In this document: positions 1 to 64,000 of the stretch, in pieces
Position numbering within the stretch: the stretch's first letter is position 1
Layout: each line of letters opens with the position of its first letter
Source of the DNA: Euzebya rosea
GTDB lineage: Bacteria; Actinomycetota; Nitriliruptoria; Euzebyales; Euzebyaceae
Assembly (NCBI RefSeq): GCF_003073135.1
Contig: NZ_PGDQ01000005.1
Location: 248,001-312,000 of the forward strand
DNA length: 64,000 nucleotides
Reading direction: 5' to 3'
Position numbers and translations under genes: made by a program
The notes under the pieces: generated by a model
What the model saw: the letters and a program-made list of their open reading frames with translations, nothing else
What the model was told of the DNA's origin: nothing
The model's database searches: none

Positions 1-362
1 TCTTCCCGGTCAAGCGGCTGGCGCAGCTCGGCTTCGAGATCGTCGCCACGGCCGGGACCGCGGAGACGCTGCAGCGCGCGGGCGTCGACGCGGAGATCAT
101 CGGCAAGTTCAGCGAGGGCGGCCCGTCGGTCGTCAACCGCATCGAGGACGGCGAGATCGACCTCGTGCTGAACACCCCGACCGGCATCGGCGCCCGCGCC
201 GACGGCTACGAGATCCGCACGGCAGCGGTCAGCCACGGCATCCCGTGCATCACGACCCTGCCCGGCATCCTCGCCGCCATCCAGGGCATCGAGGCGCTGC
301 GGCAGTCCGACGGCGACGTGCGGTCGCTGCAGGACTACCACCGCGAGCTGGCCGAACGCTGA
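1..362 (+). CDS. carB: Carbamoyl-phosphate synthase large subunit, C-terminal fragment
   Basis: Only the last 119 codons lie in the window, read from base 3. They form the methylglyoxal-synthase-like allosteric domain of CarB, the ATP-using large subunit that makes carbamoyl phosphate for pyrimidines and arginine. Visible hallmarks are the GFEIVATAGTAETL start of the domain, the NTP-GIGARADGYEIR segment and ITTLPGILAAIQGI near the end. The stop is TGA at 360-362. The gene is followed 75 bp later by pyrK and pyrD, the usual pyrimidine context. Catalytic domains lie upstream, outside the window. Confidence 0.95.
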   Translation, partial: FPVKRLAQLGFEIVATAGTAETLQRAGVDAEIIGKFSEGGPSVVNRIEDGEIDLVLNTPTGIGARADGYEIRTAAVSHGIPCITTLPGILAAIQGIEALRQSDGDVRSLQDYHRELAER

Positions 363-437
363 GGTGCGGGTCGGTCGGGTGGACGTCGGACCGACCCGGT
401 CGGCGCGACCGACGCCGGTACCATCACCAGCCAACCG

Positions 438-1346
438 ATGAGCACCTTCGTATCCAGCAAGGGCAACGGCCCGCCGTTCCAGGGCCGATCCAGCGGCCCC
501 ATCAGGGCCCGCTGCGAGGTCCTGCAGTACCGCAAGATCGGCAAGTACCACTCGATCACGTTCGTCTCCCCCGAGATGGCCGATCGGGCAGAGCCCGGCA
601 TGTTCGTGACCATCGGGGTGGAGGGGCACTCCACGGTGCTCCGCCGGCCGTTCGCGATCTACCAGGTCAGCCGCCACGGTCCCTGGGCCGGCACCGTCGA
701 GATCGTCTTCGACGTCGTCGGCGAGGGCACCCGCTGGCTGGCCTCGCGCGTCAAGCACGACACCGTCGACCTGGTCGGCCCCCTCGGCACCCCGTTCCCG
801 CTGCCCAAGCAGAACGTCGGCTGCCTGCTCGTCGGCCAGGGATACGGGGCCGCCCCGCTCCTGTACCTCGCCGGGGTCCTGCAGCAGCGGGGCTTCCGCG
901 CCGACATGATCATCGGGGCCAAGGACGCCGACGGCATCTTCAACGCCATCGAGGCCAAGCGCCTGTCCGCCACCACCATCCTCGTGACCGAGGACGGGTC
1001 GCTGGGGGAGGAGGGCAACATCCTCGACGTGATGGACCGCCACCTGGACCTCGGCCGGACCGGGCTGATCTACGCCTCCGGGCCGATGCCGCTGCTGCGG
1101 GACGTGTCGGAGCTGGCCGCCAGCCGCGGCGTGCCCATCCGGGTTGCCGTCGAGGAGGCCATGGCCTGCGGCACCGGCGTCTGCTGGACCTGCGTGATGC
1201 CCGTCGAGCGAAAGGGTGCGGTCTACAACCTGCGGTCGTGCATCGAGGGACCGGTCTTCAACGGCGCCAAGGTCCAGTGGGACGCCATCGGTGCGCTGCC
1301 TGTCCACGACATCCCCGAGCCGCTGCCCGAGGAGGACGAGGCGTGA
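438..1346 (+). CDS. pyrK: Dihydroorotate dehydrogenase electron-transfer subunit PyrK
   Basis: A 302-residue flavoprotein that passes electrons from dihydroorotate, through PyrD, to NAD+. It reads as an N-terminal FAD-binding barrel (LRRPFAIYQV near residue 75), an NAD-binding Rossmann part (GQGYGAAPLLYLA near 137) and a C-terminal [2Fe-2S] site with cysteines in MACGTGVCWTC and RSCIEGPVF (about 240-275). PyrK marks the class 1B type of dihydroorotate dehydrogenase. Best-known actinobacteria (Mycobacterium, Streptomyces) use the quinone-linked class 2 enzyme instead. The start ATG is 75 bp after carB. The stop overlaps the pyrD GTG start in a GTGA, so translation is probably coupled. Confidence 0.93.
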   Translation: MSTFVSSKGNGPPFQGRSSGPIRARCEVLQYRKIGKYHSITFVSPEMADRAEPGMFVTIGVEGHSTVLRRPFAIYQVSRHGPWAGTVEIVFDVVGEGTRWLASRVKHDTVDLVGPLGTPFPLPKQNVGCLLVGQGYGAAPLLYLAGVLQQRGFRADMIIGAKDADGIFNAIEAKRLSATTILVTEDGSLGEEGNILDVMDRHLDLGRTGLIYASGPMPLLRDVSELAASRGVPIRVAVEEAMACGTGVCWTCVMPVERKGAVYNLRSCIEGPVFNGAKVQWDAIGALPVHDIPEPLPEEDEA

Positions 1347-2311
1347 GCACCGTCCCGTCGTCCCGCAAGCCCCGCTCGGTCACCGTCACCCCCGCCGAGG
1401 TGGACCTCCGCGTCCAGCTCGACGACATGATCCTGCGCAACCCGATCCTGGCGGCCAGCGGCACGTTCGCGTCCGGGCAGGAGATCAACCGGTTCTTCGA
1501 CGTGAACCGCCTGGGTGCGGTGGTCATCAAGTCCATCACGATGGAACCCCGTCCGGGCCTGCCGACACCGCGCATGGCCGAGACCGCCAGCGGCATGCTC
1601 AACGCCATCGGCCTGCAGAACGCCGGGGTGGAGCGGTGGCTGTCGCTGGACTACCCGTGGCTGGTCCACCACGGCGTGCCGATCATCGCCTCCATCGCGG
1701 GGCGGACCGTCCACGAGTACCGGCAGGTCGCCGAGAAGCTGCGTGGCCTTGAGGGGATCGTGGCCATCGAGGCCAACATCTCCTCGCCCAACGCCGAAGC
1801 GGGCGGCGGACTGTTCGCCTCCCACCCCTCCACCGCCGCCGAGGTCGTCTCGACGATCATGCGCGTGGCCACCGTGCCGGTCTTCGCCAAGCTGACCCCC
1901 GACGTCACCGACATCGTGACCATCGCCCACGCCGCCGCCGAGGCCGGCGCCTCCGGCGTGTCGGTCATCAACACGGTGCTCGGCATGGCCATCGACGTCG
2001 AGACCCGCCAGCCCAAGCTCGCCGCCGGCATGGGTGGCCTGTCGGGCCCGGCGATCAAGCCGATCGCCATCCGCGCGGTGCACCAGATCCACTCCGTCAT
2101 GCCCGACCTGCCGATCATCGGCATGGGCGGTGCGGCGACGGTCGAGGACGTCGTGGAGTTCATGCTCGCCGGCGCCAGCGCCGTCGCCATCGGCACCGCC
2201 ACCTTCGCCAACCCCATGGCGTCGATGGAGATCGTCGAGGGCCTTCCGCACTGGCTGGCCGAACGCGGCATCCGCCACGCCCGCTCCCTCATCGGCGGCG
2301 TGCGCATCTGA
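1343..2311 (+). CDS. pyrD: Dihydroorotate dehydrogenase, class 1B-like catalytic subunit
   Basis: A 322-residue FMN barrel enzyme that oxidises dihydroorotate to orotate. The GTG start at 1343 overlaps the pyrK stop. Family motifs are NPILAASGTF near residue 33, VIKSIT, INTVLGMAIDVETRQP, GGLSGPAIKPIAIR and IIGMGGAATVEDVVEF. These are the class 1B signature, in line with the adjacent pyrK. One residue is unexpected: the loop that usually reads NxSCPN in class 1 enzymes reads NISSPNAEAGG, so the catalytic base would be Ser, as in class 2 enzymes, instead of Cys. The enzyme is cytosolic and acts as a complex with PyrK. Confidence 0.93.
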   Translation: MSTVPSSRKPRSVTVTPAEVDLRVQLDDMILRNPILAASGTFASGQEINRFFDVNRLGAVVIKSITMEPRPGLPTPRMAETASGMLNAIGLQNAGVERWLSLDYPWLVHHGVPIIASIAGRTVHEYRQVAEKLRGLEGIVAIEANISSPNAEAGGGLFASHPSTAAEVVSTIMRVATVPVFAKLTPDVTDIVTIAHAAAEAGASGVSVINTVLGMAIDVETRQPKLAAGMGGLSGPAIKPIAIRAVHQIHSVMPDLPIIGMGGAATVEDVVEFMLAGASAVAIGTATFANPMASMEIVEGLPHWLAERGIRHARSLIGGVRI

Positions 2312-2347
2312 CGGGTGCCGCTGCGAGGTGACCCGGTGAGCGGGCCC

Positions 2348-2617
2348 TCAGCCCTCGAGCACCGGCGGACCGATGACCGACTCGATGATCGCCCTGACCT
2401 CGCCGGGTTCGGCGTGGCGTCCGGTGGCGTGCTTGGAGTAGACGAGATCACCGTCCAGCGTCACGTCGAACACGCCCTTGTCGCCGGGGATCAAGCGGAC
2501 GTCGGCGAACAGCGGCGCCCAGCCCTCCAACACCTCTGCCGTCAGACCGACGGCGCGTGGGATGTAGTTTCAGGGAACGCAGAACTCGATGAGCAGTTCG
2601 TGACGGGGGTCGAGCAT
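2348..2617 (-). CDS. SelW/Rdx-family selenoprotein with in-frame UGA (CVPU motif)
   Basis: An 89-residue thioredoxin-fold protein of the SelT/SelW/SelH (Rdx) family. Reading from ATG 2617 gives an N-terminus ending in IEFCVP, then TGA at 2572-2570, then NYIPRAVGL and the rest of the Rdx fold (VLEGWAPLFADVRLIPG, GVFDVTLDG, SKHATGRHAEPGEV). The TGA sits exactly where the family has the second residue of its CxxC/CxxU redox motif, so it is read here as selenocysteine 16. A hairpin follows 15 nt later: a 6-bp GCCGTC/GACGGC stem with loop GGTCT, the apical loop type of bacterial SECIS elements. A -10 box TACACT lies 6 nt before the ATG, which supports this start. Gene callers that treat TGA as stop would report only the downstream 61 codons. 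The protein is probably a small glutathione- or thiol-linked oxidoreductase. selA/B/C are not in this window. Confidence 0.85.
2538..2554 (-). promoter_or_regulatory. Candidate bacterial SECIS hairpin
   Basis: On the minus-strand mRNA, 15 nt after the UGA, GCCGTC (2554-2549) pairs perfectly with GACGGC (2543-2538) around loop GGTCT. The loop has the G-U pair of bases that SelB recognises in known bacterial SECIS loops such as E. coli fdhF. The distance from the UGA to the loop is about 3 nt longer than in fdhF. The lower stem is weak (CAC/GTG across an internal loop). Confidence 0.7.
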
Positions 2618-2623
2618 GCCCGC

Positions 2624-2629
2624 AGTGTA
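2624..2629 (-). promoter_or_regulatory. Leaderless -10 element of the selenoprotein gene
   Basis: TACACT on the minus strand (2629-2624), followed by 6 nt (GCGGGC) and ATG 2617. This matches TANNNT at leaderless spacing and sets the translation start 15 codons before the UGA. No good -35 is seen. Confidence 0.55.
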
Positions 2630-2693
2630 GGGGCCGGTCGCTGGGGGTCCGCCGGTGCAGGAACGGGCGGGGCGGACGTCGAACTCCTCCACC

Positions 2694-4904
2694 ATGAGCC
2701 GAACCCTGCGAGTCCTCCTCGTCGTGCTGTCGTTGCTGACCGCCGCGTTGCCCGCCACCGCCCTGCCCGCCCCCGTGGCGGTCGACGGGCCCGTCGCCGA
2801 CGTCGCGGGTGCAGCAGGGCTCGGGGTCTGTGACGACTCCGACGGCCGCCACTGCCTGCTGCCGTTCCCCAACGACCACTTCACCGTCGAGGACCGCTCG
2901 ATGGTCACCGGTCAGCGGGTCGACCTGTCGATCCTTGCCATGCCGCAGAACGTGGCCGGCAAGCCGATCGACCCGACGGAGTACAACCGCAACGACGGCT
3001 TCTCGCCCGGCCAGCCAGCCGTGACGTTCGTGCCCGGCCTGGACCTGGCCGCCACGTGGCGGGCCGTCCTGGGTGACGACGCGGCCGCCACGACCGTCGA
3101 CGATCCCGCCCGGTCGCTGCACGTTGACGCGCCGATCGTCGTCATCGACGCCGACACCGGCGAGCGGCACCCGTTCTTCGACGAGCTGGACCACAACGCC
3201 CACACCGGCGAGGACGAGCGCAGCCTGATCATCCGCCCGGCGATCAACTACACCGAGGGTCACCGCTACGTGATCGGCCTGCGGAACCTCCGCGACGACT
3301 CGGGGGCACCGCTGCCGGCCGGGGATGCGTTCGCCAGCTACCTGGCAGGGGAGGGGGCGCAGGCCGACAAGCAGGCACACCTGTCCAGCGACGTGCTGCC
3401 GGTGCTCGAGGCGGCCGGGGTCGACACCGACGAGCTGTACCTCGCGTGGGACTTCACCGTGGCGTCGTGGCAGAACCTTGCCGGCCGGATGCTGCACATC
3501 CGCGACGAGGCGTTCGCCCAGCTGGGCGACTTCGACCTCGAGGACCTGCAGGTCGAGGGGGTCGCACCGACGTTCACCATCGACTACGTCGACACGGCTG
3601 ACGGCAACTCCGACCGGGTCGTGCACGGTGCGGTGACGGTGCCGAACTTCCTCCAGCTGCCGCAGGACCCGGTCGACCCGGGCCGCATGGACCGCGATGG
3701 CCACGACGTCCCGATGCAGCAGGTGCCGGGCAGCCGGTTCGTGTACCTCGACGGTGACGACCTGCCCGACATCAACCCGGTCGCGCCGACGATGCAGATC
3801 CCGTTCGTGTGCGCCATCCCGACCACTGCGGTCGGCGAGGACGGGCTGGTCACCGACCCGGCGCGGATGGCGCTGTACGGCCACGGCCTGCTCGGCCAGC
3901 GGATCGAGGGGGCCTACTGGTCCGGCGGTCGCCACATGCTCAGCCACCAGAACACGATGAACTGCGGCGTCGACTGGATCGGCATGGCCCAGGAGGACCT
4001 GGCCAACGTCGCGATGATCCTGTCGGACGGCTCGAACATGGGCAGCCTCGCCGACCGCGGCCAGCAGGGGTTCCTCGGCTTCATGATGGTCGGCCGGGCC
4101 ATGCTGCACCCCGACGGGTTCGCGACCGACCCGGCGTTCCAGGACGCCGCCGGCCAGCCGCTGATGGACACCTCCGTCCTGACCTACGACGGCAACAGCC
4201 AGGGCGCGATCATGGGTGGTGCGCTGACGGCCGTCGCGCCGGACTTCACCAACGCCGTGCTGGGCGTGCCCGGCATGAACTACTCCACGCTGCTGAACCG
4301 GTCGGTGGACTGGGAGGGCGAGCTGTTCGACCCGGGGGAGCCCGGCCTGCCCGCCTACTCCCAGGTGATGTACCAGTCGTATCCGGACGCCGTGGAGCAG
4401 CAGATCGTCTTCTCCCTCATCCAGATGTTGTGGGACCGCTCGGAATCCAACGGCTACGCCCACCACATGACCGACAACCCCTACCCCAACACCCCCGCCC
4501 ACCGGGTGCTGCTGCACGTCGCCTACGGTGACTTCCAGGTCGCCAACCTCGCGGCGGAGGTGCAGGCCCGCACCGTCGGGGCGGCGGTGCTGGAGACGGC
4601 GCTTGCCGACGGCCGGCACTGGGCGCGCGACCCGTTCTTCGGGCTGGAGACGTTCGAGGGGTCCCACGAGGGGTCGGCGCTCGTCTACATGGACTCGGGC
4701 AACCTGGTCCCGCCGAGCGGCAACGTCCCCCCTGCCCACGAGGGCTCCGACCCCCACGGCCACCCCCGCAACGACGTCCCCGGCGGCGAGCAGAAGGCCA
4801 CGTTCCTCGACACCGGCGTCGTGGTCGACACCCGCGACGGCGCCGCGTGGTGGACCGACCGCTGCCCCGCCCAGACTGCCGTGCCGGTCGCCTGCGGCTC
4901 GTAG
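2694..4904 (+). CDS. Secreted alpha/beta-hydrolase-like protein, function unknown
   Basis: A 736-residue exported protein. The N-terminus (MSRTLRVLLVVLSLLTAALP, then ATALPAP) is a Sec signal peptide with a likely AxA cleavage site, which favours ATG 2694 over the GTG 39 nt upstream. The mature part has a Cys-containing start (GVCDDSDGRHCLLPFPND), a long beta-rich region, then a segment resembling an alpha/beta-hydrolase core: YGHGLLGQ near residue 398 (possible oxyanion turn) and YDGNSQGAIMGG with a nucleophile-elbow-like Ser at about 502. Histidines near the C-terminus could complete a triad, but the acid and base cannot be assigned by eye. No membrane anchor follows. The gene stands alone between the selenoprotein gene and a terminator-like hairpin. 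A secreted esterase, lipase or peptidase are all possible. Confidence 0.75.
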   Translation: MSRTLRVLLVVLSLLTAALPATALPAPVAVDGPVADVAGAAGLGVCDDSDGRHCLLPFPNDHFTVEDRSMVTGQRVDLSILAMPQNVAGKPIDPTEYNRNDGFSPGQPAVTFVPGLDLAATWRAVLGDDAAATTVDDPARSLHVDAPIVVIDADTGERHPFFDELDHNAHTGEDERSLIIRPAINYTEGHRYVIGLRNLRDDSGAPLPAGDAFASYLAGEGAQADKQAHLSSDVLPVLEAAGVDTDELYLAWDFTVASWQNLAGRMLHIRDEAFAQLGDFDLEDLQVEGVAPTFTIDYVDTADGNSDRVVHGAVTVPNFLQLPQDPVDPGRMDRDGHDVPMQQVPGSRFVYLDGDDLPDINPVAPTMQIPFVCAIPTTAVGEDGLVTDPARMALYGHGLLGQRIEGAYWSGGRHMLSHQNTMNCGVDWIGMAQEDLANVAMILSDGSNMGSLADRGQQGFLGFMMVGRAMLHPDGFATDPAFQDAAGQPLMDTSVLTYDGNSQGAIMGGALTAVAPDFTNAVLGVPGMNYSTLLNRSVDWEGELFDPGEPGLPAYSQVMYQSYPDAVEQQIVFSLIQMLWDRSESNGYAHHMTDNPYPNTPAHRVLLHVAYGDFQVANLAAEVQARTVGAAVLETALADGRHWARDPFFGLETFEGSHEGSALVYMDSGNLVPPSGNVPPAHEGSDPHGHPRNDVPGGEQKATFLDTGVVVDTRDGAAWWTDRCPAQTAVPVACGS

Positions 4905-5247
4905 CGCCGGCCGTCCACCCGCCCGGCCGCTGACTCCCTCCTGCCGCGCGGGCTCCCCCCGTGCGGCAGCCCACCCGTGCGGCAGCCCACCCGTGCGGCC
5001 ACCCGTGACGGATCTTGACCCACTTGGGCGGCACCAACCGCCCGTCTGGGGATCAATCCGTCGTCGGGGTCAACGCTGACCAGCGGATTCGCGACACGAG
5101 CCGCCGAGGGTGGGGACTATTCCGCCACAGCGTGGGGACGATTCCATCAGCGGGGAGCGTCAGGCGTCGGCGGCCGCGCGGCCGCGCGGCCGGGCGTCGG
5201 GCGTCCGGCGTCGGCGGCCGGGCGTCGGGCGGAGCCGGGGGAGGGGA
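4905..5247 (+). other. Convergent intergenic region with hairpin and short tandem repeats
   Basis: 343 bp without a supportable gene, between the convergent secreted-hydrolase gene and pyrF. It holds the hairpin at 4941-4969, two full copies plus a partial copy of a 16-bp unit GTGCGGCAGCCCACCC (4961-5004), two copies of GTGGGGAC(T/G)ATTCC 22 bp apart (5110 and 5132), and a GCGGCCGC-type low-complexity tract (about 5167-5230). Confidence 0.6.
4941..4969. terminator. Terminator-like hairpin between convergent genes
   Basis: CTGCCGCGCGGG (4941-4952) pairs with CCCGTGCGGCAG (4958-4969): a 12-bp stem with one G-U pair and a 5-nt loop, 37 bp after the hydrolase stop. No T-run follows, as is common in high-GC actinobacteria. 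It could serve both converging transcripts. Confidence 0.45.
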
Positions 5248-5916
5248 CTAGAGGGAGGCGACGATGTCGCGGGCGGCCTCGGCGGGGTCGGTGGCGCGGG
5301 TGATCGGGCGGCCGACGACGAGGTGGCTGGCACCGGCGGCAAGAGCCTCGGCGGGGGTGGCCACGCGGGCCTGGTCGTCGGTGGCCGATCCGGCCGGGCG
5401 GATGCCGGGGACGACGACGAGCGGGTCGATGCCGATGGCGCCACGGACGGCCTCGACCTCGGAGGGGGCACACACGATCCCGGCGGCACCGGCGTCGATG
5501 GCCAGCTTGGCAAGGCGGGGGACCTGCTCGTCGACCGGGCGCTGCCCGACGGCGGTCATGTCGTCATCGTCAAGAGAGGTCAGGACGGTCACCGCGAGGA
5601 TGGCCACGTCAGGGGCGGCCTTGGCGGCGGCCTCGATCATCCGGGGGCCGCCGCTGGCGTGCACGGTCAGCATCGTCACACCCAGGTCGGCGACCGCGCC
5701 GGCGGCACCGGCGACGGTGTTGGGGATGTCGTGCAGCTTGAGGTCGAGGAAGACCGGCCCGCGTTCGACGACGGCACGGACGAGGGAGGGGCCGCTGGCC
5801 GTGAACGCCTGGAGGCCGACCTTCAACAGTCCGCACTCGGGGGCCAGCTGGTCGGCCCAGGCCACGACCCGGTCGGCGTCGGCGCTGTCCAGCGCGGCGA
5901 TCAGGGGGTTGCTCAC
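5248..5916 (-). CDS. pyrF: Orotidine 5'-phosphate decarboxylase
   Basis: A 222-residue barrel enzyme that decarboxylates OMP to UMP, the last step of UMP synthesis. It starts SNPLIAALDSADAD and carries the catalytic DxKxxDI motif as FLDLKLHDIPNTV near residue 60. The C-terminal phosphate-binding part reads VVPGIRPAGSATDDQ and SHLVVGRPITRA. I chose GTG 5916 because a GGAGG-type ribosome site lies just before it and the reading frame upstream of it has no family similarity. In most actinobacteria pyrF follows pyrD on the same strand. Here it is inverted and separated from pyrD by about 2.9 kb of unrelated genes. Confidence 0.93.
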   Translation of the reverse strand: MSNPLIAALDSADADRVVAWADQLAPECGLLKVGLQAFTASGPSLVRAVVERGPVFLDLKLHDIPNTVAGAAGAVADLGVTMLTVHASGGPRMIEAAAKAAPDVAILAVTVLTSLDDDDMTAVGQRPVDEQVPRLAKLAIDAGAAGIVCAPSEVEAVRGAIGIDPLVVVPGIRPAGSATDDQARVATPAEALAAGASHLVVGRPITRATDPAEAARDIVASL

Positions 5917-6061
5917 GGGGTTCCTCCGGGGGTCGTTGGAGGCCACCACCGCCTGTGGCGACCCCGCCAACGATACGCCCGACGCGGATGCCCCGACCCC
6001 GGACCACCGGCCGGGTCGCGTGCGCCGACGATCGAGGCCCCGCCCCGCGCAGCCCCTTGGG

Positions 6062-7807
6062 TCAGATCACCTGCAGGTCCCCGAGGTCGAGGTGTTCCCC
6101 ACGTCCCAGCACCAAGTGGCGGACCGTCCCGCCGGCTGCCGAGGACACCGCCAGCTCGACGGACTCCGTTGCCCCGGCCTGCTGCACGTGGGGGCGCGTC
6201 GACGGGTTGACGTGCCACTCGAAGGTGCCGTCCGCTGCGGTCGCCATCGACGCCTCGAAGACCTCCTCGTGCGTCGTCCGTCCACCGGGGGCGTTGCCGT
6301 CGCCGAACAACCACAGCGGTGACCCGTATCGCTTGCGGGTCGTCAGCGTCGCCTGCACGCCGTTGCCGTCAGCGTCGACGATCCGTCCGGCCACCACGGC
6401 ATGCAGGTCGCTGTCCACACACGTGCGCTCCGCCAGCAGCAGGAACGCGTCGCGGTTCGTCGCGTACAACGCAGGGACGGTCGAGGCGTAGTCGGGGTGG
6501 AACGACGAGGCGTTCTCGAACAGGAAGCAGAGCGTCGAGGTCGAGCCGTAGAAGTGATCGGGCGTCGTCCCCTCCGACGTGTTGAACTTCCGTGCCCGGT
6601 AGCCGTTGATCGCGCTCATCGCCTCGGCCAGCGCGAGGAACGTGTCGGCATCCGGGGCCTCGCCCATCTCGTTGGCCCACGGCCAGATGATCTCCACCGC
6701 GCCCGTGTGATGGGACAGGGCGCCGGTGACGTGCCGGGTCGTCATCAGCCAAGCGATGTTGCGCGACTCCGGCTCGCTGAAGGGCGCATCCCCGCGGTGC
6801 GACTGGGAGTGCACGTCGTTCGCCGAGCTGCCGGGCCGGCCCCAGGTGCAGGCGTAGTTGCGGTTGGGGTCCACCCCGTAGGCGTCGCTGCCGCGCAGCG
6901 GCTCGGGGTACTCGCTGTGCCCGCTGTCCAGCAGCAGGCCGTCGCCGGCGAAGTAGTCGGTGAAGGAGCGGCGGTTCTTGCGCCAGTACGCGCCCCGTCC
7001 GCCGAGCGCGATCGACTCCGCGGTGCCGCCCGGTGTCTCCGCGACCGCCGATCGGGAGTGGTGGTATCCGTCGGGGTTGACGACCGGGACGACGATCGTG
7101 CGGACACGATCCACGATGCGGGTGACCCTGGCATCGGTGCCGTCGGACTCCAGCAGGTCGTGGGCGAACATGATGGCCAGCTCACCGGCCGGCCACTCCC
7201 GTGCATGGTGGAGCCCGTCGACGTGGAACGTGGGCCGCCCGTCGTTGGGGGCGTGCACGTTGCGGGCGATCTCCAGCCCCAGGACCGTCCGACCCTCGAA
7301 CGTGATGAAGGGCAGCTCGACCAGCCGGGCGGTCGTCGGGTGCTCGGCCGCCAGGCGCCGCAGGTCGTCCTCGTGGGCCGCGACCGTGCGGTAGCCATCG
7401 ACCTCGCCGGGCTGGATCGGCAACGCCACCGGGCGACCGGATGCCGACGCCCGCGCCATCGCGTCGGTGAGAGCCAGGTCGTCGTCGGTCAGCTCGACCT
7501 TGAGGTCCAGGGCCACCAGCCGATCGAGGTCGCCGGGCCACAGGACCACCTCGACGGATCCGTCCTCGAAGACCCGATGGGTGGTGTCGAAACGGGTCGG
7601 ACCTCCCTCACCGAACCACACCCGCGCCAGCTGCAGGGGGCCGCCGTCCGTGCGTCCCGGAACCGATGCCGAACCCGCCGTCGGGGATGCGGCGGACGCC
7701 GAGCGCTGGGCACCGAGCGGCAGGGCGGCACCAGCAGCGGCGACGCCCGCACGACCGAGGAGGGACCGTCTGGAGAGGGGAGTGCTGGAGAGGGGAGTGG
7801 AGGTCAT
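6062..7807 (-). CDS. Tat-exported M14-family zinc carboxypeptidase
   Basis: A 581-residue secreted metallocarboxypeptidase. The N-terminus has a twin-arginine signal (LSRRSLLGRAGVAAAGAALP) starting at ATG 7807. The zinc motif is HHAREWPAGE near residue 200 (HxxE). NPDGYHHS and GVDPNRNYACTWG supply substrate-binding residues, SHHTGAVEIIWPW has the third zinc histidine, and CFLFENASSF probably holds the catalytic Glu. The last ~110 residues (GRIVDADGNGVQATLTTRKR onward) look like a carboxypeptidase regulatory-like beta-sandwich. A leading segment of about 120 residues between signal and catalytic domain may be a pro-domain. No partner gene is evident; it sits alone between pyrF and the MarR-GNAT gene, all on the minus strand. 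Confidence 0.88.
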   Translation of the reverse strand: MTSTPLSSTPLSRRSLLGRAGVAAAGAALPLGAQRSASAASPTAGSASVPGRTDGGPLQLARVWFGEGGPTRFDTTHRVFEDGSVEVVLWPGDLDRLVALDLKVELTDDDLALTDAMARASASGRPVALPIQPGEVDGYRTVAAHEDDLRRLAAEHPTTARLVELPFITFEGRTVLGLEIARNVHAPNDGRPTFHVDGLHHAREWPAGELAIMFAHDLLESDGTDARVTRIVDRVRTIVVPVVNPDGYHHSRSAVAETPGGTAESIALGGRGAYWRKNRRSFTDYFAGDGLLLDSGHSEYPEPLRGSDAYGVDPNRNYACTWGRPGSSANDVHSQSHRGDAPFSEPESRNIAWLMTTRHVTGALSHHTGAVEIIWPWANEMGEAPDADTFLALAEAMSAINGYRARKFNTSEGTTPDHFYGSTSTLCFLFENASSFHPDYASTVPALYATNRDAFLLLAERTCVDSDLHAVVAGRIVDADGNGVQATLTTRKRYGSPLWLFGDGNAPGGRTTHEEVFEASMATAADGTFEWHVNPSTRPHVQQAGATESVELAVSSAAGGTVRHLVLGRGEHLDLGDLQVI

Positions 7808-7887
7808 CGCCGCCCCATTCGCCGCCGACCGACCCCGTTCCTGCACCGGTCGGCCACCCCGGTCGCCGCCCCGCCCGACGCACGCCG

Positions 7888-8769
7888 TCAGCGCAGGTGC
7901 TTCTCGAAGAACCGCTCGGCGTGGGGGTTGTCGTTGTAGCGCTCGATGGCGGTGTAGCCGGCCGACTCGTACATGGCGATGGCCTGGGTGAGGGCGCTGT
8001 TGGTGTCCAGCCGCACGACGTCGTGGCCGAGGCGCCGCACCCACTCCTCCAGGTGGTCCAGCAGCCGACGGCCCATCCCCGTCCCGCGGACCGCGGGGGA
8101 CACCCACATCCGCTTGACCTCGCCGACGCCGTCACCGAGCGGGCGCACGCCGCCGCAGCCGACGACATCCCCGTCGCTGCGGACCAGCACGAAGACCCCG
8201 TCGGGACGCCGCATCGTCTCCGCCCCGTCGCTCGCCGATCCGAGGGCTGCCCCGCCCCCGACCCCACGGTCCGCGATCTCGGCGAGGTACCGCTCCACGG
8301 CGACGAGCGCCTCCTCCGACAACGGATCGGCCACGACGAACTCCGCCGTGGCAGCCCGCAGCAGGCGCTCGGCGGTCCCCAGGGCCTCGCGCAGCCGGTC
8401 GCGCTGGGCCGGACCGAGCGGGGCCAGTAGGCCGGCGGCCAGCTCGTCGGAGCGCCGGTCCAGCTCCTCCCACTCCTCCACACCTGCAGCCGTCAGCTCG
8501 ACCCGACGACGACGGCCGTCCGCCGGATCAGCCATCACGGTCACCAACCGGGCGTCCTCCAGGCTCCGCAGCAGCCGGCTGAGGTACCCCGAGTCCAGCG
8601 ACAACCGCTCGCGCAGCGCCAGCACCGTCGCCCCGTCGAGCCCCACCTCGAACAGCAGGCGCGACTCGGCCAGCGGCCGCCCACGTCCGAGGAACCGGTC
8701 CTCCAGCACCCCGATGTGCTGGGTGTACCGCCGGTTGAAGGCCCGAAGCACGGCCACGTCGTCGCTCAT
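7888..8769 (-). CDS. MarR-type regulator fused to GNAT acetyltransferase
   Basis: A 293-residue two-domain protein. Residues 1-145 are a MarR winged helix (LSLDSGYLSRLLRSLEDARLV recognition helix, then wing ADPADGRRRRVELT). Residues about 150-293 are a GNAT N-acetyltransferase with the acetyl-CoA loop RGTGMGRRLLDHLEEW and the C-terminal MYESAGYTAIERY. The substrate is unknown. The start ATG 8769 is fixed by a -10 box 8 nt upstream, which lies inside a perfect 10-bp inverted repeat (8771-8792) that is probably its own operator. This fusion family is known in bacteria. The divergent pyrE promoter lies only about 45 bp away. Confidence 0.88.
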   Translation of the reverse strand: MSDDVAVLRAFNRRYTQHIGVLEDRFLGRGRPLAESRLLFEVGLDGATVLALRERLSLDSGYLSRLLRSLEDARLVTVMADPADGRRRRVELTAAGVEEWEELDRRSDELAAGLLAPLGPAQRDRLREALGTAERLLRAATAEFVVADPLSEEALVAVERYLAEIADRGVGGGAALGSASDGAETMRRPDGVFVLVRSDGDVVGCGGVRPLGDGVGEVKRMWVSPAVRGTGMGRRLLDHLEEWVRRLGHDVVRLDTNSALTQAIAMYESAGYTAIERYNDNPHAERFFEKHLR

Positions 8770-8770
8770 G

Positions 8771-8792
8771 TTGTCTGACTCTAGTCAGACAA
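8771..8792 (-). promoter_or_regulatory. Palindromic operator over the -10 box of the MarR-GNAT gene
   Basis: Arms TTGTCTGACT (8771-8780) and its exact complement (8783-8792) are separated by CT. On the minus strand the centre contains TAGAGT, a TANNNT -10 element ending 8 nt before ATG 8769. A dimeric MarR protein bound here would cover the -10 box and start site of a leaderless transcript. Confidence 0.75.
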
Positions 8793-8837
8793 CCGCTCGC
8801 CGGCCATCCTCGACGGGCGATCCGTGGCTGCATCCCG

Positions 8838-8843
8838 TAGGCT
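8838..8843 (+). promoter_or_regulatory. -10 element of pyrE
   Basis: TAGGCT lies 10 nt before pyrE ATG 8854. Transcription would start 3-4 nt before the codon, so there is no room for a Shine-Dalgarno site. Confidence 0.45.
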
Positions 8844-8853
8844 GCCTGCCCCC

Positions 8854-9384
8854 ATGGAACGCCACGACCTCGCCCGCGCCATCTTCGACGCCGCCCACCT
8901 GACCGGGGAGTTCGTCCTCCGGTCGGGCGCCACCTCCAACGAGTACTTCGACAAGTACCTGTTCGAGGCCGACCCGGTGCTGCTGCGCGAGATCGCCGAG
9001 CACCTCGCCCCCTCCATCCCCGAGGGCACCGAGGTGCTGGCCGGCCTCGAGCTCGGTGGCGTCCCGATCGCCGTGGCGCTCAGCCAGGTCACCGGCCTGC
9101 CCACCCTCTTCGTCCGCAAGGAAGCCAAGTCCTACGGCACCGCCAAGCTGGCCGAGGGCGGGACGATCGGCGGACGGCGCATCACCGTCGTCGAGGACGT
9201 CGTGACCTCGGGTGGGCAGGTCATCCTCTCCTGCGCTGACCTGCGGGAACGCGGGGCGGACATCCTCGGGGTGCTCTGCGTCATCGACCGGCAGGCCGGC
9301 GGCCCCGAGAAGCTGGCCGAGCATGACCTGGCCCTCTCGCCGCTGTTCACCATGGACGAGCTCAAGGCGTCCCAGCAGGCCTGA
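8854..9384 (+). CDS. pyrE: Orotate phosphoribosyltransferase
   Basis: A 176-residue type I phosphoribosyltransferase that joins orotate and PRPP to give OMP, the substrate of PyrF. The N-terminus is MERHDLARAIFDAAHLTGEF, then the substrate loop RSGATSNEYFDKYLFEADP. The flexible catalytic loop is VRKEAKSYGTAKLAEG near 90. The PRPP motif VVEDVVTSGGQV is near 115. An in-frame start 30 nt upstream exists but would overlap the -10 box, so ATG 8854 is preferred. The gene follows the divergent MarR-GNAT gene and precedes mihF, on the same strand as the downstream housekeeping genes. Confidence 0.93.
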   Translation: MERHDLARAIFDAAHLTGEFVLRSGATSNEYFDKYLFEADPVLLREIAEHLAPSIPEGTEVLAGLELGGVPIAVALSQVTGLPTLFVRKEAKSYGTAKLAEGGTIGGRRITVVEDVVTSGGQVILSCADLRERGADILGVLCVIDRQAGGPEKLAEHDLALSPLFTMDELKASQQA

Positions 9385-9403
9385 GCCGAAAGTTCACCAC
9401 CCG

Positions 9404-9434
9404 TTGACGGGGGCGGGGTGGCGCCGACTAGGAT
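9404..9434 (+). promoter_or_regulatory. Candidate promoter of mihF
   Basis: TTGACG (9404-9409) and TAGGAT (9429-9434) are separated by 19 nt, just after the pyrE stop and about 42 nt before mihF. The spacer is slightly long for a vegetative sigma factor. This leaves a short leader with a weak GAAAG ribosome site. Confidence 0.5.
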
Positions 9435-9475
9435 CCGGCTGCCTCCCTCCACGAGCGACACACGAAAGCATCACG

Positions 9476-9820
9476 ATGGCGGTACCCGAGCTGAGTGACG
9501 ACGCCCGACGCGCGGCGCTGGAGAAAGCCGCCGCGGCGCGGAGGGTTCGCGCGGCGCTCAAGCAGCAGCTGCGCGACGGCGAGCTGACCCTCGAGGAGGT
9601 CGTCCGGCGAGGCCGCGACCCCCGGACCGAGGAGGACATCGTCCTGTCCAAGACCAAGGTCTCGGCCGTGCTGGAGTCGATCCCGCGGATCGGCAAGAAG
9701 ACGGCCCGGCGGACGATGGAGCTGCTGGACATCTCCGAGTCCCGCCGGCTCCGTGGGCTCGGGGACAAGCAGACCGAGCGGCTGCTCGAGGCATTCGACG
9801 GGAAGCGTCCGACGTTTTGA
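9476..9820 (+). CDS. mihF: Integration host factor, actinobacterial type
   Basis: A 114-residue nucleoid-associated DNA-binding protein. It is unrelated in fold to HU/IHF and is built on a helix-two-turn-helix. The N-terminal helical part is basic ([20 protein letters not shown]). The core contains [20 protein letters not shown] and [16 protein letters not shown]. In mycobacteria and streptomycetes the homologue binds DNA and sits directly before gmk, as here. The stop overlaps the gmk start codon (TTGA), so the two are translationally coupled. A candidate promoter lies in the pyrE-mihF gap. ATG 9476 is the first start that gives the family N-terminus. Confidence 0.92.
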
Positions 9821-10404
9821 ACGAGCAGGCACAGGCCCCCGGAACCCTGCTGGTCGTCAGCGGTCCGGGCGGGGTCGGCAAGGGCACGGTCGTCTCGGCG
9901 CTGCGGGAACGTCACGACGAGATCGAGGTGTCGCTGTCGGCGACCACCCGTCGGATGCGCCCGGGGGAGGAGGACGGCGTCCACTACCGCTTCGTCTCGC
10001 CCACCGAGTTCCGTCGGATGATCGACGACGGCGAGTTCCTGGAGTGGGCGGAGTTCAACGGCCACTTCTACGGCACGCCGTGGTCCTCCGTCACCGACCG
10101 GCTCGCCGAGGGTGCGACGCTGGTCCTCGAGATCGACGTGCAGGGCGCCCGGCAGGTCCGGCAGCGCCAGCACGACGTCGGCGACATCGCCGCGACGCTG
10201 GTGTTCCTCGAGCCGCCCAGCTGGGAGGACCTCGAACGACGGCTCCGCCACCGCGGCTCGGAGGACGAGACGTCCATCGAGCAGCGCCTGGCCATCGGGC
10301 GGGAGGAGATGGCGCAGGCCGACGACTTCGACCACCGGGTGGTCAACGACCGGGTGGACGCGGCAGTCAAGGCCCTGGAACGTATACTGGCCATTCAACG
10401 TTGA
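9817..10404 (+). CDS. gmk: Guanylate kinase
   Basis: A 195-residue nucleoside monophosphate kinase that converts GMP to GDP with ATP. The P-loop is GPGGVGKGT near residue 16, where most family members have Ser at the third position. The GMP-binding segment reads [20 protein letters not shown] and [15 protein letters not shown], and [13 protein letters not shown] carries the Walker B-like acid. The start is a TTG that overlaps the mihF stop by 4 bp, consistent with translational coupling. rpoZ follows 116 bp later. Confidence 0.94.
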
Positions 10405-10520
10405 CCGACGGCCGTTCGCCGTGCCGTCAGGTCCACGGCAGGCGGCAGCCCGAACTCGCGGCGCTGGACCGCCCTCGACGACCTCTCCCGCACCTCGACA
10501 TCCTCAGGGGCACTGACGCC

Positions 10521-10862
10521 ATGGCCACTATCGACGACCTCCTCGCCCGCGTGGACTCCAAGTACACGCTGGTGCACCTCGCGGCCGTGCGCGCCCGCGA
10601 GATCAACAACTACTACCACTCCCTGGGTGAGGGCATCGGGCAGTACGTCCGTCCCCTCGTCGAGCAGGTGGACTCCAACAAGCCGCTGTCGATCGCCATG
10701 GAGGAGATCGCCGCCGACAAGATCGTCGTGCAGCGTCCCGACGAGGCACGCGCCCGTGCGGCCGAGGCCCTCGCGGCCGACGAGGACGGCGAGGTCGTCA
10801 CCCTGCCGCAGGGCGAGGACGCCATCATCGACGACGCCGACGACGCGCCGACCGAGATCTAG
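10521..10862 (+). CDS. rpoZ: RNA polymerase omega subunit
   Basis: A 113-residue small subunit that helps fold and assemble the beta' subunit of RNA polymerase. Conserved parts are [20 protein letters not shown] and [19 protein letters not shown] near the N-terminus, then [14 protein letters not shown]. The C-terminal third is acidic and low in complexity ([18 protein letters not shown]). The gene lies in the usual gmk-rpoZ-coaBC-metK order. The 116-bp gap after gmk shows no strong hairpin, so it may be in the same transcript. Confidence 0.93.
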
Positions 10863-10871
10863 CGCTCGACC

Positions 10872-12074
10872 ATGGACACCGCGCTCGAGGGGTTGCGGGT
10901 CCTGCTCGGGGTGTCCGGCGGGGTCGCGGCCTACAAGGCCGCCTCGCTGGCCCGTGGGCTGAAGAAGGCCGGTGCCGAGGTCCAGGTCATCATGACCGGC
11001 GGCGCCACCCGGTTCGTCCAGCCCGACCAGTTCGCGGCGCTCACCGGACGTCCTGCCCACACCGACACCTTCACCGACGTGCACCGCATCGTGCACGTGG
11101 AGGTGGCCCGGTGGGCCGACGTGGCGATCATCGCCCCGGCCACGACCAACGTCATCGCCAAGTTCGCCGCGGGCATCGCCGATGACCTGGTCACCTCGGC
11201 CTTCACCTGCCTGACGATCCCGACGATCGTCGCGCCGGCGATGCACACCGAGATGTGGCAGCACGCCGCCACGCAGGCGGCCGTCGCCACGCTCGCCGAA
11301 CGCGGGACGATCATCGTCGGCCCCGGCGAGGGCGAGCTGGCCGGCGGTGACGTCGGCCCGGGCCGCCTCGTCGACGAGGACGTCCTGCTGGACGCCGTCG
11401 CCCGCGCAGCCGGGCGGCTGGACAGCCCCCTCAGCGGGCGGACCGTGCTGGTCACCGCCGGCGGCACCCGCGAGGCCATCGACCCCGTGCGCTTCCTCGG
11501 CAACCGCTCCAGCGGGAAGATGGGCCACGCCATCGCTGCCGAGGCAGCAGCGCTGGGCGCCAAGGTCGTGCTGGTCACCACCTCGACCCTGCCGGTCCCG
11601 CCGGGGGTCGAGGCCGTGCCCGTGGAGTCCGCGCTGGACATGCACGACGCCGTCATGGCCCGGGCCGACCTGGCCGACGTCATCGTCAAGGCTGCTGCGG
11701 TCGCCGACTTCCGTCCCGTGGCCCGCGCCGAGCACAAGATCAAGAAGGCCGACGGCACCCCGACCATCGAGCTGGTGCCCAACCCCGACATCCTGGCCGA
11801 GCTCGGTGCCCGCGACGACCTGCGCGCGGTGCTGGTCGGCTTCGCCGCGGAGACCACCGACGTGGAGGCCCACGGCCGCGACAAGCTGCGGCGCAAGGGC
11901 GCGGACCTGATCGTCATCAACGACGTCAGCCAGGCCGACGCCGGGTTCGCGGTCGACACCAACCGTGCCGTGATCCTCGCCGCCGACGGCATGCGCCGCG
12001 ACGTGGCGCTGACCAGCAAGCGCGAGCTGGCCGCCATCCTGCTGGCCGAGGCCGCCAACCGCCTGCCTGCCTGA
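10872..12074 (+). CDS. coaBC: Bifunctional phosphopantothenoylcysteine decarboxylase/synthetase
   Basis: A 400-residue coenzyme A enzyme. The N-terminal CoaC flavoprotein (about 1-185) decarboxylates 4'-phosphopantothenoylcysteine. It shows GVSGGVAAYKA, the FMN-site ATTNVIAKFAAGIADDL and the substrate motif PAMHTEMW, with His where E. coli has Asn. The C-terminal CoaB half (about 186-400) uses CTP to join cysteine. It shows VTAGGTREAIDPVRFLGNRSSGKMG and the KIKK segment near 290. Start ATG 10872 is 9 bp after rpoZ, so the pair is likely co-transcribed. Confidence 0.94.
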   Translation: MDTALEGLRVLLGVSGGVAAYKAASLARGLKKAGAEVQVIMTGGATRFVQPDQFAALTGRPAHTDTFTDVHRIVHVEVARWADVAIIAPATTNVIAKFAAGIADDLVTSAFTCLTIPTIVAPAMHTEMWQHAATQAAVATLAERGTIIVGPGEGELAGGDVGPGRLVDEDVLLDAVARAAGRLDSPLSGRTVLVTAGGTREAIDPVRFLGNRSSGKMGHAIAAEAAALGAKVVLVTTSTLPVPPGVEAVPVESALDMHDAVMARADLADVIVKAAAVADFRPVARAEHKIKKADGTPTIELVPNPDILAELGARDDLRAVLVGFAAETTDVEAHGRDKLRRKGADLIVINDVSQADAGFAVDTNRAVILAADGMRRDVALTSKRELAAILLAEAANRLPA

Positions 12075-12254
12075 GTCGGGCCCGGGCCGAACCGCCGGAG
12101 CCGCTGCACGGCCATGATCCATCCCACGGTTTCGCCTGTCCGATGGGGGCTCCGGACCAGCGGGGGCTCCGTATAGGCTGTCCCCCAACGCTTTTTCGCT
12201 CCGGGGGTGCCATCTGGCGCGCCCCCGACCCCCGAACACGAAGGAATCCCCACG
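12075..12254 (+). promoter_or_regulatory. metK upstream region with promoter-like element and leader hairpin
   Basis: Between coaBC and metK there are two direct copies of GGGGGCTCCG, a -10-like TATAGG/TAGGCT at 12172-12179, and a GC-rich hairpin closed by GGGGG and CCCCC in the leader around 12203-12226. No SAM-riboswitch consensus is recognisable. metK has a clear AAGGAA ribosome site. Confidence 0.4.
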
Positions 12255-13451
12255 ATGGCGCGTTCATGGCAGTTCACCTCCGAGTCCGTGACGGAGGGCC
12301 ACCCCGACAAGGTGGCAGACCAGGTCTCCGACGCGGTGCTGGACGCGGTGCTCGCCAACGACTCCAACCCGTGGGACGCGCGTGTGGCCTGCGAGACGCT
12401 GGTCAACACCGGCCTGATCGTCGTCGCCGGTGAGATCCGCACCGACGCCTACGTCGACATCGCCGCGATCGCCCGCGAGACCGTCGCCGGGATCGGCTAC
12501 GACAGCTTCGACGCCGGCTTCGACGGCCGCCTCTGCGGCGTCCTGGTCACCATCGACCCGCAGTCGCCCGACATCGCCGGTGGCGTCGACTCGGCGCTGG
12601 AGTCCCGCACCGAGCCGACCGGTGACGAGCTGGACAAGCTCGGCGCCGGCGACCAGGGGATGATGTTCGGCTACGCGACCAACGAGACCGAGTCGCTGAT
12701 GCCGCTGCCGATCGACCTGGCCCACAAGCTGGCCAAGCAGCTGGCCGCCGTCCGCCACTCCGGCGAGGTCGACTACCTGCGCCCCGACGGCAAGACCCAG
12801 GTCACCGTCCGCTACGAGGGCAACACCCCCGTCGCCATCGAGCGCGTCCTCATCTCCACCCAGCACAAGCCGGGCATCGACCTGGCCAGCCAGATGCGTC
12901 CCGAGCTGCAGGACAAGGTCATCAGCCCCGTCCTGCCGGCTGGCCTGGACTTCGACGCCGCGGACTTCCTCTGCAACCCCTCCGGCAAGTTCGAGCTGGG
13001 CGGTCCCCAGGCCGACGCCGGCCTGACCGGTCGCAAGATCATCGTCGACACCTACGGCGGCATGGCCCGCCACGGTGGCGGCGCCTTCTCCGGCAAGGAC
13101 TCCACCAAGGTCGACCGGTCCGCCGCCTACGCCGCCCGCTGGGTCGCCAAGAACGTCGTCGCCGCCGGCCTGGCCGAGCGCGCCGAGCTGCAGGTCGCCT
13201 ACGCCATCGGCGTGGCCCACCCCGTCTCGGTCATGCTGGACACCTTCGGCACCGAGACCCAGGACGTCGACAAGATCCTCGCCGGCATCAAGGAGGTCTT
13301 CGACCTGCGTCCGGCCGCGATCATCCGCGACCTCGGCCTCCGCGAGCCGATCTTCTCCCCCACGGCGGCGTACGGCCACTTCGGCCGTGACGAGTTCCCG
13401 TGGGAGGCCACCGACCGGGCCGACGCGCTGCGCTCGGCCTCCGGCGCCTAG
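12255..13451 (+). CDS. metK: S-adenosylmethionine synthetase
   Basis: A 398-residue tetrameric enzyme that makes SAM from methionine and ATP. Signature motifs are [20 protein letters not shown] near residue 9, [12 protein letters not shown] near 127 (ATP site), [20 protein letters not shown] near 250 and the phosphate loop [19 protein letters not shown] near 275. ATG 12255 has an AAGGAA ribosome site and gives the family N-terminus. The 3' end overlaps the most likely priA start by about 65 bp in another frame. SAM also serves the RsmB and rRNA methyltransferases in this window. Confidence 0.96.
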
Positions 13452-15588
13452 CGTCGCCGCGGCCACGGCCGACCACCCCACACCCGTCGACACGCGGGCC
13501 GGCTCCCGGCCCGCGTTCGCGCGTGTCGTCGTCGACGTCGGCCCGGCCCACCTCGACCGGCCCTTCGACTACCGCATCCCCGACGGTGAGCAGGTCGGGA
13601 TCGGGTCGCGCGTCCGCGTGCGGTTCAACGGTCGGCTGCGGACCGGCTGGGTCGTCGCGCTGACCGACACCCCCAAGGTCGACGAGGCGAAGGTCAAGCC
13701 GCTGGACCGGGTCGAGGGCGACGTCCGCTGGTTCGGTCCCGACGACCTGACCGTCTGGCGCTGGGTCGCCGACCGCTTCGCCGGGACCATGTCGGGCGCC
13801 ATCGCCCACGGCCTGCCCCCACGCACCGTCCGGGTCGAGCACGAAGCCGCCTCGTGGGGTCCGGCCCGCCACCCCCTCGACGCCCCGATCGGGGCCTCCG
13901 TCGCGCATCCGCGAGGATCGGCACGATCGGGCCCGTCGCCGGACGACACGATCGCGCCCGACATCGTCCATGGACGATCGAGCCCCCGATCGCGCCGATC
14001 GGAGGTGGGACAGCCGCACGCCAGCCAGCCCGACCCAGCCGGGCCGGGCGAGGGGATGGGGGAGGAGGGGGCGCGTGCGCGGCCGCCGTGTGCGTCGGAG
14101 GGGTGGAAGGCGCTGGACGGGTCGGCCCTGCTGAAGGCGGCGTGGGAGCCCGACGGCCGGGCCTACCACCTGCGTCCCCCGCTCCACCACGACCTCGGGC
14201 CGCTGCTGGTCGACCTGGTCGCCCGCACGACCAGCAACGGCCGCACCGCCCTGGTGATCGTGCCCGGCCCCGCCCCGGGCCCCGCCGACGACGTCGTCGC
14301 CGCCCTCGGGACCGCCGTCGCCGACCACCGCCACCTCGACCGCGACGCCGACCGCTACCGGGCCTACCTGCGCCAGCTCCGCGGGGACGTCACCGTGGCC
14401 GTCGGCGAACGTGGGCTGGCGCTGATGCCGATGCCCGACCTCGGCCTGATCGTCGTCGTCGACGAGGCCAACCCGGCCTACAAGGAACGCCGCAACCCCC
14501 GCCACCACGTGCGCGAGGCCGCCCTCGCCCGCGGACGGATCCTCGGCGCCACCGTCGTGCTGACCTCCAGCCTGCAGTCCGCCCAGGTCCACAAGCACCA
14601 CGACGGCGGCCACCTGACGCTCGTCCGCGCCGACCGGGCCACCGAACGCGCCGACGCGCCCGATGTCCGCGTCGTCGACCGCACCACCCTGTCGCCCAAG
14701 GACCGCCGCACCCGCCTCGTCGGCCCCATCACCAGCCGCGTCGCCGAGGTCGTCCGCACCGGCGGCACGGTCATCGTGCTGGCCGCCGGCAAGGGCAGCG
14801 GGTCCTCCCTCGCCTGCACCGACTGTCGCAGCCGGTTCGAGTGCCGTGACTGCGGGGCCGGCATCGCCCCCGTCGACGGCGCACCCAGCCCCACCTGGCG
14901 GTGCGCGGTGTGCAGCTGGACCACCCCGCCGTTCGCGTGCATCGACTGCGGCGCCACCGACACCTTCCCCCTCCGCGCTGGCGCCAAGCGGCTGTCAACG
15001 GAGCTGGCGAGGGCCCATCCCGACGCCGAGGTCGGCCACATGGAGGGCTTCGACCAGCCCGGCCCGTCCGGCCGACCCGCCATCGCCGTGATGACCCGGG
15101 GCTCCGTCGTTGCCCGGCCCGACTGGCTGCACGGCCGCCGCGCCGACCTGCTGGTCGTCGCCGACCCCGACGTGCTGCTCGGCCGCCCCGACGTCGAGGC
15201 CGCCGAGGACGCCCTGCGGCTGTGGTTGGACGGTGCCGCCCTGGCCGATGAGGTCATGGTCCAGACCGGCCAGCCCACCCACCCGGCCCTGCAGTCACTC
15301 GTCCGCCTGGACCCCGACGGGTTCTGGCCGGCCGAGGCCGAACGCCGTGCCCCCCTCGGCTTCCCACCCGCCGGGTCGTTGATCCGCATGACCGGCGTCA
15401 CCCCCGAGGCCGCCGCCGCCGTCCGTGCGGACGTACCCGGTACCCTTCTTGGACCCGACCCCGACGGTGTCGCCCTCCTGAAGACCGACACCCTTCGTGA
15501 CACGGTTGCAGCCCTGAAGCCCCTGCGCAACGCGTGGGCGCAGGACGACATCCGCGTCCGGGTCGACGTGGACCCCACCATCACCTGA
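13387..15588 (+). CDS. priA: PriA-like primosomal protein, P-loop lost
   Basis: A protein of about 733 residues of the PriA family, which restarts stalled replication forks. The DNA-binding N-terminus is clear ([20 protein letters not shown]). The zinc-binding cysteine pairs are kept (CTDC, CRDC, CAVC, CIDC). The helicase motifs are not: the Walker A position reads [14 protein letters not shown] without GKT, and the DEAH box reads [12 protein letters not shown]. This matches actinobacterial PriA proteins thought to lack helicase activity. Between the N-terminal domain and the helicase remnant lies a ~90-residue low-complexity insert, encoded by a palindrome-rich DNA patch (13883-14005). The only ATG/GTG/TTG that keeps the N-terminus is GTG 13387, inside metK, so the start is uncertain. 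Confidence 0.85.
13883..14005 (+). repeat. Palindrome-rich GATCGGGGCC repeat inside priA
   Basis: In about 120 bp there are the palindromes CCCCGATCGGGG (13883-13894) and ATCGTCCATGGACGAT (13963-13978) and several CGATCG cores. A 22-bp segment starting GATCGGGGCC (13887-13908) recurs with one mismatch at 55319-55340, and CGGCACGATCGGG (13919-13931) recurs exactly at 55313-55325. The patch encodes the low-complexity insert of PriA. Confidence 0.6.
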
Positions 15589-15614
15589 GCCAGCCGCAAC
15601 GAGGAACCAACGCC

Positions 15615-16154
15615 GTGTCGACACTGCCAATCCGCCTCTTCGGTGACCCGGTGCTGCGCCAGCGCGCCCACGAGGTCACGGAGTTCGACGACAAGCTCCG
15701 CCGCCTTGCCGACGACATGATGGAGACCATGCGCGGCAGCAACGGCGCCGGGCTCGCGGCCAACCAGGTCGGGGTGCTCAAGCGCCTGTTCACCTGGGAA
15801 GCGCCCGACCCCTCCGGTGAGGGCTACATGGGCGGGGCCGTGGTCAACCCCGACATCACCTTCGAGAGCGAGGAGATCCAGGAGGGGGAGGAGGGCTGCC
15901 TGTCCTTCCCCGGCCTCTTCTACCCCACGGCTCGTCCGCTCGAGGTCCACATCACCGCCCAGGACGTCTTCGGCGAGGACTTCGAGCTGGAGGGCGCCGG
16001 CCTGCTGGCCCGCATCATCGCCCACGAGATCGACCACCTGAACGGCATCCTGTTCATCGAGCACCTCGAGAAGCACGACCGCAAGGACGCCATGCGCCGC
16101 ATCCGGCGCGGCGAGCTCGAGAATCCACCAGCCCCCGAAGGAGAGGTCCTCTGA
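15615..16154 (+). CDS. def: Peptide deformylase
   Basis: A 179-residue metal enzyme that removes the N-formyl group from new proteins. All three family motifs are present: NGAGLAANQVG near residue 47, EGCLSFPG near 97 with the metal-binding Cys, and HEIDHLNG near 137 with two metal-binding His and the catalytic Glu. The start is GTG 15615, 26 bp after priA, with a GAGGAA ribosome site. fmt follows directly. Its stop overlaps the likely fmt start, giving the common def-fmt pair that respectively removes and adds formyl groups. Confidence 0.94.
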   Translation: MSTLPIRLFGDPVLRQRAHEVTEFDDKLRRLADDMMETMRGSNGAGLAANQVGVLKRLFTWEAPDPSGEGYMGGAVVNPDITFESEEIQEGEEGCLSFPGLFYPTARPLEVHITAQDVFGEDFELEGAGLLARIIAHEIDHLNGILFIEHLEKHDRKDAMRRIRRGELENPPAPEGEVL

Positions 16155-17074
16155 CCATCCGCATCGCGTTCTTCGGCACCCCCCACCCGGCGGTGCCGTC
16201 CCTCCGCGCGTTCCTCGACGCCGACGACGTCGAGGTCGTGGCCGTCGTCACCAACCCCGACCGACCAGCGGGAAGGGGACACGAGCTGACCCCACCACCC
16301 GTGAAGGTCGCCGCCCTCGACGCCGGACTCGACGTCTGGCAGCCGCAGAAGCCCCGCGAACGGCTGGAGGACCTGAAGGCCCTCGACGTCGACGCCTGTG
16401 CTGTCGTGGCCTACGGCTCGATCCTGCCGCAGGACGTCCTCGACGCCGGCGGCAAGGGGTTCGTCAACCTCCACTTCTCGTTGCTGCCCGCCTGGCGCGG
16501 CGCCGCACCCGTCCCCGCCAGCATCCTGGCCGGCGACACGACCACCGGCGTCACCTGCTTCCGGCTGGACGCCGGCATGGACACCGGTGACGTGCTGAGC
16601 CGCCACGAGGTCCGGATCCTGCCCGACGAGACCAGCGGCGAGCTGACCGAACGGCTGGCCGTGGCAGGCGGGCCCGTGCTCGTCGACGCCATCCGCGGGC
16701 TGGTCGACGGGTCGCTGTCGCTGCACCCGCAGGACCACGCCGCGGCCACCTACGCCTCCAAGGTCAGCCCCGAGGACGCACGCCTGGACCTGACCGACAG
16801 CGCCGAGCAGCTGGACCGCATGATCCGCGGCTACAACCCGATGCCCGGCGCCCACACCACCTTCGAGGGCACCCGGCTGAAGATCCACCGGGCCGTCCCG
16901 ATCGCCGACGTCGACGGCACACCCGGGCAGGTCGTCGGTGACGTCGACGGCCGCCCAGTGGTCGCCGTCGGCCGCGGTGGCCTGCGGCTGGACCAGGTCC
17001 AGCCGGCCGGCAAGCCCCGCATGGACGGACGCGACTTCGCCAACGGCTACCGACCCGAACGGCTGGGCTCGTGA
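16151..17074 (+). CDS. fmt: Methionyl-tRNA formyltransferase, probable CTG start
   Basis: A protein of about 307 residues that formylates initiator Met-tRNA with 10-formyl-THF. The catalytic motif is FVNLHFSLLPAWRGAAPVPA near residue 108, and LDAGMDTGDVL near 142 carries the catalytic Asp. The C-terminal domain binds tRNA. The family N-terminus RIAFFGTPHPAVPSL lies upstream of the first GTG (16193), and no ATG, GTG or TTG exists in frame before it. The frame reaches back to CTG 16151, which overlaps the def stop (CTGA) and has a strong AAGGAGAGGT ribosome site just upstream. I take this CTG as the start. The stop overlaps rsmB. Confidence 0.9.
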   Translation: MTIRIAFFGTPHPAVPSLRAFLDADDVEVVAVVTNPDRPAGRGHELTPPPVKVAALDAGLDVWQPQKPRERLEDLKALDVDACAVVAYGSILPQDVLDAGGKGFVNLHFSLLPAWRGAAPVPASILAGDTTTGVTCFRLDAGMDTGDVLSRHEVRILPDETSGELTERLAVAGGPVLVDAIRGLVDGSLSLHPQDHAAATYASKVSPEDARLDLTDSAEQLDRMIRGYNPMPGAHTTFEGTRLKIHRAVPIADVDGTPGQVVGDVDGRPVVAVGRGGLRLDQVQPAGKPRMDGRDFANGYRPERLGS

Positions 17075-18426
17075 GCGAGGAGGACCGGGTGGACACCGCC
17101 GCCGCCGAGGGCGCCGACCGGGCGGGCGTCGCCGCCCGCCAGACCGCGCTCGTCATCGTCATGCAGGTCCACGAGAACGACGCCTGGGCCTCACCCGTGG
17201 CCGACCGGATCCTGTCGAGGAGCCCGCTGGACCAGCAGGACCGGACCTTCGCCGCCAACCTGGCGTTCTCGACCCTGCGCTGGGAGGGCACCCTCGACTG
17301 GGTGCTGGCCAACGCCGTGTCCCGTGGCCTGGAGGCCGTCGAGGCCACGCTGCTGGACCTGCTCCGCATCGCCACGTGGGAGCTGCTGCACGGCAACCAG
17401 CCGGTCCACGCCGTCGTCGACTCCCACGTCGAGGTCGCCCGTGTCGTCGTCGGCCAGCGCGCCACCGGGTTCGTCAACGGGGTGCTGCGCAACATCGCCC
17501 GTCGCATCGACGACCTGCCGTGGCCCGACGAGGCCACCGACATGGGTCTCGGCCTGAAGTACGGCTACCCGTCGTGGGTCGCCCACGCCGCGGTCACGCG
17601 CTTCGGCGACGAACGGGCCGCAGCGGTGCTCGACGCCGGCAACCGTCCGGCTCCGCTCGTCCTGCGGGCCGTCGCCCCACGCGACGAGGTGCTCGCCGCG
17701 CTGGCCGCCGAGGGCATCGACGCCGAACCCGGCACGATGGCCCGCGATGCGATCGTCCTCGCCGACCGCATCCAGCCGGGGAAGCTCGCCGTGATCCGCG
17801 ACGGCCTTGCCATCGTGCAGGACCAGGCCTCCCAGGTCATCGGCCAGACCGCCGCCGCAGGCCTGCCGGCCGGTGCCACCGCCATCGACCTCTGTGCTGC
17901 ACCGGGCGGCAAGTCCACCCACCTGGCCCAGCAGGGGCTGCAGGTGACCGCCGTCGACCGGCACGCCGGCCGCTTGCGGCGAGCGGCCGAGATGGCCGAC
18001 CGCCTCGGCCTGGACATGGTGACCGTCACTGGCGACGGGGCCACCGTCGACCTGCCCGACGGGGTCGACCTCGTCCTGGTCGACGCGCCGTGCTCGGGCC
18101 TCGGGGTCGTCCGACGACGGCCGGAGCTGCGGTGGCGTCGCAGCCGCGAGGACGTCACGTCCATGACGGCGGTGCAGCAGCGGCTGCTGGAGCGCGCGGT
18201 GGATCTCGTCCGGCCGGGCGGCCGAGTGGTCTACTCGGTGTGCACCTGGACCTCCGACGAGGCCGACGACGTGGTCGCCCACGCCGTCGACGGTGGTCGC
18301 GTCACGGTTGCGGACGTCCCGCAGGTCGGGACGCCCACCCGGTTCGGCGTACAGATGGCGCCCGATCGCGATGAGGGAGATGGCATGTACATGGCGGTGC
18401 TGGAACGAACGGCGGAGGTGTCGTGA
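17071..18426 (+). CDS. rsmB: 16S rRNA cytosine-C5 methyltransferase
   Basis: A 451-residue enzyme, homologous to RsmB/Fmu, which methylates C967 of 16S rRNA. Residues about 20-150 form the NusB-like RNA-binding domain (QDRTFAANLAFSTLRWEG, GFVNGVLRNIARR). The Rossmann methyltransferase half has the SAM motif IDLCAAPGGKSTHLAQQG near 270. VDAPCSGLGVVRRRPELRW near 340 and SVCTWTSDEAD near 390 hold the two catalytic cysteines. GTG 17071 overlaps the fmt stop, and its stop overlaps the next gene's GTG, giving a tightly coupled def-fmt-rsmB-receiver/GGDEF series. Confidence 0.92.
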   Translation: MSEEDRVDTAAAEGADRAGVAARQTALVIVMQVHENDAWASPVADRILSRSPLDQQDRTFAANLAFSTLRWEGTLDWVLANAVSRGLEAVEATLLDLLRIATWELLHGNQPVHAVVDSHVEVARVVVGQRATGFVNGVLRNIARRIDDLPWPDEATDMGLGLKYGYPSWVAHAAVTRFGDERAAAVLDAGNRPAPLVLRAVAPRDEVLAALAAEGIDAEPGTMARDAIVLADRIQPGKLAVIRDGLAIVQDQASQVIGQTAAAGLPAGATAIDLCAAPGGKSTHLAQQGLQVTAVDRHAGRLRRAAEMADRLGLDMVTVTGDGATVDLPDGVDLVLVDAPCSGLGVVRRRPELRWRRSREDVTSMTAVQQRLLERAVDLVRPGGRVVYSVCTWTSDEADDVVAHAVDGGRVTVADVPQVGTPTRFGVQMAPDRDEGDGMYMAVLERTAEVS

Positions 18427-19361
18427 CCGCGGACAGGATCCTGGTCGTCGACAACGAAGCCGACATCCGGCGGTTCATCGAGGTCAACCTGCGGTTGGAG
18501 GGCTTCGAGGTCGTCTCGGCACCCGACGGCGAGCAGGGGTTGGCCGCGGCGTTCGAGGTGGACCCCAACCTGGTGCTGCTCGACGTGATGATGCCCGGCA
18601 TCGACGGCATCGAGGTCTGTCGACGACTGCGAGCCGACCCCCGCACCAGCCACATCCCGGTGATCCTCCTGACCGCCAAGTCGATGACGGTCGACAAGGT
18701 CGTCGGCCTGGCTGCGGGTGCCGACGACTACGTCCTGAAGCCCTTCGACCCGATGGAGCTCGTCGCCCGCGTCCGCACCACCATGCGCCGCGCCGCCGAC
18801 CTGCGAGGGGCCTCGCCCCTCACCGGGCTCCCCGGCAACCACCGCATCGAGAGCGAGATCGCCCGGCGGCTGGACCAGGGCCAGGACATCGCCGTCGCCT
18901 ACGTCGACCTGAACAACTTCAAGGCCTACAACGACCACTACGGCTTCCTCGAGGGCGACAAGGTCATCCAGTCGACCGCCCAGGTGTTGCGCGACGTCCT
19001 GACCGGCACCGCCTACGCCGAGGCGTTCCTCGGCCACATCGGCGGCGACGACTTCGTCATGCTGTTCCACCCGTCCCAGGCCGACGACGTCTGCAGCGAG
19101 GCGATCCGACGGTTCGACGAGATGATCCCGACCCTGTACGCCCCCGAGGACCGCGAGCGCGGCTACCTCGAGCTGCGGGACCGTCGCGGGGAGATGCGAC
19201 GCTTCGGCATGGTCTCCATCGCCATCGGGGTGACCACCAACGCCCACCGCACCTTCCTCGACCACCGCGACATCGTCGCCGTGGCCACCGAGATGAAGAC
19301 CCACGTCAAGAGCGCGCATCCCGACACCTCGGCCTACGCGTTGGACGGACGCACGGGCTGA
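18423..19361 (+). CDS. Response regulator with GGDEF-type output domain
   Basis: A 312-residue cytosolic protein. Residues 1-120 are a receiver domain (ILVVDNEADIRRFIEVNL, phospho-acceptor Asp in NLVLLDVMMPG, conserved Lys in DYVLKPFDP). Residues about 135-305 are a GGDEF domain that reads VDLNNFKAYNDHYGFLEGDK and GHIGGDDFVML, so the active loop is GGDDF and diguanylate cyclase activity is plausible. No RxxD inhibitory site precedes it. The GTG start overlaps the rsmB stop by 4 bp. No sensor kinase is adjacent; the nearest is the PAS kinase at 39904. The product could be c-di-GMP, or the domain could be a degenerate sensor. Confidence 0.87.
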   Translation: MTADRILVVDNEADIRRFIEVNLRLEGFEVVSAPDGEQGLAAAFEVDPNLVLLDVMMPGIDGIEVCRRLRADPRTSHIPVILLTAKSMTVDKVVGLAAGADDYVLKPFDPMELVARVRTTMRRAADLRGASPLTGLPGNHRIESEIARRLDQGQDIAVAYVDLNNFKAYNDHYGFLEGDKVIQSTAQVLRDVLTGTAYAEAFLGHIGGDDFVMLFHPSQADDVCSEAIRRFDEMIPTLYAPEDRERGYLELRDRRGEMRRFGMVSIAIGVTTNAHRTFLDHRDIVAVATEMKTHVKSAHPDTSAYALDGRTG

Positions 19362-19379
19362 CGTCGCGGCGTCGCCGCG

Positions 19380-19385
19380 TAGCGT
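19380..19385 (+). promoter_or_regulatory. Leaderless -10 element of the rib operon
   Basis: TAGCGT lies 6 nt before ribD GTG 19392, between the receiver-GGDEF gene and ribD. Transcription would start at or next to the GTG, which leaves no room for an FMN riboswitch. Confidence 0.55.
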
Positions 19386-19391
19386 GGGGAC

Positions 19392-20408
19392 GTGACCCTC
19401 CCCCGTGACCTCGAGATGATGGACCGCGCCTTCGCGCTGGCCGAGCACGGCCGCGGACGGACGTGTCCCAACCCGTTCGTCGGCTGCGTCATCGCCGACG
19501 CCGACGGCGCCCTGGTGGGGGAGGGATGGACCCAGCCGGCCGGCGGCTCCCACGCCGAGGTCGTGGCGCTGGCGATGGCCGGTGACCGCGCCCGCGGCGG
19601 CACGGCCTGGGTGACCCTCGAGCCGTGCAACCACCACGGCCGCACGCCACCGTGCAGCCAGGCGCTGCTCGACGCCGGGATCGCCCGGCTCGTGTACGCG
19701 CTGTCCGACCCCAACCCCGTGGCGATCGGCGGCGGGACGATGCTGGCCGAGGCAGGGGTCGAGGTCGTCCCCGACGCCGCCGTCGACCGGGCCCGACAGC
19801 AGCACGAGATCTTCCTCCACGGCATCGCGACCGGACGCCCGTTCGTGATCCTCAAGACCGCGACCAGCCTCGACGGGCGCATCGCCGACCACAGCGGCAC
19901 CTCGCAGTGGATCACCTCCCCGTCCACCCGCGCCCGTGGCCACGAGCTGCGCCGCGAGGTCGACGCCGTCCTCGTCGGCTCGGCCACGGCCCTGGCCGAC
20001 GACCCGTCGCTGACGGTCCGGCTGCCCGGCTGGGACGGCCCCCAACCCCGACGGGTCGTCCTCGACCGTCGTGGCCGCACCTCCGGCGCCGACCTGAAGC
20101 TGTTCACCGACGGTCTGGCCCCCACCACCGTGCTGGACACCCCTGACCCAGCCGCGGCCCTCGCGGCGCTGTGGGACCTCGGGGTGCACAGCGTGCTGGT
20201 CGAGGGTGGGGCTGGCGTCGCCGGTGCCTTCGTCGCCGCGGGGCTCGTGGACCGCTACGTCCTGCACCTCGGCAACGTCCTGCTCGGCGAGGGGCTCGGG
20301 GCGCTGTCGACGCGGGTGGCGCTCCCGGACGCGCCACGCCTGCGATTGGTGTCCGCGGAGCTGTCCGGTGACGATGTTGTCCTGACCGCCTACCCGAGGA
20401 CCCCCTGA
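19392..20408 (+). CDS. ribD: Bifunctional riboflavin deaminase/reductase
   Basis: A 338-residue enzyme for two steps of riboflavin synthesis. The N-terminal deaminase has the zinc motif SHAEVVALAMAG near residue 53 and EPCNHHGRTPPCSQAL near 77. The C-terminal NADPH-dependent reductase begins near 150 (FVILKTATSLDGRIAD, SQWITSPSTRARGHELR) and ends with VEGGAGVAGAFVAAGLVD. GTG 19392 lies just behind a TAGCGT -10 box. It is the first of four contiguous genes that complete the pathway. Confidence 0.94.
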   Translation: MTLPRDLEMMDRAFALAEHGRGRTCPNPFVGCVIADADGALVGEGWTQPAGGSHAEVVALAMAGDRARGGTAWVTLEPCNHHGRTPPCSQALLDAGIARLVYALSDPNPVAIGGGTMLAEAGVEVVPDAAVDRARQQHEIFLHGIATGRPFVILKTATSLDGRIADHSGTSQWITSPSTRARGHELRREVDAVLVGSATALADDPSLTVRLPGWDGPQPRRVVLDRRGRTSGADLKLFTDGLAPTTVLDTPDPAAALAALWDLGVHSVLVEGGAGVAGAFVAAGLVDRYVLHLGNVLLGEGLGALSTRVALPDAPRLRLVSAELSGDDVVLTAYPRTP

Positions 20409-20411
20409 GCC

Positions 20412-21044
20412 ATGTTCACCGGACTGATCGAAGAGGTGGGCGTCGTGCGCGTCCTCGACACCCGAGAGGGCGGCGGCACCATCACCCTGGAGGCCCCGCT
20501 GGTCGTGGAGGACGCGTCCATCGGTGACTCCATCGCCGTCAACGGCGTGTGCCTGACCGTGACCGAGCTGCACGACGCACCGGCCGGCTTCAGCGCCGAG
20601 ATGATGGGCGAGACGCTGGTCCGCTCGGCGCTCGCCGACCTGGTCGAGGGCGACCCGGTCAACCTCGAACGGGCCATGAAGGCCGACGCCCGCTTGGGCG
20701 GCCACATGGTGCAGGGCCATGTCGACGGCGTCGGCACCGTGCGGCTGATCCAGCCACACGAGGAGTGGACGACGGTCACCTACGACCTGCCGCCGCAGCT
20801 GGCGCCCTACGTGGTGGAGAAGGGGTCGATCACCATCGACGGCACCTCCCTGACCGTCACCGACGCGGGCGAGGACCACTTCTCCGTCGGCCTGATCCCC
20901 CACACCATGGCCGTGACCGTCCACGGACGGCGCAAGGTCGGCGACCGCGTCAACCTCGAGGTCGACGTCATCGCCAAGTACGTGGAGCGGCAGCTCGCCG
21001 CCCACCTGAACGCCCACGAGGCGAGGAGCACCAGCCGTGTCTGA
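20412..21044 (+). CDS. ribE: Riboflavin synthase, alpha subunit
   Basis: A 210-residue enzyme that dismutates two lumazines into riboflavin and the pyrimidine. It shows the internal duplication of the family. Each half repeats the pattern seen in [23 protein letters not shown] and [12 protein letters not shown] at the N-terminal half, and [25 protein letters not shown] and [13 protein letters not shown] at the second. The start is 3 bp after ribD. The 3' end overlaps ribBA by 8 bp. Confidence 0.95.
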
Positions 21045-22305
21045 CGTCCAGTTCACCCCGATCCCGGACGCCATCGCCGCCATCGGCCGCGGCGAGATGG
21101 TCGTCGTCGTCGACGACGAGGACCGCGAGAACGAGGGCGACCTCATCATGGCCGCCGAGGCCGTGACCCCCGAGAAGATCGCGTTCTTCCTCCACCACAC
21201 CTCCGGCTACATCTGCACCGCCATCACCGGCGAACGGGCACAGCAGCTGGACCTGCCGCCGATGGTGGACAACAACACCGACCGGATGAAGACGGCCTAC
21301 CTGATCACCGTCGACGCCCGCCAGGGCACGTCGACGGGCATCTCCGCGGCCGACCGCGCCCAGACGATCCATGCGCTGGTCGACCCGGCGACCCGACCGG
21401 AGGACCTGACCCGCCCCGGCCACATCGTGCCGCTGGAGGCCAAGCCGGGCGGCGTGCTCAAGCGCGCCGGTCACACCGAGGCGGCCGTCGACCTGGCCCG
21501 CCTCGCCGGCATGGAGCCGGCCGGGGTGCTGTGCGAGATCGTCGACGCCAAGAAGACCGACATGGCCCGCCTCCCCGAGCTGACGGAGTTCGCGAGGGAG
21601 CACGACCTCAAGCTGATCAGCATCGCGGACCTGATCGCCTGGCGCCGACGGTCCGAGCGGCTGGTCACCCGCGTCGCCGAGGCCGAGATCCCCACCCCCT
21701 ACGGCATCTTCCGCGCGGTCGGCTACACCTCGGAGATGGACAACCACGACCACATCGCGCTGGTCTACGGCCACCCCGAGAACAAGCCGAACGTGATGGT
21801 CCGCATGCACTCCGAATGCCTGACCGGGGACATCTTCGGGTCCCTGCGCTGCGACTGCGGGCCGCAGCTGCACGATGCGATGCGGCAGATCGCCGAGGAG
21901 GGCGAGGGGGTCATCGTCTACATCCGTGGCCACGAGGGACGCGGCATCGGGATCATGCACAAGCTGCAGGCCTACAAGCTGCAGGACGCCGGCCGCGACA
22001 CCGTCGAGGCCAACATCGAGCTGGGCTTCCCGGCGGACTCCCGCGACTACGGCACGGGGGCCCAGATCCTCGTCGACCTCGGCCTGTCCACCCTGCGGCT
22101 GCTGTCCAACAACCCGGCCAAGCGGGCGGGGCTGGAGGGCTACGGCCTGGAGATCGTCGAGCGGGTCCCGATCGAGACCGCCCCGACGACGGAGAACCTG
22201 CGCTACCTGCGCACCAAGCGGGATCGGATGGGCCACGATCTGACCCGTCTCGAGACCAGCGACGACACCACGAGCCAGGAGACGAACACCGATGCGAGTG
22301 CATGA
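21037..22305 (+). CDS. ribBA: DHBP synthase / GTP cyclohydrolase II fusion
   Basis: A 422-residue fusion that supplies both precursors of riboflavin. The N-terminal RibB domain has [20 protein letters not shown] near 23 and [14 protein letters not shown] near 145. The RibA domain starts about 215 and has the zinc cysteines in [17 protein letters not shown] near 268, then [20 protein letters not shown]. Both active sites look intact. GTG 21037 lies within the ribE 3' end. The last 14 bp overlap the ribH start. Confidence 0.95.
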
Positions 22306-22750
22306 GGGCAGCCTCGACGGCAGCGGCCTGCGGGTCGCCGTGGTCGCCAGCCGGTTCAACGACACGATCGTGCAGCGCCTGGTCGACGGCGCGGTCTCGT
22401 GCCTGACCAAGCACGGCGTCGGGGACGACGACATCGACCTGTACTGGGTCCCGGGCGCGTGGGAGATCCCCGTGGTCGCCCAGCGGATCGCCAAGGCGGG
22501 GGCCGTCGACGCGGTCGTCGCCCTCGGCCTCGTCGTCCGCGGGCAGACCGCCCACTTCGAGTACGTCGCCGGTGAGTCCGCGGCCCTCGGTCGGGTTGCC
22601 CTGGAGACCGGCATTCCCATGTCCTTCGGCGTCCTGACGACGGAGACCTGGGAGCAGGCGCAGGACCGCGCCGGCGGCAAGATGGGCAACAAGGGCTGGG
22701 AGGCGGCGCAGGCCGCGCTCGAGACCGCCACGCTGCTGAAGTCGTTGTAG
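22292..22750 (+). CDS. ribH: 6,7-dimethyl-8-ribityllumazine synthase
   Basis: A 152-residue capsid-forming enzyme that makes the immediate precursor of riboflavin. Motifs are [18 protein letters not shown] near residue 18, [13 protein letters not shown] near 52 and [14 protein letters not shown] near 80 with the catalytic His. [19 protein letters not shown] binds phosphate. ATG 22292 overlaps the ribBA end by 14 bp. It closes the riboflavin operon; the next gene begins 13 bp later but belongs to a different function. Confidence 0.95.
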
Positions 22751-22763
22751 GCCGCAGCCGTCG

Positions 22764-24515
22764 ATGGGGGGCGTCGGCAGGATCGTTGGACAGGTGGTCG
22801 GCCCCGCCGTCCTCGTGGGCCTGGCCGTCCTCGTCGTCGCGCCCCGCTGGACCGAGGTGCACGCGGCCGGCGGCCTGCCGTCGGCTGGGGTCACGGTCGT
22901 CGTGGCGGCCGCCAACGTCGTCGCCAACGTCGGCCTGGCCCGGACGTGGGTCGCGCTCGTGCGCACCGGCACCCCGGACGTGGACGTGGCGGCGGCGGTA
23001 CGGGCACACGCGGTGTCCCTGCCCGCCCGGTACCTCGCCCCCGGCGGCCACATCCCCGCCAGGGCGGCGGCAGCCCGACGACACGGCCTGCCGGTGGCCG
23101 CAGGGGTGGGGCTCGGTGGCGTCGAGCTGCTGCTGTCGGTCCTGATCCTTTCGTTGCTGTCGCTGGTGACGCTGCCGGGCTGGATGGCCGTCGACGACGC
23201 CGGGAGGACGGCATGGCTGGCGGTCCTTCCCGCGGGCGCCGCCCTCGCACTCCTCGTCGCTCCCGACCGCACGATGGCCCTGGCCGGCGGTGCGGTCCGC
23301 ATCCTCGGCAGCCCGTTCCCGTCGGGGCCGGTCGATCGACTGGTCCGCCAGCTGGATGGGGGAGGGATGGAGACCGGCCGTCGTTCGGGACGGCTCGTGC
23401 GCGGGGTGGCGCTGCGCTACGTCGGGGTGCTCGGGGTGCGCGGCCTGGGGTTCGTCGTCCTGGGGGTGGCCGTTGCCGGTCGGGCCGACGGTCGAGGCGT
23501 GGCTGCCCTGCTCGGCGCGTTCGCGGTGAGCAACCTGGTCGGCCGCGTCGTCGTGATCGCCCCGGCTGGCCTCGGCGTGCGCGAGGCCATGCTGACGGCG
23601 GTGCTGGCGCCCACCGTCGGCCTCGGTCCGGCAGGGGCCATCGCGCTGCTGGCGCGGTTGCTGGACGCCCTCGCCGAGGCGGTCTTCGTGGGCGCGGCGC
23701 TGCTGTGGCGTGGGTCCGGACCAGCCGACGGGTTCGTGGAGGGGGCACGCCTCGTGCTGCCCGATGCGACCATCGTCGTCCTCGGGACGGTCCACCAGCG
23801 CACCTGGTCACGTGTGGCGAACGGGCTGCGGGGGTCACAGCGGGTGTGGTGCAAGCAGCACCTGGACCGTCGCCGCCGGCCCGACCCCACCAGTGCGACG
23901 GCCCAGGCCCGTGCGGCGAACCGGGCGGCGGCGGTGGGGCTGCCAGCCGTCCCGCCCGTCGCCGTGCTGGGGGACCGGGCGGTCACCGTCCATCCCTGGA
24001 TCGACGTCGAGGTTCCCGGCGACCGGCTGCTCGAGCTGCTCGCCCTGCTGCCGGTCGGGCGGATCGACGGCACCGGGACCGTGCCGTTGTTCGGGGTGGA
24101 TGCCGTGATGGCCGGGCCCAGCGGACCGGTGCTGCTGGACCTGCCGGATCGGGTCGGGACGGTCGAGCAGCAGGCCGCCGAGCTGGTCGCCAGCGCCCTG
24201 CGGACCAGGTGGGGCCGGCCGCTCCGCGGGTTCGTGGCCGGACCGGACTGGGCCGGTGCCGCGGCGGTCGCGGCGATGCTGCCCGTCCGACCACGACTCG
24301 ACGCGGTCGAGCAGGCGCATCGGTCGTGGTGGCGGGCGAGGCAGGGGGAGTGGGTCGGCCGGACCCGGCTGGACGCCGCGAGCCGCCTCGTCGGCGTCCA
24401 CACCGTCGGGCTGCGCTACCACCTGCGCGTCCTCGACGGCCTCCGGAGCGGACGCCTGGTCCTGCCGCCCGACCGCGCCGCGTCGGTGGCCCCCGTCGTC
24501 GAGGTCGGCCCGTGA
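22764..24515 (+). CDS. Polytopic LPG-synthase-TM-like protein with soluble C-terminal domain
   Basis: A 583-residue membrane protein. Residues about 1-310 hold several hydrophobic helices (for example VGPAVLVGLAVLVVAP, VELLLSVLILSLLSLVTLPG, LAVLPAGAALALLVAP). They resemble the lysylphosphatidylglycerol synthase TM family (UPF0104), including a conserved-looking VVVIAPAGLGVREAMLTAVL near 265. Residues about 320-583 are soluble. They contain WCKQHLDRRRR and DRAVTVHPWIDVEVPG, which recall a degenerate phosphotransferase but lack a clear catalytic motif. It is followed by a methyltransferase gene overlapping by 4 bp (GTGA). A role in lipid or glycan export is possible; the substrate is unknown. 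Confidence 0.7.
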   Translation: MGGVGRIVGQVVGPAVLVGLAVLVVAPRWTEVHAAGGLPSAGVTVVVAAANVVANVGLARTWVALVRTGTPDVDVAAAVRAHAVSLPARYLAPGGHIPARAAAARRHGLPVAAGVGLGGVELLLSVLILSLLSLVTLPGWMAVDDAGRTAWLAVLPAGAALALLVAPDRTMALAGGAVRILGSPFPSGPVDRLVRQLDGGGMETGRRSGRLVRGVALRYVGVLGVRGLGFVVLGVAVAGRADGRGVAALLGAFAVSNLVGRVVVIAPAGLGVREAMLTAVLAPTVGLGPAGAIALLARLLDALAEAVFVGAALLWRGSGPADGFVEGARLVLPDATIVVLGTVHQRTWSRVANGLRGSQRVWCKQHLDRRRRPDPTSATAQARAANRAAAVGLPAVPPVAVLGDRAVTVHPWIDVEVPGDRLLELLALLPVGRIDGTGTVPLFGVDAVMAGPSGPVLLDLPDRVGTVEQQAAELVASALRTRWGRPLRGFVAGPDWAGAAAVAAMLPVRPRLDAVEQAHRSWWRARQGEWVGRTRLDAASRLVGVHTVGLRYHLRVLDGLRSGRLVLPPDRAASVAPVVEVGP

Positions 24516-25243
24516 CGGGCCCGGCCAGCACGGATCCGGCGAGCACGGACCCGGCCAGCACGGATCGGGCCACACGGATCCGGTACGTCACGGCGGACGG
24601 GGCCCGCCGCTACGCAGCCGACCTCCGCCACCCGGTCGCCCGCGTGATCACCGCCGGCGAGCGTCGTGCCGTCCGTCGGGCGGTCGCCGCCGCACACCGG
24701 CGGTCGTCGGGCGACGGGGGGACCCACGTCGCATTTCGCGACATGGTGTGGCTGGACGTGGCCGCCGGGTCGGGGAAGCTGGTCGACGCCGGGCTCCCCC
24801 CACGTCGCATCGCGGTCGACGTGTCCGCGGCGATGCTGGCCGAGGACCGCAGCGGCCATCCGGCGGTCGTCGGCGACGCACGAGCCCTGCCCTTCGCCGA
24901 CGGGGCCGTCGACGTGGTCGTCGTCCTCCGCCTGCTGCACCGGTGCAGCGACGAGATGGTCCGGGCGGTGGTGGCCGAGGGGCTGCGTGTGGCCCGACAC
25001 GGCGTGGTCATCAGCGACGTGCGTCCCACCCCGTCGTGGCGCGCCCGAGCGCGGCGGGTGCTCGGCCGCAGTCCGGCACCGATCGGTCGCAGCCGGAGCC
25101 GGCTGACCCGTCTCGTGGCCGACAGCGGCGGCCTGGTGGCCGCCGACCTCCCCACGGTGCCGCTCCTCTCCAGCGGGCGTGTCGCGCTGATCACGAGCAC
25201 GGAATCGAGATTTCGAGTCACCAAACCGCTGCTGAACCATTGA
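24512..25243 (+). CDS. Class I SAM-dependent methyltransferase
   Basis: A 243-residue protein with a Rossmann methyltransferase core. The SAM-binding motif reads WLDVAAGSGKLVDAGLPP near residue 78, followed by IAVDVSAAMLAED, VVGDARALPFADGAVDVVVV and a C-terminal strand region. This is the methyltransferase-11 type, acting on small molecules or lipids. The first residues contain three PASTD repeats encoded by 15-bp DNA repeats (about 24521-24565), a probable slippage product. GTG 24512 overlaps the preceding membrane protein gene, so the two probably act together. Substrate unknown. Confidence 0.8.
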   Translation: MTGPASTDPASTDPASTDRATRIRYVTADGARRYAADLRHPVARVITAGERRAVRRAVAAAHRRSSGDGGTHVAFRDMVWLDVAAGSGKLVDAGLPPRRIAVDVSAAMLAEDRSGHPAVVGDARALPFADGAVDVVVVLRLLHRCSDEMVRAVVAEGLRVARHGVVISDVRPTPSWRARARRVLGRSPAPIGRSRSRLTRLVADSGGLVAADLPTVPLLSSGRVALITSTESRFRVTKPLLNH

Positions 25244-25343
25244 CCAGTTCAGCGTGGCCCCCTAGGTATTGCGCTCTCCGAAACGGAAGTGCGCTCAGCG
25301 GAACGCCGCGTTGGGTGTGCTTCCCCCGCCTCGAGGAGTGCAC

Positions 25344-28300
25344 TTGCCAACGCTTTCACGTACCCGATCATCCGTGGTCACCGTCTCCTGGATGGTGGTC
25401 GCGCTGCTGGTCGCCTCGCTGCTCCAGGTCGCCCCGGCCCGCGCAGCGACGTTCGTCGCCGACTTCACCGCCGACGCCGTCGGCGCGTCCCCCGCCGGTT
25501 GGACGTCCAGGTGGGCGCCCGGCTGGTTCGCCGTGCAGGACGACCCCCGGCGGCTGGTCCAGGGGCCGTCGTCGAGCCCCCTCCGGCTGCTCTCCTTCGA
25601 CGCCGCCGGCACCCCCAGCAGTCCGGAGGTCCGGGCCGTGGTGCACGTCGGCGCAGACAACACCGCCAGCACCAGCTTCCAGGTCCACCTGGCTGGCGCC
25701 GGTGAGGAGGACAACGAGACGTCGTACTTCGTCGAGGAGTACCGCGACGACCTGCGGCTGCGCATCAACACCGCCGGATCCGCGTCGACCCTCGCCTCCG
25801 CGCCGATCCCGGGCGACTTCCAGGCCAACACCTGGTACGAGCTGCGGTTCGGTGAGGACGACGGTGAGCTGAACGCCTCCATCTGGCCGTTCGGCACCCC
25901 CGAGCCCGCCGCCCCGATGATCACCTTCGACGACCCCACTCCGCTGGCCAACGGCTGGGTCGGCATCGGGTCGGGCAACGCCGGGACCAACCCGGCGTAC
26001 GCCGACTTCGCGTACTTCGCCGTCGGCACCGGCAACGACCCGGCGCCTGCGCCGTCCCCGACCGTCGTCGACCAGGCCGTGGCACCCACGCAGCCGGTCG
26101 CCGGTGTGGCCGTCACCCCCGACTGGGGCTTCACCACCGTCACCTGGGACCCGGCCACCGAGAACGACCAGCTGGTCACCCAGTAGGAGATCGAACGCGT
26201 TCCCGTCGATGCGACCGACACCCCGATCGGGGCCGAGCTGCTGGTCGGCATCTGGCGCTACAACCGCTACACCTACACCGGCGACTCGACCACCTTCGCC
26301 GACGCGGGGTTCATCCCCGGTGACCGGTACGGCTGGCGTGTTCGCGCCGTCGCCGCCGGTGTGGAGGGCCCCTGGTCGGACTGGACGTACGCCGACACCA
26401 TGGAGGCCCCCAGCCCGTCGGACGCCTTCCGCATCGAGTTCGAGGAGGACCCCGACGACTGGACCTCCTACGAGGGCGAGCTGGCCTTCACCAACCTCAT
26501 CGCCAACAACAGCGACCGCGTTCGCGTCGAGCTGATGGGGCGCACCCACCTGGGCCGCGACATCAACCTCTTCGTCTTCGGAGACCCGCCCCCGACCCCG
26601 GGGGAGGCACGCGAGGGCTCCACGGTGTTCCTCAACTGCAACGTGCACGGCCCCGAGGCCGGCGGCCGCGAAGCCTGCTTCATGATCATCCGCTACCTCG
26701 CGCTGGAGGACGACCCCTTCATCGACGAGCTGCTGGACGCGGTCACCGTCATCGTCATGCCGTCGATGAACGGCGACGGCCGTGCGGCCGGCAGCCGCGG
26801 CAACGCCCGCGGCCAGGACCTCAACCGCGACCACTCCCTCCTGCGTGAGCCCGAGCCCCTCGCCGTGGCACGCGCGATGAGCCTCTACGAGCCGACGATC
26901 GCCATCGACGGCCACCACTACGGCAACAACGACGTGGGTGACCTGCCGCTGCTGTGGGCCCGCAACGCCGCGGTCGACGAGGAGGTCGCCAGCTACACCC
27001 AGAACGCACTGACGCTGGACTACCTGTTCGGCGCTGCGGAGGACGACGGCTGGTGGCCGCAGCCCTACCCGATCGGCTACAGCGAGGAGACGATCCTCCG
27101 CAACACCCTCGGACTCAAGGGCATCGTTGGCATCCTCCTGGAGTCCCGCAGCAGCGGTGGGCCGACCCGGCCCAACGCCTCCGGTTCCGGCGGCCCGACC
27201 CAGCAGAACCACAACGACCGTCGCCACGTCTACTCCCACCTGTGGACCTACCGCGAGCTGCTCCGCTTCTCGCTGGCCAACCACGAGGACGCGGCGGCCG
27301 TGCAGGACGCCGCCTTCGAGGAGAACTCCCGCAACGAGGGTCCGCTGATCCTGCACGGCACCCGCGACACCCCTCGCATCAGCCCGCCGATCCGCGACAG
27401 CCGCGAGGGCACGATCGTCGACCCGGCGCCGTGCGGGTACCTCATCACCACCGAGCAGTACACCGAGCGGATCGAGTACGAGGGTGACCCACAGTTCGGC
27501 CTGATGCCGTCGGCACAGACCCGGCTGGAGGCCCACGGCATCCAGGTCGAGGAGGTCGACGACGGGATCTTCATCCCGCTCGGCCAGCCGCTTCGCGGCC
27601 TGATCGCCCTGCTGTTCGACCCTGCGGCACCCGGCCAGCAGGACGACTACTCCTCCTACGGGTCCTACCAGGGACCGTTCCTCTACAGCGGTTCGGCTGT
27701 GCCGCTGGCCGAGTGCCCGGCCGGTCCGGTCGACCCCGGTCCCGTCGACCCCGGTCCGGTCGACCCGACCCCGACGCCCGCACCGACCCCGACGCCGGAG
27801 CCCACCCCGACCCCGACCCCGACCCCGGAGCCGGAGCCGTTCGTCCAGCGCCTGGAGGGTGCCGGTCGTGTCCAGACCGCCATCGCCGTCTCCCGGGCTG
27901 ACTTCGCCGACGGCGAGGCCAGCAACATCGTCCTGGCCCGTGCCGACGACTACGCCGATGCCCTCGCCGGGGCACCGCTGGCCGTCGACCTGCACGCGCC
28001 CGTCCTGATCAACCCGTCCGACAGCCTCGACGGCGACGTGGCGGCCGAGATCGCCCGGGCCCTGGCGCCCGGCGGATCGGTCTACCTGCTGGGTGGCGAG
28101 TCCGCGCTCGGCACCACCATCGAGGACACCCTGGCCACCGACGGCTACGCGGTGGTTCGCCTTGCCGGTGAGAGCCGGGTCGAGACGGCCATCGAGATCG
28201 CCGACGTCATCGGTGACCCGACGGAGCTGCTGATCACCAACGGCTACGACTTCCCCGACGCCATGACCGCTGGTGCGGCCGCGGGCGCCCGGGGCGGTGC

Positions 28301-28730
28301 CGTGCTGCTGACCCCCGCAGGGGTGCCGCACGACGCGGTGGACGACTACATCGCCGACAGCGGGGTGCCGTCGTCCGACGTCTACGCCATCGGTGGCCCG
28401 GCCGCGACGGCCTACCCGGACGCGGTGTCCGTGGTCGGGGCGACACGTCACGCGACGGCCGTCCTGGTCGCCGAGACGTTCTTCGACGACCCCATGGTCG
28501 TCGGGTTCGCCCGGGACGACGCGTTCCCCGACGCGCTGGCAGGCGGTCCCCGCCTGGCACGCCTGGACGCGCCGCTGCTGCTGACCGCATCCGGTGACCT
28601 CAGCCCCGACACGGCTGACTACCTGGAGGCCACCTCGTCGGTGACCAGCGCGGTCCTCCTCGGTGGCGAGAGCGCGATCAGCGCGATCGTCCAGCAGGCC
28701 ATCGAAGGGTTGCTCAACCCGGTCCGATGA
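25344..28730 (+). pseudogene. M14 peptidase-like / CWB2 surface protein interrupted by an amber codon
   Basis: One frame runs from TTG 25344 (GAGGAG ribosome site; signal peptide SWMVVALLVASLLQVAPARA) to 28730, broken only by TAG at 26184-26186. Before the stop lie a concanavalin-like beta-sandwich (about 40-220) and the first strands of a fibronectin III domain. The break falls after ENDQLVTQ and is followed by EIERVPVDATDT, where FN3 domains normally have Tyr, so a TAC-to-TAG change is the simplest reading. After it come the rest of FN3, a zinc-peptidase-like domain (NVHGPEAGGREACF, DGHHYGNND), a Pro-Thr linker (PTPTPAPTPTPEPTPT) and three CWB2 repeats (SRADFADGEASNIVLARADD and kin). The rest is intact, so this is a very recent inactivation, a readthrough gene or a sequence error. 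Confidence 0.8.
26184..26186 (+). other. In-frame TAG splitting the M14/CWB2 gene
   Basis: Codon context is CAG TAG GAG. The frame stays open for 840 codons after it with full domain similarity. The nearest downstream start (GTG 26361) would give a product without signal peptide, so reinitiation would not restore a surface protein. Confidence 0.85.
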
Positions 28731-28738
28731 CCGATGGC

Positions 28739-28767
28739 GGCTGCCCCGGCCCCGTGCCGGGGCAGCC
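28739..28767. terminator. Terminator-like hairpin after the CWB2 gene
   Basis: GGCTGCCCCGG (28739-28749) pairs perfectly with CCGGGGCAGCC (28757-28767) around a 7-nt loop, 8 bp after the stop of the plus-strand gene. Confidence 0.6.
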
Positions 28768-28806
28768 GTGCCACCCCCGACCGAGCAGCCCAACCAAGCC
28801 CATCAG

Positions 28807-28836
28807 CGAGGTCGTGTTCCCGCAGACACGACCTCG
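28807..28836. terminator. Second hairpin between convergent genes
   Basis: CGAGGTCGTGT (28807-28817) pairs perfectly with ACACGACCTCG (28826-28836) around an 8-nt loop. It lies 35 bp before the end of the converging minus-strand dehydrogenase gene and probably terminates that transcript. Confidence 0.6.
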
Positions 28837-28870
28837 TTGGTGCGTCCGGGGCCGGGAGCCCCGTGATGGG

Positions 28871-30367
28871 TCAGCGGGGGATGTCGGGCCGGTCGAGCAC
28901 CGCACGCGTGCGGACGGTGTGCACCGAGTCGCCGGCGAGGATCCCGCCCCGCGCGAACAGCCGGCCGGTCTCCCAGTTGGACAGGCCGAGCTCGGGCTTG
29001 CCCAGCGCGTACTGGCCGTCGACCCAGCGGGTCAGGCCGTTGCCGACGAACGGGGCGTCGATCGTGGCGAAGAACCGGTCGTGCTCGGCCGGGTCGGTGG
29101 CGATCAGGCTGGCCACGAACCGGGGTGCCTGGGCGTTGAACCGCTGGACGGCGTCGTCGACGGTATCGACCACGACCAGCGTCACCTCGGGGGACTCCTC
29201 CCACTCCCATTCCCGGCCCAGCTGGTCAACGGCGATCGCCTCGGCCTGCGGTTCCTCGACATCGCCCTCGGCGCGGCCGATCGGGACCTGCCGCTGGAAC
29301 CAGTCCGCCGGGACGTGATCCGTGGAGTCCTCGGCAACGTGCAGCTTGGGCTCGGCGCCGCGGGCGGTACCTGCAGCCCGGATGGCGTCCAGGAAGACGG
29401 GAACAAGCTCGTCGGCGCGGTCGGCGGTGATGGCGCAGGTGTTCAGGGTGTTGCAGACCTTGCGGTCCAGGGACCGGGTGACGGCCTCGCCGAAGTCCTG
29501 GGCGTCGGCGCTGGGGCCGGCCACGATCCAGGCACCGCCGGTGCCGTGCAGGCTGATCGGGACGCCGGCCTGGCGGGCGACACCACCGAGGGTGTGCACG
29601 GCCCGGCCCGACCCGCGGGCCACGGCCAACGACAGGCGGGGATCGCTGAACAACGCGTAGCCGGCGGCACGCGAGGGGGAGTCCACCAGCACCGCGGCGC
29701 CCTCGTGGAGTCCGGCGGACGCCAGGGCCGGACGCAGGGCGTGGGTCACGATCGCGCGGGCGGTGCCCAGCGCGTCCGAACCGATCCTGAACACCACGGT
29801 GTTGCCGCTGCGCAGCACCCCGCAGGCATCGGCGAACACGTTCGGCCGGCCCTCGAAGACGAACCCGACGACACCCAGGCGGTCACGGACCTGCTCGACC
29901 CGCCAGCCATCGTGGGTGACGGTCTCGATGACCTCACCGCGGCCGCCCGGCATGTCCCGCCAGCCACGGAGCCCCTCGACCATGTCCGCCCGCATCCGTG
30001 CGGTCAGCTCCAGCCGGGTGGTCGACCGGCCCTTCTCGCGAGCGGCCTCGACGTCGTCGGCGTTGGCCCGGGCGATGGCGACGAAGATCGTGTCGTCGGC
30101 CAGGGCGTTGGCGAACGCGTCGTAGAACGCCGACACCTGGTCGTCGGTGGCGGTGCCCATGACGTCGAACGCGGCGACCGCCGCATCGACCGCGGCGCCG
30201 GCGGCCCGGCGTTCCGCGGCGGGGACGTGCAGGACCTCGCCGGTGTCGGCGACCAGGACGGCGTCGCCGAGCTCGAAGGCGTCGGCCACGTCGGCGGGGA
30301 CGGTGGTGTACCGGTCGCCGCCGACGAGCAGGGGCATGCCGGCGGTCAGCTTCTCGAGGCGCTCCAT
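28871..30367 (-). CDS. ProA-like aldehyde dehydrogenase family protein
   Basis: A 498-residue enzyme related to gamma-glutamyl phosphate reductase (ProA), which makes glutamate-5-semialdehyde for proline. Similar parts are GFVFEGRPNVFADACGVLRS near residue 170, FRIGSDALGTARAI and RSLDRKVCNTLNTCAI near 315, with the likely catalytic Cys. It is about 80 residues longer than typical ProA; the extra length is an N-terminal region of about 75 residues (PLLVGGDRYTTVPADVADAF). No proB neighbour is present, so a different acyl-phosphate or aldehyde substrate is possible. The start ATG 30367 lies 7 nt after a TAGCGT -10 box. Confidence 0.8.
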   Translation of the reverse strand: MERLEKLTAGMPLLVGGDRYTTVPADVADAFELGDAVLVADTGEVLHVPAAERRAAGAAVDAAVAAFDVMGTATDDQVSAFYDAFANALADDTIFVAIARANADDVEAAREKGRSTTRLELTARMRADMVEGLRGWRDMPGGRGEVIETVTHDGWRVEQVRDRLGVVGFVFEGRPNVFADACGVLRSGNTVVFRIGSDALGTARAIVTHALRPALASAGLHEGAAVLVDSPSRAAGYALFSDPRLSLAVARGSGRAVHTLGGVARQAGVPISLHGTGGAWIVAGPSADAQDFGEAVTRSLDRKVCNTLNTCAITADRADELVPVFLDAIRAAGTARGAEPKLHVAEDSTDHVPADWFQRQVPIGRAEGDVEEPQAEAIAVDQLGREWEWEESPEVTLVVVDTVDDAVQRFNAQAPRFVASLIATDPAEHDRFFATIDAPFVGNGLTRWVDGQYALGKPELGLSNWETGRLFARGGILAGDSVHTVRTRAVLDRPDIPR

Positions 30368-30374
30368 GCCCGGA

Positions 30375-30380
30375 ACGCTA
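30375..30380 (-). promoter_or_regulatory. Leaderless -10 element of the ProA-like gene
   Basis: TAGCGT on the minus strand (30380-30375), 7 nt before ATG 30367. Confidence 0.55.
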
Positions 30381-30397
30381 CCTGCCGACGTCGAGCG

Positions 30398-32005
30398 CTA
30401 CGAACCCGTCGACGCGCCGGGGCGGGCAGCGATCGGCATGCCCATGGCGACGGCTTCGTCGTACAGGACGGCGTCCCATTCCGCGGCGGTCTCGGCGTCG
30501 GGTGCGACGGAGTCGACGGTCATCTCCAGGGCGCGGATGGCCTCGGCGAAGTCGGCGCGGTCGCTCGTGGAGAAGTGCGCGGTCAGCAGCCAGGTCAGGA
30601 CGTTGGCGGACCGCTCGTCCTCGGTCTGCCCGAGGTGCTCGCGGACGTTCCACAGGAACTTCGACCAGATCTCCCCGTCGGCGTGGACCTGCCCGACCCT
30701 GTCGGCATAGGTCTTGGTGGTGTCCATGCGACGGATGCAGGTCTGCTCCTCCGAGGAGTAGGAGGTGGAGTCCCACTCCATCAGGCACGTGTCCTGGGTG
30801 CGGAGGGTGTCGTCGAAGGTGGCGTAGTAGCTGGCGGCCAGGAAGTCACCGAAGCCCTCACCCATCGCGCCGCCCTCGGCCGACTTGCCCCAGCCGGGGA
30901 CCTGGTCGTCGTGGATGGCGTGGCCCAGCTCGTGGATGATGACCTCGGCGTCCTCGCCGTCGTCCACGCCGCCGGCGCCGAACAGCACGAGGTCATTGGC
31001 CGGCTGGTAGAAGGAGTTGTCGAAGCCCATCACCGGCAGGGCGACGGTCAGCTGCGGTTCGGCGTTGATGTCGTCGAGGCCGAGCTCGTCCCGGAAGTAC
31101 CGCTGGATCGCGTCGATGTGGTGGTAGGCCATCAGGCCCTCGAACCGGGGGTCGGTCTTGGTGACGTCGAAGCGGTCCAGGACCGGCACCATCGGGCCGC
31201 CGCCGATGACGTCGACCCACGGGCCGACCAGGTTGCCTGCGGCCGCACGAGCCAGGTCGAAGTCGCGGATCGGCAGGTCGCGAAGCTCCTTGGCCACCCG
31301 GCTGTCGGTGGTGAAGTCCACGTCGACACCGGCGACGTCGACGTCCTGGCGCATGTCGATGTGGCCGGAGGTGGCGATGGGGTTGGGGGAGAACAGGGTG
31401 GCAGTCGCGTTGGCGAAGAGGCGGTCGTCGCCGACCTCGAGGATGGTGGCGTCGGCGGCGGAGACGTCGACGGTGACCGCGACCTCGGGGGCGACGACAC
31501 CGACCCGCCACGTGTCGACGAGCACGCCGTCGGTGGGGACGAGCAGCCGCTCGCTGTCCACGGCGATGGCGTCGGTCACCCCGAACGCGCCCAGCACCGC
31601 GGCCTCGGCCGTGGCTGCGGTCACGGGTGTCGCCACGGGGGAGCCGACCGCGTCGGTGTCCCTCGCCTCGACGATCGCGACCCGTCCCTCGATCACGTGC
31701 ACGGCCACGGCCGTGCCGTCGACCGGTACGCCACCGATGACCTGCCGGCCCCGGAAGTGCTCACCCGCCAGCGACGTGCGGTGGAAGTCAAAGGCGAACC
31801 CCTCGGCGTCGACCTCCAGCCGGTCGGCGACGGCGGCCAGGGCCACCTCGGGGGCAACCGCAGGACCGAGGTCGCCCCCGAGCAGGCCCTCTCGGACCTC
31901 CTCCACGCCCGCGGCACGGCGGGCGATGGGCTGGTCGGCCTGGACCCCGAGGGGGACGGCCATCAGTGCGAGGACGAGCAGGGCGACGATCGGCGGGATG
32001 CGCAT
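30398..32005 (-). CDS. Secreted thermolysin/fungalysin-like zinc metalloprotease
   Basis: A 535-residue exported protease. The signal peptide is MRIPPIVALLVLALMAVPLG followed by VQAD. Residues about 30-250 form a pro-region with FTP/PepSY-like character (HFRGRQVIGGVPVDGTAVAV). The catalytic HExxH is AEVIIHELGHAIHDD near residue 355. The third zinc ligand is probably the Glu in AMGEGFGDFLAASYYA, the arrangement of gluzincins such as M4 and M36. The C-terminal helical part contains HADGEIWSKFLWN. It lies between the ABC transporter and the ProA-like gene, all on the minus strand, with no obvious shared role. Confidence 0.85.
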   Translation of the reverse strand: MRIPPIVALLVLALMAVPLGVQADQPIARRAAGVEEVREGLLGGDLGPAVAPEVALAAVADRLEVDAEGFAFDFHRTSLAGEHFRGRQVIGGVPVDGTAVAVHVIEGRVAIVEARDTDAVGSPVATPVTAATAEAAVLGAFGVTDAIAVDSERLLVPTDGVLVDTWRVGVVAPEVAVTVDVSAADATILEVGDDRLFANATATLFSPNPIATSGHIDMRQDVDVAGVDVDFTTDSRVAKELRDLPIRDFDLARAAAGNLVGPWVDVIGGGPMVPVLDRFDVTKTDPRFEGLMAYHHIDAIQRYFRDELGLDDINAEPQLTVALPVMGFDNSFYQPANDLVLFGAGGVDDGEDAEVIIHELGHAIHDDQVPGWGKSAEGGAMGEGFGDFLAASYYATFDDTLRTQDTCLMEWDSTSYSSEEQTCIRRMDTTKTYADRVGQVHADGEIWSKFLWNVREHLGQTEDERSANVLTWLLTAHFSTSDRADFAEAIRALEMTVDSVAPDAETAAEWDAVLYDEAVAMGMPIAARPGASTGS

Positions 32006-32053
32006 GGCGCAGCAGTTCGACGTCGGATGGGCGAAGTCCTGCTGCCTTCCCGG

Positions 32054-33973
32054 TCAGCCGTCGTCGGGGCCGATGCGGACGACGTCCCCGTTGCGCAGCA
32101 GCAGCCCGTCGGCGCAGCGCGCCTCGACCTCGCCACCGCCGAACTGCTCGTGGTACAGCCCGGCGTAGGTCCCGCCGCGCTCCAGCAGCTCGTCGTGGGT
32201 CCCGCGTTCGACGATGCGCCCACGGTCGACGACGAAGATCACGTCGGCCCGCAGGATCGTGGACAGCCGGTGGGCGATCGCCACGGTCGTGCGCGTCTCC
32301 ATCAGGCGTTCGAGGGCCTGCTGCACGATCCGTTCGTTGACGGTGTCCAGGGCGCTGGTCGCCTCGTCGAGGACCAGCACCCGCGGGTCGGCGATGATGA
32401 CCCGCGCGATCGCCAGCCGCTGCTTCTCGCCGCCCGACATGCGGTACCCCCGCTCGCCGACGACGGTCTCGAAGCCGTCGGGCAGCTCGTGGATGCGGTC
32501 GAGGATCGACGCGGCCCGGCAGGCCTCCTCGATCTGCTCCTGCGTGGCGTCGGGCCGCCCGTAGACCAGGTTCTCGCGGATGGTGGCGTGGAACAGGTTG
32601 GTCTCCTGCGTCACGATGCCGATCTGCCGCGCGAGGCTGGCGAGCGTCACGTCGCGCACGTCGTGGCCGTCGATCCGCACCGCGCCGCGATCGACGTCGT
32701 ACAGGCGGGGGAGCAGGTAGGTCAGGGTCGTCTTGCCGGCCCCGGACGGGCCGACCAGCGCCGCCAGCTGACCGGGCTCGATCGTCATGTCGACGTCCGA
32801 CAGCGCCCACTCGGTGGGCTCCTCCACGTCGGGCCGGGACTCGTAGGCGAACCACACGTGGTCGTAGCGGATGTGGCCCTCGACGGCGCCGAGCTCGGTG
32901 GCGTCGTCGGTGTCGACGATCTCCTGCTCGAGGTCGAGGTACTCGAAGACCCGCTCGAACAGGGCCATGGAGGACTGCAGCTGCACGCTGACCTCCAGCG
33001 TCCGGGCGATGGGGAAGAACAGCCGGGCCTGCAACGTCGTGAACGCCACGATCGTGCCGGCGGTCAGGTCGCCGCCGCCCAGCACCCCGCCGCCACCGTC
33101 GGCGAGCAGCACCCCGGCAAGGGCGTAGACCGCCACCGGGGTGATCGCGAAGAACGCCTGGATGACGGAGAAGAACGACGTGCCGATCATCGTCTGGCGG
33201 ACCTGCAGCTCGGCCAGCCGGCCCGAGGCGGCGGAGTACCGCTCGATCTCGGCCTGCTGCCGACCGAAGGTCTTGGACAGCAGGATGCCGCTGACGCTGA
33301 GGGTCTCCTCTGACATCGCCGACAGGTCCGCGAGCTCCTTCTGGGTGGACTTCGACACCTTGCGGCGGGCGTGCCCGACCCGCTTGGACAGCCACGCGAA
33401 GATCGGCAGCAGGAAGAGACTGAGCACGGTCAGCTGCCACGACAGGGCCAGCATCGCCACGATGACGCTGATGAGCGTCACGGAGTTGGACAGCAGGTTG
33501 GACAGGGTGTCGGTGACGACGGCCTGCACACCCCCGATGTCGTTGGACAGCCGCGACTGGATCTCGCCGGTACGGGTGTCGGTGAAGAAGCGCAGCGGCA
33601 TGCCCTGCAGGTGGGCGTAGAGGTTGTTGCGCAGGTCCTGCATGACCCGCTGCCCGATCGTGTTGGTGACGTAGGTCTGGTACAGGCTCAGGCCGGCGGA
33701 GACCAGCGGCAGCGTCGTCATGATCGCCACCAGCGTCCACAGCAGCGACAGGTCCGGCCCGCCGTCGGCGAACAGCGCATCGTCGAAGACGACCTGGACC
33801 AGCAGCGGGTTGACGACGCCGATCGTGGCGGTGACCACGATCAGCGCGCAGACGACCAGGACTCGGGTCCGGTAGGGGGCGAACGCGTGGACGACGCGCC
33901 GGACCAGGCCCGGCGAGCGCTCCCGACGGTGCTCGTCACGGGCAGGCTGGGCATGGGCAGGCACGCCGGCCAT
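32054..33973 (-). CDS. ABC transporter, fused permease and ATPase (exporter type)
   Basis: A 639-residue half-transporter. Residues about 35-330 form six membrane helices of the type I exporter fold (RVLVVCALIVVTATIGVVNP, LTVLSLFLLPIFAWLS, FFSVIQAFFAITPVAVYALA). The ATPase has Walker A VGPSGAGKTTLTYLLPRLYD near 415, Q-loop IGIVTQETNLF, signature YRMSGGEKQRLAIARV near 515, Walker B VLVLDEATSALD and switch His in VAIAHRLS. All catalytic residues are intact. It probably acts as a homodimer, since no second half-transporter is adjacent. Substrate unknown: lipid, peptide or drug export are all possible. Confidence 0.93.
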   Translation of the reverse strand: MAGVPAHAQPARDEHRRERSPGLVRRVVHAFAPYRTRVLVVCALIVVTATIGVVNPLLVQVVFDDALFADGGPDLSLLWTLVAIMTTLPLVSAGLSLYQTYVTNTIGQRVMQDLRNNLYAHLQGMPLRFFTDTRTGEIQSRLSNDIGGVQAVVTDTLSNLLSNSVTLISVIVAMLALSWQLTVLSLFLLPIFAWLSKRVGHARRKVSKSTQKELADLSAMSEETLSVSGILLSKTFGRQQAEIERYSAASGRLAELQVRQTMIGTSFFSVIQAFFAITPVAVYALAGVLLADGGGGVLGGGDLTAGTIVAFTTLQARLFFPIARTLEVSVQLQSSMALFERVFEYLDLEQEIVDTDDATELGAVEGHIRYDHVWFAYESRPDVEEPTEWALSDVDMTIEPGQLAALVGPSGAGKTTLTYLLPRLYDVDRGAVRIDGHDVRDVTLASLARQIGIVTQETNLFHATIRENLVYGRPDATQEQIEEACRAASILDRIHELPDGFETVVGERGYRMSGGEKQRLAIARVIIADPRVLVLDEATSALDTVNERIVQQALERLMETRTTVAIAHRLSTILRADVIFVVDRGRIVERGTHDELLERGGTYAGLYHEQFGGGEVEARCADGLLLRNGDVVRIGPDDG

Positions 33974-34003
33974 CCTGCCCGACGCGGCTCGACGGCGCCG
34001 GGG

Positions 34004-35068
34004 TCAGCCGGTTGCGGCGGTCCCCGCGGTGTGTGACAGGTCGGCCAGGACCTCCTCGGCTGCCGACAGGGTGGCCCGGCGGGTGACGTCGGGGTCGGCC
34101 TTGGTCAGCCCGGCGCGGCGGACCAGCGGCGACAGGCGCCCGAGGAGGGTGAAGTCGACGTGGCCGGTGCCGGGGAGGGTCCGCACCGGCTGGTCGAGGT
34201 GGGCGGCGAGCGGCACCAGCACGTCGTCGTTGGCGTTGCCGGCCCACTCCGCGCTGCGCAGGATCCTCGCGGCAACACCCAGGGAGGAGGGGAGTGATCC
34301 GCCGGCCATGGCGATCGGGCGCACCCACGGGTCCAGGCCGACCCAGCCGACCGCACGGGCATGGGACTCCGCAGCCAGCAGCGCAGCCGCCCCGCCGGTG
34401 GAGTGGCCGATCAGCACCGTCCGTGGGCCGGCCTGCGGCAGGTGGGGCTTGCCGAGCGCGTCGAGGACGGTGTACAGGTCGCTGGCGTAGCGCTCGACCA
34501 GCCGCCGGGCCGATGGCCAGTAGTCCGGGGTTCCCTCGGGCGGCAGCAGCGACGGGTCGATCGGCTGCACCGACCCGTCCGGGTGCACGGCCGCCAGTGA
34601 CCCGCCGACATGGTCGGCCGCGAGCACGACGTGGCCCTGCGAGGCCAGCTGCTCGGCCACGTCGCTGTGGGCGGTGCGGAACCCCTTCCAGCCGTGGACC
34701 AGCACGACGGTCGGCAGGTCGGCCGACACGTCCAGGGGAGGGGCGTCGGCCACGGCGGTGCCCCGGACCCAGCGCAGGTGGGTCAGCAGGGCGGCGGGGA
34801 TGCCGTAGGAGGCGGCAAGGCCTCGCCCGAAGGCGTCGCCGTCGGCCAGCAGCGGGGCGGCACTGCCCGCGTCCGCGGTCGGGTACCAGACCTGCACGGG
34901 CAGCCCGTCGGGGTGGCGGTCGTCGTCCAGCACGACGGTCCGGGTGCCGACACGGTGCGGACCGGTGGGCGCGGGAAGGGGACGCAGCGGCAGCAGCCTG
35001 GAGATGCCCAGCCCGGCGGCGGCGATCCCTCCCGCGGCCAGCCCTCCCGTCAGCAGGGTGCCGTTCAC
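34004..35068 (-). CDS. Membrane-anchored or secreted alpha/beta hydrolase
   Basis: A 354-residue hydrolase. The N-terminus (LLTGGLAAGGIAAAGLGISRLL) is a signal anchor. The core shows LPTVVLVHGWKGFRTAHSDV near residue 120 (oxyanion site) and VLIGHSTGGAAALLAAES near 218 with nucleophile Ser in GHSTG; GTGHVDFTLLG near the end probably holds the catalytic His. The layout resembles PAF-acetylhydrolase or chlorophyllase-like esterases. GTG 35068 overlaps the stop of the acyl-CoA-dehydrogenase-like gene, so the two are co-translated and may modify the same small molecule. Confidence 0.83.
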   Translation of the reverse strand: MNGTLLTGGLAAGGIAAAGLGISRLLPLRPLPAPTGPHRVGTRTVVLDDDRHPDGLPVQVWYPTADAGSAAPLLADGDAFGRGLAASYGIPAALLTHLRWVRGTAVADAPPLDVSADLPTVVLVHGWKGFRTAHSDVAEQLASQGHVVLAADHVGGSLAAVHPDGSVQPIDPSLLPPEGTPDYWPSARRLVERYASDLYTVLDALGKPHLPQAGPRTVLIGHSTGGAAALLAAESHARAVGWVGLDPWVRPIAMAGGSLPSSLGVAARILRSAEWAGNANDDVLVPLAAHLDQPVRTLPGTGHVDFTLLGRLSPLVRRAGLTKADPDVTRRATLSAAEEVLADLSHTAGTAATG

Positions 35069-36222
35069 AGCTGGCCCGTCTCGGTGTCCAGGCCCAGCGC
35101 CAGCCGGCCGGCGAGCTCGTAGGTGCGCTCGGCGACCATGGCGTGCTGCGAGGCGACGTGGGCGTCACGGAACACCCGCTGGATCGGGGAGGAGAGGTAG
35201 GCGTCGACGCCGCCGGCCAGCAGGTGCAGCCGACGAGTCACCTCGCTGCAGCGGGCGGTGGCGTCGGTGGCGGCCAGGCGCAGCAACCGGCGCTGCTCGA
35301 CCGTCAGCGGGTCACCGCGTTCGGTGGTGGTCCATGCGTCCCCGACGGTGTCGACCACGAACGCCCACGCCGACCGGACCACCGCCTCGGCCCGCGCGAC
35401 GTCGACCTGGGTGGTCTGGCGTTCCGCCAGGGTCCTGCGGCTTCCCTGCGGCCGCTTGCCGCCGGCGAGCTCGACCAGCTCCTCCAGCCCGCGGCGGGCG
35501 AGGCCGACCGACACCGACGCCACCCCCAGCGCGAGCAACCCGAACATCGGGAACCGTGACAGGGGCCGCTCGACCACCGGCTCGGTGCGGCCGAACTCCA
35601 CCCACCGGCCCTCGGGCACGATCGCGTCCGCCACCGTGTAGTCCGTCGACCCGGAGCCCGAGAGGCCCATCACGTGCCAGGTGTCGAGGAGGGTCACGTC
35701 ATCGCGGTCGAAGAACACGAACGGGAAGGTGAGGCCGTCCTCGCGGGACGCCGGTCGGCCGTCGGCGTCCACGAGTCGCACACCGCCCGCGATCGTCGTG
35801 CAGTGGCTGGTCCCCGATCCCCACGCCCAGCGGCCGCTGACCCGCAGCCCACCGCCGGGCAGGGCAACGGCGGTCCCGGCAGGTGCGGCGAACCCGCCGG
35901 TGATGGCGTCGGGGTCACCGTAGATCGCCTCCGCGTGCGTCGCGGGCAGCAGGTATCCGGTCATCGACGTCGTCAGGGCGATCATCACGCACCAGCCCGC
36001 CGCGCCGTCGTCGGCGGCCACGGCGGCGATGGACTCGAGGCCCTGCACGGCCGATCGTTCGGGACCGCCGTAGGCCGAGGGAACCCACGAGCGGAACAAC
36101 CCCTCGTCGCGCATCGCCTCGACGACGTCAACGGGCAGCCGGCGGGCCGCCTCGATGTCGGCAGCGCGGCGGCGCAGCATGGCGGCGCATTCGGCGGAGG
36201 GCAGGTGTGAGGTGTCCGACAT
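35065..36222 (-). CDS. Acyl-CoA dehydrogenase-like flavoprotein (group D monooxygenase type)
   Basis: A 385-residue flavoprotein with the acyl-CoA dehydrogenase fold. The N-terminal helical part reads AARRLPVDVVEAMRDEGLFR. The middle beta domain has LRVSGRWAWGSGTSHCTTIAG and WHVMGLSGSGSTDYTV. The C-terminal helices include RRLHLLAGGVDAYLSSPIQR. The usual catalytic Glu of acyl-CoA dehydrogenases is not apparent. The WGSG and HxxGLxGSGS motifs are closer to two-component flavin monooxygenases such as DszC and HsaA/HpaB relatives. It overlaps a hydrolase gene, suggesting a two-enzyme catabolic or modification step. Substrate unknown. Confidence 0.8.
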   Translation of the reverse strand: MSDTSHLPSAECAAMLRRRAADIEAARRLPVDVVEAMRDEGLFRSWVPSAYGGPERSAVQGLESIAAVAADDGAAGWCVMIALTTSMTGYLLPATHAEAIYGDPDAITGGFAAPAGTAVALPGGGLRVSGRWAWGSGTSHCTTIAGGVRLVDADGRPASREDGLTFPFVFFDRDDVTLLDTWHVMGLSGSGSTDYTVADAIVPEGRWVEFGRTEPVVERPLSRFPMFGLLALGVASVSVGLARRGLEELVELAGGKRPQGSRRTLAERQTTQVDVARAEAVVRSAWAFVVDTVGDAWTTTERGDPLTVEQRRLLRLAATDATARCSEVTRRLHLLAGGVDAYLSSPIQRVFRDAHVASQHAMVAERTYELAGRLALGLDTETGQL

Positions 36223-36331
36223 CGAGGTCGAGTTCTACCGCGTCCCCCGCACCCTGGCCGCCCACCGGTCCTCGTGCCGGGTCGTCGACGGCCATCGGGG
36301 ACGGCAGCGACGGTGACGGGGGCCCAGCAGG

Positions 36332-36337
36332 CATCAT
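36332..36337 (+). promoter_or_regulatory. Candidate -10 element of the prepilin peptidase gene
   Basis: CATCAT lies 7 nt before ATG 36345. It overlaps the alternative ATG at 36336, which argues for the second ATG as the start. Confidence 0.35.
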
Positions 36338-36344
36338 GTGCCCC

Positions 36345-37145
36345 ATGGCTGGGTTGGTCGCGCTGTTCGCCGGGGTCTTCGGGCTGCTGTTCGGGTCCTT
36401 CGGCAACGTCGTGATCCACCGTGTCCCCGAGGGACGCAGCGTCGTCAGGCCACCCAGCGCCTGCCCCGGCTGCGACAACGAGATCAGTCCCCGCGACAAC
36501 ATCCCGGTGCTGTCCTGGCTGCTGCTGCGGGGCAAGTGCCGGCACTGCGGACAGCCCATCAGCGCACGCTACCCGGCCGTCGAGCTGACGTCGGGCCTGA
36601 TGTTCGCCGCGGTCGGCTGGTGGCTGGCATCGATGGAGCCGCCGGACTACTGGGCCCTGCCCGGCATGCTGCTGTTCGCGTGGATGCTGCTGGTCGTCAC
36701 CTTCATCGACTTGGCCACCAAGCGGATCCCCAACGCGCTGACCTACCCGCTGACCCCCGCCCTGCTGGTCCTGCTGGTCGGTGCGGCGCTGCTGAACGGC
36801 GAACCGTCGGTGGCGCTGCGGGTCGTCGGCGGGGGGCTGGCGGCGTTCGCGTTCCTGCTCCTCCTCGCCCTGATCTACCCGCGCGGCATGGGCATGGGCG
36901 ACGTGAAGTTCGCGGCGTTCCTCGGCATGGGTCTGGGCTACGTGTCGTGGGGCACCGTGGTGATCGGGATGTTCATCGCCTTCCTCGGCGGCGGGATCAT
37001 CTCCTCGATCGTGCTGGCCGCACGCAAGGGTGACCGCAAGGACCAGATCCCGTTCGGGCCGTTCCTCGCCGCCGGATCGTTCGTCGCGTTGTTCGTCGGC
37101 CCCACGCTGGTCGACGCCTACCTGCGCTTCTCGGGGCTTCGCTGA
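36345..37145 (+). CDS. Prepilin leader peptidase / N-methyltransferase
   Basis: A 266-residue inner-membrane aspartic protease (family A24) that cleaves and methylates type IV prepilins and related secretion pseudopilins. The N-terminal cytosolic loop has the zinc cysteines of the methyltransferase part (SACPGCDNEISPRDN and GKCRHCGQPISARYPAVE). The two catalytic Asp lie in VTFIDLATKRIPNALTYP and GMGMGDVKFAAFLG. About seven hydrophobic helices are visible. No pilin or assembly ATPase gene is nearby, so its substrates are encoded elsewhere. Confidence 0.93.
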   Translation: MAGLVALFAGVFGLLFGSFGNVVIHRVPEGRSVVRPPSACPGCDNEISPRDNIPVLSWLLLRGKCRHCGQPISARYPAVELTSGLMFAAVGWWLASMEPPDYWALPGMLLFAWMLLVVTFIDLATKRIPNALTYPLTPALLVLLVGAALLNGEPSVALRVVGGGLAAFAFLLLLALIYPRGMGMGDVKFAAFLGMGLGYVSWGTVVIGMFIAFLGGGIISSIVLAARKGDRKDQIPFGPFLAAGSFVALFVGPTLVDAYLRFSGLR

Positions 37146-37183
37146 GCGTCGGCACGCACGGGTGAACGTGCCGGTGGCCCGCG

Positions 37184-37189
37184 TAGGAT
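37184..37189 (+). promoter_or_regulatory. Candidate -10 element of the DUF1844 gene
   Basis: TAGGAT lies 10 nt before ATG 37200. It overlaps the earlier in-frame ATG at 37188, which is therefore unlikely to be the start. Confidence 0.45.
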
Positions 37190-37199
37190 GGCCGCCACC

Positions 37200-37622
37200 A
37201 TGAGCGCACCCCAGCAACCCCAGCCCAGCCAGGAAGAGCTCGAGGCCTACTTCAACGAGCTCCGCCAGGCCCCCGTCCACGACCTGCTCCTGCAGGCCTT
37301 CTCGGTCCTCGGGACCGGTGCGGAGGTCAAGCTCGGCCTGCCGGATGCCCGGGTCCTGATCGACTCCATGGAGGCGCTGCTCGGCGCCGGTCGCGGCGTC
37401 CTCGCCGAGACCGCCCCGCAGCTCGAGCAGGCCATCGCGCAGCTGAAGACCGCCCAGGTCCAGGCCGAGAAGGACATCGCCGCCGAACGGGCCGGCGAGG
37501 GTGCGGGGGAGGAACAGGCAGCCGGGTCCGGCCAGGCGCAGGCGACCACGCCGCCGCCGGCCGCGCCGCAGCAGCCCCAGCAGAAGGCCACCGACAAGCT
37601 CTGGATCCCCGGCCAGGGCTAG
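37200..37622 (+). CDS. DUF1844 domain protein
   Basis: A 140-residue soluble protein. The conserved part (about 12-85) is FNELRQAPVHDLLLQAFSVL, KLGLPDARVLIDSMEALLGA and LEQAIAQLKTAQVQ, all helical. The tail is low in complexity, rich in Ala, Gln and Pro, and ends DKLWIPGQG. The function of DUF1844 is unknown. In actinobacteria it often lies directly before infC-rpmI-rplT, and it keeps that neighbourhood here except that infC is missing. The start was chosen after the -10 box. Confidence 0.85.
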   Translation: MSAPQQPQPSQEELEAYFNELRQAPVHDLLLQAFSVLGTGAEVKLGLPDARVLIDSMEALLGAGRGVLAETAPQLEQAIAQLKTAQVQAEKDIAAERAGEGAGEEQAAGSGQAQATTPPPAAPQQPQQKATDKLWIPGQG

Positions 37623-37675
37623 CGCGACCTCTCGGTCGGGGGTCGGCCCGCGTCCAGCGGGCCAGCAACCCGCCC

Positions 37676-37770
37676 GAGTTGTGCAGCACAGCCGGGGGGT
37701 TGGCTGAGCCGCACAGGAGGGCCGGGTGCCTGTGCACCTCGGTCGGTGTCTCGGCCGAGGTGCACAACTT
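37676..37770 (+). repeat. Palindromic repeat element, copy 1
   Basis: A 95-bp element bounded by GAGTTGTGCA and TGCACAACTT, with an inner 11-bp stem GTGCACCTCGG (37732-37742) / CCGAGGTGCAC (37755-37765). The end arm can pair either with the outer start or with the inner stem, so two folds compete. It is 93/95 identical to copy 2, 174 bp downstream. Confidence 0.85.
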
Positions 37771-37849
37771 CGCCGCGCCCCGCGCCCCGCGCCCACCCGC
37801 CGCGAGCCCGCGCCCCGCGCCCACCCGCCGCGCGCCCACCCGGGGCGCC

Positions 37850-37944
37850 GAGTTGTGCAGCACAGCCGGGGGGTTGGCTGAGCCGCACAGGAGGGCCGGG
37901 TGCCTGTGCACCTCGGTCGGGGTCTCGGCCGAGGTGCACAACTC
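37850..37944 (+). repeat. Palindromic repeat element, copy 2
   Basis: Same element as 37676-37770 with two substitutions, bounded by GAGTTGTGCA and its exact complement TGCACAACTC. Both copies are followed by the same CGCCGCGCCCCGCGCC tract, so the duplicated unit is about 174 bp. Confidence 0.85.
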
Positions 37945-38107
37945 CGCCGCGCCCCGCGCCCCGCCCCGCGCCCCGCGCCGCGAGCCCGCGCCCCGCGCCC
38001 CAGCCCCAGCCCCACCCCCACCCCCGCGTCCGCGTCACGCGGTCCCGTCCGCGGCCCTCGGCCCACCGGCCGACACCACGGGTTCGGCAGATCGTGACGA
38101 TCTGACG

Positions 38108-38169
38108 TATCATCGCGAGTCCATACCAAGTGGGAGCGGCTTTCCCCACCTACCGGGCAACGACTCGCG
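38108..38169 (+). promoter_or_regulatory. Promoter and first hairpin of the rpmI-rplT leader
   Basis: TATCAT (38108-38113) is a good -10 box in a locally AT-richer spot; the -35 is weak. CGCGAGTC (38114-38121) pairs with GACTCGCG (38162-38169), enclosing a shorter GTGGG/CCCAC stem. The result is a multi-stem 5' structure about 170 nt before rpmI. Confidence 0.45.
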
Positions 38170-38223
38170 TGGGTCCATCACGTCAGAACGCCAGCCCGAT
38201 CCAGGGCTGGTCGGGATCGTCGT

Positions 38224-38260
38224 CGGCCGCTGCCCCTGCGCAGCGGCCGCGTTGCGTTTT
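38224..38260 (+). terminator. Intrinsic terminator/attenuator in the rpmI leader
   Basis: CGGCCGCTGC (38224-38233) pairs perfectly with GCAGCGGCCG (38240-38249) around a 6-nt loop, followed by CGTTGCGTTTT. A 10-bp GC stem with a T-rich tail lies 76 bp before rpmI and after its apparent promoter. That fits transcription attenuation, as known for L20-controlled operons. Confidence 0.65.
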
Positions 38261-38335
38261 CCCGCCGTGACCACGGCGACGCCAGAGCAAGACCCACGAC
38301 AGCTCTCCCAAGAACCGCCCCATCAGGAGCACGTC

Positions 38336-38533
38336 ATGCCCAAGCAGAAGAGCCACTCCGGCGCCAAGGACCGCTTCCGCGTCACCAAGACCGGCAAGGT
38401 CATGCACCGCCGCCAGAACCGCAACCACCTCGCGGAGCACAAGCCGCAGCGCCGCAAGCTGCGCCTGCGCAAGGACCAGCCGCTGCACAACACCGCAGAG
38501 GCCAAGACCATCAAGCGGATGTTGGGCCAGTAG
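38336..38533 (+). CDS. rpmI: Ribosomal protein bL35
   Basis: A 65-residue basic protein of the large ribosomal subunit. The sequence starts MPKQKSHSGAKDRFRVTKTG and has the family features HRRQNRNHL and KTIKRMLGQ at the end. An AGGAG ribosome site lies 8 nt before ATG 38336. It is paired with rplT 97 bp downstream, as in most bacteria, but the usual upstream infC is absent. The 24-bp 3' end, including the stop, is repeated just downstream (38563-38586). Confidence 0.97.
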   Translation: MPKQKSHSGAKDRFRVTKTGKVMHRRQNRNHLAEHKPQRRKLRLRKDQPLHNTAEAKTIKRMLGQ

Positions 38534-38586
38534 CCCAGTCCCCGGGCTCCTGCCCAACCTCGCGGATGCTGGGCCAGTAGCCCGTC
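38518..38586 (+). repeat. Duplicated rpmI tail in the rpmI-rplT spacer
   Basis: CGGATG(T/C)TGGGCCAGTAG occurs at the end of rpmI and again about 46 bp later. Each copy can form the small hairpin TGGGC-CAGTA-GCCCA or a variant. It looks like a local duplication and could affect rplT translation or mRNA stability. Confidence 0.6.
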
Positions 38587-38630
38587 CGCGCACCACTCTC
38601 ACCACGACACACCTCAGCTAGGAGACAGCA

Positions 38631-38984
38631 ATGGCACGCGTCAAGCGCGGCGTCCACGGACGCAAGCACCGCCGTACAGTCATGAACCGCGCGAAGGGGT
38701 TCCGGGGGGCACGTAGCCGCCGGTACCGCGTCGCAAACGAGACGATCCTGCACGCCGATCGGTACGCAACCCGCGACCGTCGCGCGAAGAAGCGGGACTT
38801 CCGCAAGCTGTGGATCACCCGCATCAACGCGGCGGCCCGCCAGGACGGCCTGTCCTACAGCCGCTTCATGTTCGGCCTGAAGCAGGCCGAGATCGAGGTC
38901 GACCGCAAGATCCTGGCCGAGCTGGCCGTCAACGACCCGGCGGCGTTCTCCGCGCTCGTCGAGCAGGCGAAGGCCCACCTCTAG
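38631..38984 (+). CDS. rplT: Ribosomal protein bL20
   Basis: A 117-residue protein of the large ribosomal subunit, needed early in 50S assembly and known as a repressor of its own operon in several bacteria. The basic N-terminal tail [20 protein letters not shown] and [16 protein letters not shown] are typical, followed by the globular part [20 protein letters not shown]. Length and motifs are normal. A GGAG ribosome site precedes ATG 38631. Confidence 0.97.
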
Positions 38985-38986
38985 GG

Positions 38987-39901
38987 ATGGCGATCGCTCC
39001 CGAGGGGCTCGAGGCACCCACCGAGGTCGACCTCGAGGAGTCCGCGTTCGACGTGAGGGCGCTGGTCAACGCACCGGTCATCACGTCGGCCGCGAACAGC
39101 TCCATCAAGGCTGCGGCCAAGCTGGCGGCCCGCAAGGGTCGTCGGGACGAGGGGCTGTTCCTCGTGGAGGGCCCGCAAGCGGTCAGCGAGGCGGTGGACC
39201 AGCTCGTCGAGCTGTTCATCACCCCCGAGGCCGTGCACGGCCACGTCCACCTGCTGCGTGACGCAGCTGACGCGGGGGCACGGATCCGCACCGTGACCCC
39301 CGAGGTGCTGCGGGCGCTGGCCGACACGGTCACCCCGCAGGGCATGGTCGGTGTGGCACCGATTCGCCAGGTGGCCCTGGCCGACATCCTGCCGACCGCA
39401 CGCTTCCTCGTCGTCCTCGACGGCGTCAGCGACCCGGGCAACGCCGGCACGATCGTGCGGACCGCCGACGCGGCCGGCGCCGATGCCGTCGTGTTCGTCC
39501 GGGGCAGCGTGGACCCCTACAACCCCAAGGCCGTCCGTGCCTCAACGGGGTCGGTGTTCCACCTGCCGCTGATCACCGGCGTGGACCCCGAGGAGCTGCA
39601 CACCATCGCCGACGCCGGCCTGCAGCTGCTGGCTGCCGACGTGCACGCGTCGGTGCCGCTGGACGAGGTCGACCTGTCGGTCCCCACCGCGCTGGTGTTC
39701 GGTGGAGAAGCTGCAGGTCTTTCGTCGGTGGCCGTCGAGGCATGTAGCGTGTCGGTGCACATTCCGATCGCGACCACGCAGCGGGACGGGTACTCCGGCC
39801 ATGCCGAGAGCCTCAACCTCGCCGCCGCCGTCGCGGTCATGGCCTACTCGGTCAACAGCGCGCAGTCCCACCCCTCGACGAAGACGCCACCGACGCCCTG
39901 A
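38987..39901 (+). CDS. SpoU-family RNA 2'-O-methyltransferase
   Basis: A 304-residue SPOUT enzyme, probably an rRNA or tRNA ribose methyltransferase. An N-terminal substrate-binding domain (SIKAAAKLAARKGRRDEGLF, FLVEGPQAVSEAV) precedes the trefoil-knot SAM domain. The latter has VVLDGVSDPGNAGTIVRTAD near residue 140, ALVFGGEAAGLS near 235 and SLNLAAAVAVMAYS near 275. The start ATG 38987 is 2 bp after rplT, so it is co-transcribed with the ribosomal genes. The exact target nucleotide cannot be told. Confidence 0.88.
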   Translation: MAIAPEGLEAPTEVDLEESAFDVRALVNAPVITSAANSSIKAAAKLAARKGRRDEGLFLVEGPQAVSEAVDQLVELFITPEAVHGHVHLLRDAADAGARIRTVTPEVLRALADTVTPQGMVGVAPIRQVALADILPTARFLVVLDGVSDPGNAGTIVRTADAAGADAVVFVRGSVDPYNPKAVRASTGSVFHLPLITGVDPEELHTIADAGLQLLAADVHASVPLDEVDLSVPTALVFGGEAAGLSSVAVEACSVSVHIPIATTQRDGYSGHAESLNLAAAVAVMAYSVNSAQSHPSTKTPPTP

Positions 39902-39903
39902 CG

Positions 39904-41025
39904 ATGAGCACGCACCTGGCGCAGAAGACCCCCGCCGACATGGCGGCGTTGGAGCTGATCGCCGATGCGGCAGTGATCGTCGGATCCGACGGTGCCATCA
40001 CCTACGCCAACACCCAGGCGCTGCGCCTCCTCCGGCTGCCGGCCGACCGGGTGGTGGGGCAGGCAGCCGACCACGTCCTGCGCCTGCGGACCGAGGACGG
40101 CGCGGACTGGTGGGCCACCTGCACGCCGATGCAGGTCGACGCCGCGTTGTTGCCCCGCATCGCCGAGCAGGAGCTGACCCTCGTCGGGGCCGGCACCTCT
40201 CGGGCGGTGGCCATGACCGGTGCACGGCTGGCCGACGACGCCGGCCGGACCACGCAGCTGGTCCTCACCATCCGCAGGGCCGACGCCCGGCGACGCCGCG
40301 ACGTCGCCCGGTCGGACCTGGTCTCCACGGTGTCCCACGAGCTGCGCAGCCCCCTGACCAGCGTGAAGGGGTTCACCAAGACCCTGCTGGCCAAGTGGGA
40401 CCGGTTCACCGACGAGCAGAAGAAGCAGATGCTCGCCACCGTCAACGAGGACGCTGACCGGGTCACCCGCCTGCTGGGCGAGCTGCTGGCGGTCAGCCGC
40501 ATCGACGCCGGTCGGCTGCAGCTCAAGCGACAGATGATCGACATGGCCGCCACCGCCGCGCGCGTGGGCGAACGGGTCGAGGCCGGCGTGGGCCACGGCC
40601 GCACGATCACCGTCGACATCGGCGAGCTGCCCCAGCTGTACGCCGACCCCGACCGCGTCGAGCAGATCCTCTCCAACCTGCTGGAGAACGCGATCCGGTA
40701 CACCAACGGGACGATCACGATCACCGCCAGCGAGACCGAGGAGTTCGTCGAGGTGGCCGTCGCCGACGAGGGCGACGGCATCCCCGAGGAGTTCCTCAAC
40801 CCCATCTTCACCAAGTTCTTCCGCAAACCCGGCGAGCGGAAGCAGGGAACGGGGCTGGGGCTGTACATCACCAAGGGGCTCGTGCAGGCCCACGGTGGCG
40901 AGATCGTCGTCGAGTCCTCCCCGGGCAGCGGGTCGGTCTTCCGATTTACGTTGCCGAAGGGCGGTCTCGAGCTCGCAGGCATCGATCTGTCGGCCCTTCG
41001 GCACACCAACGGCGAGAGCCACTAG
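39904..41025 (+). CDS. PAS-domain sensor histidine kinase
   Basis: A 373-residue cytosolic kinase with no membrane segment. An N-terminal PAS-like domain (VGSDGAITYANTQALRLLRL, about 15-125) is followed by the dimerisation domain with H-box VSTVSHELRSPLTSVKGFTK near 145. The ATPase domain has N-box SNLLENAIRYTNG, G1 VADEGDGIPEEF and G2 GTGLGLYITKGLVQAHGG. No response regulator is adjacent. Candidate partners within the window are the receiver-GGDEF protein (18423) and the receiver-only protein in the arg operon (62247). It starts 2 bp after the methyltransferase gene. Confidence 0.9.
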   Translation: MSTHLAQKTPADMAALELIADAAVIVGSDGAITYANTQALRLLRLPADRVVGQAADHVLRLRTEDGADWWATCTPMQVDAALLPRIAEQELTLVGAGTSRAVAMTGARLADDAGRTTQLVLTIRRADARRRRDVARSDLVSTVSHELRSPLTSVKGFTKTLLAKWDRFTDEQKKQMLATVNEDADRVTRLLGELLAVSRIDAGRLQLKRQMIDMAATAARVGERVEAGVGHGRTITVDIGELPQLYADPDRVEQILSNLLENAIRYTNGTITITASETEEFVEVAVADEGDGIPEEFLNPIFTKFFRKPGERKQGTGLGLYITKGLVQAHGGEIVVESSPGSGSVFRFTLPKGGLELAGIDLSALRHTNGESH

Positions 41026-41142
41026 CCCCGCGTCAGCCACGCGGGCCCTGGCTCGTTCGCGGACTCGCCCGGCGCCGACACCGGCCGCCGCCACGTCCAC
41101 GCCCCTCACCCCTGCCCCAACGCCAGAGCGGAGCACCCAGCT

Positions 41143-42216
41143 GTGACCACTGATCCCACCACCGATACCCCGGACGTCCCCACCCCCGACGACGTGCTCG
41201 CCCTCGGCGCCGAGGCCGTCGCCGAGCTGCAGGCAGCCACCGACCTCGACGCCCTCGAGGCCGTCCGCCAGACCTGGATGGGCAAGAAGGGTCGCCTGTC
41301 GATGGTCAAGCGCAGCCTCGGGAGGATGGACCCCGAGACGCGCAAGGCCGTCGGCCAGGCCGTCAACACCGTGAACGCCGACTTCGGGCGCACCGAGTCC
41401 GCCCGGCGCACCACGCTGGAGATCGAGCGTGACCGCGTCGTCCTCGCCGCGGAGGCCATCGACATCACGCTGCCGCCGCGGGTGCCCGCCCGCGGGTCGC
41501 TGCACCCGCTCCGCCAGACGCTCGACGCCATCCTCGACGTCTTCGTGGGGCTCGGCTACGAGATCGTCACGGGCCCCGAGGTCGAGTCGGACTGGTTCAA
41601 CTTCGACGCGCTCAACACGCAGATGGACCACCCGGCACGCACGCTGCAGGACACCATCTACGTGCACGGGCTGACGGAGGCCCCCAAGCGCGACGACGGG
41701 ACCACCGGGATGCTGCTGCGCACCCAGACCTCGCCGATGCAGATCCGCACGATGCTGGACAACGACCCGCCCGTGTACGTCGCCATCCCCGGCCGCGTCT
41801 ACCGGCAGGACACCCCCGACGCCACGCACGTGCCGGTCTTCCACCAGATCGAGGGCCTCGCCGTCGACACCGACCTGTCGCTGTCGGACCTGTACGGCAC
41901 CCTCATGGCCTTCGCCCGGGCGCTCGTCGGCGAGGACGTGAAGCTGCGCTTCCGACCCCACTACTTCCCGTTCACCGAGCCGTCCGCCGAGCTCGACGCC
42001 TGGGTACCCGACGGGCAGGGGGGTGGCAAGTGGATGGAGCTGCTCGGCTCGGGCATGGTCCACCCCAACGTCCTCCGCGCCGGCGGCTACGACCCGGAGG
42101 AGGTCCAGGGCTTCGCGTTCGGCATCGGCATCGAACGCACCGCCATGGTCCGCTACGGCGTGCCCGACCTGCGGCTGTTCGCCGACAACGACGTCCGACT
42201 GCTGTCCAGCTTCTAG
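41143..42216 (+). CDS. pheS: Phenylalanyl-tRNA synthetase alpha subunit
   Basis: A 357-residue catalytic subunit of the alpha2beta2 enzyme that charges tRNA-Phe. The N-terminal coiled-coil arm is ALEAVRQTWMGKKGRLSMVK. The class II motifs follow: motif 2 around VYVAIPGRVYRQDTPDATHV and FHQIEGLAVD, and motif 3 GFAFGIGIERTAMVRYGVPD at the end. The start is GTG 41143. The 117-bp upstream gap shows no T-box. pheT follows 27 bp later. Confidence 0.95.
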   Translation: MTTDPTTDTPDVPTPDDVLALGAEAVAELQAATDLDALEAVRQTWMGKKGRLSMVKRSLGRMDPETRKAVGQAVNTVNADFGRTESARRTTLEIERDRVVLAAEAIDITLPPRVPARGSLHPLRQTLDAILDVFVGLGYEIVTGPEVESDWFNFDALNTQMDHPARTLQDTIYVHGLTEAPKRDDGTTGMLLRTQTSPMQIRTMLDNDPPVYVAIPGRVYRQDTPDATHVPVFHQIEGLAVDTDLSLSDLYGTLMAFARALVGEDVKLRFRPHYFPFTEPSAELDAWVPDGQGGGKWMELLGSGMVHPNVLRAGGYDPEEVQGFAFGIGIERTAMVRYGVPDLRLFADNDVRLLSSF

Positions 42217-42243
42217 CCCGCGGCGTCACGAGGAGAACCCACC

Positions 42244-44661
42244 ATGCGTGTTCCTGTTTCCTGGCTGTACGACTACATCGACCTCGACCTGTCCCCCGAG
42301 GAGCTGGCCGACGTCCTGACCATCGGCGGCCTCGAGGTCGACGCCGTCGAGCGGCCAACCACCGGCGCCCGCGGCCTGAAGGTCGTGGAGATCCTGTCCT
42401 TCGCCCCCGTCCCCAAGGCCGACAAGCTGTCGCTGGTCAACGCCTTCGACGGCGAGCGCGAGTGGGAGATCGTCTGCGGCGCCAAGAACTTCTCCGTCGG
42501 CGACCGCGTCCCGGCGGCGCTGCCCGGCTCGACGCTGCCGGGCGGCTTCGAGATCGGCACCAAGAAGCTGATGGGCGTCACCTCCAACGGCATGCTCGCC
42601 TCCGCCCGTGAGCTCGGCGTCGGCGAGGACCACTCGGGCATCTGGCTGCTCGGCGACGACGCCCCCGTCGGTGCGGACGTGACCGACTGGCTGGACCTCG
42701 AGGAGGCCGTCCTCGACATCGACCTGACCCCCGACCGCGGCTACGGCGCCTCCATCTGGGGCCTCGCCCGTGACCTGCACGCCCTGACCGGCGCCGACCT
42801 GAAGGTCCCGCAGCTCGCCGGCAACCCCGGTGGGAACGCCACCGTCGAGGTGTCCCTCGCCGACGGCACCGGAGTGCGTCGCTGGGACGGCCGCGGCATC
42901 GAGGGCGTCACCATCGCGGCCTCGCCGCCTGCGGTCCAGAAGCGGCTGAACCTGGCTGGCATGCGCCCGATCAGCAACGTCGTGGACGCCACCAACTACG
43001 CGATGCTGGAGACCGGCTTCCCTGTCCACGCATACGACCGCGCGCTGCTGAGCGGCGGCCTCGTGGTGCGCAACGCCGAACCCGGCGAGGTGCTGACGAC
43101 CCTCGACGGGGTCGAGCGCATCCTGGACGCCGAGGACGTCGTCATCGCCGACGAGTCCGGCGCGATCGGGCTGGCCGGTGTGATGGGCGGTGACGCCACG
43201 GAGATCAACGAGGGCACCACCGACCTGTACGTCGAGGTCGCGGCGTGGGACCCGGTCAAGGTGCTGCGCACCGGCCGGCGCCACCACCTGTACACCGAGG
43301 CCAAGTCCCGCTTCGAGCGGACCGTCAACACCGAATGGCTGCCGCAGGGCGCCACGCGGGTCGCGGACCTGATCACGGAGTGGGCCGGCGGCACCGTCGT
43401 CGGTGGCCACGACCTCGAGCCGATCCCCGACATGCCCACCCCGATCCGCCTGCGGCCGGCACGGGTCCGGTCGCTGATCGGCATGGACATCTCCGCCGAC
43501 CGCCAGGTCGAGCTGCTGGAGTCGCTGGGCTGCACCACGGAGGGCGAGGGGGAGGACGAGCGCCTGGTCGTCCCGCCGCCGTACCGCCCCGACATGCGGA
43601 TCGAGGCCGACCTGACCGAGGAGGTCGCGCGGCTGTTCGGCTACGACAACATCGAGCCGCGCGTTCCGTCGACCGGTCGGTCCGGCCGACGCTCGCCGGA
43701 GGACCTGGCGGCGCTGGACATCCGTCGGGCGCTGGCGGGCGGTGGCTGGACGGAGGTGCTGCAGTACCCGTTCATCGCCGACGAGGACCTGGTCGCGCTC
43801 GGGCTGGACGACGAGGACCCGCGCCGTCGGACCATCAAGCTGGTCAACCCGCTGTCGAAGGAGGAGTCGGTGCTGCGCACCACGCTGCTCCCCGGCCTGC
43901 TGGCGACGGTTCGGCGAAACGTCAACCGCCAGAACACCGACCTCGCGCTGTTCGAGACGGGGCACGTGTTCGTGCCGCCCGGAGACGGCCACGTGGCCCT
44001 CGACGGTGGCCCGTCCGGTGTCGAGCTGCCAGCCGAGCCCGACCACGTCGCGCTGATCGCCTGCGGGGCCTTCGAGGCCGGCCGGCACGACAGCGACGCC
44101 CGTCCGGTGGAGTTCGCCGACGTGATGGGTGCCGTCGAGCTGATCCGTCGCACCGTCGTGGCCCACGACCTGCGGGTCGAGCGCACCCACGAGATGCCGT
44201 TCCACCCCGGACGGGCCGCCCGCGTGTTCTTCGGGGACACCGAGGTCGGCGTGGTCGGCGAGCTGCACCCGCGGGTGTGCAAGGCCTTCGAGGTGCCCGA
44301 GCGCACCGTCGCAGCCGAGCTGCGGCTGGACGTCATCGTCGACGGCGGCGCCAACCTGCCGACCGCCGTGATGCCCTCGCCCCTGCCGGGCCTGCGGTTC
44401 GACGTCGCCGTCCTGGTGGACGTCGCGGTGGACCATGCGACCGTGCGCGACGTCGTGGCCAGCGCGGCCGGTGAACGGCTGAGCAGCATCGACCTGTTCG
44501 ACGTCTTCACCGGCGAGCAGCTGGGCGAGGGCAAGAAGTCGCTGGCGTTCTCGCTGCTGCTCGACGACCCCGAGACGCAGCTGACCGACACCGAGGAGGC
44601 CGCGGCCATCGAGCGGATCGCCGAGGCGGTCGAGGCGATGGGCGGGCAGCTGCGACGTTAG
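42244..44661 (+). CDS. pheT: Phenylalanyl-tRNA synthetase beta subunit
   Basis: An 805-residue subunit. In order: N-terminal MRVPVSWLYDYIDLDLSPEE, tRNA-binding EMAP-like domain (VVEILSFAPVPKADKLSLVN, VCGAKNFSVGD), B3/B4 editing domain (about 205-400, AATNYAMLETGFPVHAYDRA type), B5 domain (IRLRPARVRSLIGMDIS) and the C-terminal anticodon-binding ferredoxin fold (PLPGLRFDVAVLVD). Length and domain set are normal. A GAGGAG ribosome site precedes ATG 42244. In most actinobacteria argC follows; here a 13-kb accessory block intervenes. Confidence 0.95.
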   Translation: MRVPVSWLYDYIDLDLSPEELADVLTIGGLEVDAVERPTTGARGLKVVEILSFAPVPKADKLSLVNAFDGEREWEIVCGAKNFSVGDRVPAALPGSTLPGGFEIGTKKLMGVTSNGMLASARELGVGEDHSGIWLLGDDAPVGADVTDWLDLEEAVLDIDLTPDRGYGASIWGLARDLHALTGADLKVPQLAGNPGGNATVEVSLADGTGVRRWDGRGIEGVTIAASPPAVQKRLNLAGMRPISNVVDATNYAMLETGFPVHAYDRALLSGGLVVRNAEPGEVLTTLDGVERILDAEDVVIADESGAIGLAGVMGGDATEINEGTTDLYVEVAAWDPVKVLRTGRRHHLYTEAKSRFERTVNTEWLPQGATRVADLITEWAGGTVVGGHDLEPIPDMPTPIRLRPARVRSLIGMDISADRQVELLESLGCTTEGEGEDERLVVPPPYRPDMRIEADLTEEVARLFGYDNIEPRVPSTGRSGRRSPEDLAALDIRRALAGGGWTEVLQYPFIADEDLVALGLDDEDPRRRTIKLVNPLSKEESVLRTTLLPGLLATVRRNVNRQNTDLALFETGHVFVPPGDGHVALDGGPSGVELPAEPDHVALIACGAFEAGRHDSDARPVEFADVMGAVELIRRTVVAHDLRVERTHEMPFHPGRAARVFFGDTEVGVVGELHPRVCKAFEVPERTVAAELRLDVIVDGGANLPTAVMPSPLPGLRFDVAVLVDVAVDHATVRDVVASAAGERLSSIDLFDVFTGEQLGEGKKSLAFSLLLDDPETQLTDTEEAAAIERIAEAVEAMGGQLRR

Positions 44662-44673
44662 GGTGATCGGCCG

Positions 44674-45249
44674 ATGCTGATGCCGAAGACGACGTGGGAG
44701 GGCCTGGCCGACGGCTCGATCACCTGTGCGTTCCGGCGCTGGAAACGGCCGACTGTCAAGGCCGGCGGCACCCTGCGAACCGCCGCCGGCCTGCTGGCCA
44801 TCGATGCTGTCGAGCTGATCGACGAGGCCGACATCGCCGAGTCCGACGCCAGGGCGGCCGGGCACGCCTCGGTCGCCGACGTCCTCGCGGCGCTGCAGGA
44901 GGGCGCCGACCGGCGGCTGTACCGCATCGAGTTCCACCACGCCGGGGTCGACCCGCGCGTGGCGCTCCGCGAGGCCGACGAGCTGTCCGACGCCGACCGG
45001 GCCGAGCTGGACGCGGCGCTGGCCCGGCTGGACGCCGCCGCCGACGACGGTCCCTGGACGTCGACGTTCCTGCGCCTGATCGCCGACCACGAGGGCACCC
45101 GCGCCCCGGACCTGGCCGAGATGGTCGGTGAGCCGGAGGTGCCACGCTTCAAGCGACGGGTCCGCCGCCTCAAGGCCCTGGGCCTGACAGAGTCCCTCCG
45201 CGTCGGCTACCGCCTGTCCCCCCGCGGCCGCGCCCACCTCACCGACTGA
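44674..45249 (+). CDS. ASCH domain protein with C-terminal winged-helix-like part
   Basis: A 191-residue protein. The N-terminal ~90 residues have the ASCH (PUA-like, RNA-binding) pattern: TWEGLADGSITCAFRRWKRP, KAGGTLRTAAGLLAIDAVEL and RLYRIEFHHAG. The C-terminal part (about 115-191) is helical and ends FKRRVRRLKALGLTESLRVG, YRLSPRGRAHL, which suggests a winged helix. It starts 12 bp after pheT. A TAGGGT element 9 nt upstream could drive it separately. A role in RNA binding or regulation is inferred only. Confidence 0.7.
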   Translation: MLMPKTTWEGLADGSITCAFRRWKRPTVKAGGTLRTAAGLLAIDAVELIDEADIAESDARAAGHASVADVLAALQEGADRRLYRIEFHHAGVDPRVALREADELSDADRAELDAALARLDAAADDGPWTSTFLRLIADHEGTRAPDLAEMVGEPEVPRFKRRVRRLKALGLTESLRVGYRLSPRGRAHLTD

Positions 45250-45297
45250 CGAGTGTCGCCACGCGGGCGTCGGCCGCCGTGAGCCGACACGCGTCAG
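45246..45297. terminator. Bidirectional terminator hairpin over two stop codons
   Basis: CTGACG-AG-TGTCG (45246-45258) pairs with CGACA-CG-CGTCAG (45285-45297) with a 2-nt internal mismatch. The stem includes the stop codons of both converging genes. Confidence 0.55.
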
Positions 45298-46220
45298 TGG
45301 GAGGAGTCCCAGTCGTAGCCGCGTTCGGCCCAGTAGTCGGCCGGGCGGTCGGTGGTGAAGCGGATGGTGCCGATGCGCTTGAGGGCCTTGATGCCGTAGT
45401 GGAGGGGAGTGACCAGCCGCAGCGGCGCGCCGTGGTCGCTGGTCAGCGGCTGCCCGTTGAGGCCGGTCGCCAGCAGGGTCTGGGGGTGCATCGCGGTGTC
45501 GGCGTCCAGCCCGACGTAGTACGCCTCGTCGGGCGTGACCAGCTGCACGTAGCCGGTGTCGGCCAGCAGCGACTCGTAGCGGCCGGCGAAGTCGGCGAAG
45601 CGGATGCCCTCCCAGGCGACGACGGCGCTCCACCCCTCGATGCACTTGTGCTCCGTCACCTGGTGCACGGGGCTCGCCCCGTCCAGCACGTCGGCGAGGT
45701 CGAGCTCGTCCAGCAGCTGCCCGTCGGGTCCCTCGACCCGCAGCCGCCAGGCGGCCTCGTCCAGCGGGGGGTCCAGCCCGATCGTGCCGTTCACCCGGAT
45801 GTCCTCGGCGGCGGTGACGTCGAACTCCGGTGCCAGCCGCCCGGGGTCGTACAGGGTCGACCAGACGGTCTCGTTCCACTCGAACCCGCGACGCAGCGGC
45901 CACGGGATGTTGCCGTCCTCCGGGGCCCGCAGCAGCCACCCCCAGCCCAGGCCGAGCGCCGCCACCCCCGCCGCGCCGGTCAGGACCGACCGGCGGGTCC
46001 GCTGGACGTACACCGCCCGGCTGACCCTCGTCGTCTCGGCCCGGGCCTGCGCGGCGAAGGCCTGCGCGCGTCGTTCACGGACGGTCGGGGCGGGGTCGAC
46101 CCCACCGTGGAGGAAGCCGACGACCTCGTCCGGCTCGTCGAGGTGCTGGCCGTCGAGGTCCTGGTCGTCGAGGTGCGGGTCGTCGAGGTCCGGGTCGTCG
46201 CGGTGCGTCGGATCGGTCAC
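45294..46220 (-). CDS. Membrane-tethered or Tat-exported molybdopterin oxidoreductase (sulfite oxidase family)
   Basis: A 308-residue enzyme. It has an acidic His/Asp-rich start (DDPDLDDPHLDDQDLDGQHL), then a twin-arginine-like signal or anchor (QRTRRSVLTGAAGVAALGLG). The SUOX-fold catalytic domain follows, with the Mo-ligand Cys probably in TEHKCIEGWSAVVAWEG near residue 195 and ending LKRIGTIRFTTDRPADYWAE. It resembles MsrP/YedY-type oxidoreductases. GTG 46220 overlaps the stop of the cytochrome b gene, so this is a catalytic subunit with its membrane redox partner. The physiological substrate (oxidised methionine, sulfite or other) is not determined. Confidence 0.85.
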   Translation of the reverse strand: MTDPTHRDDPDLDDPHLDDQDLDGQHLDEPDEVVGFLHGGVDPAPTVRERRAQAFAAQARAETTRVSRAVYVQRTRRSVLTGAAGVAALGLGWGWLLRAPEDGNIPWPLRRGFEWNETVWSTLYDPGRLAPEFDVTAAEDIRVNGTIGLDPPLDEAAWRLRVEGPDGQLLDELDLADVLDGASPVHQVTEHKCIEGWSAVVAWEGIRFADFAGRYESLLADTGYVQLVTPDEAYYVGLDADTAMHPQTLLATGLNGQPLTSDHGAPLRLVTPLHYGIKALKRIGTIRFTTDRPADYWAERGYDWDSSH

Positions 46221-47002
46221 GGCCTGCGCTCCTCCGGGACAGCGGAGTACTCGAACCCGGTCACCATCGACATCAGGTTGCCGAGCCCCGAGCGGGCGAC
46301 CTGCACCAGGTGCAGGACGACGAAGGCCGAGAACGCGATCGTGGTCCAGAAGTGGATCAGCCGCGCGGTCTCGTATCCGCCGAACAGCCCCGTCAGCAAC
46401 GACAGCTGCGTGGGCTTGTAGATCGCGAACCCGGTGCCGACGATGAGGAACGCCAGCAGCACCACGCCGGTGTAGGCGATCTTCTGGGCGGCGTTGTAGC
46501 GGCCGTGCGGCGGGGCGTCGGCGCGCAGGTGCACGTCGTGGAGGACGACGTCGACGGCGTCGCGGGCGTCGTACCGGTCGGGCACCAGGTGACGCCACTG
46601 GCCGCTCCGCGCCAGGTAGGCGACGTAGAACACGCCGTTGAGGACGAACAACCACCCGGTGTTGAGGTGGAAGGCGATGCCCTTGGCCAGCCGTCGCTCC
46701 AGCCCGAGGGCTGAGTAGAACCCGTCCGGGAAGAACGCGAAGACCTCCCACGACCCGACCCCGGCGGCGTAGACGTCGTTGGCCCAGTAGATCCGCAGCC
46801 CCGACCACATCATCACGGCCAGGATCGGCACGTTCAGCCAGTGCGTCCATCGGATCACCCGCGGATGGGCCTCTCGGGCGAGCAGGTCGGGCGGGGGTGA
46901 GGGGGCTTCGGTGCGCACGAGGGCTCCGGGCGTGGGGAATGCCTGATCCTCGCCGGGAACGTCGGCGGCCGCCACCGTCATCCGATGGCGGCCGCCTGTC
47001 AT
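46217..47002 (-). CDS. Cytochrome b561-type membrane subunit
   Basis: A 261-residue haem-binding membrane protein that would carry electrons between quinones and the molybdoenzyme encoded next. Four or more hydrophobic helices carry spaced histidines, for example HPRVIRWTHWLNVPILAVMM, AKGIAFHLNTGWLFVLNGVF, VVLLAFLIVGTGFAIYKP and RLIHFWTTIAFSAFVVLHLV. Starts at 47002 and 46981 are both possible; neither has a strong ribosome site. Its stop overlaps the start of the oxidoreductase gene. Confidence 0.85.
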   Translation of the reverse strand: MTGGRHRMTVAAADVPGEDQAFPTPGALVRTEAPSPPPDLLAREAHPRVIRWTHWLNVPILAVMMWSGLRIYWANDVYAAGVGSWEVFAFFPDGFYSALGLERRLAKGIAFHLNTGWLFVLNGVFYVAYLARSGQWRHLVPDRYDARDAVDVVLHDVHLRADAPPHGRYNAAQKIAYTGVVLLAFLIVGTGFAIYKPTQLSLLTGLFGGYETARLIHFWTTIAFSAFVVLHLVQVARSGLGNLMSMVTGFEYSAVPEERRP

Positions 47003-47022
47003 GGCTTCGTAAGGGTCGACGA

Positions 47023-47973
47023 TCAGGTCGTGAAGGTCAGGGCCGCCGCACCGATCACGCCCGAGTCGTCGCCGAGCTCGGCCAGCACCCACCGGCGGGG
47101 GACCTCCGGGGCGATGAGGCGCGGACGAACCGCGTCGGCGATCCGGTCGACGTGCTCCTGGCCGAGCTTCTCCGCCAGGCCGCCGCCGAAGACGATCGTG
47201 TCGACGTCCAGGACGTTGATCACCCCCGCGATGGCCACGCCGAGCGCGGCCACGGATTCCTCCATCAGCCGGACCGCCAGGGGATCGCCGTCCCTCAGCG
47301 CACGTTTCCAGACGCCGGAAGTGAGCCGGTCCTTGCCCTTGGACGCCATGATCGTCGGCAGGGAGGTGCGTTCGCCCGCGGCGATGGCCTCCTGGACGGC
47401 GGCGGCCATGGACGCACGTCCGGCGTAGGCCTCCACGCACCCCTGTCGGCCGCAGCCGCACCAGCGTCCGCCCTCGACCGACACCGGGACGTGGCCGAGC
47501 TCGCCGGCGGTGCCGGAGCTGCCGTGGTGGACCCGGCCGTCGATGACCAGGCCACCGCCGATCCCGGTCCCCAACCAGCAGCCGAGCACGATGGTGCCGC
47601 CCGTCGCCGCGCCGAACCGGGCCTCGCCGAAGGTCCCCACGTTCGCGTCGTTGCCGAGCTCCACCGGCAGGCCCAGCCGGTCCTCGAGCATCGCGCCCAG
47701 GGGGACGGCGTCGTCGAAGCCCGACAGGTTGGGGGCGTGGAGCATCACGCCGTCGGAGATCGGTCCGGGCGCGCCGACCCCGACTCCGACGACCGGGTCG
47801 TCGGTGTCGGCGGCGATGGCCTCGACCGCCTCCGCGATCGCGGCCACGACCGCGTCGGGCCCCTCGACGGGGGTGACCTGCTTGACGTGGCCCTCGGCCC
47901 GTCCGTCCTGGTCGACTCGAGCGGCCAGCACCTTGGTGCCACCGAGGTCGACGCCGATGTGGGTGCCCATCAT
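47023..47973 (-). CDS. ROK-family sugar kinase (glucokinase type)
   Basis: A 316-residue kinase. The ATP site reads IGVDLGGTKVLAARVD at the N-terminus. The sugar-binding part has LGNDANVGTFGEARFG near residue 105 and GTGIGGGLVIDGRVHHGSSG, AGELGHVPV near 150. The ROK zinc motif GRWCGCGRQGCVEAYA follows. The C-terminal phosphate loop is TIVFGGGLAEKL. This pattern fits a glucokinase, though ROK kinases also act on other hexoses. A -10 box TATCGT lies 8 nt before ATG 47973, so the gene is probably leaderless. Confidence 0.88.
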   Translation of the reverse strand: MMGTHIGVDLGGTKVLAARVDQDGRAEGHVKQVTPVEGPDAVVAAIAEAVEAIAADTDDPVVGVGVGAPGPISDGVMLHAPNLSGFDDAVPLGAMLEDRLGLPVELGNDANVGTFGEARFGAATGGTIVLGCWLGTGIGGGLVIDGRVHHGSSGTAGELGHVPVSVEGGRWCGCGRQGCVEAYAGRASMAAAVQEAIAAGERTSLPTIMASKGKDRLTSGVWKRALRDGDPLAVRLMEESVAALGVAIAGVINVLDVDTIVFGGGLAEKLGQEHVDRIADAVRPRLIAPEVPRRWVLAELGDDSGVIGAAALTFTT

Positions 47974-47981
47974 GGGTCCTG

Positions 47982-47987
47982 ACGATA
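47982..47987 (-). promoter_or_regulatory. Leaderless -10 element of the ROK kinase gene
   Basis: TATCGT on the minus strand, 8 nt before ATG 47973. Confidence 0.55.
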
Positions 47988-48055
47988 GGGGGAGGTGTGG
48001 CCGCGGCACACGATGTGGTGTGGCGGCGCGCGAGGTGTGGTCGCGGGTGGGCGGG

Positions 48056-50068
48056 TCAGCCGACCCGGACCTGCCCGACGCCGTAGTCCTCCAGCGGCAC
48101 GCCGTTGCTGTCGACGTCGAACTTGCCGTTGCCGTTGCCGGCCACGACGACGACCGTCCCACAGTCCGTGCCCTCGGCAGCGGAGATCTGGAACGTCAAC
48201 GTGTCGTCGGTCACCGAGACGGGGCCGGCGGCCTTCGTCGGGTCGATCGGTTCGCCGTCGATGGAGGTGATGCTCAGCAGCCCGTTGTCGGTGGCGCCGA
48301 ACCCGTCGGCCCCGCCGTCGTTGTCGGCGTCCTCGAAGGTGTCCGCACCGGCGCCGAGGACGTCGGTGCTGCTGCAGGGGAACAGCAGGATGTTGAGGTC
48401 ACGCGAGATCGGGGTGTCGTCGAACCGGCCGTTGACGGTGAAGGTCACGGGCTGCGACGGGCTGGCGGTGACCGGTTCGTCGGGGTCGACCCTGAACACG
48501 AGGGTGTCGGCCGGACGGTCGGGGTCCGACGGTTCGGTGGGCTCCTCCTGCTCGCCGTAGCGCACGACGCTGGTGCCGTACGCGACGGTCGGTCGGCCGG
48601 CCCCGTCGACCGGAAGGGGGTCGGTGGCGGCGTCGAAGGCCACCACGACCGAGCAGTCCGGTGCGCCGGAGGACACCTGGATGCCGAGCCGGTCGTCCTC
48701 GGGCTCGGCGTCGCGGACCAGCTGGCTGTCGTCGACGTCGACGAAGTTGATGCCGGTGATGATCGCCTCGCCGGTGTCGCTGGACCCAAGGCCGTCTGCT
48801 GCGCCGTCGCCGTCGGCGTCGGTGAAGACCGCCGATCCGTCGGTGTCGACCTCGACGCTGTCGCAGGCGAACAGCCCGACGTGCAGGGCGGTCGCGCCAC
48901 CCAGCTGGGTGACGGCGATCGTGTCGAGCTGGGACAGCTCGGTGTCGAGCGCCAAGGGGTCGACGGTGTAGGCCGGCAGGGCGTCGTCGCCGCCCTGGCC
49001 CGGCTGCTCGCCGGCACCGCAGGCCTCGGCGGCGGTCTCGGCCTCCTCCAGCACCGCGGTGGACACCGCGGCCTCCCCACCGACGGCCTGGACGACCTCG
49101 ATGGTGCCGCAGTGGTCGCGGAAGAACGCGCGCCCCTCCTGCGACAGGACCTCGGGGGTGGCGCTGATGACCAGCGGACGCAACCCCTTGCCGGCCAGCT
49201 GGGCGGCGGTGATGGAGTCGGGGAAGTCGTCGCCCCTGGCCAGCATCACGTCGTCGGTACCGAAGCCGAGCTGCTCGGCGGTCCAGGCCGCCACGACGGT
49301 GGAGGTCTCCACGCGGGTGTCCCCGCCGAGGCGCACGACCCGTACACCACGGTCCTCGATGGCGTCGACGACCGCCTCGGACACCGCGGCCGGTCCACCG
49401 AGCACGACGACCTGCTCGACGTCGGCGTCGTCGATCAGCGCGGCCGCCTCGTTCCGCAGGACGTCGGTTTCGGTGTACAGCACGGGTGTGGGGCCGGCGT
49501 AGGCCATCGGGCTGCCGGCCAGTGCGTCGGCGAAACCCTCGCCGTCGGCCAGCAGCACCGTGGCCAGCCCGTCCACGTTCGGCAACGCGCCGTTCTCGAT
49601 GGCCGCGCGGGCCACCACCTCGGCGGTGTCGTACTGCGACTCGCCGAACAGGCGCGTCACGTTGCGGCCACCGTCGGCCAGCTGGTCCGCCACGTCCTCG
49701 GACACGCTCGACGTGCCGCCGACGATCACGATGTCGTCCACGCCCAGGCCGTCGAGCGCGTCGACGGTCTCCTGCGGCAGGTCCTCGGGGTAGACCAGCA
49801 GCAGCGCCGCGTCCAGGGCCCCGGCCAGCGCCGTGCCGGCGAGGGCGTCCTGCGGCGCGACGGCCGTGGCGATCACGGCCGTGCCGGTGCCGTCGGGGAA
49901 GGCCTGGTCGGCAAGCGCAACTGCCGTGGCGACCCGGTTGGGTCCCGCGACCCGGGCGGGCGTGACGTCCTCGACCGCACGCGCTGGCGCGACGGGGAAC
50001 GCCACGAGCAGGCCGAGCATGGCGAGGGCAGACATGATGACGCGAGAGAGTGAACGGGCGTTGTCCAT
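48056..50068 (-). CDS. Secreted CWB2 cell-wall-binding protein with duplicated C-terminal domain
   Basis: A 670-residue exported protein. The signal peptide is SRVIMSALAMLGLLVAFPVA, then PARA. Residues about 35-330 are three CWB2 repeats (VAGPNRVATAVALADQAF, DDIVIVGGTSSVSEDVADQL, VEQVVVLGGPAAVSEAVVDA), which attach proteins to cell-wall polymers. The remaining half holds two copies of a ~130-residue domain, each with a Cys pair and an Asp-rich loop (TDADGDGAADGLGSSD in the first, EDADNDGGADGFGATD in the second). These loops may bind calcium. No enzymatic motif is seen. ATG 50068 gives the signal peptide. It stands alone. Confidence 0.85.
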   Translation of the reverse strand: MDNARSLSRVIMSALAMLGLLVAFPVAPARAVEDVTPARVAGPNRVATAVALADQAFPDGTGTAVIATAVAPQDALAGTALAGALDAALLLVYPEDLPQETVDALDGLGVDDIVIVGGTSSVSEDVADQLADGGRNVTRLFGESQYDTAEVVARAAIENGALPNVDGLATVLLADGEGFADALAGSPMAYAGPTPVLYTETDVLRNEAAALIDDADVEQVVVLGGPAAVSEAVVDAIEDRGVRVVRLGGDTRVETSTVVAAWTAEQLGFGTDDVMLARGDDFPDSITAAQLAGKGLRPLVISATPEVLSQEGRAFFRDHCGTIEVVQAVGGEAAVSTAVLEEAETAAEACGAGEQPGQGGDDALPAYTVDPLALDTELSQLDTIAVTQLGGATALHVGLFACDSVEVDTDGSAVFTDADGDGAADGLGSSDTGEAIITGINFVDVDDSQLVRDAEPEDDRLGIQVSSGAPDCSVVVAFDAATDPLPVDGAGRPTVAYGTSVVRYGEQEEPTEPSDPDRPADTLVFRVDPDEPVTASPSQPVTFTVNGRFDDTPISRDLNILLFPCSSTDVLGAGADTFEDADNDGGADGFGATDNGLLSITSIDGEPIDPTKAAGPVSVTDDTLTFQISAAEGTDCGTVVVVAGNGNGKFDVDSNGVPLEDYGVGQVRVG

Positions 50069-50124
50069 GGGCGTGTCCGTTTCCGCAGTGGTCAGGGAGC
50101 AAACATCCGGGCGCGGGGACCCGG

Positions 50125-50130
50125 CACAAT
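50125..50130 (+). promoter_or_regulatory. Leaderless -10 element of the DUF2277 gene
   Basis: CACAAT lies 7 nt before ATG 50138 and overlaps the alternative ATG 50129, supporting the second ATG. Confidence 0.45.
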
Positions 50131-50137
50131 GACCCGC

Positions 50138-50416
50138 ATGTGCCGAAACATTACCGAGCTGAGGGGCCTCGAGCCGCCAGCCACCGAGGACGAGATCGCC
50201 GCCGCCGCACGGCAGTACATCCGCAAGGTGACCGGTATCCGCCAGCCCAACGCCGCGGTCACCCCCGACTACGAAGCGGCGGTCGAGCGGGTCGCGGCGG
50301 TCACCGCCGAGCTGCTGGGCGGCCTGCCCCCGCGCCGCCAGCCACCGAGCAAGGTCCCGCCGATGCGCATCCCGCACGTCCGCGAACGCATGGGGCTGCC
50401 GCCGCTGGAGGGCTGA
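50138..50416 (+). CDS. DUF2277 family protein
   Basis: A 92-residue protein matching the DUF2277 family, whose members start MCRNI and have EPPATEDEIAAAARQYIRKV and GIRQPNAAVTPDYEAAVERV, as here. The C-terminus reads PPMRIPHVRERMGLPPLEG. The conserved N-terminal Cys-Arg-Asn could be functional, but no activity is known. The start at 50138 rather than 50129 follows from the family N-terminus and the -10 box. Confidence 0.85.
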   Translation: MCRNITELRGLEPPATEDEIAAAARQYIRKVTGIRQPNAAVTPDYEAAVERVAAVTAELLGGLPPRRQPPSKVPPMRIPHVRERMGLPPLEG

Positions 50417-50442
50417 CCCCGGGACGTCGGGCCGTGACGGGT

Positions 50443-50883
50443 TCAGCTCGCGGCCAGCTCCTCCATGTGGGCGCGGTACTCCTCGGCCAGCCGTGACTTC
50501 TGCTCGTCGGTCAGCGCCTTGCCGGCCATCTGGAACACCTCCTGCTCCTCCTCGTCCAGGTGGTGCTCGACCCGTTCCTTGAGGGTCCGCGCCGTGGCGA
50601 TCCACCCGGGGGAGGACATGTCGGTGGACTCCAGCTCCTCCACCAGCTCGTCCATCTCATGGTGCTCGGCGACGGAGTGGCGCGACTTCTCCTGCGTCAG
50701 GTCGTGCTCCATGAGCGGCACGTAGAAGTGGCGTTCCTCCGCCAGCGCGTGGCGGTCCAGCTCGTCCTTCAGCCGGTCGAACAGCTCGCGGCGACCGTCG
50801 CTGTCGCCGTGGGTCTTCACCAGCTGGTCGAGGAGTGTGCGCTGCGTGTCGTGGCTCTCGCGGAGGGCTTCGAAGATCGTCAT
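50443..50883 (-). CDS. Hemerythrin-like (HHE) domain protein
   Basis: A 146-residue four-helix protein with the His/Glu pattern of non-haem di-iron hemerythrins: SHDTQRTLLDQLV near residue 10, LDRHALAEERHFYVPLMEHD near 42, EHHEMDELVEELES near 73 and RVEHHLDEEEQEVFQMAGK near 104. It could bind oxygen or sense redox or iron state. It is transcribed divergently from the kinase-LLM fusion gene, 63 bp apart. ATG 50883 was chosen; a GTG 6 nt upstream is also possible. Confidence 0.88.
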   Translation of the reverse strand: MTIFEALRESHDTQRTLLDQLVKTHGDSDGRRELFDRLKDELDRHALAEERHFYVPLMEHDLTQEKSRHSVAEHHEMDELVEELESTDMSSPGWIATARTLKERVEHHLDEEEQEVFQMAGKALTDEQKSRLAEEYRAHMEELAAS

Positions 50884-50934
50884 GGTCACCCGTGTTCCCG
50901 TTCGGTGGCGTCCCGAATCGTCCCGAGAGGGGAG

Positions 50935-50940
50935 TATCGT
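50935..50940 (+). promoter_or_regulatory. Leaderless -10 element of the kinase-LLM fusion gene
   Basis: TATCGT lies 6 nt before GTG 50947. Confidence 0.5.
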
Positions 50941-50946
50941 CGTGCC

Positions 50947-52419
50947 GTGCTGCGCCTGCCCACCCGCTGCCTGGTCGTCCTGATCGGGCCGTCGAGCGCA
51001 GGGAAGTCCACGTGGGCAGCGCGGTACCTGCGGCCCGAGCAGGTCGTGGCCAGCGACGACCTGCGTGCCGTCGTGGGGGAGACCCGGCACGACCAGCGGG
51101 CGGGCAACGACGCCTTCGACCTGCTCGAACGCATCGTCGCCATGCGCCTGAAGAAGCGGCTGCTGACCGTCATCGACACGACCGGACTGCAGGCCGACCG
51201 GCGGGCCGCGTGGGTGGCCCTCGCCCACCGGCACGGGTTGCCCGCCTTCGCCGTCGTCTTCGACACACCAGCCGCGGAGGTCCGTGCCCGCAACGCCGCC
51301 CGCCTGCCGCGCATCCCGGCGGGGGCGCTGTCCCGCCAGATCCGGACGGCCGAGGTCACCACCGACGACCTGCTGCGCAGCGAGGGGTTCGACCGGGTCG
51401 TCCGTCCCGACGACGCCGTCGTCGTCCCGCCGGACCTGCTCGACGCCCCGTCCCTCCACCACCGCCAGACACAGGAGCCCGTCACCATGCGATTCGGCCT
51501 GCAGCTGCCCCGCTTCGACCCTGAACCGCCCGACCTGGCCAGCCACCTGCGCGAGGTCGCCCGGGCGGCGGAGGACGCCGGGTTCCACTCCCTCTGGGTC
51601 ATGGACCACCTGATGCAGATCCCCCAGGTCGGCAGGGAGTGGGAGGACATGCTGGAGTCGTGGACGACGCTGGCGTGGATGGCTGGCGTCACCGAACGGA
51701 TCCGGCTCGGCACGCTGGTCACCGGCATCACCTACCGCAACCCCGCACACCTCGCGAAGATCATCGCCACCGTCGACGTGCTCAGCGGGGGACGGGCCAT
51801 CGCGGGGCTCGGTGCCGCCTGGTTCGAACGGGAGCACGAGGCCTACGGCTGGGGGTTCCCCGACGTCGCCGACCGCTACGCCCGGCTGCGCGACGCCCTG
51901 CGACTGCTGCCGCTGATGTGGGGGCCCGGATCGCCACGCTTCGACGGCGAGACGATCACCGTGCCGGAGGCGATCTGCTACCCGCGCCCGCTGCAGGAGC
52001 AGGTGCCGATCCTGGTCGGCGGGTCCGGTGAACGAACCACCCTGCGGCTGGTCGCCGAACACGCCGACGCCTGCAACCTCTTCGGGGACCCCGAGACGGT
52101 GGCCCGCAAGCTGGAGGTGCTGCGCGGCCACTGCGCCGACGTCGACCGTCCGTTCGACGACATCGAGGTCACCACCCTCGGGACGGTCCTGGCCGCACCC
52201 GACGCCGACACGCTGGCCGGTCGGGTCGCCGAGCTGACCCGCCCCGACCGCGCGCCCGAGACCACCGCGGAGTCCCTCGGCGCCGGCACGATCGAGGACC
52301 AGATCGGCCGGTTCCGCGCCTACGCCGACGTCGGCGTCCACACCGCCATCATCAACCTGCCGGTCACCACCCCGGAACGGGTGGCCGAGCTGGCCCCCCT
52401 GGTGGCGGCGTTCGCCTGA
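50947..52419 (+). CDS. P-loop kinase fused to F420-type LLM oxidoreductase
   Basis: A 490-residue fusion. Residues about 1-170 are a small P-loop NTPase/kinase: Walker A LVVLIGPSSAGKSTWAARYL, then SDDLRAVVGET and TVIDTTGLQADRR, as in polynucleotide or zeta-toxin-like kinases. Residues about 180-490 start MRFGLQLPRFDPEPPDLASH and follow the bacterial luciferase-like monooxygenase fold (SLWVMDHLMQIPQVGREWED, RIRLGTLVTGITYRNPAHLA, VPILVGGSGERTTLRLVAEH), the F420-dependent type common in actinobacteria. An internal ATG at 51487 begins exactly at the LLM domain and could yield it separately. Substrates are unknown. Confidence 0.83.
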   Translation: MLRLPTRCLVVLIGPSSAGKSTWAARYLRPEQVVASDDLRAVVGETRHDQRAGNDAFDLLERIVAMRLKKRLLTVIDTTGLQADRRAAWVALAHRHGLPAFAVVFDTPAAEVRARNAARLPRIPAGALSRQIRTAEVTTDDLLRSEGFDRVVRPDDAVVVPPDLLDAPSLHHRQTQEPVTMRFGLQLPRFDPEPPDLASHLREVARAAEDAGFHSLWVMDHLMQIPQVGREWEDMLESWTTLAWMAGVTERIRLGTLVTGITYRNPAHLAKIIATVDVLSGGRAIAGLGAAWFEREHEAYGWGFPDVADRYARLRDALRLLPLMWGPGSPRFDGETITVPEAICYPRPLQEQVPILVGGSGERTTLRLVAEHADACNLFGDPETVARKLEVLRGHCADVDRPFDDIEVTTLGTVLAAPDADTLAGRVAELTRPDRAPETTAESLGAGTIEDQIGRFRAYADVGVHTAIINLPVTTPERVAELAPLVAAFA

Positions 52420-52471
52420 CCGACCCACGGGTCGATGGCGTTCGCGCCGCTGCCCGAGACGTGCAAGAGTG

Positions 52472-52489
52472 TTGACTTAACGCCGTTAA
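52472..52489 (+). promoter_or_regulatory. Operator-like palindrome upstream of the GMC oxidoreductase gene
   Basis: TTAACG-C-CGTTAA (52477-52489) is a perfect inverted repeat in an AT-rich spot and is overlapped by a -35-like TTGACT (52472-52477), 23 bp before ATG 52512. It is likely a repressor site, perhaps of a TetR-type protein; no regulator gene is adjacent. Confidence 0.45.
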
Positions 52490-52511
52490 CCGACCGAGCC
52501 GGAGGGCACCG

Positions 52512-54308
52512 ATGGCGCGAACGCACACCGACCGCATCGACACGATCGAGACCGACGTGGCGATCATCGGCTCCGGGTTCGGGGGCAGCGTTTCTGCCCT
52601 CCGCCTGACCGAGAAGGGCTACGACGTGACGGTGGTGGAGGAGGGGCGCCGCTGGACCGCCGAGACGCTGCCGACCACGAACCGACGGGTCGACAAGTTC
52701 TTCTGGTTCCCCCGGCTCGGCATGCGGGGCGCCCAGCGCATGACGCTGCTGAAGGACGTCTTCATCCTGTCGGGCGCGGCCGTCGGCGGTGGCTCGGTCA
52801 TCTACGCCAACACCCTCTACGAACCGCTGGAGCACTACTGGACCGACCGGGCGTGGGGCCACATCACCGACTGGCGTGACGAGCTGGCCGCCCACTACGA
52901 CCAGGCCAAGCGGATGCTGGGCGTGAACCAAGTGCCCTTCCACTCGCCGGCCGACGACCTGCTGCTGTCCATCGGCCGGCGCATGGGGGTGGAGGACACC
53001 TTCCACAAGACCGACGTGGGCGTCTGGTTCGGCACACCCGGCAGGACCGTCGAGGACCCCTACTTCGGCGGTGTCGGCCCTACCCGCACCGGCTGCATCA
53101 GGTGCGGCAACTGCATGGTCGGCTGCCGGCACAACGCCAAGAACTCCCTGGACCACAATTACCTGTACCTGGCCGAGAAGCAGGGCGCGCGGGTCGTGCC
53201 CGAACGCCGCGTGGTCGACATGCGGCGCGCCAGCGACGGGCGATGGGCGCTGCTGGCCGAGACGCCCGGGACGCCGCTGTGGCGGACCCCCGAACGGACC
53301 GTCATCCGGGCCGACCAGGTCATCTTCTCGGCCGGGTCGCTGGGCACCCAGAAGCTGCTGCATCGCTTCGCAGAGGATGGGCCGCTGGACCACATCTCGC
53401 CCCGCTTGGGCAGCCTGACCCGCACCAACTCCGAGGCGATCGTCGCCGCCAGCGCCGGGACCGACGGCGTCGACTACTCCAGGGGCGTGGCGATCACCGC
53501 GTCCATCCACGTCGACGAGCACACCCACATCGAGAACGTCCGCTACGGCAAGGGCAGCGACGCCATGCGCGGCATCACCGCACCCATGGTCGACGGTGGT
53601 GGCGCCATCCCCCGCCCCCTCCGCTTCCTCCTGATGCTGCTGACACGCCCGGGGGAGTTCTTCCGCAACCTCTTCCAGACCCGCTGGCCCGAGCGCACCG
53701 TCGCGCTGCTGGTCATGCAGTCCCTCGACAACTCCCTGCAGACGATCCGCAAGCGCACCCCGTTCGGGTCGTTCCTGTCCACCGAGCAGGGTCACGGGTC
53801 ACCGAACCCGACGTGGATCCCCGCGGCGAACGAGGCGGCCAGGATCGGTGCGGAGGAGATGGGCGGCACCGCGGTCGGGTCGATCTTCGAGGCGACGCTC
53901 AACGTGCCCACCACCGCACACATCATCGGCGGCGCGCCGATCGGCGACTCACCCGAGACCGGCGTGATCGATCCGTACCACCGCCTGTACGGGCACGAGG
54001 GCATCCACGTCTGCGACGGCGCGGCCATCACCGCCAACCTCGGGGTGAACCCGTCGTTGTCGATCACGGCGATGACGGAACGGGCCATGTCGCTGTGGCC
54101 CAACAAGGGGGAGGAGGACCCTCGGCCCCCGCTGGGTGCGCCCTATCGGCGCGTGGCCCCCGTGCCGCCGCGGTCGCCGGCCGTCCCCGCCGACGCCCCC
54201 GCGGCGCTGCGCCGGGGGTGGGGCCCGCCGCGTCGACGGCGCGACGGCGAACCTCCTCCAGGTTGCGGGTCATCGACTCGCGGAAGGCGGCGAGGCGGCC
54301 CTCGATGA
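52512..54308 (+). CDS. GMC-family FAD oxidoreductase (cholesterol-oxidase-like)
   Basis: A 598-residue flavoprotein. The FAD dinucleotide fold is VAIIGSGFGGSVSALRLTEK near residue 16, with LSGAAVGGGSVIYANTLYEP near 87. A cysteine cluster TGCIRCGNCMVGCRHNAKNS near 193 recalls an Fe-S or zinc site. The C-terminal catalytic part has PTTAHIIGGAPIGDSPETGV and GIHVCDGAAITANLGVNPSL with the GMC His/Asn region. It resembles actinobacterial cholesterol-oxidase-like GMC enzymes that act on sterols or other alcohols. The last ~60 residues are Pro/Arg-rich, lack similarity and lie antisense to the SRPBCC gene, so the functional end may be near 54120. Confidence 0.87.
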   Translation: MARTHTDRIDTIETDVAIIGSGFGGSVSALRLTEKGYDVTVVEEGRRWTAETLPTTNRRVDKFFWFPRLGMRGAQRMTLLKDVFILSGAAVGGGSVIYANTLYEPLEHYWTDRAWGHITDWRDELAAHYDQAKRMLGVNQVPFHSPADDLLLSIGRRMGVEDTFHKTDVGVWFGTPGRTVEDPYFGGVGPTRTGCIRCGNCMVGCRHNAKNSLDHNYLYLAEKQGARVVPERRVVDMRRASDGRWALLAETPGTPLWRTPERTVIRADQVIFSAGSLGTQKLLHRFAEDGPLDHISPRLGSLTRTNSEAIVAASAGTDGVDYSRGVAITASIHVDEHTHIENVRYGKGSDAMRGITAPMVDGGGAIPRPLRFLLMLLTRPGEFFRNLFQTRWPERTVALLVMQSLDNSLQTIRKRTPFGSFLSTEQGHGSPNPTWIPAANEAARIGAEEMGGTAVGSIFEATLNVPTTAHIIGGAPIGDSPETGVIDPYHRLYGHEGIHVCDGAAITANLGVNPSLSITAMTERAMSLWPNKGEEDPRPPLGAPYRRVAPVPPRSPAVPADAPAALRRGWGPPRRRRDGEPPPGCGSSTRGRRRGGPR

Positions 54309-54726
54309 TCTGCTCCTCCTGGTCGGGGTTCTGCCTGATCGCCCACGTGAGACCGGAGCGGCCCGGTCCCAGCCGCACCCATTGCGTGACCGTCGTCCCG
54401 TCGTCGGAGGGGGAGAGCTCGAACCCGAAGGCGGAGTAGGCCCCGTGTTCGCTGTCGTGGCCGGGGACCCACGTGAAGCGGCGCGGGGGGTCCAGCTCGG
54501 TGATCACGCAGCGGGCCGTCCAGGCCAGGTCGCCGCGACGGTTGTGGCCGTCGAACCGGGCGCCCACGGCGGGTTCGGCGTGTCCGTCCACCCACTCGAC
54601 TCGCTGCAGCTCGGGGCTGTGGTCCACCGGCAGCGTGATGTCGGTCACGATCGGCCAGATGGCCTCCGGCGTCGCCGGGATGTCCAGCTGGACGGCAGTC
54701 GTCGGCTCGTCGTCGAAGCGCACCAT
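54064..54726 (-). CDS. SRPBCC-fold (polyketide cyclase/START-like) protein
   Basis: A 220-residue protein. Residues about 10-150 have the SRPBCC pattern: VQLDIPATPEAIWPIVTDIT, RVEWVDGHAEPAVGARFDGH, ARCVITELDPPRRFTWVPGH and VTQWVRLGPGRSGLTWAIRQ. It would bind a hydrophobic ligand in a helix-grip pocket. The last ~50 residues are Pro/Arg-rich, without similarity, and overlap the GMC gene on the other strand by 245 bp. ATG 54726 is placed 7 nt after a TAGGCT -10 box. Ligand unknown. Confidence 0.8.
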   Translation of the reverse strand: MVRFDDEPTTAVQLDIPATPEAIWPIVTDITLPVDHSPELQRVEWVDGHAEPAVGARFDGHNRRGDLAWTARCVITELDPPRRFTWVPGHDSEHGAYSAFGFELSPSDDGTTVTQWVRLGPGRSGLTWAIRQNPDQEEQIIEGRLAAFRESMTRNLEEVRRRAVDAAGPTPGAAPRGRRRGRPATAAARGPRADRAHPAGAEGPPPPCWATATWPVPSSP

Positions 54727-54733
54727 GGTCGGC

Positions 54734-54739
54734 AGCCTA
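54734..54739 (-). promoter_or_regulatory. Leaderless -10 element of the SRPBCC gene
   Basis: TAGGCT on the minus strand, 7 nt before ATG 54726. Confidence 0.55.
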
Positions 54740-54799
54740 CGACGGAAGGGCACGGTCCCGTCGGCCTCCGGCAAAGCGGTAGTAAAGATCATTACGAAA

Positions 54800-54826
54800 G
54801 GGAACCCGGGACGGTTGAAACGCGTC
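54800..54826 (+). promoter_or_regulatory. Candidate ECF-sigma promoter
   Basis: GGGAAC (54800-54805), 17 nt, then CGTC (54823-54826). This is the GGAAC-N16-18-CGTY layout used by many extracytoplasmic-function sigma factors, about 85 nt before the small-protein gene at 54913. It follows an AT-rich stretch with an imperfect palindrome around TAGTAAAGATCATTACGA. Confidence 0.45.
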
Positions 54827-54912
54827 TCGAGGGGAAGGGTGGGCCGCGTACACGGGTTCACCCCGAGACCGGCCCGAACCGCGGGCACACCACACCATTC
54901 AAGGGGACCACG

Positions 54913-55167
54913 ATGACCAACGAGATGACGACCGAACAGCTCGTGTCCCAGCTCGTCCTTGCCGCCCAGTGGGACGAAGGGATGCACGAGGCCGCCCCCG
55001 TCCGCGCCGCCGCGCAGATGCTCGGGATCGACCCGAGCGACCGGCGCCTGGACGGCGTCACGGCCCTGGTGGCCGCCGCCACCGACATGAACTGGCAGGA
55101 GCGCGTCGGCTACGCCGCCCACCTGCTGCTGGTCGACGACGTGGCCGAGGTGCCGGTCGCCGCCTAG
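54913..55167 (+). CDS. Small protein of unknown function
   Basis: An 84-residue, mostly helical acidic protein starting MTNEMTTEQLVSQLVLAAQW, with RAAAQMLGIDPSDRRLDGVT and a hydrophobic C-terminus YAAHLLLVDDVAEVPVAA. I do not recognise the family. It has an AAGGGG ribosome site before ATG 54913, a good hairpin after its stop (55176) and a candidate ECF-type promoter upstream. It therefore looks like a genuine single-gene unit that may respond to envelope or redox stress. Confidence 0.65.
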   Translation: MTNEMTTEQLVSQLVLAAQWDEGMHEAAPVRAAAQMLGIDPSDRRLDGVTALVAAATDMNWQERVGYAAHLLLVDDVAEVPVAA

Positions 55168-55175
55168 CACCCCGA

Positions 55176-55197
55176 GTGCCCGCCGATCAGCGGGCAC
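55176..55197. terminator. Terminator-like hairpin after the small-protein gene
   Basis: GTGCCCGC (55176-55183) pairs perfectly with GCGGGCAC (55190-55197), loop CGATCA, 8 bp after the stop. Confidence 0.55.
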
Positions 55198-55312
55198 CAC
55201 CACAGGACGTCATGCCGAACCGTCCCGGGTCGCCCTCGAGCACTCGACACCGTACGGCCCCTGACACACCGAGACGACGACGCTGGCTCCCCCCGGCGTC
55301 GTCGGCGCTTTT

Positions 55313-55360
55313 CGGCACGATCGGGGCCTGCGTCGCGCATGGCCGACGCCGGCCCCGATC
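55313..55360. repeat. Dispersed GATCGGGGCC inverted repeat
   Basis: GATCGGGGCC (55319-55328) and its complement GGCCCCGATC (55351-55360) flank a 22-bp spacer. The left arm and following bases match 13887-13908 inside priA at 21 of 22 positions. Confidence 0.65.
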
Positions 55361-55403
55361 GCGCCAGCAGGGGGCGGCGCAGTCGACCCCCCCGGGCCGG
55401 GGT

Positions 55404-55469
55404 CAGCGGGCCGCCGGGGTCGGCGGGCGGTCGGGGTCGGCGGGCCGCCGGGTCAGCGGGCGGTCGGGG

Positions 55470-55487
<18 letters not shown>
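55404..55487 (+). repeat. Tandem repeat of about 17 bp, five units
   Basis: Units follow GGGGTC(A/G)GCGGGC(C/G)G(C/T)C with small variations and alternate in a 34-bp pattern. The last unit contains the stop codon of the minus-strand E1 gene; the earlier ones also contain in-frame stops. This suggests growth by duplication of the gene's 3' end. Confidence 0.65.
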
Positions 55488-57710
<2,223 letters not shown>

Positions 57711-57718
57711 GGCGCGGG

Positions 57719-57724
57719 AGCGTA
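57719..57724 (-). promoter_or_regulatory. Leaderless -10 element of the E1 gene
   Basis: TACGCT on the minus strand, 8 nt before ATG 57710. Confidence 0.55.
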
Positions 57725-57786
57725 CCGGCACGACCGCCCCGACGACGTGCGCCGGCCCCGCCCGGTCGAACGGCCACCCCGACGTA

Positions 57787-57816
57787 TTGCATACGTGATG
57801 CATATCCATGCACACT
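57787..57816 (+). promoter_or_regulatory. argC promoter overlapped by ARG-box-like palindromes
   Basis: TTGCAT (57787-57792) and CACACT (57811-57816), 18 nt apart, can serve as -35 and -10, 6 nt before ATG 57823. Over them lie TGCAT-N5-ATGCA (57788-57802) and TGCAT-N4-ATGCA (57799-57812), sharing bases. They sit in a conspicuous AT-rich patch. This fits tandem ArgR operator sites; argR ends this operon. Confidence 0.6.
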
Positions 57817-57822
57817 GTCGGA

Positions 57823-58833
57823 ATGGATACAGGCATCGTCGGTGGATCCGGCTACGGAGGTGGCGAGCTGCTGCGGCTGCTCGCGGGACATCCCACCCTG
57901 AAGGTTCGCACCATCGCGGCCGGTTCGCGCGCAGGCGAGGACCTCTCGGCGGTCTTCCCCCACCTCAACGCCTCCGGCACCCTCGCGCCCTCGACCCCCG
58001 AGGCGCTCGAGGGCTGCGACCTGGTGTTCCTCGCCACCCCGCACGCCGTGTCGATGGAGCTGGCGCCGCCGCTGCTGGCGCAGGGCACGACGGTCGTCGA
58101 CCTGTCCGGCGCCTTCCGGCTGCCCGCGGAGGTGTTCGAGGAGTGGTACCGCATGGACCACACCGCTCCCGAGCTGACACCCGCCGTCTACGGCCTGCCG
58201 GAGCTGAACCGCGACGCCATCGCCGGCGCCGACCTCGTCGCCGGCCCGGGCTGCTACCCGACCGCCACCCTGCTGGGCCTCAAGCCCCTCGCCGGGCTGG
58301 TCGACCCTGCGACGCTCACCATCGTCGGCATGTCCGGGACCAGCGGTGCCGGACGTGGCCTGCGCGACACCCTCCACGTCTCGCACGCCACCGCCAACAC
58401 CGCTGCCTACGGCGCGCCGACCCATCGGCACACCCCCGAGATCGAGCAGCAGTGGAGCGCCCTCACCGGCGCCGACCATCCCGTCAGCTTCACCCCGCAC
58501 CTCGTCCCGCAGGTCCGCGGCATGGTCGTCACCCTCAACGCCCAGATGCTTGACGCCGGCAACGCCGACGCCGTGCTGGCGGCCTTCCACGACGCCTACG
58601 ACGCCGAACCCTTCGTGACCGTCGTCGACGGCTGGCCCGAGTCGACCCACGTCGTCGGCGCCAACACCGCCCACGTCGGCGCCGCCGTCGACCCGCGCAC
58701 CGGCCGGGTCACCGTGTCCTGCGCGATCGACAACCTGACCAAGGGCGCCGCGGGACAGGCCGTCCAGGCCGCCAACGTCGCCCTCGGCCTGCCCGAGGCC
58801 GCCGGCCTGCCCACCATGGCGGTCTACCCGTGA
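57823..58833 (+). CDS. argC: N-acetyl-gamma-glutamyl-phosphate reductase
   Basis: A 336-residue NADPH enzyme for the third step of arginine synthesis. The Rossmann start is TGIVGGSGYGGGELLRLLAG. The active-site Cys is in VAGPGCYPTATLLGLKPLAG near residue 143, followed by GMSGTSGAGRGLRDTLH, TPEIEQQW and SFTPHLVPQVRGMVVTLN. ATG 57823 is chosen over ATG 57808 because the latter lies inside the operator/promoter; both keep the fold. It overlaps argJ by 4 bp. Confidence 0.94.
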   Translation: MDTGIVGGSGYGGGELLRLLAGHPTLKVRTIAAGSRAGEDLSAVFPHLNASGTLAPSTPEALEGCDLVFLATPHAVSMELAPPLLAQGTTVVDLSGAFRLPAEVFEEWYRMDHTAPELTPAVYGLPELNRDAIAGADLVAGPGCYPTATLLGLKPLAGLVDPATLTIVGMSGTSGAGRGLRDTLHVSHATANTAAYGAPTHRHTPEIEQQWSALTGADHPVSFTPHLVPQVRGMVVTLNAQMLDAGNADAVLAAFHDAYDAEPFVTVVDGWPESTHVVGANTAHVGAAVDPRTGRVTVSCAIDNLTKGAAGQAVQAANVALGLPEAAGLPTMAVYP

Positions 58834-60080
58834 GCCCCGACCCCACCGACCAGCCCATCGACGAGCAGGACGAACCCGTCCACCAGATCATGCCGCTCGA
58901 CGACGGCGTGACCGCCCCGTGGGGCTTCGCCGCGGGTGGCATCACCGCCGGCCTGAAGGGCAGCGGCCGGCCCGACATGGCCATCGTCGTCGCCGACGAC
59001 GTGGCAACGGCCACCGCCGTCTTCACGGCCAACCGGATCCAGGCGGCGCCCGTCACCGTGTCCCGCGAACACCTGCTCGCCACCGGCGGACGTGCCCGGG
59101 CGGTCGTCCTCAACAGCGGCAGCGCCAACGTGTGCTGCGGCCCCGAGGGACTCCAGCTGGCCCGCGACGCCGCCGCGGCAACCGCCGAGGCGCTCGGCTG
59201 CGACCCCGAGGAGGTCCTGCTGTGCTCCACCGGCGTGATCGGTGAGCCCATCCCCGCGCAGCCCTACCTCGACGGCATCGCCCCCCTGGTCGCCGCGGCC
59301 GACCCCAACGGCGGGCTGGACGCGGCCGAAGCCATCATGACGACCGACCTGGTCAGCAAGGAGTCGGCGGTCCACGTCACCGACGACGAGGGCGGCTCGG
59401 CCACCATCGGCGGCATGTGCAAGGGGTCGGGGATGATCGCCCCGTCCCTTGCCACGATGCTCGCCGTCGTCACCACCGACGCCCCGCTGGACCCGCTCGT
59501 CGCCGACGGGATGCTCCGGCGTGCGGTCGACGCGACGTTCAACCGGGTCAGCGTCGACGGGGTCATCAGCACCAACGACACCATCGTGTTCCTGGCCGGC
59601 GGCACCGCCGTGACCCCACCCTCCAACACCGCCATCGAGGCGGGCCTGCACGCCGTCCTGGCCGACCTCGCCATCCAGATGGTGCGGGACGGCGAGGGCG
59701 CCGAGCACGTCATCCACCTCACCGTCTCGGGTGCCGCCACCGAGGCCGACGCCCTCGCGGTCGCCCGCAGGGTCGGCGACGACAACCTCGTCAAGACCGC
59801 CTTCGCCGGGGCCGACCCCAACTGGGGGAGGATCATCGCCGCCGTCGGCGCGGCCGGCGTCGACATCGACCCGACCGGCATCGAGATCGCCATCGCCGGA
59901 CACGTCGTCTGCCGCGGGGGTGTCAAGGCCGACTTCGACCGGGCCGCCGCCAGCGAGGCCATGCAGGCCCCCGACGTCGATGTCCGCATCGACCTCGGCC
60001 TCGGCAGCGGCCGGGCCACCTTCATCACCTGTGACCTGACGCACGGGTACATCACGATCAACGCGGAGTACACGACATGA
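58830..60080 (+). CDS. argJ: Ornithine acetyltransferase / N-acetylglutamate synthase
   Basis: A 416-residue self-cleaving enzyme that moves the acetyl group from acetylornithine back to glutamate. Cleavage occurs before the Thr in GMIAPSLATMLAVVTTDAPL near residue 210; most relatives read APNMATML, so the flanking residues vary but the Thr is kept. Other motifs are LNSGSANVCCG near 93, RVSVDGVISTNDTIVFLAGG, GADPNWGRIIAAVG and the C-terminal GYITINAEYTT. GTG 58830 overlaps argC; the stop overlaps argB (ATGA). Confidence 0.94.
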   Translation: MSPDPTDQPIDEQDEPVHQIMPLDDGVTAPWGFAAGGITAGLKGSGRPDMAIVVADDVATATAVFTANRIQAAPVTVSREHLLATGGRARAVVLNSGSANVCCGPEGLQLARDAAAATAEALGCDPEEVLLCSTGVIGEPIPAQPYLDGIAPLVAAADPNGGLDAAEAIMTTDLVSKESAVHVTDDEGGSATIGGMCKGSGMIAPSLATMLAVVTTDAPLDPLVADGMLRRAVDATFNRVSVDGVISTNDTIVFLAGGTAVTPPSNTAIEAGLHAVLADLAIQMVRDGEGAEHVIHLTVSGAATEADALAVARRVGDDNLVKTAFAGADPNWGRIIAAVGAAGVDIDPTGIEIAIAGHVVCRGGVKADFDRAAASEAMQAPDVDVRIDLGLGSGRATFITCDLTHGYITINAEYTT

Positions 60081-61051
60081 CGGCCGAGGTGCTGGTCAAC
60101 GACCGGCTGAAGCTGGCGCAGGACAAGGCGAGGGTGCTGCAGGAGGCCCTGCCGTGGATGACTCGGTGGGCTGGCCAGACGCTGGTGGTCAAGTACGGGG
60201 GCAACGCCCTCGCGAGGACACCACTGGACCGCAGCGAGGGCGGCCGTCCGGAGGACGGCGAGACCAACACCGCGCTGACGCCGACCGACACCGGACCCGG
60301 TGAGGACCCGTCGTTCGCGCGGGACATCGCGTTGCTGCACTCCGTGGGCGTCCGCGTCGTCGTCGTGCACGGCGGCGGCCCGCAGATCAGCCAGCTGGCC
60401 GACCGGCTCGGCCTGGAGACCGCGTTCGTCGACGGGCGCCGGGTCACCGACGCCCCGACGCTGCAGGCCGTCCAGATGGCGCTCCTCGGCCAGGTCAACC
60501 CGATGCTGGTGCGGATGATCTCCGACGCCGGTGCCCCGGCCGTCGGCGTAGCGGGCACCGATTCCAGCCAGGTCATCGCCGTGCAGCACGACCCCCGGAT
60601 GGGCTTCGTCGGCCGGGTCGACCACGTCGACCCCCAGCTGCTCGACCAGATGCTGGACTCCGGTCGGATCCCCGTCATGGCGACGTTGTGCAGCACCGCC
60701 GACGGGCAGACGGTCAACGTCAACGCCGACGAGGTCGCCGGCGCCGTGGCCCAGGCCCTCGGCGCCGACAAGCTGATCTACCTCACCAACGTGGCCGGCC
60801 TCTACGAGAACTTCGGCACCCCCGACTCCACCCTCCTCAGCGAGGTCGGCGTCGGTCGCCTGCGGCAGATGATCGCTGACGACGAGCTGGTCACCGGCAT
60901 GATCCCCAAGGTCGCCAGCATCGTGGCCGCCTTGGACGGGGGCGTCCCCCAGGCGCACCTCCTCGACGGCCGCATCGAGCACGCCATCCTGCTGGAGATC
61001 TTCACCGACTCCGGCATCGGCACCATGATCCTCCCGGAGCCCGCACCGTGA
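60077..61051 (+). CDS. argB: N-acetylglutamate kinase
   Basis: A 324-residue amino-acid kinase that phosphorylates N-acetylglutamate and is usually the feedback-controlled step. Motifs: TLVVKYGGNAL near residue 36, VVVVHGGGPQISQLADRLGL near 95, VNVNADEVAGAVAQALGADK and LVTGMIPKVASIVAALDGGV. Compared with common homologues it has a hydrophilic insert of about 25 residues after KYGGNA (DRSEGGRPEDGETNTALTPT region). Overlaps argJ and argD by 4 bp each. Confidence 0.94.
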   Translation: MTAEVLVNDRLKLAQDKARVLQEALPWMTRWAGQTLVVKYGGNALARTPLDRSEGGRPEDGETNTALTPTDTGPGEDPSFARDIALLHSVGVRVVVVHGGGPQISQLADRLGLETAFVDGRRVTDAPTLQAVQMALLGQVNPMLVRMISDAGAPAVGVAGTDSSQVIAVQHDPRMGFVGRVDHVDPQLLDQMLDSGRIPVMATLCSTADGQTVNVNADEVAGAVAQALGADKLIYLTNVAGLYENFGTPDSTLLSEVGVGRLRQMIADDELVTGMIPKVASIVAALDGGVPQAHLLDGRIEHAILLEIFTDSGIGTMILPEPAP

Positions 61052-62247
61052 CCGCCCCCACCGCCGACCAGGTCCTGCTGCCCACCTACGGCGCGCAGGC
61101 ACGCACGTTCGTCTCCGGCCACGGCAGCTGGCTGACCGACGACGCCGGCCGGGACCACCTCGACTTCCTCTGCGGCCTGGCGGTCACCAGCCTCGGCCAC
61201 GCCCACCCGGCGGTCACCGAGGCCATCACGGCCCAGGCCAGCACGCTCAGCCACACCTCGAACCTGTTCGCCACCACCCCGGCGCTGGAGCTGGCCGCGA
61301 AGCTGCGTGACGCGGCTGGCTGGGCCGACGGCCGTGCCTTCTTCTGCAACTCCGGGGCCGAGGCCAACGAGGCCGCCATCAAGCTGGCCCGTCGCCACGG
61401 CAAGCACCGGGACCCCGCCAAGGTCAACGTCGTCGCCCTGACCGGCAGCTTCCACGGACGCCTGCTCGGCGCGCTCAAGCTGACCGGCAACCCCGCCAAG
61501 CACGAACCGTTCGAGCCGCTCGGCAGCTGGGTCACCCATGTCCCCCACGACGACCCCGACGCGCTCGCCGCAGCCGTCGACGACCGGACCTGCGCGGTCT
61601 GGGTCGAGGTCGTCCAGGGCGAGGGTGGGGTCCGGCCGCTGGACGCCGCCATGCTGGAGCGGGCCCGCGAGGTCTGCGACGCCCACGACGCCCTGCTCGT
61701 CGTCGACGAGGTCCAGACCGGCATCGGCCGGCTGGGGGAGTGGTACGGCTGGCAGACCACCACCGTCGTCCCCGACGTGATCTGCCTCGCCAAGGGCCTT
61801 GCCAACGGGCTGCCCATCGGGGCGATCCTCGCCCACGGCGTCGCGGCCAAGGCGTTCCAGCCGGGCGACCACGCCTCCACCTTCGGCGGCAACCCGGTGG
61901 CGTGTGCGGCGGCCAACGCCGTCATGGACGTCATCGACCGCGAGGGCCTGCTGGCCAACACCCGCGCGATGGGGCAGCGGCTGGCCGACGGGCTGATCGC
62001 CCTCGACAGCCCCCACGTGGTCGGCCAGCGCGGCCGCGGACTGCTCCGCGCCCTGCTGCTGGACGCGCCCATCTCGGCCGCGGTGACCGGACATGCGCTC
62101 GACCAGCTGCTGGTGGTGAACAATGTCGCCAGCGACGCGGTGCGCCTGGCCCCACCGCTGAACGTCACTCCCGACGAGATCGACGAGGGCCTCCGCAGGC
62201 TGGGACACGCCCTGGCCGCGGCCGCCAACGAGAACGGAACCCCCTGA
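61048..62247 (+). CDS. argD: Acetylornithine aminotransferase
   Basis: A 399-residue class III PLP aminotransferase. Motifs: FFCNSGAEANEAAIKLARRH near residue 106, the PLP-binding GSFHGRLLGALKLTGNP, VDEVQTGIGRLGEWYGWQTT near 215 and the Schiff-base Lys in VICLAKGLANGLPIGAIL near 248. GGNPVACAAANAVMDV follows. It starts at GTG 61048, overlapping argB. The stop TGA shares a base with the ATG of the next gene (TGATG). Confidence 0.94.
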   Translation: MTAPTADQVLLPTYGAQARTFVSGHGSWLTDDAGRDHLDFLCGLAVTSLGHAHPAVTEAITAQASTLSHTSNLFATTPALELAAKLRDAAGWADGRAFFCNSGAEANEAAIKLARRHGKHRDPAKVNVVALTGSFHGRLLGALKLTGNPAKHEPFEPLGSWVTHVPHDDPDALAAAVDDRTCAVWVEVVQGEGGVRPLDAAMLERAREVCDAHDALLVVDEVQTGIGRLGEWYGWQTTTVVPDVICLAKGLANGLPIGAILAHGVAAKAFQPGDHASTFGGNPVACAAANAVMDVIDREGLLANTRAMGQRLADGLIALDSPHVVGQRGRGLLRALLLDAPISAAVTGHALDQLLVVNNVASDAVRLAPPLNVTPDEIDEGLRRLGHALAAAANENGTP

Positions 62248-62633
62248 TGGACCGCCCCGCCGACCGCCCCGACCCCGTCGTCCTCGTCGTCGAGGACGAC
62301 CGTGCCGTTCGTGACCTCATCGAGGTCCTCTTCGCTGCCGAGGGCATCGACGTCAAGACCGCACGCGACGGGCTCGAGGGCCTGCTCAAGCTGCGGATGC
62401 ACCGGCCGGCCGTGGTCGTCCTGGACATCATGATGCCGGACGTGGGTGGCCTGCGGGTCCTCGACGAGCTCGCCGAGGAGCACTCCGACACCCCCGTCAT
62501 CGTGGTCACCGGCAAGCCCGAGGCAGCCGACGAGGCCCGCAAGCGGCTGGGCAACGCCAACGTGTTCAACAAGCCCTTCGAGGTCGAGGACCTGCTCCTG
62601 CGGGTCCAGCAGATCGTCGGGGGAGAGGGATAG
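62247..62633 (+). CDS. Receiver-only response regulator inside the arginine operon
   Basis: A 128-residue CheY-like protein without output domain. It shows VVLVVEDDRAVRDLIEVLFA at the N-terminus with the acidic pair, the phospho-acceptor in AVVVLDIMMPDVGGLRVLDE near residue 60, the conserved Thr in PVIVVTGKPEA and Lys in NVFNKPFEVEDLL near 108. All phosphorylation residues are intact. The start overlaps the argD stop (TGATG) and argF follows 4 bp after its stop, so it must be made with the arginine enzymes. No kinase is adjacent. It may signal to another protein or be a phosphate sink. Confidence 0.9.
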   Translation: MDRPADRPDPVVLVVEDDRAVRDLIEVLFAAEGIDVKTARDGLEGLLKLRMHRPAVVVLDIMMPDVGGLRVLDELAEEHSDTPVIVVTGKPEAADEARKRLGNANVFNKPFEVEDLLLRVQQIVGGEG

Positions 62634-62637
62634 CCCC

Positions 62638-63588
62638 GTGACCGACACCCCGATCCGGCACTTCCTGACCGTCGACGACCTGCAGCCCGAGGAGCTCCTG
62701 GCCGTCCTCGACCTGGCCGACGACCTGAAGGCCGAACGGCCGACGCCCGCCAGCCGCGCCTCCAGCACGTGGGGCGACGTGCTGCACGGCAAGTCCGTCG
62801 CGCTGATCTTCGAGAAGCCGTCGACCCGGACCCGCGTGTCGTTCGAGGTCGGTGTCCGCGAGCTGGGCGGCCACCCCGTCGTGCTCACCGGCCAGCAGCT
62901 GCAGCTCGGGCGCGGCGAGACCGTCGCAGACACCGCACGCGTGCTGTCCCGCTACGTGCACGCCATCGTCCTGCGCACCTTCGGGCAGGATCGGCTGGAG
63001 GACCTCGCCGAAGCCGGCGACATCCCGATCATCAACGCGCTGTCGGACCTGACCCACCCCTGTCAGGCCGTCGCCGACCTGCAGACGATCCGTGAGTACA
63101 AGGGGACCCTGGCGGGCCTCAAGCTGGTCTACCTCGGTGATGGCAACAACATGGCCCACTCGCTGCTGAAGGCCGGGGCCATGACGGGCATGCACGTCGT
63201 CATCGGGCATCCGGAGGGGTACGCGCCGAACGCCCAGATCGTCGACGAGGCCCGGACGCTCGCGGAGTTCAGCGGCGGGGCCGTCACCATCACGACCGAC
63301 CCCGAGGCCGCCTGCGTCGACGCCGACGTGCTGTACACCGACGTCTGGGCATCCATGGGCCAGGAGTCGGAGTCCGAGGAGCGGGCCGAGCTGTTCAAGC
63401 CCTACCAGCTGAACGCCAGCGCCATGGCGGCGGCCCGCCCCGACGCCATCGTCATGCACTGCCTGCCCGCCCACCGCGGCGAGGAGATCACGACGGAGGC
63501 CATCGACGGCGAGGCCAGCGTGGTGTTCAGCCAGGCCGAGAACCGCCTGCACGCCCAGAAGGCGCTGCTGATCACGCTGCTGACCTGA
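62638..63588 (+). CDS. argF: Ornithine carbamoyltransferase
   Basis: A 316-residue enzyme that makes citrulline from ornithine and carbamoyl phosphate, the product of CarAB at the window start. Carbamoyl-phosphate motif EKPSTRTRVSFEVGVRELGG near residue 58, SDLTHPCQAVADLQTI near 138 and the ornithine motif IVMHCLPAHRGEEITTEAID near 270 are all intact. GTG 62638 lies 4 bp after the response regulator gene with a GGGAGAGGG ribosome site. argR follows 16 bp later. Confidence 0.95.
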   Translation: MTDTPIRHFLTVDDLQPEELLAVLDLADDLKAERPTPASRASSTWGDVLHGKSVALIFEKPSTRTRVSFEVGVRELGGHPVVLTGQQLQLGRGETVADTARVLSRYVHAIVLRTFGQDRLEDLAEAGDIPIINALSDLTHPCQAVADLQTIREYKGTLAGLKLVYLGDGNNMAHSLLKAGAMTGMHVVIGHPEGYAPNAQIVDEARTLAEFSGGAVTITTDPEAACVDADVLYTDVWASMGQESESEERAELFKPYQLNASAMAAARPDAIVMHCLPAHRGEEITTEAIDGEASVVFSQAENRLHAQKALLITLLT

Positions 63589-63604
63589 CCCGGCCACCCA
63601 TCCC

Positions 63605-64000
63605 ATGACCGACCGCACCCAACGGCAGGACCTGATCGCCCAGCTCGTCGCGACCTACGAGATCGCCTCGCAGGGCGAGCTCGTCGAGCTGCTGTCGCGA
63701 CACGGGGTCGAGGTCAACCAGGCGACGGTCTCGCGTGACCTCGAGCAGCTCGGCATCGGCAAGCAACGCGGCGCCGACGGCACCCTTGCCTACGCCGGCA
63801 CCGAACGGCAGGGCCTCGCCCAGCTGATGCGCCAGTTCGTCACCGCCATCGACGCCAGCGGCAACCTGGCGGTCCTCAAGACCCCTCCTGGCGCCGCCGC
63901 CACGGTCGCCAGCGCCATCGACATGGCCGACGTGGCCGGCACGCTCGCGACGCTCCAGGGCGACGACACCGTGCTCGTCGTCGCCCGTGAACCCGCGACC
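63605..64000 (+). CDS. argR: Arginine repressor, N-terminal part (runs off window)
   Basis: 132 codons are visible, and the gene runs off the window edge. The winged-helix DNA-binding domain reads TQRQDLIAQLVATYEIASQG, then ELLSRHGVEVNQATVSRDLE with the family motif ATVSRDL. The C-terminal hexamerisation and arginine-binding domain starts near residue 80 (FVTAIDASGNLAVLKTPPGA). It has reached TLQGDDTVLVVARE, which corresponds to the GTxxGDDT motif. ArgR with bound arginine should repress the operon through the ARG-box-like sites before argC. Confidence 0.95.
   Translation, partial: MTDRTQRQDLIAQLVATYEIASQGELVELLSRHGVEVNQATVSRDLEQLGIGKQRGADGTLAYAGTERQGLAQLMRQFVTAIDASGNLAVLKTPPGAAATVASAIDMADVAGTLATLQGDDTVLVVAREPAT

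Follow-up and report, generated by a model that had tools for sequence, protein, structure and literature searches.

An in-frame TGA as the predicted selenocysteine codon of a SelW-like (Rdx) gene with a probable leaderless-type promoter in Euzebya rosea

Introduction

SelW-like proteins are the most abundant selenoprotein family in the Sargasso Sea and GOS marine data (PMC1088965, PMC2398784) and are present in Actinobacteria, as that group was then defined (PMC1794560); the molecular role of the bacterial members has been described as unclear (PMC1088965, PMC1794560, PMC2398784). Published limits for bacterial SECIS elements are a loop of 3–9 nt, a stem of 4–16 bp, a G within the first two loop bases, a distance of 16–37 nt from the UGA and a minimum free energy of at most −7.5 (PMC13188914). 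In high-G+C Actinobacteria, a TANNNT motif about 12 bp upstream of the start is the signature of leaderless genes (PMC3160421). Here we analyze a SelW/Rdx-family gene in a window of 64,000 nucleotides from E. rosea (contig NZ_PGDQ01000005.1), the whole stretch of DNA to which the coordinates below refer. The gene looks broken by a stop codon but is almost certainly intact, the TGA being read as selenocysteine (Sec).

Results

The reading frame encodes a SelW-like protein

The features of the locus are as follows.

2348 to 2617, minus strand: predicted SelW/Rdx-family selenoprotein gene, stop included, 89 aa with Sec at residue 16 (CVPU); from read-through translation, Pfam Rdx, TIGR02174 and the fold model
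2629 to 2624, minus strand: TACACT, −10 box of the predicted leaderless promoter, starting 12 nt and ending 6 nt before the ATG; from TANNNT conservation
2617 to 2615, minus strand: ATG start codon, read from the sequence
2581 to 2579, minus strand: TGC, Cys13, read from the sequence
2572 to 2570, minus strand: in-frame TGA as predicted Sec codon (codon 16), second redox position of CxxU; every relative that has the motif carries a TGA or Cys codon here
2554 to 2538, minus strand: predicted bacterial SECIS hairpin GCCGTC-GGTCT-GACGGC, loop 21 nt past the TGA; 6 bp, 5-nt loop, −9.5 kcal/mol, and comparison of copies
2350 to 2348, minus strand: terminal stop TGA, read from the sequence

A sequence-only reading of this DNA had placed the TGA at the second position of a CxxC/CxxU motif, in a frame that is unbroken afterwards, and this is what we observed on the minus strand from 2617 to 2348. 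The read-through protein is MLDPRHELLIEFCVPUNYIPRAVGLTAEVLEGWAPLFADVRLIPGDKGVFDVTLDGDLVYSKHATGRHAEPGEVRAIIESVIGPPVLEG, where U stands for the TGA at 2572–2570. Mechanical ORF calling, which allows no read-through, lists only a 61-aa ORF starting with GTG (2533–2348), as had been anticipated for standard annotation. The read-through protein scored 60.8 bits against Pfam Rdx (PF10262; cut-off 22.6), matching profile positions 3–73 of 74, and 45.3 bits against TIGR02174 CXXU_selWTH (cut-off 34.2), which places it in the SelW/Rdx family above the curated cut-off across the whole domain. Consistent with this assignment, phmmer matches in the PDB were SelW-related proteins or their relatives, and the closest folds to the AlphaFold2 model of the read-through protein (mean pLDDT 89.9) were SelW-related, with TM-scores of 0.78–0.83 and 27–32% identity to 2fa8, 2obk and 3dex. 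The model places C13–U16 between the first strand (6–13) and the first helix (19–36) of a thioredoxin-like fold; taken together, the CxxU motif and the modelled fold point to a probable redox role.

Pyrimidine genes surround the locus (window 438–2311, 5248–5970 and 8824–9384) and encode a dihydroorotate dehydrogenase electron-transfer subunit, dihydroorotate dehydrogenase, orotidine-phosphate decarboxylase and a phosphoribosyltransferase; the dihydroorotate dehydrogenase gene is convergent with the selenoprotein gene. A divergent gene at 2697–4904 encodes a protein of 735 aa, which has a signal-like N-terminus and matched no Pfam family, and the start of this gene also adjoins the Rdx copy of a congener (L010).

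A putative −10 box is conserved next to the start codon

The leaderless promoter had been proposed from a single TACACT, and position-specific conservation now supports it. Of the 57 copies, 34 have a TANNNT box separated from the start by a gap of 6–8, whereas each offset further upstream holds 0.29 such boxes on average; the TACACT of the window copy has the published leaderless position, about 12 bp upstream, at an offset enriched across the family. No Shine-Dalgarno-like motif was found upstream of this copy. A Sec gene with a leadered mRNA, transcribed from further upstream with TACACT as a coincidence, would suit four copies that carry a Shine-Dalgarno-like stretch and no TANNNT box (L034, L035, L038 and L041); for the gene studied here we regard it as unlikely, given the near absence of the box at other offsets and the lack of such a stretch upstream of the window copy. 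With the leaderless promoter that we favor, the 5′ end of the mRNA would lie at or next to the AUG, and the UGA would occupy nt 46–48.

The TGA column and the downstream frame are conserved

The alignment of Rdx homologues that had been proposed as a check revealed a TGA or a Cys codon at the column in all relatives read. In a class sample of 66 genomes, 15 had an Rdx match. Exactly one TGA, located at the Sec/Cys column, was present in all but one of them (14 of 15); the exception, G060, reads CVPC. All 13 further loci from public genomes, mostly Acidimicrobiia-like, with one labelled Anaerolineae and one Acidobacteria, encoded CxxU with a TGA. In a phylum sample of 396 genomes, 55 had an Rdx match and 39 of the 56 matches held one TGA, while Cys copies came mainly from a few families with large genomes (CTQC, CTRC; L071–L080), together with a few isolated cases. 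A selA match was present in 35 of 39 genomes with a Sec copy versus 4 of 15 with a Cys copy, counting copies whose motif was covered (p = 1.3e-5, relatedness ignored). Four genomes with a Sec-type Rdx gene had no selA match (G074, G130, G228 and G286); these are drafts, 68–98% complete, and gaps in them are the likeliest explanation. A scan of viral contigs found no relative.

Compared with the congener copy L010, dN was 0.06 and dS 0.23 over the 73 codons after the TGA, and dN was 0 over the 15 codons before it, which indicates, at the level of sequence comparison, that purifying selection acts on the frame downstream of the TGA. Random substitutions and frameshifts after the TGA in congeners, which would have spoken against a Sec gene, were not what we found: L010 keeps the TGA, the frame and all 17 bases of the hairpin, and its changes are mostly at third positions. 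The Rdx gene of a second congener, G003 (L011 1499–1762), is Acidimicrobiia-like: its N-terminus is shorter and its hairpin, at +17, has the loop CGTGC. This type suggests gene replacement within the genus; judged from it, the Rdx copies in one genus are not all simple orthologues, or one has been replaced. In a third congener, G002, a 110-contig draft, the Sec machinery was present and no Rdx match was found.

The hairpin accompanies the TGA

The hairpin itself agreed with its earlier description, that is, a perfect 6-bp stem with the loop GGTCT at 2554–2538, exactly 15 nt after the TGA (−9.5 kcal/mol folded alone), and the loop was rightly assigned to the E. coli type, since GGTCT is also found in E. 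coli fdhF. It satisfies all of the published bacterial SECIS limits with its 6 bp, GGTCT loop, distance of 21 nt and −9.5 kcal/mol (PMC13188914). The sequence-only reading counted the TGA, the hairpin and the promoter box as three independent signals; all three features are present, but treating the lone hairpin as independent evidence was an overstatement, because amino-acid constraint and high G+C often yield similar stems. The fold energy of the single sequence was ordinary (z = +0.34 for 66 nt and −0.88 for 42 nt), synonymous recoding produced six pairs at the hairpin register in 19% of draws, and Rfam scans of the whole window and of 2300–2700 returned nothing relevant. Considering the ordinary fold energy and these draws, the hairpin persuades only through comparison, and the comparison across copies is decisive for it.

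This comparison covered 57 copies (42 Sec and 15 Cys) and two fixed registers, GGTCT at +21 or CGTGN at +17. A hairpin in either register was found in 41 of 42 Sec copies versus 2 of 15 Cys copies (p = 6e-10, with relatedness among sequences ignored and the registers defined on the same data as used for the test). The loop was at +21 in 26 Sec copies (24 GGTCT, 2 AGTTT) and at +17 in 15 (CGTGA, CGTGC or CGTGG); the sole Sec copy outside this strict count, L064, has AGTCT at +21 and an interrupted stem. Pair 2 of the +21-class stem was T-A, T-G or C-G, and never C-A, and pair 3 of the +17-class stem was C-G, T-G or T-A. The loop glycine codon was GGT in all 13 copies of the first set, whereas elsewhere in these genes GGC outnumbered GGT by 106 to 37. 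In family f6, two of the copies read (L085 and L091) are Cys copies with TGT, and the others are Sec copies. In L085 and L091, GCCGTCGGTCTGACGG gives way to GCCCTCGGCCTGATCG and the hairpin has decayed, while the TANNNT promoter box is retained; the hairpin therefore goes with the TGA rather than with the promoter.

The genome encodes a complete Sec system and a second selenoprotein

Genes for selA, selB, selC and selD had been predicted elsewhere in this genome, and its search (5.5 Mb, 40 contigs) found all of them, so that an absence of selB or tRNA-Sec, which would have argued against Sec, does not arise. The tRNA-Sec gene lies at C6:152701–152792 (65 bits) and is also called by ARAGORN as tRNA-SeC with anticodon tca; selB (308.7 bits, with the SelB winged-helix domain) and selA (449.7 bits) are on C9, and selD (381.9 bits, without an in-frame stop) is on C2. 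A formate dehydrogenase alpha chain (fdhA, L067; G000:C15 ~71744–71890, minus strand) is a second selenoprotein of this genome; it contains the sequence ENQARIU-HSSTVPGLGTS, in which the TGA is followed by CGTCCCC-GGTCT-GGGGACG, a 7-bp stem with its loop at +18 (TGA-18 nt-GGTCT). The GGTCT apical loop is thus common to two genes for unrelated proteins, on stems of different sequence.

A frame interrupted by one TGA only, from which ORF calling yields a remnant, might also be a pseudogene, that is, an Rdx gene cut short by mutation of TGC to TGA and either untranslated or reduced to 61 residues. This is very improbable, as tens of genera share the TGA at this catalytic column, the codons after it are under purifying selection, the hairpin is tied to the TGA and the genome contains a full Sec system; the pseudogene reading was rejected on the conservation data. 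Rejected on the same data, and more improbable still, is decoding of the TGA as Cys or Trp, whether by an altered code or by leaky read-through, which the Cys found at the column in some relatives might suggest, since TGA serves as a stop in this genome, including the Rdx gene's own end at 2350–2348, a dedicated tRNA-Sec(TCA) and SelB are present, and the conserved hairpin would be left unexplained.

Discussion

We are highly confident that this is a functional SelW-like (Rdx) selenoprotein gene with a leaderless transcript, whose UGA at codon 16 would be decoded as Sec via the GGUCU hairpin. Its transcription start, Sec insertion and redox role are what we infer from sequence. Ribosomes would reach the UGA at codon 16, SelB with Sec-tRNA-Sec would bind the GGUCU-loop hairpin 21 nt downstream, and Sec would be inserted without termination. 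In the resulting 89-residue thioredoxin-like product, the CVPU pair would most likely act as a thiol/selenol oxidoreductase, cycling via a Cys-Sec bond.

Ordinary gene calling reduces this predicted redox protein to 61 residues and so removes its active site, which read-through restores; many Actinomycetota genomes are likely to be affected in the same way. The predicted leaderless start raises a testable question, namely how recoding of an early UGA proceeds when the mRNA has no 5′ leader, and the pairs of Sec and Cys copies with and without the hairpin, together with the two SECIS registers, form a ready comparative set for SelB recognition. More broadly, we lean towards the view that SelW selenoproteins of Actinomycetota are made predominantly from leaderless mRNAs, with the UGA about 30–50 nt from the 5′ end, and that two SECIS registers are in use among them (GGUCU at +21 and CGUGN at +17), even in a single genus, which would require the SelB of related hosts to accept both.

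With the E. coli fdhF SECIS, the Rdx gene shares the apical loop GGTCT, which is located 18 nt after the TGA in fdhF and in fdhA of this genome, versus 21 nt in the Rdx gene. In the fdhF element, the 5′ strand of the stem contains an additional U, whereas the stem of the Rdx gene is an uninterrupted 6 bp. The bulged U in the SECIS stem matters for E. coli SelB, and its lack in the Rdx gene counts against the Sec reading. The solved SelW-related structures (2fa8, 2obk and 3dex) are alike in fold and come from other bacteria; the Cys copies read in Actinomycetota carry CTQC or CTRC. A literature search, with most subscription papers outside it, found no paper on leaderless selenoprotein genes in bacteria, and within similarly incomplete coverage none was found on a leaderless-type promoter or two SECIS registers for SelW-like genes. 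The SelW-like family is long known and abundant in bacteria, and the Rdx gene is a further member, like the others in its N-terminal CxxU, its length of about 90 residues, its Rdx domain and a SECIS right after the UGA. By contrast, its clade adds a conserved leaderless-type promoter and its homologues use two SECIS registers; these alternative registers, and a Sec gene predicted to be transcribed without a leader, would be mildly new.

Follow-up and report, generated by a model that had tools for sequence, protein, structure and literature searches.

The doubled 95-bp palindromic sequence in front of rpmI in Euzebya rosea is most likely a REP-like DNA site with dispersed copies and, jointly with this, the binding site of a protein combining an AbiEi-like winged helix with a PD-(D/E)XK nuclease-type region, in a system resembling that of REP elements and RAYT transposases. 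The element is dispersed, holds a fixed geometry at orthologous sites, lies after genes, and brackets the gene for this protein in three species. Palindromes unrelated to it in sequence bracket other genes of the same type and are themselves dispersed.

The doubled element and its neighborhood

In the window, i.e., the whole 64,000-nucleotide stretch of DNA that was analyzed, the first copy of the 95-bp element occupies positions 37676..37770 on the forward strand and consists of a tail GAGTT, dyad A (37681..37714; 34 bp made of two half-sites), a 17-bp spacer, dyad B (37732..37765; 34 bp, placed 51 bp after dyad A), and a tail AACTT. A C-rich tract (37771..37849) separates it from the second copy (37850..37944, forward strand), with dyads A and B at 37855..37888 and 37906..37939. 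As described in the first-pass annotation, the copies are 93/95 identical (differing at positions 72 and 95) and 174 bp apart from start to start, and the C-rich tracts between and after them are real; the repeat extends ~25 bp beyond the element, giving 120 nt at 98%. The same annotation had each copy begin with GAGTTGTGCA and end with its complement, which is exact in copy 2 only, copy 1 ending in AACTT, and gave the inner stem as 11 bp where it measures 15 bp at 93% complementarity. The competition it saw between outer and inner pairing is present but is a consequence of symmetry, because each copy is made of two adjacent hairpin dyads. The real window contains four dyad units compared to none in each of three Markov shuffles, and the RNA fold of the element gave z values of -3.3 to -6.5 against dinucleotide shuffles, with both strands folding far better than the shuffles.

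The gap is bounded by an upstream gene (37188..37622, forward strand), whose stop codon lies 53 bp before copy 1, and by rpmI for ribosomal protein L35 (38336..38533, forward strand), 391 bp after copy 2. An approximate block in E. rosea (G000) at 37623..38055 is almost wholly missing from the orthologous gap of the sister species (G001), which measures ~25 bp compared to ~430 bp in G000. On the preferred explanation, either the G000 lineage acquired the element as one block or the sister species lost it as one, and local duplication doubled it. A 22-bp stretch covering the end and stop codon of rpmI (GCGGATGYTGGGCCAGTAGCCC, 38515-38536) has a second copy just downstream at 38562-38583.

An earlier suggestion that the element replaces infC was correct in that no infC lies between the upstream gene and rpmI; the replacement itself was ruled out because a single infC is found elsewhere in the genome (G000:C6:6985-7482) and the orthologous place in three congeners (G001, G002, and G003) holds neither infC nor the element. 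The absence of infC here is a feature of genus-level gene order and is unrelated to the element. Throughout the rpmI-rplT neighborhood (window 37188-38984) infC is gone, being on another contig in G000, and no room is left for it before rpmI in G001-G003. The upstream gene had been named DUF1844, which was not confirmed by Pfam (no match above cut-off). Closer to rpmI, a stretch conserved in all four congeners (38095-38260; AAGTGGGAGCGGC...CCCCACCT together with a GGCCGCTGC/GCAGCGGCC hairpin, behind which G000 and G001 have T-rich sequence) is probably a ribosomal-protein leader; Rfam gave no match for this stretch, and what it gave on the rpmI/rplT side was at chance level.

A dispersed family of fixed geometry

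Exact matches to GAGTTGTGCA number 19 in the G000 genome compared to three for a reversed control word, and a copy-number check in this genome and its relatives, as proposed in the first pass, returned many further copies. A model of 20 aligned elements, the counts from which are lower bounds, produced at least 70 both-strand matches in G000, at least 52 in G001, at least 29 in G002 that were weaker and differed in length, and none among the matches listed for G003; in a set of 41 genomes, at least 26 gave a match at E <= 0.1, and most of these matches were weak. Flanks were read for 60 distinct sites (34 in 28 G000 loci and 26 in 20 G001 loci, leaving out five shifted matches that overlapped a better one), and all 60 were exactly 95 nt long with two 34-bp dyads, a 17-bp spacer, and 5-bp tails; G000 thus has at least 34 copies and G001 at least 26. 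Each element carries four half-sites with the consensus T-GTGCA-S-C-T-C-G-G-C-C-G, two per 34-bp dyad, and the dyads are exactly 51 bp apart. The outer ends GAGTTGTGCA...TGCACAACTC form terminal inverted repeats as in MITEs, the tails are variable (GAGTT, GTCTC, CCGTT, GGAAT, and others), and no GTAG/GGAG-type head was found.

Copies at different G000 loci share a mean of 57/95 positions compared to 79-94 of 95 for copies within ~750 bp of each other. Close local copies also occur at C6, C3, and C14 and as a five-copy array in G001; the near-identity of the window pair is therefore attributed to local duplication, in agreement with the recent duplication proposed at first. In a scan of 396 genomes of the phylum, a sample that did not contain G001, the dyad pattern with at most two mismatches was detected in 5/396 (G000 27, G002 14, G008 7, G012 1, and G213 1) and a reversed control in none. 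In G002 the dyads occur singly and not as the 95-nt pair. Dyad scans of a named-genome collection and of viral contigs, from both of which near or own records may be absent, gave no finding. Another genome of the order (G008; L171, L172, and L043) contains paired 44-bp palindromes that are perfect (GGTGTGGGCAGTTCGGCCGG...) and have the 14+6+14 core of the element, one pair being ~1.3 kb from a DUF559 gene.

Nineteen of the 20 G001 element loci are orthologous to G000 element loci. Across 24 ortholog comparisons between the two species, loops were 49%, spacers 47.5%, tails 64%, and stems 77% identical with no length change and no indel, and loop/spacer identity was 0.45 for orthologs compared to 0.35 for non-orthologs. 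Judged from these alignments, loops and spacers at shared sites have drifted nearly to chance identity and the shared sites appear to be kept by selection. A decayed mobile copy was ruled out at the shared sites because loops and spacers approach saturation there with the geometry intact; gene conversion as the cause of the uniformity is disfavored because identity in the loops and spacers of non-orthologous copies is low. The site-by-site conservation suggests a retained function, for which a purely selfish mobile element would have no need.

Gain or loss of sites was also evident, as G001 has empty sites at the window locus, L138, and L145, and G000 at L166, and the content of L122 and L125 differs in G001. 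Of the G002 dyad loci, 6/7 could not be placed with confidence at sites of the element in G000. The four clean empty/filled pairs (window, L138, L145, and L166) showed no target-site duplication. The small mobile palindromic element first suggested is thus retained in its REP-like part, on the basis of many copies, presence or absence between species, and placement, and is not supported as a strict MITE, given that no target-site duplications were seen. The family consists of dispersed extragenic palindromes in inverted pairs, as do REP/REPIN elements. According to codon-based gene calls, the 60 elements are located downstream of genes, with 34 between convergent genes, 26 in tandem gaps, and none in divergent gaps. 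Counted as distinct gaps (convergent/tandem/divergent), they number 15/15/0 in G000 and 14/8/0 in G001, so that half or more are convergent, compared to 8, 40, and 22 among background gaps of at least 95 bp.

The RNA switch raised in the first-pass annotation was rejected as the main explanation after covariation tests on 20 elements and 104 dyads. The outer, long-range fold had no covariation (480/500 shuffles as high), hairpin covariation was weak (5/500 shuffles as high for the elements and 0/500 for the dyads), and Rfam returned nothing for the element at the gathering threshold. The hairpin signal counts against the DNA-site reading. With eight near-identical local copies left out (60 reduced to 52 elements), agreement of dyad arms in the pairing relation reached z 2.7 (-0.07 in G001 alone), and the association of arms in the direct-repeat relation, which are unable to pair, was larger (z 5.0). 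The S-position pair was near-independent (GC 53, CC 18, GG 16, and CG 14), and ~1074 Watson-Crick cells were predicted from column make-up alone compared to 1099 seen. Because stem covariation is weak and smaller than the direct-repeat association, the data favor a DNA site over an RNA switch; from these sequence patterns, what is conserved is interpreted as the half-site, present four times per element and recognized by a protein.

The best surviving alternative, an unlikely one, is that the elements act as bidirectional 3′-end hairpins (terminators or mRNA-end protectors) under RNA-level selection and without a nuclease link. Such hairpins would match the post-gene and convergent-gap placement, the strong folds on both strands, and the stem covariation that exists. 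However, terminators need no fixed 34-17-34 geometry that includes loops and spacer, the stem association (absent in G001 alone) is exceeded by one that cannot involve pairing, the S-position pair is near-independent, and the bracketing of AbiEi/DUF559 genes is left unexplained.

Palindromes bracketing AbiEi/DUF559 genes

Two copies of the element (L128) bracket a gene at G000:C16:127757-128806. Its G001 ortholog (L148) is also bracketed by elements and its G002 ortholog (L167) by dyads, with the encoded proteins being 78 and 48% identical to the G000 protein, respectively. The N-terminus of the G000 protein is an AbiEi-like winged helix (PADLOC AbiEi, E 1e-12), in line with an AbiEi_4 domain in several other cassette proteins, and its C-terminus aligns with DUF559/MTES_1575-type PD-(D/E)XK nucleases. 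Pfam gave sub-threshold matches only for the G000 and G001 cassette proteins, and their designation as putative nucleases rests on the aligned D...E.DGPHH region and on homologs. A solved-structure search for the cassette protein and a plasmid search with two cassette proteins gave no finding, and a named-genome scan with protein alignment yielded 386 pattern matches, of which none could be confirmed; each of these collections may lack near or own records.

Other genes of this type were surveyed in 60 fetched AbiEi/DUF559 loci, of which 43 unique loci with full flanks were used (nine at contig ends and eight duplicates were left out). Matching left and right palindromes (at least 30/42) were identified in 15/43, and the bracketed total rises to 17/43 with the G000 and G001 genes themselves, whose imperfect dyads the detector misses; the remaining 26/43 are without bracketing palindromes. 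The control of random positions in four relatives gave 0/400 with a maximum of 29, near which the five weakest bracketed loci lie (L208, L057, L217, L065, and L222; 30-32 of 42), and the 26 unrelated loci used in an earlier control reached at most 25. When 30 DUF559 loci were scanned with a GTGCA-type detector, none showed units of this kind; the pattern emerged when any matching palindrome was searched for, and the bracketing sequence differs between genomes. The cassettes are tight, with ~1.0-1.4 kb between palindrome centers.

In G003, which belongs to the same genus and has no GTGCA element, a search with the palindrome on either side of L054 gave 37 both-strand matches, corresponding to 19 distinct sites after merging; the same search gave no matches in G000, G001, or G002. 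Partial genome samples revealed cassette palindromes elsewhere in their own genome at two sites in 281 kb (G024), four in 400 kb, one of them weak (G035), and one in 116 kb (G015), while 143 kb of G011 contained no copy of its cassette palindrome; no palindrome matched another genome's sample among these four. The dispersed G035 copies (L262, L271, L258, and L273) appear to have four nested half-sites, two direct then two inverted, and those of the window element alternate.

In this arrangement, the element is most likely the site bound by the AbiEi-like winged-helix plus PD-(D/E)XK (DUF559/Vsr-like) protein of G000:C16:127757-128806. The palindrome-bracketed gene and a genome-specific palindrome population near gene ends would form a REP/RAYT-like pair, in which the partner enzyme would be a nuclease of a class other than RAYT. 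The protein may bind the sites, cut DNA, and help in spreading the sites. Counting against this reading are the 26/43 genes without bracketing palindromes, the G011 result, the G002 dyad loci away from clear G000 element sites, the sub-threshold Pfam matches, the existing stem covariation, and the site-by-site conservation between G000 and G001. A wider proposal, with about even odds of being right, is a resident system of the Actinobacteria in which AbiEi-like PD-(D/E)XK nucleases each have a genome-wide cognate palindrome population, placed on both sides of the nuclease gene and close to gene ends, that the nuclease spreads (RAYT-independent REP) or by which it is checked (self-marking/addiction). 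If true, this spread-or-check role would explain the selection keeping individual sites.

Homing, whereby nuclease cassettes invaded older host palindromes (e.g., nucleoid protein sites) and left one palindrome per side, could produce both the tight cassettes and a palindrome sequence that changes between genomes along with the cassette. It is nevertheless quite improbable, as the genus includes G003, whose own gene is associated with a palindrome family of unrelated sequence, and homing would require the host site to change together with the nuclease.

Relation to known repeat and nuclease systems

The enzymes mainly known to accompany REP elements are HUH transposases (RAYTs). Spread of an ordinary REP/REPIN family by such a tyrosine transposase, now lost or missed, would account for the inverted pair of palindromic units, the extragenic dispersal, and the 3′-end placement, and is very improbable given that the RAYT-type Y1_Tnp domain (PF01797) was absent from G000-G003 and present in 1/21 relatives (G012), that there is no GTAG-type head, and that the palindromes bracket another gene class. 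A cognate RAYT was searched for and is absent from the genus.

The preferred reading, a site paired with a nuclease, has several points in common with REP/REPIN and RAYT systems. RAYT genes are reported to be always flanked by two REPs and to coevolve with them (Nunvar 2010, PMC2817692), and the likeness covers genome-specific dispersed palindromes, often inverted doublets near gene 3′ ends, and one gene bracketed by two palindromes with which it varies (PMC2817692). In contrast, the gene bracketed here codes for a protein with an AbiEi-like winged helix and a PD-(D/E)XK domain instead of a RAYT, half-site sequence is conserved rather than pairing, the GTAG head is missing, and the 95-nt geometry is rigid in G000 and G001. 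One large REP class is reported without any dedicated enzyme (PMC3733652). The CGTC-tagged REPs treated there are likewise dispersed palindromes without a dedicated transposase, in convergent and tandem gaps (Di Nocera 2013, PMC3733652), whereas the element consensus has no CGTC tag and a bracketed partner gene exists.

On the protein side, AbiEi of S. agalactiae, the regulator of the AbiE type IV toxin-antitoxin system, has a winged-helix N-terminus and binds inverted repeats, described as 23-3-23 bp (PMC3985639). The AbiEi sites are in its own promoter, unlike the present sites, which occur in dispersed positions and flank the gene for a protein with a C-terminal nuclease-type domain. The Caulobacter DUF559 protein VsrA shares the PD-(D/E)XK domain, is placed among Vsr-like endonucleases, and is linked to DNA damage in cells without a methyltransferase; the portions of that report available describe no dispersed cognate palindromes for it (PMC12907096). 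No report of dispersed palindromes paired with an AbiEi/DUF559 nuclease was found in open-licence full texts. Repeated pairing with an unrelated nuclease class, seen under palindromes of unrelated sequence in several genomes, would, if true, offer a second, testable route for the spread or upkeep of bacterial palindromes and a role for the large AbiEi/DUF559 protein family of unknown function. The combination of palindrome and nuclease seems to be a new variety of the partnership already known between repeats and transposases.
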